Below, piece after piece: positions 1 to 64,000 of a DNA stretch of 64,000 nt. This DNA is from Dolomedes plantarius. Lineage: Eukaryota > Arthropoda > Arachnida > Araneae > Dolomedidae. The position numbers and the translations under genes were made by a program. Numbering within the stretch: position 1 is the stretch's first letter; each line of letters begins with the position of its first letter. The notes below the pieces were generated by a model, which saw nothing but the letters and a program-made list of their open reading frames with translations, was not told the DNA's origin and made no database searches. The stretch spans positions 208,094,637 to 208,158,636 of the forward strand of contig OU015492.1 of assembly GCA_907164885.2 (NCBI GenBank), written 5' to 3'.

Positions 1-441
1 CAGTCCTTTACACTCCAGTCTCTGTGCTCTCTTGCACAGGCAAGACGTGCAGCCCGATGGCGAGTATAGAGCAATGGTACTCTCGTAGGTCGACGGCTCC
101 CGAAACCCATACGGTGAAGCGAGCGTTGCACAGTCCGTTTACTGACTGTACGCCTGGCACCGTCATTAAACTGGGTGGTAATTTGAGCTAATGTTTGGCT
201 TCGCTGGCTACGTACAATACGCCTGAGCCGTCTCTCACCACGCACTGTCAAGGCTAATTGTCCTTTGCAGTTTGCCCGATCGCTAATTTTTTCCACCATC
301 CATGTATTCTTGGTATACTCTTGACACTGTCGACCTTGAAAATCCTAGCTGTCTGACGATTTCGGAAATTGAATGGCCCATGCGTCGCGCACCTACGATT
401 TGTCCGCGATCGAAGGCGTCTAAATCAGGCAGTTTACCCAT
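1..441 (-). pseudogene. Tc1-like transposase, N-terminal half, frameshifted
   Basis: Read leftwards from an ATG at 441 the product begins MGKLPDLDAFDRGQIV and continues through a helix-turn-helix (HSISEIVRQLGFSRSTVSRV), the usual start of a Tc1-family transposase, the enzyme that cuts and pastes its own element at TA sites. At about 285-292 a run of A on the coding strand is one base short and the frame breaks. In the next frame the protein resumes (DRANCKGQLALTVRGERRLR...) through the second DNA-binding region and into the lead-in to the catalytic domain, where the window ends. The DDE catalytic residues would lie outside. The conserved text on both sides of the single frameshift points to a fairly young broken copy. 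Family assignment is from motif recognition; no terminal repeat was located on the right. Confidence 0.85.
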
Positions 442-2305
442 ACTGGAATTCCAACATCTATTTCAGAACAACCACAGTACGCGCTATATATGCAGTTACC
501 ACAGCGCCCTCACTTGCGCATACATGATGTGCAGCGCTACACAATTTGCATAGGCTTTGCTATCCCTAATTCAGTGGCACTTCAATGTATATATGAATCT
601 GGTGTGGAATAAATTCCGTCCAGGTGACATTAAAAACAACAACATAGTTTTATGATATTGGCCTGATAAAAAAATTGTTTTTTCATATGGATATCTAATT
701 TATTTGCAATTTTATTTACAGTTTTCATAACTACGTCCATTTTAAAAATGTGTCACTAAGAATATTCCCGAACGTAAACAGTGTACAGCCCTTTTGTATG
801 TACTTAATAACAAAGAATTTTAGCGCCACAGCAAAATTCCTTATTGTTTAGACTTTAGTGAAATATAAACAGTGTACCAATTTTCGTGCTAATATTTAAA
901 CGTTAGTTGTAGAGAGAACTGCACTTAATTTAAACTAGTCTGAAGAAAGTTTACACCTATTAGTGTGAAGTAATTCCAGAAACCCCCAAATGTATTAGTA
1001 GAGCATTTTTAAAAGAAAATATAATAGTAACGCATTAGTGCATCCTTTCTATTTTAAAACATAGATGGCACATATTTCTTTTATGATTATCATTTTTATG
1101 ATACCCATCCTGAAAATACATTTTAAGTGGTACCTCTCCGTTGAATTATCGAACATTTTCCTACCTCAGAGGAATTTTTGAAATGCGTCAGTAAGATTTT
1201 CCGAAACATAAACCATGCACAGTCATTTTTGTTTGAAACAAATTGCTCAGTGTTATTTAAAATATTTCCTGTACATTAAGTAGTATTTATGCTGTAAAAT
1301 GCTATGCATATATTTTTGTATTTTTCAGCATTATGAATTCTATATTAATATGTTTTTACTATAAACCTGCTAAAATATAACAAGCATGCTGTTAATATTT
1401 ATGTCGTACTAGACTCTAGTACTAGAGACATATATACTTAATGTAAGAAAAATGAGATTAATACAGCTTTAATACTCTCTTATTTTTATATATATTAGAA
1501 AATTGCCTGAATAAAATAGATCACAAGAAAAATCTTCAAATAAAACGGATTACAAAAATATAATTAAAAAACTGTTGAATATTTCCGAATCGAATTTAAA
1601 AGTTCACTGACATCTTTCCCATAATCCCAATTAAAAAGTAGTATCTTATTTTCTTCAAAGATTTACTTGATAGCTTCACTTGTCAGATGCGTTTTAAAAA
1701 TCCTGACTAAAATTATTCCTGAACATAAACCATTTACATAATAAATATAACTAAAATATAGTGTTTAAAAATATTTAATCAGATTAAATTTAATTGAATA
1801 AAATATATTCCTGAGTCAAGAAACCAAAATTTTCCAGATGTAACTAATGAATTTTCTCAACCAAATGTGAAACAGTCTATGCTACTACAGAAATACACAT
1901 GAGCTATTCTCCCGCAGTTCATGGTTTCGGAATTAAAAATACAAAGATATACAAATTTAATTTAAAATCTCACACTTTAATACATTGTTCATAATGATGC
2001 CCAAAATTTCATTGACATAATTTACAATAATTCTGGAATTTCAAAAAATGTCGATTCTTAGAATACATATATTTTTTTCTAATAGCTGCTTTCCACTGCA
2101 CATTTAGATACAATGAATAATACCCTCAAAATATGTTGAAAATTTTTTGAAATATTTCTTCTGCCAAAATATATTGTATAATGTCAACATAATATCGGAC
2201 ACTTAAAAGATCTCAAATGGATTGGTAAGCTTATTGTGGTCATGTTTTACTGATTGAAATTAAGTTGTTGTTACATAAAGCAATTTTTGGAACACTAATT
2301 CATTA
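442..2305. other. AT-rich DNA without a gene; faint spaced repeats
   Basis: No convincing coding region. The part up to about 660 may be the non-coding end of the Tc1 element on its left. Related strings recur near 752-790, 855-880, 1188-1225 and 1705-1740; each reads roughly as an A/T-rich lead, then cccgaac or ccgaaac, then (g/a)taaac(a/c)(g/a)tgtaca. This suggests a very old, diverged repeat array. Confidence 0.4.
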
Positions 2306-2525
2306 CACTTTGCAGCCGAGAATCCTGGCCATTTATTTAAGCAGGCAGCGTATGGGTGGCCAGCATTGTCCCCTACAAGCCAGTCCTGTAATTTAGAACC
2401 CAGTCAAGTACCAAGACCGAAACACTTGACCCCGCACCTCCAGAGGTAAATTTGAGAACTTGGAGGACTCTGCAGCCACGACGAATTTAACGTGCACCAG
2501 CCGCTATTAGTGTACACGGCAAATG
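2306..2525 (-). repeat. SINE-like 3' portion
   Basis: Read on the minus strand, this block contains TAGGGGACAATGCTGG and later AAATAAATGGCCAGG. The same pair, in the same order and at similar spacing, lies in the tails of the two tRNA-headed SINEs at 21291-21518 and 19337-19553. No tRNA-like head with A and B boxes is visible here, so it is either a 5'-truncated SINE or a different head fused to the same tail. The block is clearly richer in G+C than its surroundings. Confidence 0.5.
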
Positions 2526-2616
2526 AAATTAAGCATTTTTATTCTACTTGAGTGATGCAAAATTAAATCGGATGAATTAAGGGAAAGTGGCTTATGTTTC
2601 TTATTCTTTTACATAT

Positions 2617-3486
2617 TGTAAGAATCCTTTACGACCTTTCCGAATAAATCACCCAATCAGCCGGACCTCCCTCAGCAGGTGACCTGCGAACAGTTCTTTA
2701 GATCGGCGTCAAGGTGTCTGGAAGCAGAGAATAGTGTTGTGCCTAGCCGCCACCACTGGTAGGACGTGAACTAATGGCTATTCCGACATGTACAAATGGT
2801 TTTCTGATCAGCTGATTTATAAGAGCCGACCACATGGCTACGTCGTCGAGCGAATCATGGCCAACGAACATGACATCACAAATTGGGCCAGCCAACCTAA
2901 AAATGTGCAGTCACGTGACCGGAAGCGCGAGTGCCAACGCCGGGAGAAGAAATCCAGTTTTTTGGGGCAGACTTGGTCGAGACTCTCATCCAGAGCACCT
3001 TTCGTCTCAGAGGTCCTGGAGCGACCGACTTTATCCTGAAGTATTTTTATTTCAGAGCATCCCGCTCTAAGCTTCTCGTCAGCTAGAATATTTCACCCTG
3101 AAGTATTCCTATTTCAGAGCATCCTGCTCTACAGTCTTCTGTTAGCCCGTTACTTCATCAAGTTATATTTATATTTCAGAGCAGCCCGCTCTATAAGCTC
3201 CTCGGCAGCTAGAACTTTCTCTTACAAAGTTACTCTATTTTCAGAGCTGTATGCTCTAGAGGCTGTGTACCGTCTTTACAGTTTCAGTTGTGACTGTACT
3301 TGCCAACATCTTCTCATCGGAATTATTTGGCTATTAAGAAAGCCAGTCCCCTCTATGTCTAGAGGTAGATCAACAAATTTGTAAATAGTTGTAAAAAAAT
3401 TCCGGCTTAAATTTAATAAAATTGTATTTTAATGTAGTATACTGACTCTGAACATTTTTAGCTACCCGGAGTCTTAAGTTATCACA
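2617..3486 (+). mobile_element. Solo LTR of a retrotransposon
   Basis: The 870-bp block starts TGTAAGAATCC and ends TTATCACA, giving the canonical TGT...ACA ends, and is flanked by the 4-bp direct repeat ATAT at 2613-2616 and 3487-3490. Inside are a TATA-like box (tttataagagc, about 2814), a long GC-richer leader, four tandem 62-65-bp hairpin units, and an AATAAA signal near 3411. No gag or pol lies on either side, so it is best explained as a solo LTR left by LTR-LTR recombination. The 4-bp duplication and TG/CA ends fit Ty3/gypsy. Orientation follows the TATA-to-polyA order. Confidence 0.8.
3026..3262 (+). repeat. Four tandem ~62-bp units, each with an AGAGC/GCTCT hairpin
   Basis: The hairpins lie at 3054-3068, 3116-3130, 3178-3192 and 3243-3257, so spacing is 62, 62 and 65 bp. 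Every unit has the 5-bp stem AGAGC...GCTCT, while the five-base loops differ (ATCCC, ATCCT, AGCCC, TGTAT). The upstream tract (tatttcag or attttcag) is also kept. They sit downstream of the TATA-like box and would be transcribed. Confidence 0.85.
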
Positions 3487-3536
3487 ATATGTATCATGAT
3501 TTCATTATATATGTACACAGAATACACACCTATGTA

Positions 3537-4837
3537 TACATTCTATAACAAAAAAAAAAAAATAAAACATCGACGCACTAAGAATTTGTCCAACTGTAAT
3601 GAAATCTCTTTTCAACCATATTTTGACAGGCAAAGGATTAAAATTTAGTGTCCAAAGAACAATTAGCTGGAGGTTCAGCTCATCAGAACTGCGCATCCAA
3701 AAAGTATAAGCAGCGATTCTCGATCTGATGTTCAAAATATCTTTTGCATTTCGACTGCGGATATATTACGTCGACTGTCGCAATGCCTCGCTAGAAGATC
3801 CGTACTCATTTTGATCATATTTAAAAGATGTCGTGAAATTGGATTGGAAGAAGCTGGTTGGGCAAATCGAATTATAGCTCGACATCTGACGCAACGAATA
3901 GAAGGATACTGGCAAGAGTGGGTCCAGAACGGCAGATTTAAGCGCCAGAATGGCCGCGGTCGACCTAGGACAACAACAGAATGGGAAGACAGAGCGATTG
4001 TAAGATCGTCTGCACGGATTCGGCGTTATCAAAAATGCGGCGTGTGCGGCGCACACACGTATCTGAAACGGCCATTGACACATGACTGAGAGAGCGAAAT
4101 CTACGACCATTACGCCACTTACCCCTCACGCATGCACCCTGTCAAGTCAGATTACAGTCGTGCTTAAATCGATCAAATTCGAACCGCGTTGATTGGGGAC
4201 GTATAGTCTTTAATGACGACTCTCGTTTCCAACTGTGTTCTGACAACCATCGAAGACGTGTCTGGAGGCGCCCATGGCAGCGTGAGGAATACTCACTGAG
4301 TATCCTCCCTTACTATCGCTCGCCCCACATGCCCACAACAGGGCGTTATGGTCTGGAGTGCCGTTTCCTTTGATAGCCGGACGGTTTTGGTAGTCATTAG
4401 TGACACACTTACAGCACAGCGGTACGTAGACGACATTCTACGGTACGTGTTTCTATGAATTGTGTTCAAGTTTGTCGAACACTTACTTGCCCACATAGAT
4501 CGTCTGATGTCTCTCCAATAGAACACATTTGGCATGTGGTGAAGGCAATTGCAACTAACTCGTAATGTTGCCGATATATCCCTACAGTAGGAGACAATTT
4601 GGCAAGAAATCCCGCAGGATATCATCCTGTAACTTTATCAGTTTATGCCATGCCGGGTGGCAGTTTGCATCCAGTCCAGAGGTGGACCAACGCGGCATTG
4701 ATTTCATTATTTTTTAACTATCAAACTGTGGGAAAAATTAAGTTATTCTGAAATTTAAATCTTTTTTGTGTGTGCATCCACTTCATATTCATCAAATCCT
4801 TCTTGGTGCGTTGATTTTTTTTTTGTTATAGAGTGTA
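3537..4837 (+). mobile_element. Tc1-like DNA transposon, degraded
   Basis: The two ends are inverted copies: the left reads attctataacaaaaaaaa then atcgacgcactaagaa, and the right reads ttcttggtgcgttgat, then a T run, then gttatagagtgta. TA dinucleotides border both ends, as expected for Tc1/mariner. The roughly 1.3-kb length is normal for the family. The interior carries a badly decayed transposase on the plus strand. The ends resemble those of the Tc1 family at 12.3 and 16.5 kb (shared gcgcac/gcgcta, aagaa core), so they are probably related subfamilies. Confidence 0.8.
3783..4690 (+). pseudogene. Tc1-like transposase relic
   Basis: Starting at the ATG at 3783 a stop follows almost at once (MPR*). 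In shifting frames one can read the DNA-binding part (IGLEEAGWANRIIARHL, then GRGRPRTTT), the region of the first catalytic aspartate (IVFNDDSRF, about 4205-4230) and the region of the third acidic residue (SPIEHIWHVV, about 4511-4540). The segment that normally holds the second catalytic aspartate (DNARPH-like) is missing between about 4450 and 4495, so there is an internal deletion as well as several frameshifts and stops. It cannot make active enzyme. A plausible length for an intact relative is about 340 residues. Confidence 0.75.
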
Positions 4838-4843
4838 TATATG

Positions 4844-4849
<6 letters not shown>

Positions 4850-4905
<56 letters not shown>
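4850..4905. repeat. (TA)n microsatellite
   Basis: Uninterrupted TA repeat that runs directly into the TG end of the solo LTR at 4906. Confidence 0.95.
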
Positions 4906-4912
<7 letters not shown>

Positions 4913-5592
4913 AATTTCAAACATTTTCGTTATCGTTAAAAATGCCAATCGAAAATTCTTTCATCCTTTTACAATAAAGCATTATCCCTCAATTTGACCC
5001 GAAATAACATAGTAGATTTTCCCAGAAGTCCATGCGCCGACAGAGCTTATGTAATGCAGAAAGTTCGAGAATCATGACCTCATGTGGCGTGATGAGGTCA
5101 GGTGTCTATTTTAACCAATAAAAAGTTCAGCGTGCCTTTACCCTTTCGAGATCTGAGCGTCCCTTCGAGGCCTTTGTGTGTTTGCCATGGGATTGGTAGG
5201 ATGTAAGAATTAAGCACGCTGCGTCCTTTTGTCTTGTATATGTGTTCCGGCAAACTCCGGAATAATTCATTTTGCCCTGATTAATGCACAGAAATGACTA
5301 TGTGTAATTTAATGTAAAGAAGGTATGGTGTTCCCCGGAAGTTCCAAGAAATAAAATATTCGTCGTGATGAAATATACCGGATCAAGGAAGAGGACGTAA
5401 CCACCCCTCTTCCTTGATCCGGATTAGTGTTGTGTTAATTCCTCACTACTACCTAACAGACGTTTATTTGAATCCCTCTGGTCTATTTTTTCCTCTTCAT
5501 ATGCCTTCCTACCTTGAGCCATGACTACAGAACTGTCTGGAATATCACGATTTCCCTATCCTGATGTTCATCGCCACCGTTAACATTACACA
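4906..5592 (+). mobile_element. Solo LTR related to the 58.8-kb gypsy LTR
   Basis: It begins TGAAATAAATTTCAAAC immediately after a (TA)n tract and ends CATTACACA; TATA at 4902-4905 and 5593-5596 forms a 4-bp target duplication. The 5'-most 20 bases and a central block (cacctcat or gacctcat ... ttttaaccaataraagttcag) match the LTR at 58776-59396. The total of 687 bp is close to that LTR's 621 bp. AATAAA is near 5350. No coding sequence follows, so it is interpreted as a solo LTR. A perfect inverted pair TGACCTCA/TGAGGTCA sits at 5075-5082 and 5093-5100. Confidence 0.75.
5378..5422 (+). other. Perfect 17-bp stem-loop inside the solo LTR
   Basis: CCGGATCAAGGAAGAGG (5378-5394) is exactly complementary to 5406-5422, with an 11-base loop. 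It lies just downstream of the AATAAA at about 5350 and is absent from the related LTR at 58.8 kb. Confidence 0.9.
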
Positions 5593-5991
5593 TATATATA
5601 TATATGTGTGTGTGTGTGTGGTTATAAAATGTAATAAAGCAATATAAGCATCTCACCTTATGACACATACGTATAATCGCAGCATATTTTTAAAAACAAT
5701 ACAACAGTTGAAATAAAAATTTTGAAAGTTGTAGCGTGCAATCATAATATGTTTGTTACTTTGTTAGAATTTCAGAAATTTCTAGAAATACTTTACAGGC
5801 CGAGTGAATTAGAATGTGTTAAAAAAATTTCCCTTACATTTTTCTTTAAATCTTGAGGAAGTAATAAATTTTTCCACCCAGATTATCGTATGAATCTAAA
5901 TCATATTTTCGAAGAAATTATCATATATGCTTATAGAATTTCTATTCGATATTTTTGAAAATTCAAGTATAACAATCATCATTTAAAATTT
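5593..5991. other. Short TA/TG microsatellite, then plain AT-rich DNA
   Basis: A (TA)n(TG)n tract occupies 5593-5620. Nothing else is recognised. Confidence 0.6.
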
Positions 5992-6505
5992 TGTAGGGTT
6001 CGCGTGTTGCTCAGATACAAATTTCTGGTAGCTTTGCAGTGCAGGCCAGTCGAAGTGAGTTCGGAGCAGGTGCCTCGTCTATTTAAGTGACACACGCTGA
6101 GTTGGCAAGAGCCCAAGAAGGGAGTGGAGATTTGTACGGTAGTGCCTTACGCTATTAGTAGAGATACGAAAGAGTCGAGAAAAGTTAGATTGAAGGTGAT
6201 AGCGGTATTTAACTGATAGAGCACGTATTAGTATTTAGCCTAGGTGGCTGCACGATTTCGATAGTTATTTCAGAGCCCGATGGTTACGGGTATTGTTAGT
6301 GACCGTATATTCTGCCTGAAAGGGTTCGTTACGGCTTTAAAGTTCAGTTTCTTCGTACCACAAGTTGCGGTACTGTTGTGTTATTATTTGAAGCCCCAAG
6401 TCCGTCTATGTTAGTCTACCTCTACGTAGAAAATAAAGGAATTAGTTATATTTTTGCCTATTACTTTATAGTGTGCCTGGACCGTTAGAGGATTCACAGG
6501 GTACA
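5992..6505 (+). mobile_element. LTR-like block, ends uncertain
   Basis: It starts TGTAGGGTTCGCG and ends near CACAGGGTACA. It contains a TATTTAAG TATA-like box (about 6078), a tract TTATTTCAGAGC (about 6265) like that in the hairpin units of the 2.6-kb LTR, a phrase (ccgtctatgttagtctacctctacgtag) echoing the end of that LTR, and AATAAA at about 6434. It is GC-richer than its flanks. I could not find a target duplication, so both ends are provisional. Confidence 0.45.
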
Positions 6506-7101
6506 TAAGAAACAGAACCATATAATTTCCTTTCATGAGTTATACATGGTGAGGAACAATTAATGAGTTGTAAATTTATGGTTTAATGCGATAACTAGCG
6601 ACACATATTCTCATTAAATTACCAGTGGGTTTAATAAATTCATTACGAATATCATAATTGAAATGGTTGTAAAAATCATTTTTTGTTTGGAGATATACAG
6701 CAACAATTCTAATCCATATTTTTCGTTAAACAAATTTTCATTGCCTTGATTTGCCATAAATAGAATTTTTCCCATAGATGTTTGAGACTAACTAAAACGT
6801 GTTAATTAGAACAAAAAAAAAATTTAACAGAAAAATATGTTAGTCTTCATTTAGTTTTAAGAGCAAAATATTTTAATCCCAAAACTGAAGTACTTTTATT
6901 CATAAAAATGAAACATATTCTAGGTCACTGCTGAATAAATTGAATTATGTTCGTAAGGGTATTAAGAAAATCACCCTTTTATTAAAAGTACTTTTAGATA
7001 TAAATATGGAACTTAGAATATGTAAAAATATACTTTTAACCCATGGGACCTAAATATTCGGGATTTAAGGTTTCAAACATATCATCCACTGAATATCTAT
7101 G

Positions 7102-7104
<3 letters not shown>
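6506..7104. other. AT-rich DNA, nothing recognised
   Basis: No coding potential or clear repeat was seen on either strand. Confidence 0.5.

Positions 7105-7190
<86 letters not shown>
7105..7190. repeat. (TA)n microsatellite
   Basis: A perfect TA tract of about 43 units. It supplies the TA target duplication of the element that starts at 7192. Confidence 0.95.
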
Positions 7191-7191
<1 letters not shown>

Positions 7192-7193
<2 letters not shown>

Positions 7194-8670
7194 GGGTGGC
7201 CATAATTAAACTGACAGTGCTCACAGTGTTCTGTAGCGCGATCTATTTGCGAGAATGACGCCACAAATTTTTAGGAAGATTAAACAAGACGGGGGGGACG
7301 AAGGATTCCGCAAAAAAATAAATTAGTTCCAAAAGTCACCGCTAGGGGAGTATTTGGCGCTGTGTAATAGAAAATAGAGTGTTAACAAATGCAAATTAAT
7401 ACGGAATAAAATTACCTTTTATTATGCACATTTTCTTATTTAGTTCAAGTGCAATATGGCAACACTTTTAAAAAAGCGTAAAATCTACATAAACACCGAT
7501 AAAGTCTCGTGATCTGCAATATCACGTATGCTGAGCAGAAGAAGAAGTTCTTTATTCAAATTTCACGTTACATCCATTGGCACAGTGCCAGCTGCTGGGG
7601 TTTTAAAAGGCAATGTGTTACGTTTCGAATCAATCGGATTGAAAGTTTATGTTCAATGTCTCCTTCTTTAGTCGAGCGTGCGTTACTGGTCAAATTCTTT
7701 TACCTCAACCAGTACAACCCGTCAGCCGCTCATCGTGCTTTTAGAACCCACAAACAAATGCGTAAAGGTAACGGTCCTGTGTCAGTTAATGGGCTAAGTG
7801 CAATGGTTGCGACGTTTGAGAAAACAGGTTCTCTGAAGGTTCAGTCAGGCAGAGGACGAAAACCTGTACCACAGGATACAATCGAAGCAGTTGCCACGGC
7901 GATTGTCGACAGAGGACCAGACAATATTGCTGCCACATCTAGCGCTCGTGGATTAGCTCGGAATTTGGATATGCCTTACAGTACGGTATGGAAAATCTCA
8001 CGAAAGATTATCAACTTCTATCCGTACAAGATCAGCCGTGTACAGGAGTTACTGTACCCCGACCATGATAAGCGATTGACTTTTGCTCTCACCTTTCTTG
8101 CCAGAATGGAGGTGGATGATGCTTGGCCGTGGAAAATCTTATGGGGAGACAAGGCCCACTTTTACCTTCATGGAACTGTGAATACCCAGAACTGCCGAAT
8201 TTGGGATGACAAATCACCACATGCAGTCACAGACCACATGCAGTAACACATTGCCTTTTAAAACCCAAGCAGCTGGCAATGTGCCAATGGATGTAACGTG
8301 AAATTTGAATAAAGAACTTCTTCTTCTGCTCAGCGTACGTGATATTGCAGATCACGAGACTTTATCGGTGTTTATGTAGATTTTACGCTTTTTTAAAAGT
8401 GTTGCCATATTGCACTTGAACTAAATAAGAAAATGTGCATAATAAAAGGTAATTTTATTCCGTATTAATTTGCATTTGTTAACACTCTATTTTCTATTAC
8501 ACAGCGCCAAATACTCCCCTAGCGGTGACTTTTGGAACTAATTTTTTTTTTCGCTGAATCCTTCGTCCCCCCGTCTTGTTTAATCTTCCTACAAAATGTG
8601 GCATCATTCTCGCAAATAGATCGCGCTACAGAACACTGTGAGCACTGTCAGTTTAATTATGGCCACCCGG
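7192..8670 (+). mobile_element. Mariner/Tc1-like element with ~430-bp terminal inverted repeats
   Basis: The left arm (7192-7620) and the right arm (8244-8670) are near-identical inverted copies, starting CCGGGTGGCCATAATTAAAC and ending with its complement. TA flanks both sides (7190-7191, 8671-8672). Arms of this length are exceptional, since Tc1/mariner inverted repeats are usually 20-200 bp. Only about 620 bp separates them, filled by the 5' part of a transposase gene. The whole looks like an internal-deletion derivative. It sits inside a TA tract and is followed at once by a second palindromic element. Confidence 0.9.
7656..8246 (+). pseudogene. Mariner-like transposase, C-terminally truncated
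   Basis: From the ATG at 7656 about 196 residues are open: MSPSLVERALLVKFFYLNQ with an N-terminal helix-turn-helix, a GSLKVQSGRGRKP linker typical of the second DNA-binding unit, and RGLARNLDMPYSTVWKI. It ends just after the first catalytic-aspartate motif (ILWGDKAHFYLHGTVNTQ, about residues 165-182). The frame then runs into the right inverted repeat and stops at 8244-8246, so the second and third catalytic acidic residues are missing. Relatives I know of are about 350 residues. The retained part could still bind the inverted repeats, acting as a potential competitor rather than an enzyme; that is inference. An in-frame ATG further upstream lies inside the left arm. Confidence 0.8.
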
Positions 8671-8689
8671 TATATATATATATACCGGG

Positions 8690-8729
8690 TTCGATTACGA
8701 GTTCAAGGTGATTTCATAATTGATACTTG

Positions 8730-8777
<48 letters not shown>

Positions 8778-8781
8778 CTTG

Positions 8782-8825
<44 letters not shown>

Positions 8826-8829
8826 CTTG

Positions 8830-8875
<46 letters not shown>

Positions 8876-8915
8876 CAAGTATCAAAAATGAAATCACCTT
8901 GAACTCGTAATCGAA
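8690..8915. mobile_element. Small fold-back element with (TA)n-containing tandem core
   Basis: The left arm, 8690-8733, begins TTCGATTACGAGTTCAAGG. The right arm, 8871-8915, is its inverted copy with few differences. The core is three tandem units of about 50 bp, each made of (TA)n followed by TTACTTGAAT. It has no coding capacity and is classed as a MITE or fold-back element. Confidence 0.8.
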
Positions 8916-9317
8916 GATACTACTGCAATAATACTGTTAACATATGACAGATGCAGTGTTATTAAATGCACAACTGTTTTGGTCTTTGATGGGATAGACA
9001 TTGAAAAAGTTATCTTTCTTTTTCGATATCATATTTTCTCTGACACTTTTATGGTTTTTCTCCGATTTGTTTTCACTATCACATATTTTCTACTTTTTGC
9101 TGCATTCAGCTTATTTTTTCTCTGGCAAATTTAAGTTTAGACATTGCTAAACTTGATGTAGAGAACCTGTGAAACATTCAAACTAAACACTGGCATGATT
9201 TAAAATTCTGCATTTTAAATAATGCCAATGCATAAAGTGATTAACATATAATTAATAAATGATCAGATAATTAATTAACAAATGAATAAGATAATTAACA
9301 AATGAACTGAAGTTGTT
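8916..9317. other. AT-rich DNA with short local repeats
   Basis: Near 9240-9305 the string gataattaa...caaatga occurs twice in tandem. If 9318-9488 is a real exon, this stretch would be its 3' UTR or flank. Confidence 0.4.
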
Positions 9318-9488
9318 TTAAGGAAGGTGCATCTCGTGAAATGGCAAGAATTCGTCCAGGACGTCACCTGGTGGAGGAAATTTCGTAAATCTCTCTATCT
9401 GTCGCTCCTGGGGGTGCTCGGTCAAAATTGTGATAGCATTAGAGTGTGGTGTTGGTTCATCTGTACGGTGTCCCCATTGAAAGATTAT
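9318..9488 (-). CDS. Possible terminal exon of an unidentified host gene
   Basis: On the minus strand a good 3' splice site (pyrimidine-rich TTTGTCTTATTTTTACAG, ending at 9489) is followed by exactly 57 in-frame codons, 56 amino acids and a TAA stop at 9318-9320. The peptide starts IIFQWGHRTDEPTPHSN and ends LDEFLPFHEMHLP. It is charged and proline-rich, with codon use more G/C-ending than its AT-rich surroundings, which is why I prefer it over a chance open frame. A phase-0 intron would precede it. I do not recognise the protein, and no upstream exon could be identified to its right. Alternatives are a chance frame or a relic of a mobile element. Confidence 0.45.
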   Translation of the reverse strand: MIFQWGHRTDEPTPHSNAITILTEHPQERQIERFTKFPPPGDVLDEFLPFHEMHLP

Positions 9489-9489
9489 C

Positions 9490-10029
9490 TGTAAAAATAA
9501 GACAAACAATAAGAAGGTATATAGACCATATAGTGTATCTACAGGTTTCAAGGTCATTTGTGTGCAAAATTTGAAGGCTAAAATACCAGAAAAATTTAGG
9601 GCTTAAAATTGTGCAAAAAGCGTTGATCGTTATATAGTTTTTTCGATATGCTACATCTTGCAAATATATGAGCAGATAGTAATTGAATGAAATAATTTAG
9701 AGTTTGTGGTAAGCATAAAGCAACTAATCATATTTTATCTTACCATGCTTATTTAATAAGGAAATAAATTCGGCCAAATGATATATCATGTAAAGTAGAT
9801 TCGATTTTTTTTATTGGTAATCTCTTATTAGTATCACTAATACAGGAGGCTTCTAAGGAATTCTCTGTCGTTTCAAATTGAGGTGATAAATATTTTCGCT
9901 TCAGTGTAAAATATAGAACTAACACATTGTGACTAATTAATCTTGTGGTTTCTGACGTATTGAATCAAAATTAACTCCCCTGGTTTAAATAAATCGCCGT
10001 TTTAAGAAGAAAAAGCACCTTATGCAAAT
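9490..10029. other. AT-rich DNA, nothing recognised
   Basis: It would be intronic if the exon at 9318-9488 is real. No feature seen. Confidence 0.4.
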
Positions 10030-10449
10030 TAGCGGCGTGTTTCTACTAGACAGGAATCCCCGTGGGTAGCGTACACGGTTGACAGTGAGAGGTATAAACG
10101 CGACGAGACGAGGTCGGATAGAGCCGAACGACCAACGAAAAACACTTGCAGTGAATATCGCTTTGCCGTAAAGTAGCCGGACATTATCAAGTTTACCGAA
10201 GGCGTTTTGAAGTTAGCTATCGTTCCAACGACCTGATGATAAAGTGAAGACAGAAAGGTTAGTGGGGCTTATGTACAAGCAGTGAAGTGGCTGAATTCTG
10301 GTAGGGTTTCTGTAATATAACTACCGGGATTAACACACGCGATAAATAATTCCCCGTTGCCTGCTAGACATTGAGTACGGTATTTATGTAGTCTAATTGT
10401 GTTGTAATACAAAGTTTAGTGTAGAAAACCTCGTCGTATCTAGTTAATG
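10030..10449 (+). promoter_or_regulatory. CpG-rich promoter and non-coding first exon candidate
   Basis: This is the most CpG-dense stretch of the first half that I cannot tie to a mobile element. A TATA-like box (ggtataaacg, about 10091) is followed by a CpG-rich leader without long open frames. Two good 5' splice donors occur on the plus strand: AAAG|GTTAGT (about 10259) and AATG|GTGAGT (10449/10450). After the second donor, composition falls back to AT-rich intron-like DNA. It could be the start of a host gene transcribed rightwards with its coding exons beyond the repeats, or part of an unrecognised LTR. Confidence 0.4.
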
Positions 10450-12278
10450 GTGAGTTCATTGTTTAGTATATACATTACCTTAATGATAAAGGAAACAGTG
10501 AACTGGTTTATATAATTTTTTTTGAGTTTAAGCCCTTAAAAGCATTTAATTCTATTTAGAATGACACTGTTAAATAACAAAATGTACAAATTAAAAAAAT
10601 AATTAAAAAATTGTGAGTAAGGGAATTAATTATGCCTATTGGTAATTCAGTTATTCATACATTCATAACTGCATTGCCAAAGGCAAAGCTTGAAATCGAA
10701 TTTCATACCATTATCCTTGATTAAGCTTTTATTTAAGTATAAACTCTTTATAAAACTATTTTTTTTGTATCTTTTAGTTACAATTATAGTTACACATAAC
10801 ATGAATGTATTTATTTAGGTTTCTTCCACATTAGTTCAAATAACTTTCCTATTATATTAGAAAATTATCAAAATATAAGAAGTTCAAAGTGGAAATTTTA
10901 CGTTACTATGCATTTATTTTACAGTCAAAAAGAAAATGAAAAAAAAAGAAAAAAATCAAACCTAGAGTTCAATTTCTTTTAAGTTTTCCTTGCTCTTTAT
11001 CCTGACAAATGATTTCAATATTTATCCTTGTCTATTTATTTGCACTTTTGCATGACTTCTTTCGCTACTTTTAAGCCGAAAAGCTTGCATATAAGTTTAT
11101 AGGAACGTATTGATTCATTCTTTCTTACTCAGATTTTGCTAAAAGTCAATATAGTTGCCTCGAGTTTGCTTTACTTTGATATTTTTCAATCTAAAATATA
11201 CTTTGCAGTAAAAATTACCTTTCGTATTTACATTAAAAAAATCCAATTCGCTTATAAAAAATGTATCTTATGTATTTCCCTTCCCTTTGTCGAAATCTTT
11301 CTTAAAGTTATATAAATATAGCTGAAGCAGTGTATTCGTGTCTTTAGATGAGAAAAAATACTTTTTGCCTATAGTGTGAGAGAATAATTCAATACAGATA
11401 AAGTCGTATTATCTAATTCAATACAGAATTGTTGTAGAGATGGGAAATCTTGAAGCATGTTACGATATCGTTCTGATCGGTCGTCTAATAAACAAACAAA
11501 CAAACAAACGAAATATATTTCGAAATGGGTTTCAAATCCAAATTTTAATATAGTTCAACTTATATCTGATCACAAGCCATATCTAAAAAAGTATTAGTTT
11601 GGCCAATATAGGTGAATTCAAAGACTTTATATTTTCACATAAAAGGTTTTATTTTGGAATTACAACGAATTGAGTCAGAATAACTATTTGAACGTGAGTA
11701 ACTTGTGACATTTGTCGAAAATAATTGAATTAAACGAAAAGATATGTGACACTTCTGAAAAAAATTAAATACTTCATAGCGAAGCGTAAGAAAGAAAATA
11801 TCAGTTTAAAAATCAAAATATATCATAAAGTAAAATGATAAGAGCATCTGTTTAAGACGTCCACACCACAGTAAAACTTTAATGAGTATTCTCTTTAATA
11901 TTCCTAAATCTTAGGGTTCTATCTTACTTTTTTCAAAATATTATATTTTACTATAAATGAATAGAAGGATACTAAAACAATGTAAAAATGTATCGTTGTC
12001 CTAATTGACGAATCACGTAATTTACATTTCCCATTTTTTACAGAATGAACAACAACAAAAAAAAATATTCGACAGTGAAAAGATAAATTATTGACATTTA
12101 CAGAAGATCGTTCGCACTTTATTTAAACGATTTTGATGGTTACGTTTTAGGAATAAATGCTGTATCTTTTTGCGGCGATTTGCTTCTATCTGATAGCCAT
12201 GGTTCTTGACAATAGCTCTAGCTCGAATTTTCCATGAAAGTAAACTTTTCTTAGTACTGTCATGTCAATTTTACCCCA
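10450..12278. other. AT-rich, intron-like DNA
   Basis: No coding exon or transposon seen. A short (AAAC)n microsatellite lies at about 11489-11508. Confidence 0.5.
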
Positions 12279-13661
12279 CTACTTTGATATAAGTAAATGA
12301 TAAGAAAATCAAAGAAAAGGGATAATTTATTTCAGAGAAAAAGGCAAAAGAACGGAGGAGTTAATACTCCGTTGTCCCCCTCTAGCGCGAATGCACGATG
12401 CGATACGATCGGACATTGAGTCATACAAGTTCTGTATGATGTCTTGAGACATTTCGGTCCATATTTGCTGTAACCTTGCCTCTAGTTCGTTCAAACTCGT
12501 GGGATGCCGAGTGGGATGCCGTCCCAACGACGAACTCGTCGTTGGGACGACGAGTTCGTCGTCCCAAATGATCCCAGATATGCTCGGTTGGAGACAAATC
12601 TGGGGATCGGGCAGCCCAAGGAAGGGTAGTAATAGTGCGGAGACAGTCTTGTGACACTCTTGCCGTATGAGGCCGAGCATTGTCTTTTTGAAAAATGGCT
12701 CCTTTGAGCCGTTGCATGAGTGGCAACACATATGGTTGCAGGATTTCATGAACATACCGCTGGGCTGTCATGGTGCCACGGAACAATACTAGGGGTGATC
12801 GTGTATTGTAGGCAATGGCACCCCATACCATCACACCAGCTGTGGGAGCGATGTGTCGCTGTACAGCAAAGGCAGGATGAAGCGTTCACCACGGGCTCTC
12901 CACACACGAACACGATTGTCATCACTGCCGAGATTGAATCTGGATTCGTCGCTAAAGACGACCTGGTTCCATTCCGCTGCAGTCCAGTTTCCTCGTGCGC
13001 GGCAAAACTCCAAACGGAGGCGTCGATGGGTGGGCGTCAAGGGCAGCACACGTAATGGGCGCCGCGATACCAACTGCCCTTCCGCCATGCGCCTTCGTAT
13101 GGTTCGAAAAGACACAGAGGCCCCTAGTGAAGGTGCTACCTGTGCCTAGATGGCGGCCGATGAAGCAGTTGGCTGTACGCGTGCATTTCTTACGATGTGG
13201 CGGTCTTCTCGACGACTGGTCTGTCGAGGGCGTCCTGAGCTTGGTCTTCGTGTACATGACATCTCTCGGGTCCACTGGTCCCAACACCTCCTCACAACAC
13301 AATCAGAGCGGCCTAATTGACGAGCTACTCGCCTAGCTGACCACCCAGCTTCCATCATCCCGACGATTCTCCCCCTCTCAAACTGCGACAGCAGCTTATA
13401 TTGTCTTCGAACACGGCGTAATGGCATGTCTATCTCAGCTCTTCCTTTGTAAATGATTCAGCACACTCAAACAAGCTTTGGTTGCATGTTTTATACTCCA
13501 CAGAGTACGATGTTCAACGCCCTTTACCGGCTATACGTAATGCGCAATCACGCTGCATTTCTAATCATTTGCATATCTCCCCGACATGTACCTTCATTGC
13601 AAGTTTCGTTAAGATCCCGCAATTATTTCTTGGTGCGCTAATTTTTTTGTCCATGAGTGTA
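12279..13661 (-). mobile_element. Tc1-like element, copy 1, left end missing
   Basis: The right terminal repeat (ttcttggtgcgctaat, T run, gtccatgagtgta, followed by TA) is present at about 13627-13661. Homology with copy 2 stops on the left at about 12279 (actactttgatataagtaaatg), before the terminal repeat. It contains a nearly complete but broken transposase on the minus strand. Confidence 0.85.
12327..13427 (-). pseudogene. Tc1-like transposase, frameshifted, with a palindromic insertion
   Basis: Read leftwards: an N-terminal DNA-binding part (MPLRRVRRQYKLLSQFERGR, with RRVARQLGRSDCVVRRCW), then a frame change near 13146, then the first catalytic aspartate (QVVFSDESRFNL), a second frame change near 12834, WGAIAYNTRSPLV, the second aspartate (KDNARPHTA) and the third acidic residue (SPDLSPTEHIWDHL). 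Just after that, at about 12501-12560, the sequence holds about 40 bp of extra palindromic DNA absent from copy 2, which shifts the frame again. The C-terminus RSINSSVLLPFSLK matches copy 2. All three catalytic residues are visible but not in one frame. Confidence 0.85.
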
Positions 13662-14501
13662 TATAGGCCACATATTTATGTAACTAAACATCTTCATATT
13701 AAAACTGGAGTTACAAGATTAGTAGCAGTTAAGTTAAGGAGTTACGTAGTATGTGTTATTTTTCACTTTTTTTGAACGAATTACATTTTTTGGAGTTATG
13801 ACGTTTGACAGAGTTGTACAGAGACAATAAACCAATGTAATAGCATGAAAATCCCAAAATCGTATTTTTTTTAGTTAAGTGGTTTGTTAATTAGAGCAAC
13901 GGTATATTTACTGCAGATAACCTTCCATTTCATTAGTGTTCTAGAACAGAAGTGTTACGAAGAAACTTTGTACTGACAGATGCAAATATATAGCTGATGG
14001 CTGCTCAGTATTAGCTATATTACATTCGCTTGGTTCTATGTTAACCAAAGGATAAAATTCTTCCAATGAATCACGATTGGATTTAAAGTTAATAAAATCC
14101 AACTTCGTAATAGGGAAAAAATTTATTTGCTTTGTTAATTTATTCATTCTAGAAATTTCGTCCACCAAAGGTAATTATGTTCTTTTAAAACACAATATAC
14201 TACATTTTTATAACAAATAATCCAAATTTTAAAATATTTTCTGCATTTTGATTTTAAAGAATGAAAAAAGATACCGATCTAATATTTTTTCTATAATTCG
14301 GAATAGAATTTTTTTTAAATCTTTAAATCCAAGTAAACAATCACTGGAAATTGTCTCCATAGGTTAACATTGAGATGACAGCGAATCCAGTATGACTGCT
14401 ATTCAACAGCCTTAAGAAAAATAATACAAGTGGATTAATAACTCACTCGAATATAAAAAATAACTTTACATATTCAGTACTGGAACACCGTTAAAAATAA
14501 A
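13662..14501. other. AT-rich DNA, nothing recognised
   Basis: No coding or repeat signal was seen. Confidence 0.5.
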
Positions 14502-14618
14502 TACAGTCGAATCCAGTTATAACGAACTTAAAGGCACCAAAGGTTTTGTTCGTTATATCCCAATCATTAAGAAAAATATTAGAGTTCACAAAATGTATAT
14601 CTCATTAGTTGCTATGTA

Positions 14619-15049
14619 TCTATACTAATAAAGGGACAAGTGGAAGTCGAGAGATCACGTGACCGTAACTTATCCGGGCGGGCTACTCCTCGAAAAAAAA
14701 TGGCCGTCAAATATACAGGAAAATCGGTGTATTTTTTTTCTCATGAAAGTACATAAATGTTACATATTTGGAAAGAGCTTCGAAAACTGATAATTTTTTC
14801 TGCGTACACTTATTCTGTTAATTCAATAATTTTAGAGATATTTTCATTCTAAAATCACTCACTGCTGAGAAACCAAATCATCTGGTGCAGTGGTGCTGCC
14901 ATCTGTCGGCAGCGACGGTAATGAAAATTGAAAGGAATTTATTCACTTAAATTTAATACATTTGTAGGCTTTTTTTTCTTTTGTGGGGCCCGAAGTACAT
15001 AAATATGTTACATGCATGGCTTGAGCGTAGCTAAGCGAAGCCCGGCTAG
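14619..15049 (+). mobile_element. Non-autonomous Helitron
   Basis: It begins TCTATACTAATAAAG and ends CTAG after a short hairpin (GGCTT...AAGCC, about 15018-15043). It is inserted between a host A (14618) and T (15050), as Helitrons do, with no target duplication. TC start, CTRR end and A/T insertion are the hallmarks of the family. At 431 bp it has no Rep-helicase and must be mobilised by a full copy elsewhere. Confidence 0.85.
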
Positions 15050-15148
15050 TATTCAATAATGATATATTGAAACAATGATAAAATCTATTAAAAATGATCA
15101 TTAATGAATAAAATTGACTAAAATCGATTACATCAAACTGACACAATA

Positions 15149-15665
15149 CTAATCAAATTGACTAAAAATGAAGATAAATGGAAATAAATTCATTTTATCT
15201 TTAATAGTTGCTAACTGTTTTGATACAGAAATAATCTGTAATCTTCTGCTGACGTGATGCCGATTTGAAAAACATTTTATGAATATCTTTGTCCAATGCA
15301 TCAAAAGACTCCAACACTCTTTCTTCCACTGTTTGTGTTGACAAAAATTAATTACACTCATCGCTGCTGTAGCATCTGAGATGGTGGAGATTTCGTCATT
15401 TTTTTGCTCCTCTTCATCAGCATCAGAAGCAGAATCTTCGATTTCAGAATGATTCATTTTAGTCTTTTCCACAATATCTTAATCAGTCATATTTTTACAT
15501 GTAATGACTTCATCATCACATGTTTCGAACAACTGCCCGCCAAAATCTGAGAATGATGAAATTTTGTGTTTTTCTACCCACACCAGATAGGAAAATCTTC
15601 ATCATCTTCTTCTTCAACATTCTTTGCTTCTTCAACTTTCGTTGTATCTTCAGCATTCTTAAAAA
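15149..15665 (-). pseudogene. Tigger-like transposase, C-terminal tail only
   Basis: The minus strand reads an acidic linker (KVEEAKNVEEEDDEDFPIW), then CDDEVITCKN and MNHSEIEDSASDADEEEQK, then the end region WTKIFIKCFSNRHHVSRRLQ, in at least three frames. This acidic-then-basic layout is the usual C-terminal tail of pogo/Tigger transposases. The DNA-binding and DDE domains are gone. Confidence 0.65.
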
Positions 15666-15862
15666 GTTTAAAAATAAAAAAAATATTCAGTAGTCGACTG
15701 AAAGAAATGTTCGTTATAGCCGATTCTTAAGATTTTGGAGGTTCTCTTCTAAAGGATAAATTAGCTTTAAATGCAATAGGAAAACGGCGGGACCAAAATA
15801 TTCGAACGTTATATCCGGGAGTGTGTTATATACCATGTTCGCTATATCGGGGTTCGACTGTA

Positions 15863-16504
15863 ATCACATGAATAGAATTTTCTAGGTTCATAAAATCTTC
15901 TAATCATGACAGTGCAGCAATTGCGAATTTTGGCAGAGAAACAAATTTTATGGGTTTTTTTAATCTGTTTCATTAGTTTCGGTGATTTAATATCTGCAAC
16001 TAAATAATATATCTATTTTTAATGTCAAAATTTTTATTTTTACACCATTCTTATAATGTTTATTGACAAGTGATTGACAAACTAGAAAAATATATTTAGA
16101 TTATTTATGTCGGTGTGTTTGTGAATAATAGTGTTAATTTTGGTTTCTCTAGATACGAGTATTCATATTTCAAAGGTGCCATTTGCGAAACACATAGATA
16201 GTTTTTGAAGAGATTGAATTTAAAAAAAACATAATATTTTTCATTCTTGAAAGATATTTTTAGTTTGAAAGTGAATAGAAAAGTTTAAATTCTGAAAAAA
16301 CCACAAACAAAACAATATTTAAAGAAACAACTATCTAAATATCCGATAAATTATTTCGAATAAAATCGTAAATTGTTTAAATCGCATATGATGTTTTATA
16401 TGGATTCTAAAAAGATTCAATTTGCAATATTTAATAAATGTGTGGCTTGATTTTCAATTAAGACTATAAATTAGTCGGACAGTATATGAAATATCAGATA
16501 GAAA
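15863..16504. other. AT-rich DNA, nothing recognised
   Basis: No coding or repeat signal was seen. Confidence 0.5.
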
Positions 16505-16506
16505 TA

Positions 16507-17266
16507 CACTCATGGACAAAAAAATTAGCGCACGAAGAAAGAGTCGTCAAAATGAAACGAAATTTTACATACGTAATGACTACTTTGATATAAGTAAATG
16601 ATAAGAAAATCAAACAAAAAGATAATTTATTTCAGAGAAAAAGGCAAAAGAACGGAGGAGTTAATACTCCGTTGGACCCCTCTAGCGCGAATGCACGATG
16701 CGATACGATCAGGCATTGAGTCATACAAGTTCTGTATGATGTCTTGAGACATTTCGTTCCATATTTGCTGTAACCTTGCCTCTAGTTCGTTCAAACTCGT
16801 GGGATGCCCAAATCGTCGTCCCAAATGATCCCAGATATGCTCGATTTTAGACAAATCTGGGGATCGGGCAGGCCAAGGAAGGGTAGTAACAGTGCGGAGA
16901 CAGTCTTGTGACACCCTTGCCGTATGAGGCCGAGAATTGTCTTGTTGAAAAATGGCTCCTGGGAGCCGTTGCATGAGTGGCAACACATGTGGTTGCAGGA
17001 TTTCATGAACATACGGCTGGGCTGTCATGGTGCCACAGAAAAATACTAGGGGTGACCGTGTATTGTAGGCAATGGCACCCCATACCATCACACCAGCTGT
17101 GGGAGCGATGTGTCGCTATACAGCAAAGGCAGGATTGAAGCGTTCACCACGGGCTCTCCACACACGAACACGATTGTCATCACTGCCAAGATTGAATATG
17201 GATTCGTCACTAAAGACGACCTGGTTCCATTCCGCTGCAGTCCAGTTTCCTCGTGCGCGGCAAAAC
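16507..17266 (-). mobile_element. Tc1-like element, copy 2, right end missing
   Basis: The left terminal repeat (CACTCATGGACAAAAAAATT then agcgcacgaagaa) is intact and preceded by TA. Homology to copy 1 then runs to about 17266 (gcgcggcaaaac) and stops inside the transposase gene. It is the same family as copy 1 but truncated on the opposite side. Confidence 0.85.
16627..17266 (-). pseudogene. Tc1-like transposase, C-terminal two thirds
   Basis: A single open stretch of 154 codons (16627-17091) carries WGAIAYNTRSPLV, the second catalytic aspartate (QQDNSRPHTA) and the third acidic residue (SPDLSKIEHIWDHL), and ends RSINSSVLLPFSLK. Upstream, in another frame, NWTAAEWNQVVF-type sequence leads into the first aspartate region before the truncation at about 17266. 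The N-terminal DNA-binding domains are missing. Unlike copy 1 it lacks the palindromic insertion, so it shows the ancestral reading at that site. Confidence 0.85.
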
Positions 17267-17690
17267 TGTGCCTTTCAGAATCGAACTTTTGAGTGAATGA
17301 ATTAAAGAAGCTGCTTGAGATATGCTAATTTTGGTATACGCGCGTGGTATAAATACCCAGCAGCTTGATTAATACAGAAGTTGAAAGAAGGTTTTGTTAA
17401 GGTTGATAGATAAGCGAGAGGGAGCTACGAGGTAAACAGTTCTAGGTGCTATCCTGCGCTAGTGCTTAGGAGGCCCAAAGTTTACGTGGCAGTACTGCTG
17501 GTTTGACTCTCTGCTGGTTTGTGAGGATTTGCAAAGTGTATTTCTATTGAATGTTAATATATATTCTGTAGAAGTAGTACGTATGCTTATTGCTGCAAAA
17601 GCAATTTCTATATGTGCAACGAATTTAATAAACATTGTTTCATGTATAAACTGTGTTTGTATCAAATTCATTTAGAGTGCCACTTCAAAT
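17267..17690 (+). mobile_element. LTR-like block with TATA box and AATAAA
   Basis: It starts TGTGCCTTTCAG exactly where the Tc1 copy is cut. A TATA box (gtggtataaatacc, about 17345), a GC-richer leader and AATAAA (about 17628) appear in the order expected of an LTR. The end, near tatataca (about 17698), and any target duplication could not be fixed. The missing part of the Tc1 copy does not resume after it. Confidence 0.35.
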
Positions 17691-18891
17691 TATATACACC
17701 CAAGTCTGGGTAGAAGTGAGCTATTCTCTATAAAGTCATATCTAGTTATAAAATTTTAGACCGATTTAAAAAATTTATATTATTCGTGTAATTTTTTAAT
17801 ATAGTTTCTTCTCTTAAGAAATTATTCATCTTTACCGTCAAGTGATGAATCATAAATGGAATATCTAAGAAAGAAGAAATTTCACGAAACAATTGACCAT
17901 TGTATGAAAGAATCAGTATTCAAAATAAACTATGGTTAAAAAGTCCATGTTAATTTGAAATTTTTAGCATAAAGCACTTTAATACCGGCTAGTTTTTTAA
18001 AAGAAATAATTTTCTCCCTGAAATTAACAGTATATCCTACAGCGCTGGTTCCAAGAACAAAATTCTTAACTCTTTTTTAATCTGTATTATATCGGTTGAA
18101 AAATATTCAAACACTTACATTAGAAAATATTCCTTTTCACAATTTTACCAACTCTAACAATGTTTTTCTGACAGGCTTTATAGTATTACATAAGATAAGA
18201 AAGTTATATAACCTGAGGTAAATAGAACTGCTTTTATCAAAAATTTCTCCTATGTAAAGGGGAAAATACCCAATAAATATGTAAAGTATAATAAAATATG
18301 TATAGCACGAAAGAGCCAGAACACGCTTTTCTTAAATGTGCAGAGAGTACGTCCCAAGCACGTTATTTAAAAAAAAAAAGCGTTTTATGTTAATCGCATC
18401 ACTCACTTCCGGTAATAACGTAACTGAAAAAATCTTAAATTTTCGTACAAAATCATGAAAAAAAAACATTGTGATTTTAATAGTTTTAATGTCATGAAAC
18501 TAAATGTTTTATGTTCAGTAGTCCGGAAAGTATTTTTTTTCTTCTGTTTTTAAATATCACATAATTTTAGCGATTACATAGTCATTTTTCAGTACATGGA
18601 CATTGTTAACAGCTAGTTTAAAATTACACTAATGTAAAAAGGAATTAACAAGTGCCATGCATTTCGCTATATCACCTATGCTTTGAATATTGGTTTATTT
18701 AATGCACATATTATCTAATATCTAAATGATTGCAATTTTACTAGATAAAAATACGCATCTTTGCTTAGAATTTTTTAAATCTAGTAGAAAAAATTATCAA
18801 TTTGTTATAAACTGCGATGAAGAGTTGTTCTCTAAAAGCATTTAGTGTTCTACATAAAGTTTTAAATTGCGGCCGGGACTTAGCCTATAAA
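17691..18891. other. AT-rich DNA, nothing recognised
   Basis: No coding or repeat signal was seen. Confidence 0.5.
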
Positions 18892-18893
18892 TA

Positions 18894-19918
18894 CAGGGTT
18901 GACACCTATATCCATTAGACCCCTAAACGGTGACAGTTAACTTCTAAACGATGACAGCTTAGGCCATAAAGTTGGTGTCTAGGTATAGTAAAAATGCTAT
19001 GCGCTACTCGATGAGACAACTTACAACGCCATCTATCGGTAAATTTTTAAATTAGCGTTTTTATCTCAAAAATGGTAGAAGATACGAGAAAACAGTCAAT
19101 TACAAAGTTGTTCAGCTTCATCGATTTCGCAAGTAGAGACACCTTGTGCACATTAATAATTAAAACAGAATGTAGAAAACGAACATTCATTTGGTCACGA
19201 TTTCGAAAATTGTCATGTCATAAAGCGTGGATGTTGCACAATGTGCAGCAGGAAATCCAGTCCAGAGTGCAAATGTGTATAGTGGATAATGAAGAGCATT
19301 TTCAGCAGCATAAATAAATGATCCTGCAGATAGGGAATTTTTTTCCAATGCGGAGGCACTTGTCGTGAGACATTCGCCTATACCACGCCGCAATTTTACT
19401 GCCCATTTTATAGTGGGGGCACCATATAGGCGGACAGCATTAGCCCCTATGAAAGGACGACACGAAAGGAGGCATTTTTCGTGGCGCGACGCCAGGATTC
19501 GATCTGAGCACCCTCAGCACCGAAAATCAGCGCGCTGTACCACTGGGCCGCCACAAGCCCAGATAGGGAAATATTTCAGTTTCTTTCCTCCACTCTTTAT
19601 GACATGACAATTTTCGAAATCGTGACCAAACAAATGTTTATTTTCTACATTCTGTTTTAAGTATCAATGTGAGCAAGATGTCTTTACTTACGAAATCGAT
19701 GATGCTGAACAACTTTGTAATTGACTTTTTTTTTCCGTACCTCGTACCGTTTTTGAGAAAAAAAAACGCTAATTCAAAAATTTGCCGATAGATGGCGTTG
19801 TAATTTGTGCCAACGGGTAGTGCATAGACTTTTTACTATACCTAGACACCAATTTTATGGCCTAAGTTGTCACCGCTTAGAAGTTAAAGGGGGTTAACGG
19901 ATATAGGTGGTAACCCTG
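18894..19918. mobile_element. Fold-back element with ~335-bp inverted arms carrying a SINE
   Basis: The left arm, 18894-19231, begins CAGGGTTGACACCTATATCC; the right arm, about 19588-19918, is its inverted copy, ending with the complement of CAGGGTTACCACCTATATCC. TA borders both ends (18892-18893, 19919-19920). The arms differ by scattered substitutions, so the element is not recent. The 355-bp core holds a minus-strand SINE (19337-19553). No transposase is present. Confidence 0.85.
19337..19553 (-). repeat. tRNA-headed SINE
   Basis: On the minus strand it starts GTGGCGGCCCAGTGGTACAG. The B box is GATCGAATCC-like (complement of ggattcgatc, about 19494-19503), and the tail contains CATAGGGGCTAATGCTG, then AAAATGGGCAG, CGACAAGTGCCTCCGCATT and a short A-run. 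The order matches the SINE at 21291-21518 along its length. Confidence 0.85.
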
Positions 19919-19920
19919 TA

Positions 19921-21290
<1,370 letters not shown>

Positions 21291-21498
21291 AGTGGCGGCC
21301 TTGTGGTATAGCGCACTGGTTTTCGGTGCTGAGGGTGCTCGGATCGAATCCTGGCGAAGCGCCACTAAAATGCCTCCGTTTGTGTCGTCCCTTCATAGGG
21401 GGCAATGCTGATCTCCCTATATGGCGCCCTGATAATAAAATGGCCAGCAAAACTGCGGTGAATTATAGTCGAATGTGTTCGCGACAAGTGCCTCCGCA

Positions 21499-21518
<20 letters not shown>
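21291..21518 (+). repeat. tRNA-headed SINE, full length
   Basis: It starts AGTGGCGGCC. The A-box-like TGGTATAGCGC (21304) and B box GGATCGAATCC (21341-21351) form the RNA polymerase III promoter of a tRNA-derived head. A conserved tail follows (CATAGGGGGCAATGCTG, AATAAAATGGCCAGC), then CGACAAGTGCCTCCGCATT and an (A)18 tract at 21501-21518. At 228 bp it is a typical SINE. Confidence 0.9.

Positions 21519-21570
<52 letters not shown>
21519..21570. repeat. (TA)n microsatellite abutting the SINE poly(A)
   Basis: The SINE poly(A) passes straight into (TA)n. Confidence 0.95.
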
Positions 21571-21576
<6 letters not shown>

Positions 21577-22194
21577 GACCCGAATTGGGTCATCTCTTGA
21601 AGAAACACTATCGAGGCCGAAAATAAATGCGATTCCAATTCACAAAGAACAGCTGAAGTTTATACCATAAACAACAAAATGTTACTCGCATCCAAGCCAA
21701 CCCACGTCACTCGTTGCGGGCGAATATAGAATTAGGTTAAAGAGGGGTTGCCAGGAAATGACGGAGAGATTTAGCATATGGAACGGTGGAGTCAAGGTGT
21801 CAGAAGGTTGCCCCATTTAGAAAGTTCAGAAAAGGGCGATTAAAGATTATTAATAATATTATCACACACACACACACTCTCAGTAACATATATATATATA
21901 TATATATTATACGTCATTAGTTCGGACGTATCATCGTTCAAATTTTGACCCACAACAAAACTTCCGTGTCTCCGAAGAAGAGCCAATTGTTTTTTTACAT
22001 TGATTTTTTTTGCTTTTACACAGTTCAAAAGTCTTTGTGTCATTTTTATCAATTTGATATAATAAATTGTGTTTGTTCCAGTCTGATTATCTCCGAACTT
22101 TTCCTTCTTCGATTATATTAACTCTTTTTTTATTTTTAATCATAAACTGTTCCCAATGTAATTCTACTAACAGCTGCTGTAGTGAATTGTAGCG
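21571..22194. other. Non-coding DNA with a CA/TA microsatellite
   Basis: A (CA)n...(TA)n tract lies at about 21863-21907. 21575-21835 is GC-richer but not identified. Confidence 0.45.
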
Positions 22195-22290
22195 CAAGAT
22201 TTCTATAAATAGATCACTTCCTGTATAGCGCGCATGCGCATTGATTTTCAACATTTCGATTCCCGCGTTAAGTAAATTTTTGTCACTTCG
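22195..22290 (+). promoter_or_regulatory. Promoter-like cluster: TATA, ETS-like and NRF1-like sites
   Basis: In order: TCTATAAATAG (about 22201), CACTTCCTG (ETS-like, about 22216) and CGCGCATGCGCA (about 22229-22240), which fits the NRF1 consensus YGCGCAYGCGCR exactly. No gene or start codon that I recognise follows; it may be the U3 part of an unrecognised LTR. Confidence 0.35.
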
Positions 22291-22329
22291 AAAGGGTACT
22301 TCTTACTGAGAGCACATTCTATTTTCATT

Positions 22330-22455
22330 AAATGTTATTCTTAATATGATTAATATGTTAATAATATGATTAATATGATATTCTTAATATGTCATTCTTA
22401 CTATTCTTCTGTTGACTTTCGTTTCTTTTCGTTTCTTTTCGTTTCGTTTGATTTA
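22330..22455. repeat. Short local tandem repeats
   Basis: Repeats of ttcttaatatgattaatatg-like units (22337-22400) are followed by (tttcgtttct)n near 22425-22450. Confidence 0.75.
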
Positions 22456-22525
22456 GAAACTTTTAACCACTGAACCTCATGTTGACTACTTCCAGTGTTA
22501 AATATGCTGCCCTGTCTTTATCCAA

Positions 22526-23110
22526 ATTAAACCCATCCACCCTAAATGCATTCTGGAGACACTTTGGCCAGAATGTGTGATGCCTAAAAATCTTGTATGG
22601 AATATAAATAAGAAAGAATTACATTCTGCTATCCTCGCTTTATCACATACTATTGGCAGAGAGGGCTTTGAAGACTTAACAATTGAATATATTGCAGAAT
22701 TAACAATTGATGAAACACATTATGAAGAAAACATTCTGGAGAGTTTTGCGGAGAATGTAGATGATTCCACGTTAGTCTATACTAGTGATAATAAAGATAT
22801 GGTTCCACTAGTAGCAAGTACAATTCTAGAAGGCCTCCAATTAGGCAACAAGCTAGGAAATACTTTTCATGCAAATGCCGACAATTCCGAAGGAGCTGTG
22901 CAATTCTAACGTGATTTAAAAATGATTATGGAACGTTATGGAGAATCATATAAATAACAAACAAAAACAAAATCACAACATCTGATTACCAAATAGGTAT
23001 TCAAAACCGGTGAAACAAAAGAAACACAGGATGTTAATTTTTATTCAAGATAAACTTCTAGATATATCACCATTAAATATTTCCAGTGACGAGATCGATT
23101 TTTCTCCACC
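22526..23110 (+). pseudogene. Tigger/jerky-like transposase C-terminal fragment
   Basis: From about 22526 the plus strand reads KPIHPKCILETLWPECVMP, then NLVWNINKKELHSAILALSH and a long acidic stretch, up to a stop at 22907-22909. Further matching text in other frames (LKMIMERYGESYK, a QxxITK-like tail) runs to about 23110. A 'lead-in to LWPE' followed by an acidic tail is how the C-terminal ends of these DDE transposases look. The catalytic and DNA-binding domains are absent. The 110-codon open part (22577-22909) is probably not a gene. Exact family is inferred. Confidence 0.55.
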
Positions 23111-23466
23111 TAAAAACAACGGTAAACGGGCACTTTATTGTCTAATACTTACGCTGAATGGCTGAATGCCATACGTAGGTATGTATAAATAAACATTTAA
23201 TTCAATTTACTTTTAACCACTCCCAACTGCCGAACTTTTTTAATTTAAAAAAATAACCCGTATAAACTTTATTAAATTAAGATTTGTGGGGTTTCTGTTA
23301 CTTATTTATTCAAATTCAGTCGATCAAATCCAAATATTATATGAAAATTAACATTTTTTTTTTATTAAGTGTACTTGGATGGAACATATCACCAATTTTT
23401 ATATGATCACTGGATCTTTTTTTACAAGGTAGTCTCTGTAACGTATCCCCGATGCAAAATGAGAAG

Positions 23467-23831
<365 letters not shown>

Positions 23832-23881
<50 letters not shown>

Positions 23882-23903
23882 GATATATATATATATATAT
23901 ATA
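23832..23903. repeat. (CA)n(TA)n compound microsatellite
   Basis: The CA run starts at the MITE end and passes into TA. Confidence 0.95.
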
Positions 23904-24831
23904 CTTCCATAAATAAAACTGTTATCTACAGAAACCGTTATTTTCACCTATATTTAAAAGAAAATCAGAGATTCCAACACAAAGACAAGAATTTTTATGG
24001 GTATACTGCTTTTATTCTAATGTAAACTATATAAAGATTTATTGAAAAAGACTAAATGGATATGCGAAAACAAATTCTCCACTTTCCGGTACGTACGATT
24101 ATCCACATTTATGCGCATTCAACGATGTAGGAATATAATAAAAGTATTCTTTATATGTTTTAATATAATATATTTCTCTCTTATGATTCCAATTTTATTG
24201 CATCTTCCCTGTTTTCTCTTGATTAGCCATACTTCTATTTTATTTCCTCTTTGTTCAGAATAATAAACAGATATTGAGTGTGCTTGAGATATTACGAGTA
24301 AAGGCTATTTTCACACACACACACACATATTTTTGGAGGTTTACAGAATTGAAAATTTTAGCGAAATGTTATTCCTATAATTCAAAAGATATATATAACT
24401 AGCCACATGTTAGATTGAAATTTCATACTACAGCAAATAAAAGCTATGTTAATTATATATATTTTGGAAATAAAATTTTATGGAAAGATTTTTAAGACAT
24501 ATTATGTGTGTAAAATGGATGAATATTCGCAAATAGTGTATAAATGACTGATATAAATGCAGGAAAGGTGCATATCAACACAATACGAGTTTGTGTCCCC
24601 AGCCTACAAATTATACAAAGATTTACGTAAAATGAAAGGAAAAGAAAGATAAAACGTAATATTTGTATAACTGATTTAATGGCAGCTTTTGATAATCAGC
24701 CAAAATATTCATTTGCTGATTTTGTATATATTTCAATGTGTGGGTGTAATTAAGATTACATAATTGTGATTGCGATTTACTTTTTTTCCTTGAATTTCAC
24801 CTGCAAATATTACATACCACAGACAAAATGC
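23904..24831. other. AT-rich DNA, nothing recognised
   Basis: Only a short (CA)n at about 24313-24327. Confidence 0.5.
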
Positions 24832-25035
24832 AGACAACCTGTCGTAGCCTAGTGGTAGCGCATCGACTTTCGCTGCTGAGGGTGATCGGATCGGATCCCG
24901 ACAAGTGTCATTGAGGTCGCGTCTGGCTAAATCAGACTCCGAATCTTCTGGTGTCATTATAAACCGGAACCGCATATCTTAACCCGCTAGCCTATATGGA
25001 CATGGTCTGGAATATTCCGCCCACTTGATATGGGA
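24832..25035 (+). repeat. tRNA-headed SINE, different tail
   Basis: The A box GTAGCCTAGTGGTAGCGC (about 24842) and B box GGATCGGATCCC (about 24889) fit a tRNA-derived head, and the stretch GCTGAGGGTGATCGGATCG is shared with the head at 21291. The tail (gcctatatggacatggtctgg ... cccacttgatatggg) differs. A TA/TG microsatellite follows shortly after. Confidence 0.85.
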
Positions 25036-25071
25036 AACAAAATCAACAATAGAATACACAGGACAAACGTT

Positions 25072-25072
<1 letters not shown>

Positions 25073-25133
<61 letters not shown>

Positions 25134-25142
25134 GTGTGTGTG
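25073..25142. repeat. (TA)n(TG)n microsatellite
   Basis: Compound dinucleotide tract downstream of the SINE. Confidence 0.95.
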
Positions 25143-25396
25143 TACGTACACAAACTCATACACACTAGTCATAAAATTTATTGAAAAAAAACTAATATGC
25201 ATAAAGCCCAGGAAATTTCTTTTCATCTCAAAAAATGTGGAAAATGAAACGGCGAGCAAAACAAATTAATTTTATTTTAATTTTTTGTCCAGATTTGTTA
25301 CTGTTAAGAAGATTAACAAAATATTCTTTGAGAAAAAGATAATATTATTTCTTAATCTTCAATTTTAAATATTTTAAAGGTCGTATCCATCTATGT
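25143..25396. other. AT-rich DNA, nothing recognised
   Basis: No signal was seen. Confidence 0.4.
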
Positions 25397-27460
25397 CAAT
25401 GTTTCCCAAACTCTTTCAAGTTGGAACCCCTTTCAATGTTTTTCAGGCATCTCACGACCAACCCCCCCCCCCCTTTAACACTCTGAATATATTTATAAAT
25501 TAGGTCTTTTAAGATATCACGGGAAAACACCAAACCGAATATTCAATAATTTAATTGGAACCGAATGTTTAATTAAACGAAAATTAATTAAATAAAATCA
25601 TTTTTATGTGATGGCTGTGCTTGCAACTGTATACTAAGTTTCTAAATTCGTGATTGGATGTTTGACAAAGCTACCGTCATATCATCTTCGACACTTAGTC
25701 GATTTCGAAACTTAGTTTTCATCAGGACAAGGCAGAAAAACCACTCTCACATAGATACGTTGTGGCAAGTGGCCCCAAAAATATGAAAGGCAAGTTTTGA
25801 TAATTTTCGGTAAGAATGATACATAGAACACCAGAACTGAATGAGTGATATTTCTCTAAACAAATCACGTGCCGACGAATCATTCCGAAGATAAAAAAAC
25901 TCATCTTGTATTTCATCGGGGATACTAATCACGTCTAGAAAAGTAGAGAACGGGTGACGTGCAAGTGGGGCTTCTTCTTTTTTCAGCTCGCGGAAATACC
26001 GTTGAAACCTTTCTCCCAGAGATTGAAGGTATCCTGTAATATGCAACTTTAGATGTTCATAGATTTCTCCAAATTACTCAACATCACTCGACAATTTTTC
26101 AAACATGGCAGTGTTTCATTGGTTTACTTTTCAGCGTTACCTCTGCAGTTTCGAGTCTAAAGTCCTCAGACTGTCGTGGAATTGGATAATGTGTGCGTCA
26201 TTTCCTTGAAGCTTCGGGTTAAAATTATTCAACTGTTCAAAAATATCTGCTGGATAAAAAAGTCTTTTCTTCCACAGTTTATCACTGAAGGGAGAGAAAA
26301 TCTCGTATCTGTTCTTGAGCTTCCAGTAACAACTTTTTTCTCATAAACACGGTTCAGAACGTTTCCCTTTGATAGTCATCGTATAGATGTGCAAAATAGA
26401 TGAATTTCAGGATCTGCATTCATGTCTTTGCAAAATTATTTAAAAGATGGCTGTTAAGGGCTCCGGATTTGACATAATTAAACAACTTTCGCTACTGAAT
26501 AAAGTACAATTTTTACCGGAGTTGGTGAAGATTTGCTGACAAGCGCATATCTTTGAACGATACGGTGACCCTTTGCTTCAGGAGCAAGTTCTTTTACTTT
26601 TTTTTCTGAAAGCCTGACTTTGACACCAACATAGCAAGAGCTCCATCAGTACAAACGGCACAGACATTAGTCCTCCAGATTTTTATCTCCGCCATAACTT
26701 CTTCATTTGTTGTTGTAGTTCGAGTGCGCTACAAAACTGTATATTTTCTTTGATGTCCTTTTGAAGGAATATATCTCACCAAAACAAGCAACCAAGTAAT
26801 AGGAACTTTTGTCTGTTGATTCATCAACTTGGAAAGAAAACAAGGGAAAGACTTTCATTTCAAACCACACTTGTTCTTTCACATCTTCGGACAAATCGGG
26901 AATGCGTCTCTGAATGGTGTTGCTGGAAAAAAGATATTTCTCTTATCTTTGTCTCACGAGATTCCCCAAGAACCCTTACAGTCTTCAGCAAATAGGTGTT
27001 TCTCCAATCGTGTGGGGCTTTTTTGTTCCAGTGACACTTCATATGATGCTTCTATTACGGATGCACTTTGTTGAGGAAAGCTTCCTGTAGGATCAAATCT
27101 CTGATGTTTGATACCGGCTTCATGAGTCCAAAGACTGCCAAATCCTTTTTGATATGTTCATAATTATCTTCATTAAGTAATGTTTTAATTTGGAAGGTTT
27201 CATCGATTCTGACCTGAGGACAACGTTGCACAAAACACAATGTGACTTCTCAATGTCATTGCTGACTACGGTTGCAAACCCAAATTTCAAATACACATAA
27301 ATCATATGAATACGTTTTTTTTCTCCAAATGGAAAGCAGAAATACAATAACACTTGTACTTCATAAATAAATTTAGAATTCCAATTAATAGTAAATTTGT
27401 CCCAGTATATATTATTCGACAATATATGTGATGCAATATATATCAGTTGCAGCAATTGTC
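25397..27460 (-). pseudogene. hAT-family transposase relic (ZBED-like group)
   Basis: Read leftwards from about 27330: a BED-zinc-finger-like start (FGFATVVSNDIEKSHCVLCN), SESMKPSKLKHYL, a middle domain with FSFQVDESTDKSSYYLVACF (about 26760-26830), a CAVCTDGALAMLVS-like catalytic stretch (about 26620-26680), and the C-terminal dimerisation part (FWCSMYHSYRKLSKLAFHIF, then TYLCESGFSALS near 25725). These appear in order but in many frames with stops. The sequence caatgtttcccaaactctttcaag at 25397 looks like a hAT-type element end; no matching right end was found. The open frames of 60-110 codons here are fragments of this one pseudogene. hAT enzymes cut and paste with 8-bp duplications. Confidence 0.75.
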
Positions 27461-27710
27461 GTGCAGGTATAAACTGGATTAGTAATTTTCTTTTAGTAAA
27501 TTTAGTACAATAAGAAACCTTCCTAAGTCAAAGGTGTGTAAAATCAACAACAGAATATAATCTCAAGAAAAAAATCACCTTCCGTGTTCATTCCGAATTA
27601 TAAAACAGTTAAAATAGAAAATCTCTTACCTAAATAAATTTGTTTTATTTTATTGGGGAAACTTTAATAATAATGACAAAAGGCATAGAACAGATTAATG
27701 AAAAAGAATC
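27461..27710. other. AT-rich DNA, nothing recognised
   Basis: No signal was seen. Confidence 0.4.
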
Positions 27711-28075
27711 TGGCGTTAAGAATTTATTTACTATGCGCAGGAGTTAACCGCGATTTTCATTTATCGCTAAATGAAGGCAGTAGATCTATAACTGAGTTTG
27801 CACTTTTCACAAACGACACGACCCCAGAATTCGATGGTTATTGGATGATCGCAGCCTCCAAGACTGAAATACGTATGTGCAATCCAGTCACACATTCAAC
27901 CGCCAATCAAAATTAGTTTGTGTTCTATTTTTATCGTTCTACTGATATTGGATTCTGTTACTCTGTTCAGTTAGAGACAGTGTATAAGCGGTATGTCCTT
28001 GTGCTGTTAATAAACAGTGTGTTTTCTCTTCACTACTTATTTTCCAGATTACAATTTGTGCACAACAAATAATTT
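27711..28075 (+). mobile_element. LTR-like block, ends uncertain
   Basis: GC-richer DNA with ATGCGCAGG near the start, a TATA-like gtgtataagcgg (about 27980) and AATAAA (about 28010) in LTR-like order. No target duplication was found. An open frame of 72 codons across it has no recognisable content. Confidence 0.3.
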
Positions 28076-28640
28076 ATAAATGTTAGGTATTCTTCATTAT
28101 CTCAACCAAATTCGGTTCTGCGCATTCTGTGTATGAAACAAAATACCTCCTTAAGAATATGTTTATATATATATATATATATAGGAAAGGAACTATACCT
28201 TTCACGAGTTAAGGACAGCATAAAATTCGTCTGGTGCATTTCGCATATTTTACTATATAATGATAATCAACGAAATTTAATATACCTTTCAATGTTAAGA
28301 GCATTTAATCCTGTACAGATAATGATAATAACACATACGTAACTGCCAATGTAAGCTATTAACATTAAGATAACTCTATAAAAATTGACGTAATTTTGTA
28401 ATGTTTATATAGTTTATTATGAATTTAAGTTCATTTTCCAGTCATAAACGGAGTTATCCATATAAACATAAAAATATCGACGTTTTTTCAATATAGAACT
28501 AGGAAAATAATAAGAATTATTAGAAAGAAAATTTTTTTAAACAACGTATATCGCTAAAATATGAAATTTTAGATATTGCAAGAAGCAAAATGTTGGATTT
28601 TAGAATTGTGCGCTAATAGGGTAAAAAAAAGGGAAGGACT
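28076..28640. other. AT-rich DNA with a short (TA)n
   Basis: (TA)9 at about 28165-28182. No gene was seen. Confidence 0.45.
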
Positions 28641-28879
28641 GGTACCAGTGTCTATATGTTCAAGTCCTTTGTCGGTATAAATATTTATAGTTGTTGAAGT
28701 TGGGTTTTAAACTGTCGGTTCCTGTTTAATCACATTCCGTGCAGCAAAAACTTACCGTAATACTACCAATGAACCAACTAATAGCAATAATATTACCAAT
28801 GGGCCAATTTGGAGTAAATGTACTATAAACTGGGCTTTGAAAGATAACGTCCATATAGGGACATACACACATACACACA

Positions 28880-28915
<36 letters not shown>

Positions 28916-29210
28916 AAGTTGAAAGAGAAAAACCAGTATGAGCACTAAAGCTACTACAGCCAGGAACCAAAAACATGAAAAGATAAGATTGAAAGAGATT
29001 TTAGACAATATTTCATCTTCCTCGGTGTCAATACTGTCTAAAAACCAATGGATTCTTTCAGATAAGTATGATCTATACAATAAACATACTCAGACACCGT
29101 GTAATCCATGAAAAACTGTAGAATTGATTAAAGAGTTACTTAACCATAGAACACCAAGCCCGGCTCTAGACAGAGTGGAAGTTAAGAATAAGTTACCGCA
29201 AGATGACTGA
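28640..29210 (+). other. Unrecognised open-frame remnants
   Basis: After a short (TA)n (28880-28911), an ATG at 28938 opens 57 codons (MSTKATTARNQKHEKIRLKE ...) to a stop at 29109. The same frame stays open to about 29208 (ELIKELLNHRTPSPALDRVE). The peptide is basic and hydrophilic, like a helical nucleic-acid-binding N-terminus, but I do not recognise it. It faces the reverse-transcriptase relic at 29480-30500 tail to tail. Confidence 0.25.
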
Positions 29211-29479
29211 CGTCACAAAACTTGCAACCATGGAGATTATGGAAACACAGAAACTGACCTACTATGGATACTTTGTTTTGGATCTATTAAACCTTTATTA
29301 ATTTAGTTTTTTATTATTATTACTAAGAGTAATTTTTTATCTTATTTTTATTTTTACTTAAGATTTTAATTTTATTTTTTATTTTTTATTTTTAGTAGTT
29401 ATTTTTTCTAATTTTTCTTATTATTATGATTTACTTTTTAATTGCAACAGAACTAACTATTCATTAAAACTAAAACAAC

Positions 29480-30500
29480 CAATTATGTGTTTGGATAGAC
29501 TTTCGGGGTAATAATTACGTGTTAGCACAGCTATCAAGTCTAAAATATGTTTATTCCTATTGTCTTCAGAACATAGTCTATTTATACGAACTAACTGATT
29601 TACAATAATGTTATTAAAAACCGATTTATGTAAACAGGTTAGGTAATTTTGAAATTTAACAATATTAAAATCATAATCAGATGTTTTGTCGTATTAGTCA
29701 AAAGAAAATTTGCTATGAGAATTTAATTTAATGTTAATATCTAAAAAGTTTACATTAATATTATCTTGGCAACTTTTAATTAGTTCCAAATTAGGAGGGT
29801 AAAAATTTAAGTCTATATGGTTATTACTTTTATTAATTACAGTTATATCATCTATATACCTAAATATATTGTAATTGCAATTTTCTATATTTTAAATTTC
29901 AAAATAATGTAAGTATTAATTAGCTAGCATACTTGAAGCATTTCCACTTTGTGGTACACCTTTGGTCTGTAAGTATATACTATTATTATGAACTATGTAA
30001 TTATGTTTAGTTACAAAATCTAGGAGCCTATTGAAACGTGTTAGTTGAATTTCGTTGCCTAAGTATTGAATATTATTGTGTACTAACTGTATGATTATTC
30101 TATTTAAAACAATTATATTGATATTATTAAATATATCTTTAAAATCATAAATTACTACTGTTTTACATTTATCTAATGTTTGTAGTTTTCTAATTAGACT
30201 AAAGCTATTATCAATTATACCACAGACACCAGATGTCATATTTTTATAGATTAATTTAAGGTAATTTAATAATATTACATTTGCTTTGGTAGCATAAGTG
30301 TTGGGACCACAGGTTACTGCTCTAAAAGCAATAGGTGTTTTATGAAATTTAGGAACTAAAATAATATATGGGAAGAGATAGTTGTTTGATGATATACCTA
30401 GTAGTTTTTATTTTACTATAATTTTCTTAATAATAATACTAGTAGTTTCTTTTAAAGGCTGAAACAGATCACTATTTTCTAGCTGTTTTTTTTAAACTTA
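29480..30500 (-). pseudogene. Reverse transcriptase relic, possibly Penelope-like
   Basis: Read leftwards: PYIILVPKFHKTPIAFRAVT (about 30330-30390), a stretch with the first catalytic aspartate (VVIYDFKDIFNNINI, about 30110-30155), TKGVPQSGNASSMLAN (about 29920-29970, the conserved PQG-type motif), then after a frameshift RYIDDI (about 29845-29862), the YxDD active site, followed by NFYPPNLELI and VNFLDINIKL. These are the ordered palm motifs of a reverse transcriptase. No RNase H or integrase is seen, and the short protein plus 'PK-HK' motif reminds me of Penelope-like or related non-LTR enzymes; that placement is inference. The N-terminus is cut by (TA)n and the neighbouring gypsy element. 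Confidence 0.6.
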
Positions 30501-30516
30501 TGGCAAAATATTTTTT

Positions 30517-30519
<3 letters not shown>

Positions 30520-30566
<47 letters not shown>

Positions 30567-30577
30567 ATATATATATA
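30520..30577. repeat. (TA)n microsatellite
   Basis: It borders the LTR at 30578 and contains its TATA target copy (30574-30577). Confidence 0.95.
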
Positions 30578-31003
30578 TGTAGGACGGTGTCTAGGGGTAA
30601 GTAACTTTACGAAAAGAATTATACGTAAGAAATAAAAAGATTAATATCTAAACTAACATTTTATTTACTTTTTAAACACATAAACAAAAGACATCACGCT
30701 ATTTACAATTTACAAAATTACGAGGAAGGTAAATTAAGGTTTTACTACAGAGCATGGTTCACCTGTGAGATGGGGACTCCGAAATATCCCAATTCGTTTA
30801 GCGAATTCGATAAAAACACGACGCGAGGAAGAAGGCACGACATTACTCGTTCATGTCCGCGGGGGGTCTGCGAGTGAGCTCCTAATGCTCTCCGAAAAGG
30901 TGACGTCACGCGCGCGCAAAGCTTTCCTATTGGTCGCTCAAGCCCAACGGAATAAAATTCGTTCAGGTCGGAGTCTCCATCTCTCACAAATCAATTTTCT
31001 ACA
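30578..31003 (-). repeat. 3' LTR of the gypsy element
   Basis: It ends in the 5-bp inverted pair TGTAG...CTACA. Contains TGACGTCA (about 30901-30908), a perfect CRE-type palindrome, and an inverted CCAAT box (attgg, about 30930). Confidence 0.9.
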
Positions 31004-31249
31004 AGTTCGGCCAGCCTGGAATCACTGACCTCAGTGATCTGACTTTACATAAAACGATTGGCCTAAAACATCACTAAATAAATGTACATCAAAATCTCCG
31101 AAATGATTTAGATATGAGAAATAACCATACAATTCGCGCAAATGAATTACAATGAGGAAATACAATAAACAAAAATAAAATAAAAACACAGTAAACAATT
31201 ATGAATAAAAAGAAAAAACATTAAATCCCTCATCCTGGTGAGTAGGATT

Positions 31250-32690
31250 TCATTAGATCGGCAGACGAGGAGGTCAATCTAGGACCCTCGTGGTTACCTA
31301 CTTTCTCTAACTCGTATCTATCTCTAGGCTTTTCTCGATAACTCTATATGGTCCTAAAAATTTAGGCCTTAGTTTCAACCCTGTTCCAAATTGTGTTCTT
31401 CGGATGACTACTAGATCTCCCTGCTGATACTCAGGGGCCTTCTTGCATTTCTTATCGTAAGTTCTTTTTATTTTCAGCCTGGATCTTCTGAATGTTTCTT
31501 TTAGCATCTTGTCGTAATTGGTTTCTTTGCTCTGGAAATTCTTCCACCATCTCTTCCATTAGCAGATTTTTTAGGTGAAGGTCCTCCTTATTTCTTATGA
31601 TGACGCAGTTAATAGTTCAAATGGAGACCATTTAGTACTTCGGTTGGAGGTGCTGTTTAGAATTCTTTGCAATGGGTCTACGAATGTGTACCACTTGGTA
31701 GGATCGGCGATGGACATCTTGGTCAAAACAGGGATAAGAGTTCGGTGGATTCTCTCCACTTGACAGTTTCCTCGCGGTACGCCAGTGGTGATCTGAAGAT
31801 GTTGGATGTTCTCTTCGGTACAATAGTCACTAAACACTTTGGAGATGAAAGCAGAACCGCGATCTGTTATTATTCTTTGGGGATTGCCGAAAGTCTTTTG
31901 TTGCAATTTCAATTTATCGAGGGCATCTTCTGCGGTGGTAGATCTTACGGGATACAGCCAGGTGAACTTCGTGAAGGCGTCGACTATTGTGAGGATATGT
32001 TGGTACCTTTTGTTGGTAGAGGGCATAGGACCAATGAAATCTACGTGATAGGTGCTTAACGGTACATCTTCTTTCGGAATAGGGTTTAGGAAACCTTTTT
32101 TACCGCTCTTTCTGTTGGTTAAAATACACGGTACACAGTTAACGATCACGTTTTGCACTTGTCTGCTTAAATTAAGTATGAAAAATTCTCGTTTAACTAT
32201 TTCTTCTGTTTTTGCAGCTGCGAAGTGTCCTTTCTCATGAGCTAGCTTGATTAGCTCAGTTTGCATATCTCTTGGTACTACTATTAATTCACGGCCATCT
32301 ACGTATTTGTATAATATTTCGTTTTTAATGAAGAAGTCTGAAGTAGGGTTTGTTTCAATCAGTGATTTAAAATTTTGAGTGTTTTCGTCTCCTTGTTGAG
32401 CTCTTTTCAATCTGGCGGTGAGAGTATCGCTTGTAATTATGGCGACGGGGTATCGGCTTAAAGCGTCTACATGTTGCATTCTCTGGCCGGGTCGATGCAC
32501 AATTTCGTAATCATAATTTTCAAACAGTAGTGCCCATCTCGCTATACGAGTAACTAAATCTTTTTTGTCCATAGTCTTTTGAAAGCTGAACAGTCCGTTA
32601 TGATTTTGAAATGTTGCCCTAGAAGGTAGATTCGAAATTTCTTTAAAGCGGTGACAACAGCAAGAACTTCCAGTTCATAGCTACTGTATT
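31250..32690 (-). pseudogene. gypsy RNase H end and integrase
   Basis: The longest open stretch (31595-32572, 325 codons) starts at the end of RNase H (ARWALLFENYDYEIVHRPGQ, DALSRYPV). It continues with the zinc-binding HHCC domain (HEKGHFAAAKTEEIV ... CVPCILTNR), then the catalytic core with its first aspartate (YHVDFIGPM), second (IITDRGSAF) and glutamate (QVERIHRT). After a break at about 31590 the C-terminal part resumes (RRSRLKIKRTYDKKC, GDLVVIRRTQFG, KFLGPYRV) and ends near 31230. Integrase inserts the cDNA into host DNA; all catalytic residues are present. The break between core and C-terminus is a frameshift. Confidence 0.9.
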
Positions 32691-34260
32691 TCTCCTCGGC
32701 TGGAGTAGTTTCTGCGACATGTATTGAACAGGGTGTAATTTTCCGTCATCCGCTTCCTGGAGCAAAACAGCGCCATATCCTTGTTGGCTTGCATCGGTGT
32801 GTAGTCGGTCCTTTTCCCTTGCTGAAAAATGCTTAAAACGGGACTTTCAGTTAATAGTTTCTTGAGCTTTTCGAATGCTTCAATTTGGGCTTGTTCGAAT
32901 ACAAATGGATTGTCTTTTCTTGTTAGATCCCTCAGAGGTTTCGCTATTTTAGAGTACGCGGGAATAAATTTTCGAAAGTAGCCGGTAAGTCCTAAAAAAC
33001 TCTGTATCTGCTTGACCGTTGTTGGCACTGGGAACTTCTTGACGGCTATCGTCTTAGCAATTGATGGGCGTATTGTTCCGTTTTCGACGACGTGACCCAA
33101 AAATTCGACTTTTCTACTTAGGAATCGACATTTCTCAAATTTAATTTCTAAGCCATACTTCGAAGCAACTTCAAACACTTTCTTTAGTTTTTCTAAACCT
33201 TCTTCTTCATCTTTTGCCGGAATTATCAAATCGTCCATGTAAATTACTACAATACCTTTTCGCATTAGTTCTCGAAAAAATACTGTACACATATCTTTGG
33301 AATACGCTGGGACTAGTGCTTAGGCCGAAAGGTACTTTATTGAACTCGAATTGTCCGTCCGGAACACGAAGGAGGTGAGATGTTTGAAGTCTTCATTTAC
33401 ATCGACATGGAAAAATCCATTTCTCAAATCTAACGTAGTGTACACCTTGGCTTCTTGGAGTTTATCTAATACGTCTTCTATCAACGGCAATGGAAACGAT
33501 CCTTGACTAATTTCCGATTCAACTTTCTGTAGTCCACACACAATCTAGTGGTGCCATCTTTTTTCTTGACTAGCACAATTGGACTCGCATATTCGGATGA
33601 GCTTGGTCTTATAATTCCTTGTTCAAGCCATTCGTCGACTTGCTTGTTGACTGCTTGGTTCTCGGTAAAGGATAAGCGACGTGCAGGCTGGTAAACCGGT
33701 ATATCATCTTTCAAAATAATCCTCATGGACACGTTTGTCGTTTCGGTCTTATTTGGCTCATAGTTGGAGATCAATTCAAACAGTTCTTTTCTTATACGTG
33801 GATTGCTAACATGTTTGACTTCAATTTCGTCTTCAGTTTTCGCTTCGTATACTTGCGTATGCATGAACCAAGTTTTATCTTCATGTTTACGGAACTGAAT
33901 ACTTTCTTTGTCGAAGAAGACGGAGGCTTGTTCCAAAATATCTGATCCGATTACTGCCTGAATTCTAAACACGGCGTAGGTACGATGTGCCACGTGAGGG
34001 AATATTCTTTTCGATCCAATTAAATTTTCCGTTGGAACGACCCTTTTGTTTTGACTTCGTACTTCCCTAATCCAGATAACACTACTATGTCTTTCGAGAG
34101 TTCTGAGGGTTCGATTATTCCTTCGCACATATCTTCACGAATGAGTGTCGCTGAACTGCCGGTATCTATGAGAGCTTCAAAAGTCTTATTACCCATGGTT
34201 ATTTTCTTTGTTTTAACTCTTCCTTGAGAGATTCGTGAGCAGACTTGAACCGGAGAGCTT
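32681..34260 (-). pseudogene. gypsy protease, reverse transcriptase and RNase H
   Basis: Leftwards: an aspartic protease with LIDTGSSATL (about 34148-34172), a connecting region (34128-33481 open), and the reverse transcriptase: LCVDYRKLNRKLVKDRF, PLPLIEDVLDKL, TLDLRNGFFHV (first aspartate), and after a frameshift near 33300 VIYMDDLIIPA, the YMDD active site, then FLGLTGYFRKFIP. RNase H follows (DYTPMQANKDMALF in a shifted frame) and breaks again near 32690. It makes cDNA from the element's RNA. At least three frameshifts separate blocks that are each well conserved. Confidence 0.9.
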
Positions 34261-34284
34261 ACAGATTTATTAATGTTTGGGTTT

Positions 34285-35394
34285 TTGGGTCGCTTTGTAC
34301 AATCTACGGCATAATGACCTGGTCCTTTGCAATAGCTACAGATTAGTTGCTTATTTCTTCCGGCGTAAGGAGTTCCGTTCGATTGAAAGTATTTTTTTCA
34401 TGCCTATTGTTCCCAATTTGGAAAGTTCAGGTCTTCGAGAATAAGTATCGTTAGATCCTCTGGCTTCATATTTTCCTTTAGCGAATGAGTTGGATGACTT
34501 CGGTTTTAATGTTCTTCGGACATCTTCATATTCTTCAATTTTTTAGCTAGTTCGGAAGGTGAGTTAATAGTAGACCATTCGTCTAGAAATGTTGCTGAAA
34601 CTCGTAAGGTGCTTTCTTCTTAATTTGATCGGCTATAATTAACTCTCGTAGTTGATCGAAGGTTTCTATTTTCAACCTGGAAGTCCATCCGTCGAAATAC
34701 GTCTGCAGTTCGTAGTGGAAATCTTGCCATGTTCGCTCATCAGATTTTTGGGTGAGATACAAATAGTTGACGAAGTTTTTCCGGAGACAAACTTAAATCT
34801 TTTCAATAGTAAATTCTTGACGTGGTCGTAATCATTACATTTGTCCGCTGGTTCTCTTGCGATCAGATGAGCAACGTCAATGGGTATCAATCCTATCAGT
34901 CTCTGTACCCAATCTTTCTTCGGCAAAAATATCAATTCTGCGTGCCGTTCAAATAAGGTGAGGTTCAAGCTGATGTCATCCTTCATATTAAACTTATGGA
35001 AAGTTTCGTGAATCAATTTATTCGGCGCTTGGACGTTTCGGCGTTGTTCGTCGTATTGACACCTCTGTTGAGCCTGTATTCGTAATTTCTCGAGTTCATG
35101 TCCTCGCTGTTCTCGCTTCTGTTCAATTTCCTCTATCTTCTGCTTCTCGGCGTAATTTTTCTTCTTTTTCTTCTGCTTTTCGGCGTAATTTCTCTTCTTT
35201 TTCTTCTGCTTCTCGGCGTACGCGTTCCTCAACTATGCTATCGATCAGTATTTGACATCTTCCTCTACGTAATTTGGACTTTTCACGATCAGTTCTTTTA
35301 TTCGAAGTTTAGTTGAACCCTCTTGGATACTTAACGACAATTCTGAGGAAAGTTCTATCAGGTCTTCCCTTTTCTTAGAGAGAAGAAATGCCAT
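34285..35394 (-). pseudogene. gypsy gag, frameshifted
   Basis: ATG at 35394 gives MAFLLSKKREDLIELSSELS for about 49 codons before a frameshift near 35250. A coiled-coil follows, encoded by three near-identical repeats (35130-35225: REAEEKEEKLRRK type); the matching frame switches within it. The capsid-like part is open from 35232 to 34672 in one frame (FHKFNMKDDISLNLTLFERH, PADKCNDYDHVKNLLLKRF). A CCHC zinc knuckle, CSYCKGPGHYAVDC, lies at about 34296-34345. Gag packages the RNA into particles. Frame breaks fall in short A/G-rich runs, so single-base indels are the cause. Confidence 0.85.
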
Positions 35395-36477
35395 TTCGTA
35401 TAAAATAAATCGGTAGTGGTAACACAGAGAACAAATTTAATTTAAAACTTAGTTCAATATTTCTTCAAAACCTTATTCTCAACGTGAGAAATTTATTTAG
35501 TCGCACTTAAAAAAAAACTCTTGCTTCAACCAGGAAGAAAGATAAAACCGTGAACAACAAAATGCAATCTCTTACGATATTCGAATAAAAACAAACAAAC
35601 TATTAGAAAACTTCTGAAATCCGAAAATGGCACTAAAACATATGCATAACAACTTTTCAATTATTCACAATAACCAATTATTCATAACAACTTTTAAAAA
35701 ATATATCCCGTTCTGGTTTCAAAAGATCAATAAAAGAACATTATTTGAACTCATGGTTTCACACAAAATGCAAAACATCCTTTCTCAGCATTAGACTAAA
35801 CAGAAGGAGAAATATAACACCTGCGCGACAGTTCGCCTAATGTCTGCGAACGAGCGGACATGATTTTTCCATTTCATTACTCAACCTGTTACATCTGACA
35901 GCAAACAAACACTCTGAGGAAAAACTTTAGCTTTTCAATGTTCTATATCGAACAAGGCTGTATACCATAAAATGGGTTAATTGATATCAGAAAAAGGTTT
36001 AAATATTTAATATAGACTATTCTTAATTTATAACATGGAAGATAACATATTCAAATGAAATTTTCGACCACTTATATATTTCATACAACGTAATTGTAAT
36101 ATCTCTCCAAATAATATGACTATGTTAATACAATCAATGTATTGGCGATTGTTCTTTGGGCGTTGTTTCCTTGGCTTAATAATAAACATCACTGACCTGG
36201 CGATGGCGATTTCTCGGCGATTGTTGTGCTGTCCCTCTTTCGCTGGCGGGCTGATTTCTTTGGCGAATCTGTTAGCTGCTTACTTAAAAAAATACATTAG
36301 CATAGGACGTTGGTCTGTGAGCGAAAACCGAAAAAAGGTGAACCCGAAAGGAAAATGCTCTTAGTTAAAAATAAAATTATTTCATACCGAAAACGAAGTA
36401 AAAGTATAAATTATTTAAACCGACACGAAAGTAAAAGTAAGGATGTTCCTAGGCAAATGCCTAATGTAAGGAAGCAG

Positions 36478-36501
36478 GTTTTAATCCGGGCCGGGGCCCC
36501 A
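36478..36501 (-). promoter_or_regulatory. tRNA primer-binding site
   Basis: Two bases inside the 5' LTR the minus strand reads TGGGGCCCCGGCCCGGAT, the complement of a tRNA 3' end including CCA. Complementarity seems to extend on into a T-arm-like GGTTTTAATCC. Base 73 would be C, which fits eukaryotic proline tRNA, but I cannot confirm the tRNA. Confidence 0.65.
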
Positions 36502-36503
36502 TT

Positions 36504-36921
36504 TGTAGGACGGTGTCTAGGGTAAGTAACTTTACGAAAAGAATTATACAAAGAAATAAAAAGATTATATCTAAACTAACATTTTATTTACTTTTTAAAC
36601 ACATAAACAAAAGACATCACGCTATTTACATTTCCAAAATACGAGGAAGGTAAATTAAGGTTTTACTACAGAGCATGGTTCACCTGTGCGATGGGGACTC
36701 CGAAATATCCCAATTCGTTTAGCGAATTCGATAAAACACGACGCGAGGAAGAAGCACGACATTACTCGTTCATGTCCGCGGGGGGTCTGCGAGTGCGCTC
36801 CTAATGCTCTCCGAAAAGGTGACCGTCACCGCGCGCGCAAAGCTTTCCTATGGACGCTCAAGCCCAACCGGATAAATTCGTTCAGGTCGAAGTCTCCATC
36901 TCTCACAAATCAGTTTCTACA
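36504..36921 (-). repeat. 5' LTR of the gypsy element
   Basis: 418 bp against 426 for its partner, differing mainly by single-base losses and gains. The CRE palindrome is broken here (gtgaccgtcac). Confidence 0.9.
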
Positions 36922-36927
36922 TATATA

Positions 36928-37006
<79 letters not shown>

Positions 37007-37028
37007 AAATATATATATATATATATAT
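36922..37028. repeat. (TA)n microsatellite
   Basis: Right flank of the gypsy element, broken by gcgcaa. Confidence 0.95.
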
Positions 37029-38435
37029 CATATATAATGACTGGTCATATTTAATGACTGTCCCTAATCAAATATGAACTCAACATTTTTGTGTAGAATT
37101 AAGAAAACAAAAATATTGAATATCACCATCAATTTCTGCTAATGGATACATTAAAACTCTTATTATAATACTAACGTTTTTAAAATGATATAGTTTAAAA
37201 AATAAAAAGAAAATGAAAAGCCTTATTTCAGATATCGCAAAATATTATCATAAGGATATTTTAAAATGTGCCGAAAATTAGCATTTCTTCCTTTAGAATT
37301 TTACGTTAACAGCAAGTTCAATAAGCTAAAACAACAAGTTCAATAAATAAAAATTATACTTTCGCATACTAAATTGCTTTTCCGTAACATGATATTAAAT
37401 ATCACGTTTCTTAGCCTTCGCTTAAATATCAGAAGAATAAGTGTATTTTTCATTCAAGTGTATATTAGAATAGGTGTATATTAGATAATTACAATGAAAA
37501 TAGGAGAATTCAGCGATACTTCACACGTTCTTTTCATATTCCGTTAATATGTCTTTACATTGATAGTAGGTTTCACGAACAAAGAAATCCAAGATATACT
37601 AAAATCTTTCCCAATTCTTAAAATGAAATCTACTCATACGTTTTCAGATTGGACAGGCCTTTTTATACTCTGCCTTTACAAACCGCATTCAATATGTTAC
37701 CAACTTTTTCGTGTTTTGAAGCATTCTTCGTAGTACTTTTCATCATGTTCTCTATAGCGAAAAATATTCTGCGAAGTTCGAAAAAATATTTTTTTTCTCC
37801 TTTTAGCTGTTGGCTTTTTTTTTCAGAAATGCTTAAATTTATTCTGTTTAACATTATTCCATATTTTATATTATAGTTCTTTTAAAATCCATTTGCTTTG
37901 AAATGGAGGTTTTTTTTTCATGATACTCATTCAGGAGGGCAAAAAAATATCTATGACACTTGAGTTTATGAAATTGAGAAAATTCGTCCATTCATCATTG
38001 ATAAAATGGTAAATATTGGACTTGAGATGAATGACGTAAATTTTTTTATCATATCTCGAGTGAATATTCGGCGTCCGAGAACATTCGGGATTTTATACTA
38101 AATAGTTTCATAGACGGCTAGTTTCTACATTTTTTGGAGGTAAACTGTTTAAAGAAAAATAGATTCTATGGGCCTACAAATAGACAACTCGTTAAAGCAA
38201 TTCAGAAACAAGGTTTATATTTAAGTAGAACTGGAAGGTGCACCCATAAAGTAACCGGACAAATTAAAAGATCAAACGATAAAACAAAAAAGTGAAAGAA
38301 TATTCTCCTGGCTAGAAAGAGTTACAACTCAACTCTTGTTAAAGAAAGTTTAAACTGGTTATTTAGCCGTTTGCATATCAAAACGCCGTAGTAATTTTCA
38401 TTTACTGAGAAGGCATTGTACAAAAATTTTGCTTC
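37029..38435. other. AT-rich DNA, nothing recognised
   Basis: Short open frames of 60-75 codons on both strands have no recognisable content. Confidence 0.5.
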
Positions 38436-38925
38436 GGAATAGAAGAACGTTGTAACATTAAATTTTGTTACAAATTAGGTAAATCTGCTACCGAAACTTT
38501 AGAGATGATTCGAACAGTGTATAGTGATGCATAGTTATCAAGAACACAAGCGTATGAGGGTACAACCGCTTTATATGTGTGCGAGAAAGCATCGAAGATA
38601 AACCAAAGACAGGGTGCACTTCAACTTCAAAGAATGAGGAAAATGTAGAGAAAATTCATTCTTTGGTAAAAGCTGACAGACGTGCAACAACTCAGCAACT
38701 TTCAGACATGCTTGGTATTAGAAAAGAAAGCGGTAGATTAATTTTAATTGAAAATCTGAAAAAGGAAAAAAAGTTTGTGCTCTATTTTGACAGAACAGCA
38801 AAAAGAAAATAGAAAAGCTTTGCTGTGAAGATTTACGGACTAAATTCGCAACAGTACAACAATTTCTTAAAGTGTATTATAGCAGGAGATGAGACCTGGT
38901 GTCATAGTTTTACATGCACGCTCAA
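38436..38925 (+). pseudogene. Mariner transposase relic
   Basis: In shifting frames the plus strand reads KFCYKLGKSATETLEMIRTV (helix-turn-helix start), LSRTQAYE, then RESIEDKPKTGCTSTSKNEE, NVEKIHSLVKADRRATTQQL and, after a stop at 38810, the first catalytic-aspartate region IAGDETWCHS (about 38887-38920). These are the ordered hallmarks of the mariner family (D,D34D). Everything after the first aspartate is missing. The 77-codon open frame at 38579-38812 is a piece of this. Confidence 0.75.
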
Positions 38926-39240
38926 CATAACTATAACTATACCAACCATATAGCTACCACCAGTAGCTCACATGACAAGAAAGTCAACTCAAAATCTACC
39001 AAGCCTATCCTAGTGTCTTTGGGACTTGAAAAGTAAGATCTTCTGGAGCGACCGTTGCTGGTCATTGACTTCTTGAGAGTGTGCAGTATCATGGACCTAA
39101 TCTAGCTCTGCTAGGTGACAGGGATCAGCAACCACAACAACAACAACACTTCCAAGCCGGCGACCTAACTCGTACCCTATGCACAATATGGAGCAATTGT
39201 GGATTATAGACAACAATAGAGATTAATAAAGCTAGAAATT
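38926..39240. other. GC-richer island of unknown nature
   Basis: Non-coding text with (CAA)n near 39138-39153. It could be a piece of a SINE or LINE tail; not recognised. Confidence 0.3.
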
Positions 39241-39394
39241 ATTAGTAATTCTAAATTATCATTTTGCCTAATTAATATCAAGCATTTTTTTTACACAAAT
39301 GGAAAGTTTATCCTTTTGATTTTTTCTTCAATACTTTTACAAATAAAACTGGCAATGCACTATATATATTGGGAAATCAGCTGTTTAGAATATA

Positions 39395-39915
39395 ATTCAC
39401 GATAGCTGATTTATTGATCATTTAATAACTGTTTGTCTACTGGTAAGCTTTATTTTTTCGTTTATTTATTTAAAAATATATAAATAACAAATTTATTTTT
39501 TATTCTAAAATTTTTATTTAATTTAAGAGAAGATGCAGTTTGTTTCGATAGCTAATTTACTGATGATTATATAACAGTTTATCTACTAGCAAACTTTGTA
39601 TACAATTATACTGAAAAAAAATTCTCATTTTTAAAAGAAAATGAATTTGATTTTTAAAATGTAGGAGTGTGTTTCTATCGTTAATTTGCTGATTATTAAA
39701 TAACAGTTTACACACTAGCAAGATTTATATACAAATATATATAAAAAAACTCATTTAAAAAATTGATTTGAATTTAGAAAAAACGATGAGTTATTTCTAT
39801 AGCTAATTTATTCATCATTAAATAAAAGTTTATAGACTAACAAGACTAATATATAAATTTACGAGCACCAAAAAAATGTCTTTAAAAAACGGATTTGTCT
39901 CTAGAAACGCTGGTG
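39395..39915. repeat. Diverged tandem array, ~125-145-bp period, four units
   Basis: The core cgatagct(g/a)attta(t/c)tgat(c/g)at ... aacagttt(g/a)t(c/a)tacta(g/c)caa recurs at about 39402, 39546, 39674 and 39798, with spacing 144, 128 and 124. AT-rich, non-coding. Confidence 0.75.
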
Positions 39916-40495
39916 TTTGTTTCTTTTTTCGTTGTTACGTCTTTATCCTTGTTGCTTTAAGCTATTTTTCCTACCTATTTTTTTCATTGTCAACGTAATC
40001 GGTTCTAACAACCGCTATTTATAGCTACGTTCTCCCGTTTCTCCTGTTATGTGATTCCAATCAAAGCAATACGGGTTTCACTACTTGTAGTGGACATTGA
40101 AGTAAACACTTTTTTTTCATTCTCATAGAAAATAAAACTTTCGTAGTGCGCTAAGGATACAGTATTTTTTAGAATTAATTTTTTAATTTGCTAAAGAAGC
40201 TTTAAATTTAGGATTCAGTGTTGTGGAAGAACACTATTTCGTAAGAATTCTGTTTGTTTATTGAATTATGATCGGCCGTATACCTAATCTCCTTTTACAA
40301 CGTTTAGACTTGTCGTAATTAGGACATGGTTCCGATTCACTTATGTTTATTGTACCCGAAACTGTGAAACACGCAGTCTAAAGTTGTCGTGGTGACATTA
40401 AGGATTTTAAACTCTTTCCAAAGCTTTTCATGAAAGTAGGAGGTTCTTTAGTGTCCAATTGTGAGATACTTATTGTCATAGGGACATGACAGTAG
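39916..40495. other. No gene recognised
   Basis: Slightly GC-richer around 39960-40090. No signal identified. Confidence 0.4.
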
Positions 40496-41761
40496 TGTTA
40501 CGGTCAGGGACAGGAGCATTGAAAAGTACAAAATAAAATAAAATAATTGTTAAATGAAAGAAAGAAACAGGACAATAAAAGAGAAGGGAAGAAAGCCATA
40601 GACCGGAACAAAATTTAGAGATAGTGTGTGTAGCAATAAATAGAAGATAAAAGTTGAAGAGAGTGAGTTGCAAGAAGAGGAGAAAAGAAACTTTATGATG
40701 GCTATAAAATAGCCCACCCTGCTTGAATCCAAAGCATGGGAAAAAGTTAAAATTGAGGGATAATTTATAAATCCTGCCCTCGATGCGCATTGGTAAAAGG
40801 GGATTGAGGAGAGGCAGCACGGACGAATGGCGATGGCATGGTAATTTCCAGATAACCAATGGAAATTATAAGAGGCGGAGACATTAGTAAGAAAATATAT
40901 GAAATAAAAATAGTGTCAAGGCATATAGACGTATGAGGAGAGAGCAGTAAAAGTTCGTGAACCGATGCTGACAGTGCCCAAGTGTCCCGTGCCGAGTGTC
41001 TGCAATAAGCGACGGAGCCGTATTCGAGTGCAGTAAAAGTTTGGAGATAGAAGTTGTCGAGCGCCCAGTGTCCCATGCCGAGTGTCTGCAATGAACGACG
41101 GAGCCGTATTCTAGACAAGAAGATGCCCGAATTCCGTGTGAAGATAAAGACGACGAATTCATCATTACGAGTGCCAGCTGTCCAGAGGGATTCCACCGTC
41201 ATTTGCTGAGGTACCGACTTTGCGTTTCCCTTTTATATTGTTATCATTGCTTCTCAGTGTGTAGCCATAATAATTAAGATAAGAGCGCGATGAGTATAGT
41301 TTTGAATATAATATGTTGAGTAATTGACCGATAATTCGTACCAACAATTTAATATAATGTTTTTCATATATATATGAATTAATTTAGTAGGAGTAAAGTT
41401 GAAAATAATATGTATAGAGGCAGTATGAAATATTGTTATAATAAGTGAATGAATCAAACATAGGTGTCGTAAAGAATTAATTTAGTAGGAATGACGTTAT
41501 GAATAACGTGTAAATGCCGGAGGAAATATTGAGTAATTTTGGAGTGTATTATTTATGTGTGTTAATATTCAATAAATTGATTTGTCAATATAACCAGAGT
41601 GATTTTCATTATTTGGGAAGCACATCAATGTACTAGCCACAATCATGAACCAATAAGTTACTAAATCAAAATCATAATTAATATAATTAATTAATATAAG
41701 AATAATAAAAATAAACTCTCCTTCCCAATCATTTAAAAGAATTTAAACAATCACGGTTACA
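40496..41761 (+). mobile_element. Large LTR-like block with internal tandem repeat
   Basis: It starts TGTTACGGTCAGGG. TATA-like ctataaaatagccc at about 40703, AATAAA at about 41572, and a possible end at cacggttaca (41761). Between lie GC-rich leader-like sequence and a two-unit tandem repeat. No target duplication was found, so the ends are provisional. Open frames of up to 145 codons on the minus strand here are judged spurious because they cross the repeat units in different frames. Confidence 0.4.
40944..41130. repeat. Two tandem ~95-bp units
   Basis: The unit contains gtgccgagtgtctgcaat, then cgacggagccgtattc, and gcagtaaaagtt; the two copies differ at a few positions. Confidence 0.8.
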
Positions 41762-42389
41762 CTTATCAACTGATACTGGCTGTTATGAATTATAATACAG
41801 CAGTGGTCAAATTGACTTGAAAAATCAAAGTTGTTAAGACTTCACACTCGACATGTCTCCGGATCGTCATGGATTTGTAACATCGATCACTGTTAATAAA
41901 ATTATATATAAACCTGCATTCAAGGGTCCATACAATTGTCGAACTTTAAACTAAGCATACTAACTCCATACAAAGGGGGGAGGGAATCCGAACATACCAT
42001 CGAACATTTTCAAAAACAAATGCTTTAATTTAATTTAACTTTTGATTTAATTGTACTAAGAGACAAACACTCTTATTGTAAAAAGTCTTCTGAAAACTGC
42101 AGAAATAAAAATGTTTTTTATAAAAACCCGTTCAGGTTTTTGTTAGTGTGTTGAAAATGTATATCCTCCTATGTAGTTTTTCTCCGTCTTTGTAGTATAA
42201 CATTGGAAAGACACCTTCGGTAGATGAAGCGCGAACCAAACTTTATTTTTCTGTCACTGTTTATGGTTACAAATGTATGGTTACAGTTTCCTCGTGGTAC
42301 CTTTCGGCACCTTACGGAGTTAAGACTTATGAGTTTAGTCACTTTTAAGAACAAAAACTTAAAGTACCAGTTAAATCTTCTTTTTTTGA
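41762..42389. other. No gene recognised
   Basis: Small open frames on both strands near 42169-42436 have no recognisable content. Confidence 0.4.
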
Positions 42390-42900
42390 GGCACTACAGC
42401 CTGTTGCAAGACAAGGCCGCCCCAATCACTTCCTGACATCTGGTTCGCCATTTTTTATGTCACTCTCAACACAATCGATCCACCTAATTGGTGGTCTTCC
42501 TCCCTTTCTAGCTTCCTTAGGTTTAGTAAATGTGAGTTTTTTTATTGAATTTATGTTCTATGTTTTATATAAATGACCTAGCCATCAGATCCTGTGGTTT
42601 TTATGACCCTCACGATGTCAGGTTGCCTGCATTTTCCGTAGATTTCATAAAAAAACATTGATTTCCATACACCCTTTTCACAAACTGCGTCAAATATTTT
42701 TCTTAGTATTTTGCGCTCGAACATCAATAGTTTATTTTCAATAGATTTAGTCACTGCCCAGCATACACAGACGTATAGTATAATCGGTCGTAATAGGGTT
42801 TTATATATATATATATGAATTTTGGTATCAAGGCAAAAGTTTTGAGATTTAAACTGACTTTTAAGGCCATGGTATCCTATATTTGCCCTAGAGAGTCTCT
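42390..42900 (-). pseudogene. LINE ORF2, C-terminal fragment
   Basis: On the minus strand, in shifting frames: YRPIILYVCVWAVTKSIENK, LLMFERKILRKIFDAVCEKG, then a stretch like LRKLEREEDHQLGGSIV and WIDCVE-like text at about 42440-42480. This is the region downstream of the reverse-transcriptase core in non-LTR (jockey/CR1/RTE-type) ORF2 proteins. The catalytic part is absent. Typical 5'-truncated, decayed LINE copy. Confidence 0.6.
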
Positions 42901-43121
42901 TGTTTATTTCAACAGTAAAAACATTTCAACAGTCAAACCAAGTAAATAGAGATTTTAAAATCCACTAAAAAAAAGGAGTGGCTAATAATTTCAATCACAA
43001 TTTAATGAGCAAACGGAATTCTTAAAAATTATGAATAATATGTGTGTAGCACGAGACTGATTCTAAAATGTAAAGCTTCTTTTACCCATTATAAAATTTA
43101 GAAAAAAAATTACAATTTTAT

Positions 43122-44930
43122 CCTTTGAGAACTACGAAAGTTTTATTGTCAAAGAGAATAAAAAAATATGATGCTTACTTCAAGATCCTTACTTTTGTGT
43201 TAGGCTTTGCAATCAGGATAAAACAGCCACCGCATCTGGTCTGTAAAACTTGTACAGAACATTTACGAAACTGGACTACCGGGAAAAGGAAAAGTCTGAA
43301 ATTCTGCTTAACGATGGTTTGGAGAGAACCCAAAAACAACTTCGATGACTTTTATTTCTGCCTAATAAATATTAATGGAATCAAACGAAACAATCCTAGC
43401 AAGTGGACTTATCCTGAGTCCCTCACTCAGAGGAAGTGCCGATCCCAGTGATTTACTATTGAACAGAGCTCTATGAGGACGAGTATTGTCCCTCTGATCA
43501 CTCTTCTGAAGGTGACAGTGATTATAAGGGGATGTCATCAATTCCCCAACGTTTCAACCAAGATGATTTCAATGACCTCACCAGAGATATCAACATGTCA
43601 AAAGAAGCTTCTGAATTACTGGCTTCCAGGCTGAACAACAAAAGTTTACTTGAACAAGGAACCAGCATTACATGTTATCGTACAAGAGGAAATGATCTGC
43701 TATCCTTCTTCTCTCAAGAAGGCAATCTTATACTTTGTCAAAATATTAGAGGACTCCAAAAAAATGGGTCTTCTTGAATGTTTTCCAGATGATTAACTCC
43801 TATTTATTGCAGCTAAAAGCGAAGTTTGAAATGTCTCCTTCTATACAATGGGAACAAATATGGTTCTCTACCAATTGCTCACTCAACGAAAATGAAACAA
43901 AAATATGACACCATAATTTGGTCTCGGAGAAGATAAAGAATAAACATCATTCGGGGATTTGTGTGGACTTAAAAATGGTAAACTTTCTCCTTGGACAGCT
44001 AAGTGGCTACACCAAATATCCTTGCTACGTGTGCCTCTGGGATAGCAGAGACAAAGCACACCAATGAGTTAAAAAAGTGGCCAAAGAGTGAAAACACGGA
44101 CGTTGGGGAAAAGAATGTCATTAACTACCCCTTAGTTGAACAAGATAAAATTATCTTTCCACCACTGATTATCAAGCTGGGTATAATGAAGAAGTTTGTA
44201 AAGGCTTTTGATAAGAACGAATCATGCTTTGAATATACACTGGAATCTCGATCGATAGTTCCCCGAATCTTTGTTTTCCCGTAAGTGTCGTTTATTTCAC
44301 CCAGTCCCGACCATCATATTGCTTTGGTATGTTCACTCCCCCATCGTTTTCCCACATTTATAATCCAGTTATGCCGGTCCCTTGAAAAACGATTGATCGA
44401 GATTAGATTCTATAGGGAAAATGCTTAAGTTGAGTACGGAAAAAATTAAAGCAGGAATATTTGACGGCCCACAAATTAGACAACCCATTAAAGATCCTGC
44501 CTTCATAAATTCCATGAATAAGGCTGAGCGAAAAGCCTGGACATCATTTGTTGCAGTAGTTAGAAATTTTCAGGGCAAATGGAAAGCTGAAAACTATGTT
44601 GAACTGGTAAACGAGATGCTAAATAGTTTCAGATTCATTCGGTGTAACATGAGCATTAAGGCTATCTATTTCCACAGTCACTTAGACTGTTTTCATGAAA
44701 TTTTTGGAGACTCCAGTGAGAAACAGGGTAAAAGATTTAACCTGGATATTAAAAATATGGATGACCACTACCAAGAACATGGGATACGCCCATGATGGCA
44801 TATTACTGCTGGGGTTTAAAAAGGGATTGTTCCAAAATACATTCAAGAATTTCACGGAAAAGAAGTTAAAGAGGTGTTCAGTGACTTCTTGGTTTCATCG
44901 ATGACTTTTCTCTCTTTCTTCCTGTTGTAA
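43122..44930 (+). pseudogene. Multicopy arthropod protein family, function unknown, broken
   Basis: Ordered conserved blocks: YFKILTFVLGFAIRIKQPPH, LVCKTCTEHLRNWTTGKRKS, MVWREPKNNFDDFYFCLINI, a leucine-rich stretch (SKEASELLASRLNNKSLLEQ), LGQLSGYTKYPCYVC-type text (about 43980-44035), VINYPLVEQDKIIFPPLIIK, KFVKAFDKNESCFEY and IKAGIFDGPQIRQPIKDPAF, then NMSIKAIYFHSHLDCF. There are several frameshifts and stops plus a small insertion (44237-44411). I know this string of motifs as an abundant unnamed family in spider and insect genomes, probably carried by a mobile element, but cannot name the enzyme. The paired CxxC motifs suggest metal binding. Confidence 0.6.
44237..44411. mobile_element. Small MITE inside the pseudogene
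   Basis: It splits the pseudogene between ...ESCFEY and ...STEKIKAGIFDG. Ends are roughly inverted: ACTGGAATCTCGATCGAT on the left, ATTGATCGAGATTAGA on the right, with TA on each side. Confidence 0.55.
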
Positions 44931-44977
44931 TCAGATAAGTACTACTGCTTTATTAGCTATGATTTTTATGTTGACTA
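44888..44977. repeat. ~90-bp direct repeat, left copy
   Basis: cttggtttcatcgatgactt ... agataagt(a/c)ctactgc recurs at 48567-48655, immediately after the Tigger element. Confidence 0.8.
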
Positions 44978-45082
44978 CAGTAAAGTCCCAATTATCCGCG
45001 AGTGTCGCGAAAAAAATGTTTAATTACGAACCCCGAAGAAACTAATTTTAATTTTTAATACATGAAAACAACAAGTGAAATA

Positions 45083-46491
45083 CACTGCTGGCCACCCAAA
45101 TTGCAACACCAAGAAAGACAAGAGATATCACAACAAAATTAATTTTGTAGATAACATGTTGACCAAGTATCAAATGATTAAATTTATAGACTTATGTGAA
45201 GTGTGGTTCCTGCCAAAATCAGTAACCAGAGTAGCCGCCATTGTTGGAGATCACCGCTGCCACACGCCTCGGCATTGATTCAAAAAGACTCTGGATGAGT
45301 TATTGAGGTACAGCAGACCAAGCAACTTCCACACTTTGCCAAAGTTGATCTGCTGTGGCAGCTGGGGATGGAATCTGGGTCAATCGTAGAGCAACCATGG
45401 ACCACATGTTTCCTATCGGCGAAAGATCCGGAGAGCGAGGCGGCCAGGGAAGCAATTCAATCTGGCGATTGACGAAGAACCGTTGGACAATGCGTGCCAC
45501 ATGTGGTCGCGCATTATCCTGTTGAAATATGTCTGTGGGCAAGCCCTGAATTTAAGGAAGGACAACTGGCTCCAACACCTCGGAGATGTAGCGCTGGTTG
45601 TTTAAAGTACCCGCAATGCGTACAAAAGGTGTGCGAGAGTAATATCCAATACCGCCCCATACCATAATAACCGTTGCAGGACCAGTGTGGCGGTGCATAA
45701 CGCAGCTGTTCAGCATCCTTTCTTCACGGTGTCTCCAGACTCGAATGCGACCATCGTGGTGTTGCAGACAGAAGCGCGACTCGTCAGTAAAGACAATTTC
45801 ATTCCATTCTGCCGTCCACATCCTTCTGTCATCGCAACCTTGGCGGCGGAGTCGTCTGGGTTCTGCGTCAAGGATAGACAAAGCAATGGACGTCTTGCAG
45901 ACAGACCACTCTGCTGTAAACGGCGTCGAATGGTACGCGCAGACACTGGATGATGCGTTATAGACTACATGTGCTGTGCTATGGTTCGTGATGTGACTGA
46001 GCGATCCGTCACTGCCATGCGCATAATTTGTCTGTCATCACGTGAAGTGGTGCGCTGAGGTGGATGCGATCGAACACGCCGGTCCGTCGTACCCTCCTGC
46101 ATCCAACGATCACATATCCGCATTACAGTTGTTTGGTTTCGTCCAACACGACTACCGATTTCCTTGAAAGATAATCCACAATCTTGGTAGGCCACTATCC
46201 TTCCTCTGTCGAACTCGGATACTTGATCAAAAGATGATCGCTGTTTTCGACGAGGCATAATTGATCATTTTTTTTGAAAAAACCACAAGAAAAACACAAT
46301 TGCCGAACTTGAAATCGTCGAAATCTCCAAGCCTTAAATAGCGCTTTGAAGTGGCACCACAGGCGCGCGTGATGTGCGTCTGCGCTGAAATTCTAATCAT
46401 TTGCATATCTCAACTCCGCTAATGTATGTTGTGAATTTCATGTTATTTGCATGTTTCCTTCAAGGTGTTGCATTTACAGTGGCCAGCAGTA
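45083..46491 (-). mobile_element. Tc1-like element nested in Tigger
   Basis: Terminal repeats: left CACTGCTGGCCACCCAAATT then gcaacaccaag; right the inverted form, with CATTTACAGTGGCCAGCAGT at its end. TA flanks both sides (45081-45082, 46492-46493). About 1.4 kb. Full length, transposase broken. Confidence 0.9.
45300..46258 (-). pseudogene. Tc1-like transposase, frameshifted, catalytic E replaced
   Basis: Leftwards from an ATG at 46258: MPRRKQRSSFDQVSEFDRGR, helix-turn-helix LSFKEIGSRVGRNQTTVMRI, VRSHPPQRTTSRDDRQI, a stop at 45965, TIRRRLQQSGLSARRP, the first aspartate (VFTDESRFCL, after a frame change), VWGGIGYYSRTPF, the second aspartate (FQQDNARPHVARI), and SPDLSPIGNMWSM, where the catalytic glutamate expected after SPI is a glycine. 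Stops lie at 45965 and 45552. Almost the full roughly 340-residue protein is legible, so decay is moderate. Confidence 0.9.
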
Positions 46492-46736
46492 TACAATAGA
46501 CCCTACAGTGCGGTCGTCGAAAATTATGTTGTACATTCTGTGATCACCGACCTTGACGACCCGAGCGGGCGAACCTACTCTGTGAAGTTCAACAACCATT
46601 CCCCTCTACGTATTCTTTCGGACTGCCTCTGGTCTCAGTTGTCAGTAAGCGCGCTTAGTGATCAGTCGTGTTTATTGTTTCTTTGACAGTGCTCAATGTT
46701 AGTGTTTCGTTAGTTCCCGAAATTATGCAATACATA

Positions 46737-48389
46737 ATGGCTGAAAAACGAAAGAAGGTTGTGTTAACTATAGCACAAAAACTTGAAATGATTTCTAAAA
46801 TAGAAAATGGCGCTTCAAGGAACTAGATGTGTTTGGATTACGGGATTGGGAAAACATCCGTGCTAGACGTTTTAAAGAAAAAAAAGACAAACTGATGGTC
46901 TTTGCATCAGCGTCGGAGAGTGCTTCTGGGACGAAAAAACGAAAAACAATCCGACGAAATCAAACGAAAAAAAAACGAAAAAGAAATCCACCCATACTGA
47001 ACTTGACTCGGCATTAGCGGAGTGGTTAGCTCAGGTGCGAAGTGCACCGCCGACGAAGGGCACCCCCGTGTCTGGTACAACCATTGCAGCTAAATGAAGA
47101 AAAATCTTTTCTTGATTTCTTATGCCTAGAAGGAAATTTTGATGCGTCGTCCGGTTGGTTACATCGTTTCAAAAAACGTCATGGAATTAGAGAGATTGGT
47201 CTACACGGAAAGGAGCTGAGTGGTGATCAACAAGCAGCTGAGGATTTTCAACGTGATTTTTAAGTGTTTGTGTTGCCTGAGGACCTGTGAATGAACAAAT
47301 TTATAACGCTGATGAATCGGGGCTTTTTTGGAAGTGTCTTCCCACTTGTACTTTAGCGTTTGAAAGTGAAAATCAATCGGCAGGTCCCAAAAGTTGCAAG
47401 GAAATAATTACGATCTTGCCATGCAGCAACTCTGCGGGCAGTCACAAACTTAGGCTTCTTGTAACCGGTAAATCTAAGAAACCGAGGTCTTTTAAGGGAA
47501 CTAGAGAAGAAAATTTACCAGTCGATTATTTCAACCAAAAAAAAAAAAAGGTTGGATGAACCAGCAGATTTTTCAAGAATGGTTTGAAAAGGCTTTTATG
47601 CCTCAAGTACGTAAACATCTTGACTCAAAAAATTTGCCAAAGACGGCTGTTTTGTTAATTGACAACGCGCCTTCATACCCAGCTGCAAGGGTGCTTAAAT
47701 TTTCTGACGGGCAAATCTTCGCAAAGATTTTGCCCCCAAATGTTACTGAGCTGATACAACCTATGTACCAGGGAGTCATTGCAACCATGAAGAGAACATA
47801 TAGGACAAATTTGTTACTGTCAAAAATCGAGGAAGGCTGCGATCTCAAAGAATTTTGACGGAATTATACAATTTTGTGTAGCATTTACGATCATGCGTGT
47901 GCATGGGATTAGATCAAACCCTCGACCCTTGTTAGATCACTGAGAAAACATATTCCGAGTATCGAAACAAATGTCAACCAAAACATTTTTGAAGAAGAAA
48001 AGGAAATCATGCTGACCGCTACACTTGTTGACGTAGTGACATTCGTTCCGGGAGGTGAGAATGTCGGAGAATAGAACATAGAAGAGTGGCTGGAATGCGA
48101 CGCAAGTGAGTCCGGATTTGAACGACTGACTGATATAGTTGTAACGAACAAAGCAATGGGAGTGAACGAGAACGAGGAAGAACAAAATGAAAGTGAAGAA
48201 GACGAGGCGCCTGCGCGGGTGACATACGAAACTGCCTTGGAGCACGTAGACGGATTGCTTCAATATTTAGAGGAACAAGACGACGATGCACATCTGGCAG
48301 AAAAACTCATGTTAAGGAAAGTACAGTTTAGAATAATGAAAAGATGTTTCCAAAGCAAGAAACAAAAACGAGTGACTGATTTTTTTTAA
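46737..48389 (+). pseudogene. Tigger/jerky-like transposase, broken
   Basis: ATG at 46737: MAEKRKKVVLTIAQKLEMIS, a psq/CENP-B-type helix-turn-helix, then LDSALAEWLAQVRSAPT, WLHRFKKRHGIREIG (second DNA-binding unit), and the DDE domain with IYNADESGLFWKCLP (first aspartate), [10 protein letters not shown] (second) and the [18 protein letters not shown] region of the third residue, where D is expected and Y or G stands. An acidic tail follows, then QKRVTDFF at the very end. About eight stops or frameshifts. Known role of intact relatives: cut-and-paste transposition at TA. Confidence 0.85.
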
Positions 48390-48566
48390 AAAAAGGTGTA
48401 ACAAATTGTATTATTTTTTTTGTACAATGACACATAGTTTTTATGTTGAAATATTTTTTTTTCGTGTTTACACCTCATTTTTAGTCTTTTTTCAAGCTAA
48501 CCACGATTTCTGCTGTCCGCGGTGCCCTTGCCACTCAATTTCGCGGAAAATTGGAGCTTTACTGTA

Positions 48567-48655
48567 CTTGGTTTCATCGATGACTTATTCCTCTTTCTTG
48601 TCTTTCTTGCTTTTGTAATTAGATAAGTCCTACTGCAATATTAGCTATTTTTTGT
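48567..48655. repeat. ~90-bp direct repeat, right copy
   Basis: Partner of 44888-44977; roughly 80 percent alike by eye. Confidence 0.8.
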
Positions 48656-49191
48656 GTGCGTTTTTGATATTTAAAAAACATAAAAATGATAAAAAATCCA
48701 TGTTTATTTCTTTATTTTATCCGTGGATTTCATTTAAAATAGTGTAACGTATATTTTATTAAGATGTTACATCTGAGAAATTTGAACTCCCGGGCAAAAA
48801 TACTGTCATATTTAATTCAGGGCATAAAATTCATATGAAATTAGCTCCAATTACCTCTGTACCAAAACCCCTGTTGACCTGTTAAATCAATAAAATAAAG
48901 TGATGCTATTTCCAATCACTTACATAAAGATAACATAAAATATAACGTATGTTTTAGGTCGTAGTAAATATTTTACCCTCATTTATAATAAGTTGATGAA
49001 GGTGTTGCCCTTGAATGTTAAGATCTTGTAGTAATAACGTAATATAAAAAGTATACGCTGCTTTACCTTAATTCAGACCTGCCCTATCCCAAAACCTCCC
49101 ATTTTCTTAATGTAAAATGATCACTAAAATGTAAAAATGAATGCTTTTTGAAGCCCGCATCTATTATTGTCAACTTAACTCAAAACTCATG
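48656..49191. other. AT-rich DNA, nothing recognised
   Basis: No signal was seen. Confidence 0.5.
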
Positions 49192-49470
49192 GCACAACAG
49201 TTCGATGTGGACCAAGACCGGTGGTGCCCACTCCGCTTTCTTGACCGTGGGCTTGGGGTGCCATACAGCATATGTCTCGGTCAGGTGGTCAACCTGACGC
49301 GGGACTCCCAGAGTTAGTTCCCAAACAGGCTTGGTCCTCATTTTATCGACCCACTCAAGGGATGAAAGGCATGAGTCGACCTTGCCCAGTCGCGGGATCT
49401 TCCTCTGGACATGTGGTGTGGCACCTTGAAGCTTTTAACCACTACGTCACCGGGCGTCCTATTTACCTAT
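49192..49470 (-). repeat. tRNA-derived SINE with a GGTCGATAAAATGAG tail
   Basis: On the minus strand a tRNA-like head (GCCCGGTGACGTAGTGGTTA, A-box-like) and GATCCCGCGAC are followed by GTCGACTCATGCCTTTCATC and GGGTCGATAAAATGAGGACC. The last two phrases are, from memory, widespread in invertebrate SINE tails such as those of molluscs. Clearly GC-richer than the flanks. Confidence 0.75.
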
Positions 49471-49688
49471 AGTATTTATGGAAGCTTAACCCCTTCGGCC
49501 CTGAATTTTTAATTGGACAGATAAAAATCCAATGAGTGGTTAGATATGCTACACTATATGTAAGTATCTTAAATATAAAATATTATAACATTCTGCCAAT
49601 TACCAAACTAATTGAAAAAATTCTAATAGTAGGACACCAGGCTATAACTAAGCAAAAAGTGAAAATTTATTTTAAGTACAGTTTACAA

Positions 49689-50099
49689 TTAATTTGTGTG
49701 AAACATTTTGAAACAATTTCTTTGTGCATGAAAACATAAAAATACGTCACATTTCTCACAAAATGAAGTAGTTTTGTATGAACAACCTTCCAATTTGCAT
49801 CTCTGTTGCTTTGGACTTCTTTCAATCATATGATTTAGCCCATCATATCTTGCATCTTTGCAAGGCCTAACAGCTGGATTTAATTTTTTACTTTGAGGGT
49901 GGCAGCGTTCTTGAAATTTTCTAATTAATGGTCGGATTTTCCATATTTTGTCATTTGCATCATGTACAACATTTACATCAACGATATGAAGACAATTTCT
50001 TAATTTTTCAAAATGGTTTTTCGTTATACCTATTTTTTCAACTAATTCGATAGTTGTTGAGGGAATTATATTCAATATTACTTTGTCAACTACTAACAA
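49689..50099 (-). pseudogene. piggyBac-like transposase, core deleted
   Basis: 136 codons open on the minus strand. The first half (ITKNHFEKLRNCLHIVDVNV, DKIWKIRPLIRKFQERCHPQ) matches the region before the catalytic core. It is joined directly to the C-terminal cysteine-rich zinc finger (QQRCKLEGCSYKTTSFCEKC, DVFLCFHAQRNCFKMFH). The DDD catalytic core that belongs between them is gone, yet the frame is kept. The fusion would be a DNA-binding remnant without catalysis. Start and any promoter are unknown. Confidence 0.75.
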
Positions 50100-51934
50100 A
50101 AAAAATATTCCCTGATAATTTTAAGTTAATATGTTGAACACAAATCACATGCATTTTTTGTAGTATAATGCATTTAACAAAAATGGTTTAGTATTTTAAT
50201 AGTGAAACTGATAGCTTAAGTAGACATTTTCCCCTCTAGAGGTAATTTAATTCACCTGGTATCTGCAAACCTGACATCTTTAATTTTCTATAATGGTACG
50301 AAATCTAGTTGTTTATTTCTCATTCTTCTAACTTTTAAGTATAATTTAAAAAATTGTACAATATTGTGCAAATGTGGTAATTATATCGATAAAATCCGTT
50401 TTAACCATTTGCATTGCATGTAACATGTAAAAAACGCAGTATCTAAAAAAGAATACTACATATGACTTTATAATGCGATCGATGTATTTTTCCAAGTTGA
50501 ATGATTATAAATGGATTTCAGGAAAATCCCTTGAGATGTTAAAATGGAAATTGCATTTTTTTTTGCACGATTAGATGTTTGGAAAATGTTTTGCTTTCTG
50601 TATCACTCTATTTTCGATAATTAGATGAATAGATAAGGGATTACAGTAATAATCCCTAAACCCGAAAAAATGTTTTTTCTATGATAAATATACATGATTT
50701 GATTCCGTATTTAACTGTTTGTTAATTATTTTAATGATAAAGAAGTATAATGATCATTTTCATTGTTTACCAGAAAAAAATTAACAAATGCAAAATCTTT
50801 TTTAAATATTTTAAAACTAGTGACTGCTTCAGACATTCCTCAACTGAATTATAGTATTTTAATAAATCTTAATATTATATTCAATATTATTTTATTAACT
50901 ACATATTTTGCTCCAGATTTGAACTGTTTATTAATGCAATAACTATATACCATTTCAGTTTTACCTTTCAAGGGCTTACGCTCTACGTGTTTAAGAACTT
51001 GAATCTCTAAATTTTCTGCAAATAATTTGAATTTGAAAAAAAAAATGATCTGTCACATTTTCAGAACAATTTGTGGCAATTCAAATTAGATAGATAAATT
51101 GGCATTTGCTGTTTTACAAGACTAGTAAAATGTGCTACAGTAAGAGATAATTGAAATATATTTTTAGAAGTCGCAACAATTTTGTAATTATCACATATAT
51201 GATAGTTTACTTACATTAATAAACCATGTTTTCCTATTTCATTTGTTATTTATATTACAAACTATTTGTATCCGATGCAGTAATTTAACTAAATTTACTT
51301 TTTAACATTGATTTCTGTCTCTTTGACCGGTAATATTTATGACCTAATGACCACCTCTGGAATGACCAGTTTACCTCTCCGAACGGCAATTTTCAACCTG
51401 TGTGCCAATGCGTACTGATGTGGCACTAGAATATCTACGTTTCTAATGATATCTGACATTAAAAAAAAGAAGTTTGCTTTTCATCCAAGATGTATCAAAC
51501 GATGTCACTGGCAAAGCTCAAACTTCTATCATTTGTCAGATTTATTTACGAAGCAAAGATTACAGAACAGCTTTTATTTTGTTTTGTTTTGGGAAGTTAT
51601 TTTCGTCACTGTTTATAATTACTTTAATTGTTATATTGTTCTTTTGTATTCCTCCATCAGTATTTGTACTGAGGTACCTTGTCTATAAGAAGAAGTGTAA
51701 AAGGATTTCTTACACTGGTTCAAAAAGAGAATCCTAGAAATATTTTCAGTTAATTTTCTCGTCGTACAAGTACTGGTGCCAAAATTGTAGGTACCTGAGA
51801 TGTAAAAAGTGACAGACGAGAATGTCAGAACTGTCAATTATAAAAATGTCTGTTTTCAGTTTTATGGCCTGCTCAGGGTTTGCCAATCGAGATTGTTTGC
51901 AGCACTACGTCATTCTTCAATGGATGTTTCTAAG
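50100..51934. other. AT-rich DNA, nothing recognised
   Basis: Open frames of 68-87 codons near 51446-51837 are overlapping and without recognisable content. Confidence 0.5.
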
Positions 51935-51942
51935 TCGCAGAT

Positions 51943-52483
51943 TAGGGTGGTTCGAAAAAAACTTTTTTTTAAATTTCACATCGCTAGAGTGCAAAAAAGT
52001 TGCAATTGGTATAGACTTTAAAAAAGCACTAATTATTATTTTTTTATTAATTTGTCTTCCGGTCGCGCAATGCCATCGAAGTTAGCAAAAAATTGTGAAA
52101 AACCTTAATTTTTCATATTTTTTTTAAGCACGCCAGATGGTTTTAATTGCGTTCCTATACCATGAATTAACTACTAAAAGTATGTAAAATCAATATATTT
52201 GCACTTATTATACATTTGTTTCATATCTTCCAGTCGCGCAACATAGTACAAAATGTGTAAATTTAGTAGTTTTTGCAAAATTTCAAAGTTTGACTGTTTA
52301 GTACATTTTAATCATACGACTTTTGGAGATGCTATGGTTTAATTCTATTAGAATATTATATTAAAAATCCAAGCATATAAGATAAACTTTGATATTTAAG
52401 TGGAATTCGGTCGCGCAGCTTCGTCAAAAACAGCAGAGTAGCCTACCTGGACAGAGAGGCGAGGCGTACGTGACGAATGCCAG
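51943..52483 (+). repeat. Left inverted arm with three GGTCGCGCA motifs
   Basis: Motifs at 52061-52069, 52232-52240 (AGTCGCGCA) and 52409-52417. The outermost is 118 bp from the element end. Confidence 0.9.
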
Positions 52484-52902
52484 CGATGCGCTCGCAGCCG
52501 GTAGCAGCCATTATCGTTGTCTGACAATTTTGTTGTTTGACAATGTTTCCTTTCAGATAATTTAGAAATTTTCTAATAGTAAATATTTGGTAATTTTTTT
52601 GTTTCAATATTCAATTGTTGGTGCAGCTCTTCGCTCATTTTGTTTACAAAACGACCCAGAACTCACCACGGGGAGGTGGCTGCACTTCGAGTTCCACCCA
52701 CATCCTACCCAACTAACCATCCAATGGTGTGTTATTTACAATAATGGGTGTGTTATTTACAATATGTACAAATTTATTTCACTTTCTCTCTCTTTATGTT
52801 TCCTTTCTAGTCTTTATCTATCGATAAACATCGAAATTCGGATTTGTGTGAAAAAGTTGGCATCGCTGAGTGTGACAGTAATGTGGTTCTAATATAGCCG
52901 TC
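52484..52902. other. Element core, non-coding side
   Basis: Between the left arm and the end of the gene; contains a small direct repeat (gtgttatttacaata twice, about 52728-52762). Confidence 0.6.
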
Positions 52903-54303
52903 TCAGGAACTGTGTCCACACACTTTACTTGAAGTTTCGGTCACTAGCTTAACGCATCTTTCAACTGCCTGTATATGGCATGGGAAAGCATCTATAATTA
53001 TAAAAGGCTTGAAGTCATTGCTCACATACTGTTTTATCTCTTCATTAGTCAATGTTCTTAACAGTGGACGAAGAGTCAGTGTACTGGTGTTCCATTTGAT
53101 AATTTCGGTATAGTCTTTAGCTTCAAAGTTTAGGTTTGGTGGTTTAAAGATTCTGATAAAGTTACTTTCAGATATTGCTTGCTTTGCCTTCATGAAACGC
53201 CTAAAGCCCAGCTCTCGGATATGGTCTCTTTCATCAGTTACCATAGCCAAAAGTAAATTATCGGGATGGTCAAAGTAAGCATTCCGTTGTAAAACGGGAT
53301 CAACCACTTGAAGCGGTTCTTCTGGTAAGTACCTTGTAGATTCAATAGTTTTGTAAACATGTCTAGGCCCATCTGTGAATTTGCGGTTTATTTTTATGGC
53401 AAACCACATAGGCATATAACATTTGAGAATGAATGTGACAATTTCTCTCAGATTTTCAGAAGGTCTTGACACACTGATGTAGAGGCGCAAAACTCGGTTT
53501 GCAGTAGTAAGCCATCTTGAATGTGACATTGGGCCAGGATCACGTACTACAAAGTCTTCTGAACAATGTCCTGACTTGATGACTTCTGATATCTCAAGCA
53601 AGTACAATTGGTCCTTGCTAAGAATACGCTTGTCAACTTTGGAATCTCACAATCAATAGGATTAAAATCAACAACTGGTAGTCTTTCACAATCAGATAGG
53701 GCCTTTCCAATCGGTCAGGAATATCCTATTGGGCCTGTTGTATTTCCATCTAAGTGTTGGAAAAGGTGGCGGAATGGTAGTTCGTTGTAATGGAGAAGAC
53801 AAATACTCCATTGTAGAGGTCTTCCCACATGTATCTCTAATTGTCGAATTACACTATTTCTTAAGCCTGTATTAATAACAGTACCGTCACATCCAACAAC
53901 TTCCAATATTTCATATAAAAAGCCATTTTCTAATAAATAAGACGTGATGCTTTTGGCTATGTCGGTTGCTGAGCTTGAAGAAGGACAAGTGTCCTATGTA
54001 AGTCGAGCCTGGATCCTGAATGAAAGAGTAATGCTCCTTCTTATAGGTTCTGCGAAAGTGTTTTCTGCCAGGTTTTTCAATTAACAATGCATTGTCGTTT
54101 CGTCCATCAAAGTAAAGACCATAAATTTCTAAACTTATATCACTTTGCAAACTAGCTCTCACACAAGTTTTTTCTCTTCGGACTTCACTCTTGTCTACAA
54201 CATAAGAAGTATCTGATTCATTAATCAACCCAACATCTTGCAGTACACTTGAAGCAATAGCAGCCGTAGCGCTATTGCTTCAAGTGTACTGCAAGATGTT
54301 GGG
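52903..54303 (-). pseudogene. Gene of the unassigned element, N-terminus lost
   Basis: Leftwards: SSVLQDVGLINESDTSYVVD (from about 54260), KPGRKHFRRTYKKEHYSFIQ, a frame change near 53911, LEVVGCDGTVINTGLRNSVI, LPFRHLFQHLDGNTTGPIG, another change near 53715, then an open stretch of 234 codons (53607-52903): RDPGPMSHSRWLTTANRVLR, PMWFAIKINRKFTDGPRHVY, VVDPVLQRNAYFDHPDNLLL, RELGFRRFMKAKQ and FPCHIQAVERCVKLVTETSS. I recall the same ordered blocks in unnamed multicopy proteins of many arthropods. Conserved D, E, H and C residues (GCDGT, NELPFRH, PCH) could form a catalytic site, but no known triad is evident. The N-terminal part is replaced by a hairpin and short repeats. Confidence 0.75.
54229..54303. 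repeat. 33-bp perfect inverted repeat at the gene's broken 5' edge
   Basis: 54229-54261 is exactly complementary to 54271-54303 with a 9-base loop. The left arm is native coding sequence (encoding about SSVLQDVGL); the right arm is an extra copy. Confidence 0.9.
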
Positions 54304-54364
54304 TCCGATACGCCAAAATCCGATACGCCATATCGGTCACTCGTCACGCATCGATCACTCGTCA

Positions 54365-54907
54365 CGGCGTGGCATTCGCCACGTACGCCTCGCCTCTCGG
54401 TAGTAGGCTACTCTGCTGTTTTTGACGAAGCTGCGCGACCGAATTCCACTTGAATATCAAAGTTTATCTGATATGCTTGGATTTTAAATATATTATTGTA
54501 ATAGAATTAAACTATAGCATCTCTAAAAGTCGTATGATTAAAATGTACTAAACAGTCAAATTTTGAAATTTTGCAAAAACTACTAATTTTACTCATATTG
54601 TACTATGTTGCGCGACCGGAAGATATGAAACAAATGTATAATAAGTGCATATATATTGATTTTACATACTTTTAGTAGTTAATTAATGGTATCTGAACGC
54701 AATTAAAACCATTTGGCGTCCTTAAAAAAATTATGAAAAATTAATGTTTTTCATAATTTTTTGCTAACTTCGATGGCATTGCGCGACCGGAAGACAAATT
54801 AATAAAAAAATAACAATTAGTGTTTTTTTTTGCGTCTATACCAATAGCAACTTTTGTGCAATCTAGCGATCTGAAATTTAAAAAGAAGTTTTTTTCGAAC
54901 CACCCTA
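54365..54907 (-). repeat. Right inverted arm with three GGTCGCGCA motifs
   Basis: Motifs, as TGCGCGACC, at 54432-54440, 54609-54617 and 54780-54788; the outermost is 119 bp from the end. Confidence 0.9.
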
Positions 54908-54915
54908 TCGCAGAT

Positions 54916-56431
54916 GCTATTTCATCAGGTGATTGTCAAGTGGTGGTGTTCAATCAAAAATTGTATGAGCTAAAAGAGGATGTTAAATTTTTTTAACAGC
55001 TCAGTAGTCTGAGTTAGCTGCTCAGTTTATGCAATATGGTTTCAACTTTTGAACACATAAAATTAATGTAAGGACTATGATGGTGAAAGTTTTCTTACTT
55101 CCACCGTAAAAATTAATGCTTTCTCAGAAAACCTAGGGCATTAAACAGAAATAATCACAAGATGAAATGCACTGATAAATTTGGAGCTAGAGAAAAGGTT
55201 GAAAGAATGAAAATCTTAGAGATCTAATTTTACAATCTTTATGATTATTTAACATAAATGTTGTAAATATTACCTCACTTGCCATATCTTACATAGACTT
55301 GATAAGAGATCTATTTGTCTTAAGTGCATGAAAATTGGGAAATTTAGTGATTACATTTCAGTACTAGTTGGTATAGATAAGATATGACACAAGACTAAAG
55401 CTTCACTATTCAACTACAGATACTTCTATTATTATCCTAATCTCTTAAAACAGGATATCGTAATATTACAAAAAAACAATAAAAGCACTGCCCCCATTTC
55501 CCACGTCGTATGAGAACGAATAAAGTTTTTCCATAATGAATAATAAATATTAAGAACAAAATTAGATCGCAACTGGAAAGTAAAGTACGTCTGTCCAAAA
55601 TTTGCCCCCTCGCAAGGAATTTGAATACAACGTCAAGTTGATACAGTTAAGTTTGACTGTAAATTATAACTATAAATTTTTGACAATAATATTGCGCTTT
55701 ACTTTTTTATTACACAGTATTTTAAGTAAACTGTGTTAAAAAAGTTTTTTAATAACCACTTTGGGGAAAAAAAAGTATGTAGTTACTGCTATTTTTGTTA
55801 TAAATCAATCAAAATTATATCTATATTTCAGTTAGATTGGCAAAAAAATATAGTGCCTTTTTTAGTGTTGCACATAATTTTAATAATTAGTATACGTTTG
55901 CTATGAGAAAGAAAAGGTTGAAAATTGCCATCTGAAGGCAGTGACTGGTTTGTAACAAAACGCTGTAATACAATTCAACGTAACACGTCCATTCGTTAGT
56001 CAGTGCCTGAACGCTAGCGATGTACCGAGCCGTTTGAGTCAACCAAATATGCTATACTGGATTGTTTATCCTTTAGATGGTTACATTACAAACCAACGCA
56101 GGTCGCTTTGAACTGGCCGAAGTGGAGCACATTTTGAACCGACCATTCAAAACGAGCATTGTCGGAGAAAAAAGGGCCCATTTGTAAGGAAATAACCACC
56201 CCGAGCATTACGTTTCACCATGACGTTGCAAGTCAGCTATCGCCTTTAGACTAATGGTTATTGTGTTGGCGCATCCGTGCGTGATGCTCCCTTTCTGGAA
56301 TGAGGGGACCTTATGAAATGAGTGACCGTCAAAGGCATGACGCCAATTTGTAGCTTAAGAAAAAAGGCCCGAAAAGTCCATACATCTGGTGGACGGTTGG
56401 AGCCCCCTGGCTTGAGTATCCAGAACAGGTC
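54916..56431. other. No gene recognised
   Basis: AT-rich to about 55970, then a GC-richer unassigned stretch (56020-56430) that may be SINE-like. Confidence 0.4.
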
Positions 56432-56660
56432 CTAATGGGCTTGCTGGCTGAGAGGAGCGGCCTAGGTTTACCATGGCTAGGGTCGGAGTTCGATTTTCTC
56501 AGGTGTCACCTCAATATTGACACAGCAACTCTAGTGCCGACATCTGGGGGTACCATAGCTTTTCCCACCCTCTCGAAACTCATAGAAGAATTGTCTGGTC
56601 TATGGATTTATAATGTTGATGTTCGGCCAAGACACAAATGTATTTAATGGGATTAGAACC
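56432..56660 (+). repeat. Probable SINE with a class II tRNA-like head
   Basis: GCTGGCTGAGAGGAGCGGCC has an A box like that of serine/leucine tRNAs (TGGCNGAGNGG). GGAGTTCGATTTTC about 35 bp on is a B-box-like partner. The tail is GC-richer than the flanks and ends near 56660. Confidence 0.5.
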
Positions 56661-58463
56661 AAGCTCCTCCAGTTCCAAGCCAAACACGCTCTCACTAGCC
56701 TACCTTGGACAAAAAAAAATATGATAGTATTATGTAGTTTAATCTTCTTTGAACAAATGAACCATCCTCTATCCTCCTATATTGTAAACTCCAACATGGA
56801 TGTAAATAACACCGACAATTCAACAGGAGAGAAAACTGTTCAACGTTCCCGCTAGAATCCTCGACTAGTCCACGCATTGTTAGTTACCATGGTAATGCCT
56901 TTAATAAAGTAACTTCACGCAATGAAAATAAACCTCACCAGAAAAGTATAACAGACATATTTTTTGGGGGAAAAAGTTTTTATACATGTAAAATATCATG
57001 TCATTTTTTTAATTAACTATATCATAATTCTATATGATTAATATCTGTCCCATACTGGTGCAAATAAATATGATTTACGACAAGAAATAGTTTTATTTAA
57101 TTTCGTAAAATACACAGCCTGTTTAATTGTAATTAATAGTACAGACATTCCGTACAGTATTAAGAACAATATTTACTAATAATTACTTTTGGAAACTGCT
57201 CCATGGTAAGATTAAGCAGTGTATTCAATTATGAAGCACACACTGACGTGCGTAAATCGATATATTTTTATATGATCTTAAAATACTATTCACCAGAGAA
57301 CATGACAGGTTGTTTTGTAACATAATATCCATTGCATATAACGAAATATACGAACAGTAAATTTATTTCAGACAAAACATTTAATTAAAATCTTTAATCA
57401 TCTACTGAAGATCTCATGAGATTAATTTAGCAATTACACGAAATAAATTATGATTCTGTTGTTGCATATTACTTCCTAAAAAAGAATAATTAATTAAGCT
57501 CAATATTAATTTTTTATCTAGCATTGTGTAAAAATTAGATTAACGGAATGTAGAAAAGCAATAACAATCACTGTAAATTACGTAATGTTTGTCTGCTGAA
57601 ATATATAAACTCTCTGTTCTGGTGAGTATATTTAAAAATTTACGCCATCTTGTTTATGAATACTTATCCTAATGTATTGATAAAGGAAAAATAGTACTGT
57701 TTATTTCACATTTTAGTAGTAGATAAACTTTTTTTTCATTTTATGAAAGTATTTATAATCACATTTTATGCATTTTGTTCATTTATCTAACTTGTTCTTA
57801 ATTTTAATTTTCTCCTTTTCCATTCTTGATAAATTTTTTCATATATCCTTTTTTCTTTAATTTTTTTAACTTTTCGCATTTTGAGTTTTTTAGTAATTTT
57901 TATATTACTTTTTAGTTTAATTTTTTCTTTGTTCTTTAGTTTTTTTTTCCATTTTCCATCAATTTTTTCTTTAATTTTGTTGATTATTCTTAATTTTTTT
58001 AAGCAGCCATGTTTTTTTTAAATGTGCCATGAAACAAAAAAGCATCCCGTCTGTATTTGCATTTCGTGATTGCCTTGCTGGTAGAAATGGTAATTAGTGT
58101 GCCCAAGGTGTCTGTAGTATGACTTATTTTTCAATTCTGGTTAATTCTAAACTGCTACTGTATACTTCCTTATTACTCCCTTTTCCTTGTGACTTCAAAG
58201 AACTGCTTCCTTCACGTGGTTTATTAATTGTTAACGATGTCTTGGGTTTTGTTAATTCGGTTTTTTGAATATTTATAGACACATCGTTTGTTTGATTAGA
58301 AATCCAGACAATTGAGATGAAAATATTTTAGCTTCTTCATGCCCTTAATATTAATGAAAGGTTGAAACCGTACTGATAAAATTTGCAAAAGTTGTTTGGA
58401 TCTTTACGAAGTTTTGGGTAACGTTTACGCACATACACACATGCACATGCATACATATATATA
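56661..58463. other. AT-rich DNA with a T-rich strand-biased tract
   Basis: No gene. At about 57790-58010 the plus strand is mostly T with few A, C or G, a polypyrimidine-like tract. Confidence 0.5.
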
Positions 58464-58715
58464 TAAGGCGGGGAAAGGCAAAGTGGTGTAAGTCAGTAAG
58501 TCAAGTGATTAAGTCCAAAGCGTTTCACTGCAAACACTACAAACAATTCCACTGTCAATTGAACAAATTATAATTCATAATAATTATTATAATATTGCGA
58601 ATAATAATTATTTGCAATTCCACTATAAATTGAAAATGGAGATTACATTTTTGGCCTCAAGTAAAAAAAGATGAAAATGTTACTTACACCACTTTGCCTT
58701 TCACTACCTCATATT
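58464..58715. mobile_element. MITE, copy B (inverted relative to copy A)
   Basis: Ends: left aggcggggaaaggcaaagtg then gtgtaagtc; right gttacttacaccactttgcc then tttcactacctca. Its reverse complement matches copy A through the interior. TA/CA microsatellite is on the left, (TA)n on the right. Confidence 0.85.
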
Positions 58716-58717
58716 AA

Positions 58718-58721
<4 letters not shown>

Positions 58722-58775
<54 letters not shown>
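58722..58775. repeat. (TA)n microsatellite
   Basis: Lies between MITE B and the LTR at 58776. Confidence 0.95.
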
Positions 58776-58780
<5 letters not shown>

Positions 58781-59396
58781 CAAATTTTAATCCTTTTAAA
58801 CACCCCTAACATGCTTTTTCCAAATTCCTTTATCTTTGTGCAACAGAATACCGTTCCCTTAACTTTGGATTGCGACCTATAATCGACCAACATAAATTTA
58901 TCTTTTCCCCTAAAGCGGCTGCACGTGCGAAAGCATTATATAAGCATTATATAACGGGCATCGCGAGCCATCACCTCATCTGACGCGACTTAATCACGTG
59001 TCAGCCTTTTAACCAATAGAAGTTCAGGCCGCCTAAAAACTCTGGCGTCTCCTAAGAGTGCCCCGTGCTTTCTGTGTCCTGCTACAGACTGGTCAACATG
59101 TAACTTTGGGCGCGCAGCGACCCCTTTGCCTTCATTTTATATTGCGCTGTTCCGACAGTCTCGGGCAGTGTTGTAATATGATAATCCGTAACTAAATTTA
59201 AATTGTAAGATTTATGAAGTGTAGTTTAAACCTCGAAGTAATCCAAAATAAATGAGATTTTGATCAACATTTGAATGTGTGTTCCTCGCCGGGACTTTCG
59301 ATTTATCTGCTCAACCGCCTGACTCCGAAGCCTGACTCCGACGCTGTTCAACCATACGAAATGCCTCAACCATTCGACGACTACTAATTCATTACA
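58776..59396 (+). repeat. 5' LTR of the second gypsy element
   Basis: TGAAACAAATTT ... TTCATTACA. Contains TATA-like tatataa repeats (about 58937-58952), CCAAT (about 59022), AATAAA (about 59246) and a direct repeat cctgactccga twice (59320-59342). Confidence 0.8.
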
Positions 59397-60474
59397 TATT
59401 TATAAGTCGGCGAGGATGGTTACCTCCGCCGTGAAGATTCCAAGTGGATTTCCAAGCCATGTTCCAGACAGCAAAGGCCATCTGTTTCGTTTTTCGACTT
59501 CGGAGACAGTCCGTCCAGTTCAGTGGGACCTTCAAGCGAAATTAGTGTGCTTTCGACGCCAGTGATGTGTTTGGTGAAAACTGGGAAAGATTTTTTTTTC
59601 CCCTGTGTTCTTCGTGTGCGCGTCATCGTAAAAATTCCGCGGCAGTGATTCTAAAGCTGAAGTGTGTGACCGCAGAAGAAGAATTTTTTTTTCTTCCCAA
59701 CGATTTTTCATCTCTGTGCGCGTTTAGTGCTGCAATGTTCTAACAAAAGTCAAAATCAGCAAGGTTTGGTGTTGTGGGTGATTTTCGAATCGCCAAAAGT
59801 GAATTTTTTTTTCTAGCTTCTACATGTGCGTTCGACTGCAGTGAAACCAAAATTTTGTTTTCATTTTCATTTGAGAGTGATGATATCTACGTATCAACAA
59901 CAAGTCATCTCTTAGAAAATCAAGTGTTGTGCGGAATATCGGATGCAGGCCAACCAAGGATTATTGATGTGGTGACCATCTCTAATGTTTGATTTTTTTC
60001 CTGAGAGAACTAAAATTAAATTTAATTAAATTTTTTAACTTACAATTATATTTAACATTTAAAGTAGTATTTTGATGAAAAATTTATTTTAAAATATTTT
60101 GAATCATAAAGCATATTAAAATATTTTTCATTATAGCGAGTAAACTATTGTTGAAATTATGAGTTATATTGGTAAAGTTTCTTTTGATAAAGAGTATTTT
60201 CAGTGTATTGGTTAAAATTTTGAGAAAATTAGTTGTTTTTAAATCTGATAGAAAAATTATAGTGGTGTGTACTCTATTGAAAAAGTATTAAGATTTTTGA
60301 AGTGTTTTTAAATATTTTTCCTGTCATGATTTACTTTCAAATTGGAAAAGTATATGGTGGTAATAATATTCATAAGGAAATTTCATTCATATGAGGTATG
60401 ACTGTTTATGAAATGTTTAATATTTTTATGATTTTGTGTTGATTTGAGTTAAACAGTAGCCTAAAGCAGTAAAA
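59397..60474 (+). other. Leader between LTR and gag
   Basis: A primer-binding site is not obvious; gtcggcgaggatgg (about 59406) could be a decayed serine-tRNA match. The leader is about 1.1 kb, like that of the first gypsy element. An unrecognised 72-codon open frame (59774-59992) lies within it. Confidence 0.45.
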
Positions 60475-61401
60475 ATGACATCAAAAGATACAACCAAAAC
60501 AGTGGTGAAAACCGAAAGTAATGAAAATGGAGGGAATAGCAATGAACCAGATTTGAATTCTAACCATACAAATTTTGTCCCTTTTGACCCCGAGTCGGGG
60601 ATGAGACTCTCTCAGTGGTTCCATTATTTTGAAAAACAATGTGTAGAAACTGAAAAAAACTGATGAGTGGAAACTTCGAAATGTGAGCAGGTTTTTGAGA
60701 GGCAATGCCCTCACCACTTTTGTCAACCACTGTTTGGACATTAACACCTGGAAAGAGTTAAAAGATACTCTGAGTGAGGAATTTTTTGATCCCACTTCGA
60801 CAAGTTTCAGTGAATTTTCTAACTTAAAATTCAAAACAACAGACCAGATCACAGACTATTTCCATAAAAAGGTTCGTCTTGGCAAGGCCTTGGGCCTTAA
60901 TACAAAATTAATTTTAGAGGGACTTACTGATGGGTTGCCCATCAACATGCGTCAGTTGCTAATAATAAATACACCCCAGAACTTTTTGGATTGGTTGCAG
61001 ATTGCCACCAAATTGACCCAGGTACAGAGAGAGAGAAAGACAGTGAGAAAAATAAAAGACCAGAGTTTCAGAGACCAGTTCCTTTTCGCATGCATAGGCC
61101 AGAACAAGAGAATACCAGATTTAGAGCCCCTTTTCAGCCCTGGAGACCCAATTATGCTCCTAGGAGTTCCGACCCAACATTTATGCCAAACCCAAATATG
61201 AATATGAGACCTAGGCCCCCTGGCCACTATACCCATTATAATTCGAGTCAACTACCACCTACTCCCTGCAGAATCTGTGAGAGGCGGGGTATAATAGATG
61301 CATTCCATTGGACACAAACGTGCCAGTTTAGACAAAACAACCCAAGAAACACTCCTGAACGAGACTCCCCTGAATCAGAAGAACACCAACCGCAATATTG
61401 A
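60475..61401 (+). pseudogene. gypsy gag with two compensating frameshifts
   Basis: ATG at 60475 (MTSKDTTKTVVKTESNENGG) leads into a capsid domain: MRLSQWFHYFEKQCVETEK, then after an extra A in a seven-A run (about 60653) SRFLRGNALTTFVNHCLDIN, TWKELKDTLSEEFFDPTSTS and LILEGLTDGLPINMRQLL. A second shift in a GA-repeat (about 61030) restores the first frame, which runs through an arginine/proline-rich part (PFRMHRPEQENTRFRAPF) to a knuckle-like CRICERRG...HWTQTC and a TGA at 61399-61401. Both shifts sit in slippage-prone runs, so sequencing error is possible. The stop is in frame with pol. Confidence 0.85.
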
Positions 61402-61407
61402 CAATTA
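61399..61407 (+). promoter_or_regulatory. Candidate stop-codon readthrough site (TGA CAA TTA)
   Basis: The gag stop is followed by CAATTA, which fits the CARYYA context known to promote readthrough in tobamoviruses. Gag and pol share this frame, so readthrough would give a Gag-Pol fusion. Confidence 0.6.
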
Positions 61408-64000
61408 ATTGTATCCGGATACTTTCAAAATAAAGCAAGAAACTTAACTAGGAATTCCATTTCATGCGTTTTAGACACAGGATCCTCTATCTCGCTCCTT
61501 CCCCGACATTTTGTGAACCAATATGGTTTTTTACCTACTAAGACTAAATTCCCAATTCATGTTAGACAAACAGATGGTACCATAAAGTTAGAAGAGAAGT
61601 GCACTATAGAATTGAAGATTGGAGAACTGATTAAGACAACTGAATTTTATATTTTGGACTCAAATTTACCATATTTAATCCTAGGATTGCCCGAATGTGG
61701 GCTTTTTAAATTAACAATTGACTGTGAGAGACGTGAAGTATGCCAACTGCAAAAGAGGATAAAATTGCAACAGAATTTACCTAAGTGCAGAATCTCGCTT
61801 CACATTAACAAAGTTAGTGAACCCGAATCAAGTCAGACCAAGTTTCCTCCAATGACTTATCCCCAACACAATTGTAATATAAATATAAATAATTCTGTAA
61901 ACCGAGAAATCAAAACCTTCGACAACCAAACCAAACAAATGTATCATGAAATTAGTACTGAGTTTAGTGAGTTTCCAAAGATCTCTGTGGAATCGGATGA
62001 AACACCACAGACTATCATTAATGAGAATCCTATGCTAAATTCACTACTACAGAAATTCAACCACATTTTTTCTAAAGACAAGTATGACATTGGTACAATT
62101 AGAATAGAACCTCAAAGAATCATGTTAACCTCAGAACTCCCTGTTAGCCAAAGACCATACCGTACTTCCCAAATTGAAGAGTTAGAAATCAGGAAACAAG
62201 TAGGGAAATTATTAGAAGCAGGAATAATAAAAGAAAGCTACTCTGCGTACTCAGCACCAATAACGCTTGCCCTGAAGAGGGACGAAGGCAAAAAGACTAG
62301 ACTATGTATTGATTTTCGTAAATTAAATGCTATTACTAAGACAGATGCTGAACCTCTCCCCAGAATTGATTGTTTGCTAGATAAATTAAGTAATTCCGAA
62401 ATTTTTTCCACCCTTGATTTGACCTCAGGATACTGGCATATATCTGTTCACCCTAAAGACACTGAAAAACTTGCTTTTGCCACCAGTTTTGGCCTGTTTG
62501 AATGGTTACGCCTCCCTTTTGGACTAAAGAATGCCCCAGCTATATTTAATAGGACAATTAGACGAATTTTGGACAAACATAGAATTGATTTTGCGTGCCA
62601 TTACTTTGATGATATCATAGTTTACTCATCCTCAGAAACAGAACACATTAATCATTTAAAACGAATTTTTGAAGTTTTTCAGCAAGAATCTATTAAACTT
62701 AAGCAATCTAAATGTAAATTCATGCAACGTAACATTAACTTTCTAGGATATGAAATTGAGAATGGCAGAATTACTCCAGATAATGTAAACATTGAAAGTA
62801 TTGAAAAATTGAAACCCCCTTCCAACATTAAAGAATTACAAAGTTTTTTGGGTTCAGTAAATGTTTATCATAAGTTCATTCCAAAATATGCACAAATAAG
62901 ATTGCCATTAAATAGACTATTAAAGAAGGACATAAAGTGGGTTTGGGATCATAACTGTCAAGAATCATTTGAAAAGTTAAAAAATTTTCTTGTGTCAAAA
63001 CCAATTTTACAGTTGTATAATCCAAATTTAGAGTGTCATTTGTTTGTAGATGCTTCTCAATATGCTATTGGAGCTGTGCTGAAACAGTCGGATGCTTGTA
63101 ATAACTTACACCCTGTCGCGTATTTTTCTAGAACTTTAAGAGATTATGAAAAAAATTATCCCATCACGGAATTGGAATGTTTGGCTATTGTGGATAGTTT
63201 TGACAAATTTTATCACTATTTACACGGGACCAAATTCACTGTTCATACTGATCATGCTGCCCTAGTTTGGCTGAAGAATGTGAAAAACCCAAGGGGTAGC
63301 TTATTCAGATGGTCGTTAAAGTTGAGCATGTTCGAGTATGAAGTAAAATATCAAAAGGGTTCAACCAATTATGAAGCTGACATGTTATCCAGGCACCCCG
63401 TGTCTCAGCATCTCCAACACCATGTGCACTTATTGGACTTAAATGAAATTAAGCATTATCAAAAGATGGATAATGTTTCACATAATAAATTTTCAGAAAT
63501 CAATGATGTAATAGTGTATAAGAAGAATGGTATTAACAAAATTGTTGTTCCTATGTCATTAAGGTTAAAAGTTTTACAAAAAACTCATGAAGAATTTGGA
63601 CACCCTGGAATTCAAAAAATGATTAACTTAATTTCTCCTCAGTATTATTGGCCATTTATAACTAATGATATTTCTAACTATGTTAAACATTGTCACACCT
63701 GTCAACTTAACAAGAAACCCGGACAGAAACGTTATGGATTAATGCAGGAAGTTCCCCCTACTGAGAAACCTTTTGAGTGCCTATCATTAGATACTGTTGG
63801 TGGATTTAATTATTATAACTCTACAAAAAAATACCTTCATATAATTATTGACCATGCCACTAGATACATTTGGGCTTTCCCCTCTAAAAGCGTTACTACA
63901 GAAACTTATGCAAACTGTCTGAAACAACTTTTCCAAGTACATGTCCCTGAAAAATTATTAACAGATCGTAATGCTGCTTTTACTTCTTCCAAATTTAGAC
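61402..64000 (+). CDS. pol: gypsy pol polyprotein (protease, RT, RNase H, integrase), 3' end outside window
   Basis: Open without a stop for 866 codons to the window end. The protease has CVLDTGSSISLL (about 61465) and YLILGLPE. The reverse transcriptase has LCIDFRKLNAI, STLDLTSGYWHISV (first aspartate), LPFGLKNAPAIF and YFDDIIVYS at 62602 (YxDD site). RNase H has LFVDASQYAIGAV (63047 on), ITELECLAI and HTDHAALVWL. Integrase has the HHCC zinc domain (HEEFGHPGIQKM ... CHTCQLNKK, 63585-63715) and catalytic aspartates in LSLDTVGG (about 63790) and LTDRNAAF (about 63960); the glutamate lies beyond the window. No own ATG opens the frame near 61402, so translation must come from gag, by readthrough of the in-frame TGA. 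Confidence 0.95.

Follow-up and report, generated by a model that had tools for sequence, protein, structure and literature searches.

Among described cut-and-paste transposons, those of the hAT superfamily (Hermes, hobo, Ac, Buster) combine a single transposase gene and repeated subterminal boxes with an 8-bp target-site duplication that prefers T at position 2 and A at position 7. The target consensus of Hermes is given as nTnnnnAn (PMC2803484), its BED domains are described as binding subterminal repeats (PMC10368747), and hAT terminal inverted repeats (TIRs) are quoted as 10-25 bp long (PMC3942097). Helical insertions in the RNase H-like core are also reported for P, Transib and RAG1, the P insertion binds GTP, and the IS256-type transposase ISCth4 has a core of this kind with a CxxH-bearing helical insertion (PMC7780238). 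The locus described here lies in a window of 64,000 nucleotides of Dolomedes plantarius DNA, by which we mean the whole stretch analysed. It is very probably a non-autonomous, internally deleted cut-and-paste transposon whose relatives encode a DDE transposase of about 770 residues with the architecture of hAT (Hermes).

Boundaries, copies and target site

The 2,965-bp element at window positions 51943-54907 is flanked on either side by TCGCAGAT (Table 1). The first-pass annotation had described an 8-bp duplication, inverted ends and arms of about 540 bp, all of which are present, the arms of 540 and 538 bp being 92.98% identical. The 19-bp tip TAGGGTGGTTCGAAAAAAA, which starts at 51943 (+) and 54907 (-), has two matches in the window, compared with none in 100 shuffles.

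Table 1. Features of the element in the window
Feature	Position	Strand	Details
Left 8-bp target-site duplication copy	51935..51942	.	TCGCAGAT
Right target-site duplication copy	54908..54915	.	TCGCAGAT
Left terminal inverted repeat, 540 bp	51943..52482	+	first bases TAGGGTGGTTCG
Right terminal inverted repeat, 538 bp	54370..54907	-	
TCGCGCA subterminal box (putative transposase site)	52063..52069	+	~120 bp from left end
TCGCGCA subterminal box	52234..52240	+	~290 bp from left end
TCGCGCA subterminal box	52411..52417	+	~470 bp from left end
TCGCGCA subterminal box	54432..54438	-	~470 bp from right end
TCGCGCA subterminal box	54609..54615	-	~290 bp from right end
TCGCGCA subterminal box	54780..54786	-	~120 bp from right end
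Transposase remnant, residues 495-768 of P0002, 61% identity	52816..53640	-	stop 52903-52905
RW in remnant 52816..53640	53512-53517	-	
Proposed catalytic E720 in remnant 52816..53640	52960-52962	-	
Transposase remnant, residues 380-503, 64% identity	53613..53984	-	stop 53715-53717
D412 in remnant 53613..53984	53886-53888	-	
CxxH in remnant 53613..53984	53790-53801	-	
Transposase remnant, residues ~284 to 379	53983..54270	-	D338 at 54106-54108
34-bp perfect inverted duplication at internal-deletion junction	54228..54304	.	54228-54261 / 54271-54304

With the internal 2 kb of the element as query against the 2.78-Gb assembly to which the window belongs, 1,976 first-look candidates were obtained, of which 40, including the window, were scored; because these were the best-scoring candidates, they lean towards the subfamily of the window. 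With L003 left out as the same place as L041, the 40 distinct loci are the window and 39 others. Both ends could be placed in 35 of the 40, and a complete pair was not found in L023, L026, L029, L033 and L041. The first-pass annotation had proposed to collect genomic copies. Among the 35 both-ended ones, 29 have a perfect 8-bp duplication and four have one mismatch, including L006, which is counted here although part of an arm is duplicated within it; the repeat of L025 is 9 bp long, and L028 has no clean duplication. Beyond the window, 34 loci have both ends and 28 of these a perfect duplication, which confirms that a transposon with both ends is present and that the pattern is more than chance. 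The 29 perfect duplications have T at position 2 in 25 cases, A at position 7 in 26 and a purine at position 3 in 28; with six microsatellite-like sites removed, the counts are 20/23, 20/23 and 22/23, respectively. For L022, an empty-site paralogue was found within L048, gapless and 83% identical.

The gene of the window copy is broken. The five protein blocks quoted in the first-pass annotation were all recovered on the minus strand, but the gene does not form a single open reading frame: it has two frameshifts and two in-frame stops and lacks its first ~280 residues. Relative to the full-length homologue P0002, residues ~284-379, 380 to ~495 and 495-768 are read in alternating frames, the last two remnants overlapping from residue 495 onward. 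Compared with the 3,854-bp full-length relative L042, the element lacks about 1.0 kb between L042 bases 2317 and 3320, including the N-terminal coding part, at the inverted duplication listed in Table 1; identity to L042 beside the deletion is 94.1% on one side and 92.6% on the other. An alignment over the deletion junction was obtained for each of the 35 both-ended copies (in pieces for L030 and L039). In all of them, the downstream frame also has a stop immediately ahead of residue 495, which marks a common frameshift; in L042 this frame is open there. Since deletion and frameshift are common to the 35 both-ended copies, none of them supplies its own enzyme, and a single broken copy appears to have been multiplied by enzyme supplied from elsewhere.

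Full-length relatives and the encoded protein

A protein search of the genome, in which 58 of 18,576 first-look candidates were scored, gave 62 matches, from which eight near full-length loci were hand-picked for length and spread of identity. As would be expected if intact homologues sit between the same ends, a check suggested in the first-pass annotation, five of the eight (L042, L043, L044, L047 and L049) carry the protein inside TAGGGTGG-type ends that are flanked by 8-bp duplications; variant tips are found at one end of L047 (TAGAGTGG) and of L049 (TAGGGCGG). The duplications (L042 ATGTACAA, L043 ATCGTCAA, L044 ATAGATAT, L047 ATGGTCAT/GTGGTCAT, L049 ATATCCAT) are perfect in four elements and have one mismatch in the fifth, and all five fit nTnnnnAn. 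These elements measure 3.1-3.9 kb, with TIRs of 290-571 bp, and each codes for a single protein of roughly 770 residues. The matched frame is stop-free in L043 (782 codons) and L044 (748 codons), with three in-frame stops in L042, one in L047 and six in L049. Across the eight loci, D338, D412 and E720 are kept in 8/8, the CxxH pair in 7/8 and RW in 5/8. A second end was not found in L045, L046 and L048, each of which has one TAGGGTGG-type end. L045 and L048 are related copies (92-95% identical), both with the left TAGGGTGGTTCG end, and their homology stops jointly ~140-150 bp past the gene, near A-rich sequence, with no right end found.

With the read-through query, 618 proteins were found at E <= 0.001. 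None of the 120 that were listed carries a precomputed Pfam domain. Many have a length of about 770 residues, and the entries that give an organism belong to beetles, a moth and a spider, each being labelled uncharacterised, hypothetical or unnamed, in line with the kinship to unnamed arthropod proteins suggested before. In the alignment of the 86 full-length members of the 120, D338, D342, D412, N417, C441, H444, R536, W537, E720 and R721 are invariant. The predicted fold consists of an RNase H-like core, with D338, D412 and E720 as the candidate DDE site, for which the first-pass annotation had proposed to look, and a large helical insertion after the CxxH strand. For the N-terminal domain, the prediction gives helices together with a Cys-rich part at a mean pLDDT of 85.4; a comparison with the PDB yielded no match at E <= 0.001.

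Most likely, the unnamed arthropod protein is the cutting enzyme of the element. That it could instead be a captured passenger or host gene, with the true transposase elsewhere, might be suggested by the broken window copy and by the 35 both-ended copies that share a deletion and a frameshift and have no enzyme of their own. This is highly improbable, however, given the predicted transposase fold, the invariant DDE residues and the coding content of the five full-length elements. In these, the transposase-candidate frame, whose protein is 45-64% identical to P0002, is the longest open stretch, and other stretches of at least 100 codons outside that frame reach at most 152 codons. With the protein taken as the transposase, many unnamed arthropod proteins become probable transposases with defined ends, a target site and a predicted active site, and can be annotated, masked and tested as such.

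There is a fair chance, short of even, that the family already has a name in Repbase or Dfam, as its named homologues are spread over several orders of insects and include a spider protein, so that a curator may have met it. On the other hand, no Pfam transposase model covers the protein, and literature searches, made outside Repbase reports and most subscription journals, listed no description of the family and no occurrence of six motif strings of the protein. Among the matches listed for the 12-base tip, three papers contain it, unrelated by title.

Relationship to hAT and other superfamilies

The first-pass annotation had seen an unassigned superfamily with this protein as transposase, a reading supported by the listed homologues, which have no Pfam domain, and by the five loci between ends. 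Its statement that no hAT signature motifs are visible holds for sequence profiles, but hAT-like features are seen in the predicted fold, in the order of the motifs and at the target site. In the Pfam scan of 61 of the 86 aligned members at E <= 0.1, neither the hAT dimerisation domain (PF05699 / IPR008906), zf-BED (sequence scan only) nor a P-type family was found, compared with PF05699 matches in 4/4 hAT control proteins, all four taken from the Hermes search. One member matched DUF4371 at E 0.097, which is at chance level in 61 scans; DUF4371 also occurs in a hAT protein. The profile of 86 sequences gave no significant match to the Hermes-clade profile (score 23.0, probability under 1%), and residues 300-768 scored 22.6 against it, with 20 column-shuffled decoys at 13.8-22.4. 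By comparison, 13/13 further hAT proteins were matched to the Hermes clade at probabilities of 99.3-100, an easy control, since these were found by a Hermes search. The non-significant alignment nevertheless sets PCHTQAVER on PASSAASER, and thus E720 on E572.

The likeness to hAT lies in anatomy. In the VIA-align structure ranking of the predicted model, Hermes leads by a clear margin over the next family, with an alignment that extends to Hermes residue 609, and the motif order D-D-CxxH-RW-PxxxxAxER is that of Hermes. The family thus shares with hAT the 8-bp duplication with its T2/A7 preference, the repeated subterminal boxes, the single transposase gene and, according to the model, an RNase H-like core with helical insertion and the D-D-CxxH-RW-E order. 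The TIRs begin with TAGGG, which likewise matches YARNG, the consensus of hAT ends. The differences are as follows: sequence similarity to hAT is undetectable, the Pfam hAT dimerisation and BED domains are missing, the Cys-rich N-terminal domain is of its own kind, Hermes W182 is replaced by R340, and the TIRs are 290-571 bp long in the five full-length elements and 540/538 bp in the window, with boxes at ~120/290/475 bp. Because sequence, dimerisation domain, BED domain and TIR length all set it apart, the family is filed as a hAT-like deep branch by anatomy and target choice, as far as anatomy can tell, rather than as a member of hAT. This case shows that an element beyond the reach of sequence profiles can be placed next to hAT by its fold and target site, so that other unclassified arthropod repeats may hide similar branches.

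Alternatively, the family could form its own superfamily parallel to hAT, P and Transib, with only the RNase H and helical-insertion architecture in common and the nTnnnnAn target converged upon or retained. The absence of a profile-profile link to hAT, set against the 13/13 control, the N-terminal domain without a PDB match and the long TIRs would fit this, whereas the high rank of Hermes and the Hermes-like motif order and target site would not, and we consider it a tentative alternative on the doubtful side.

A place in the P, Transib/RAG or IS256-like group instead of a hAT-like one is improbable. The first two Foldseek matches are to ISCth4, the P element structure 6pe2 is in the fifth row (E 4.6e-3), and both the RNase H-like DDE core with insertion of P and the CxxH-bearing insertion of ISCth4 resemble the predicted model; however, ISCth4 has a structural Z of 10.9 compared with 16.6 for Hermes, a ranking that speaks against ISCth4 but not against P or Transib. 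P shares the 8-bp duplication, but its transposase carries a THAP finger, unlike the family described here, and has an insertion that binds GTP. A single Drosophila P transposase gave no link in hhalign (score 21.8, probability 0.4%). Transposase families of Merlin, Novosib, Zisupton/KDZ and MULE were not found in the Pfam-A scan of the 61 members, a result that is informative only where a Pfam model exists.

Subterminal boxes and proposed mechanism

The TIRs carry a series of TCGCGCA boxes. Among the six elements compared, the distances of these boxes from the ends are 113-125, 283-296 and 465-484 bp, and 29 exact boxes are present where three per end would make 36; the shorter TIR of L049 has the first two box places only. 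Outside the elements, a single TCGCGCA was counted in 9,616 flank bases and four in 61,036 window bases. With one TIR per lineage, pairwise TIR identity is only 52-55%, yet when seven-base blocks outside the tip are ranked by conservation across six aligned TIRs, the first box comes out on top and the second box third, behind AAAAGTTG. We read the boxes as putative transposase-binding sites, and their even placement raises the testable question of how a transposase recognises ends of 500 bp. Neighbouring boxes are ~170 and ~185 bp apart, not far from the length of a nucleosome repeat.

In the mechanism that we propose, the N-terminal domain would bind the phased TCGCGCA boxes and the transposase the TAGGGTGG tips, with D338, D412 and E720 as the probable catalytic residues. 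By analogy with Hermes, excision may proceed via hairpins on the flanks, and the free 3' ends would then attack the two strands of an nTRnnnAn target 8 bp apart, giving rise to the 8-bp duplication. The deleted derivative, having retained ends and boxes, could have spread in trans, and some of the longer relatives may be autonomous, although which ones is a matter of inference. With somewhat less than even confidence, we suggest that these elements may represent an unclassified animal transposon group of superfamily rank, in which hAT chemistry and target choice go together with end binding by an N-terminal domain unrelated to that of hAT and with a conserved ladder of TCGCGCA sites spaced by ~170-185 bp. 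If so, hundreds of unnamed proteins would stand behind this group, with very long inverted repeats and a layout of end recognition unlike that of Hermes.

Other repeats in the window

Two copies at 12278-13009 and 16579-17267, 90% identical, are probably Tc1-like and contain remnants of DDE_3 type that narrowly miss the Pfam cut-off. A probable LTR retrotransposon occupies 30575-36921, with direct repeats (30575-31003 and 36501-36921, 95% identical) that enclose pieces of an integrase and a reverse transcriptase on the minus strand. The remnant at 49689-50099 has a sub-threshold match to DDE_Tnp_1_7, which we take to be piggyBac-type. Long inverted repeats at 7079-7621 / 8243-8837 (87%), which overlap an open reading frame with a sub-threshold DUF4817 helix-turn-helix match, perhaps delimit another long-TIR element at 7079-8837. 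Further inverted repeat pairs are present at 18891-19231 / 19589-19921 (84%) and 23526-23834 / 58470-58776 (82%).
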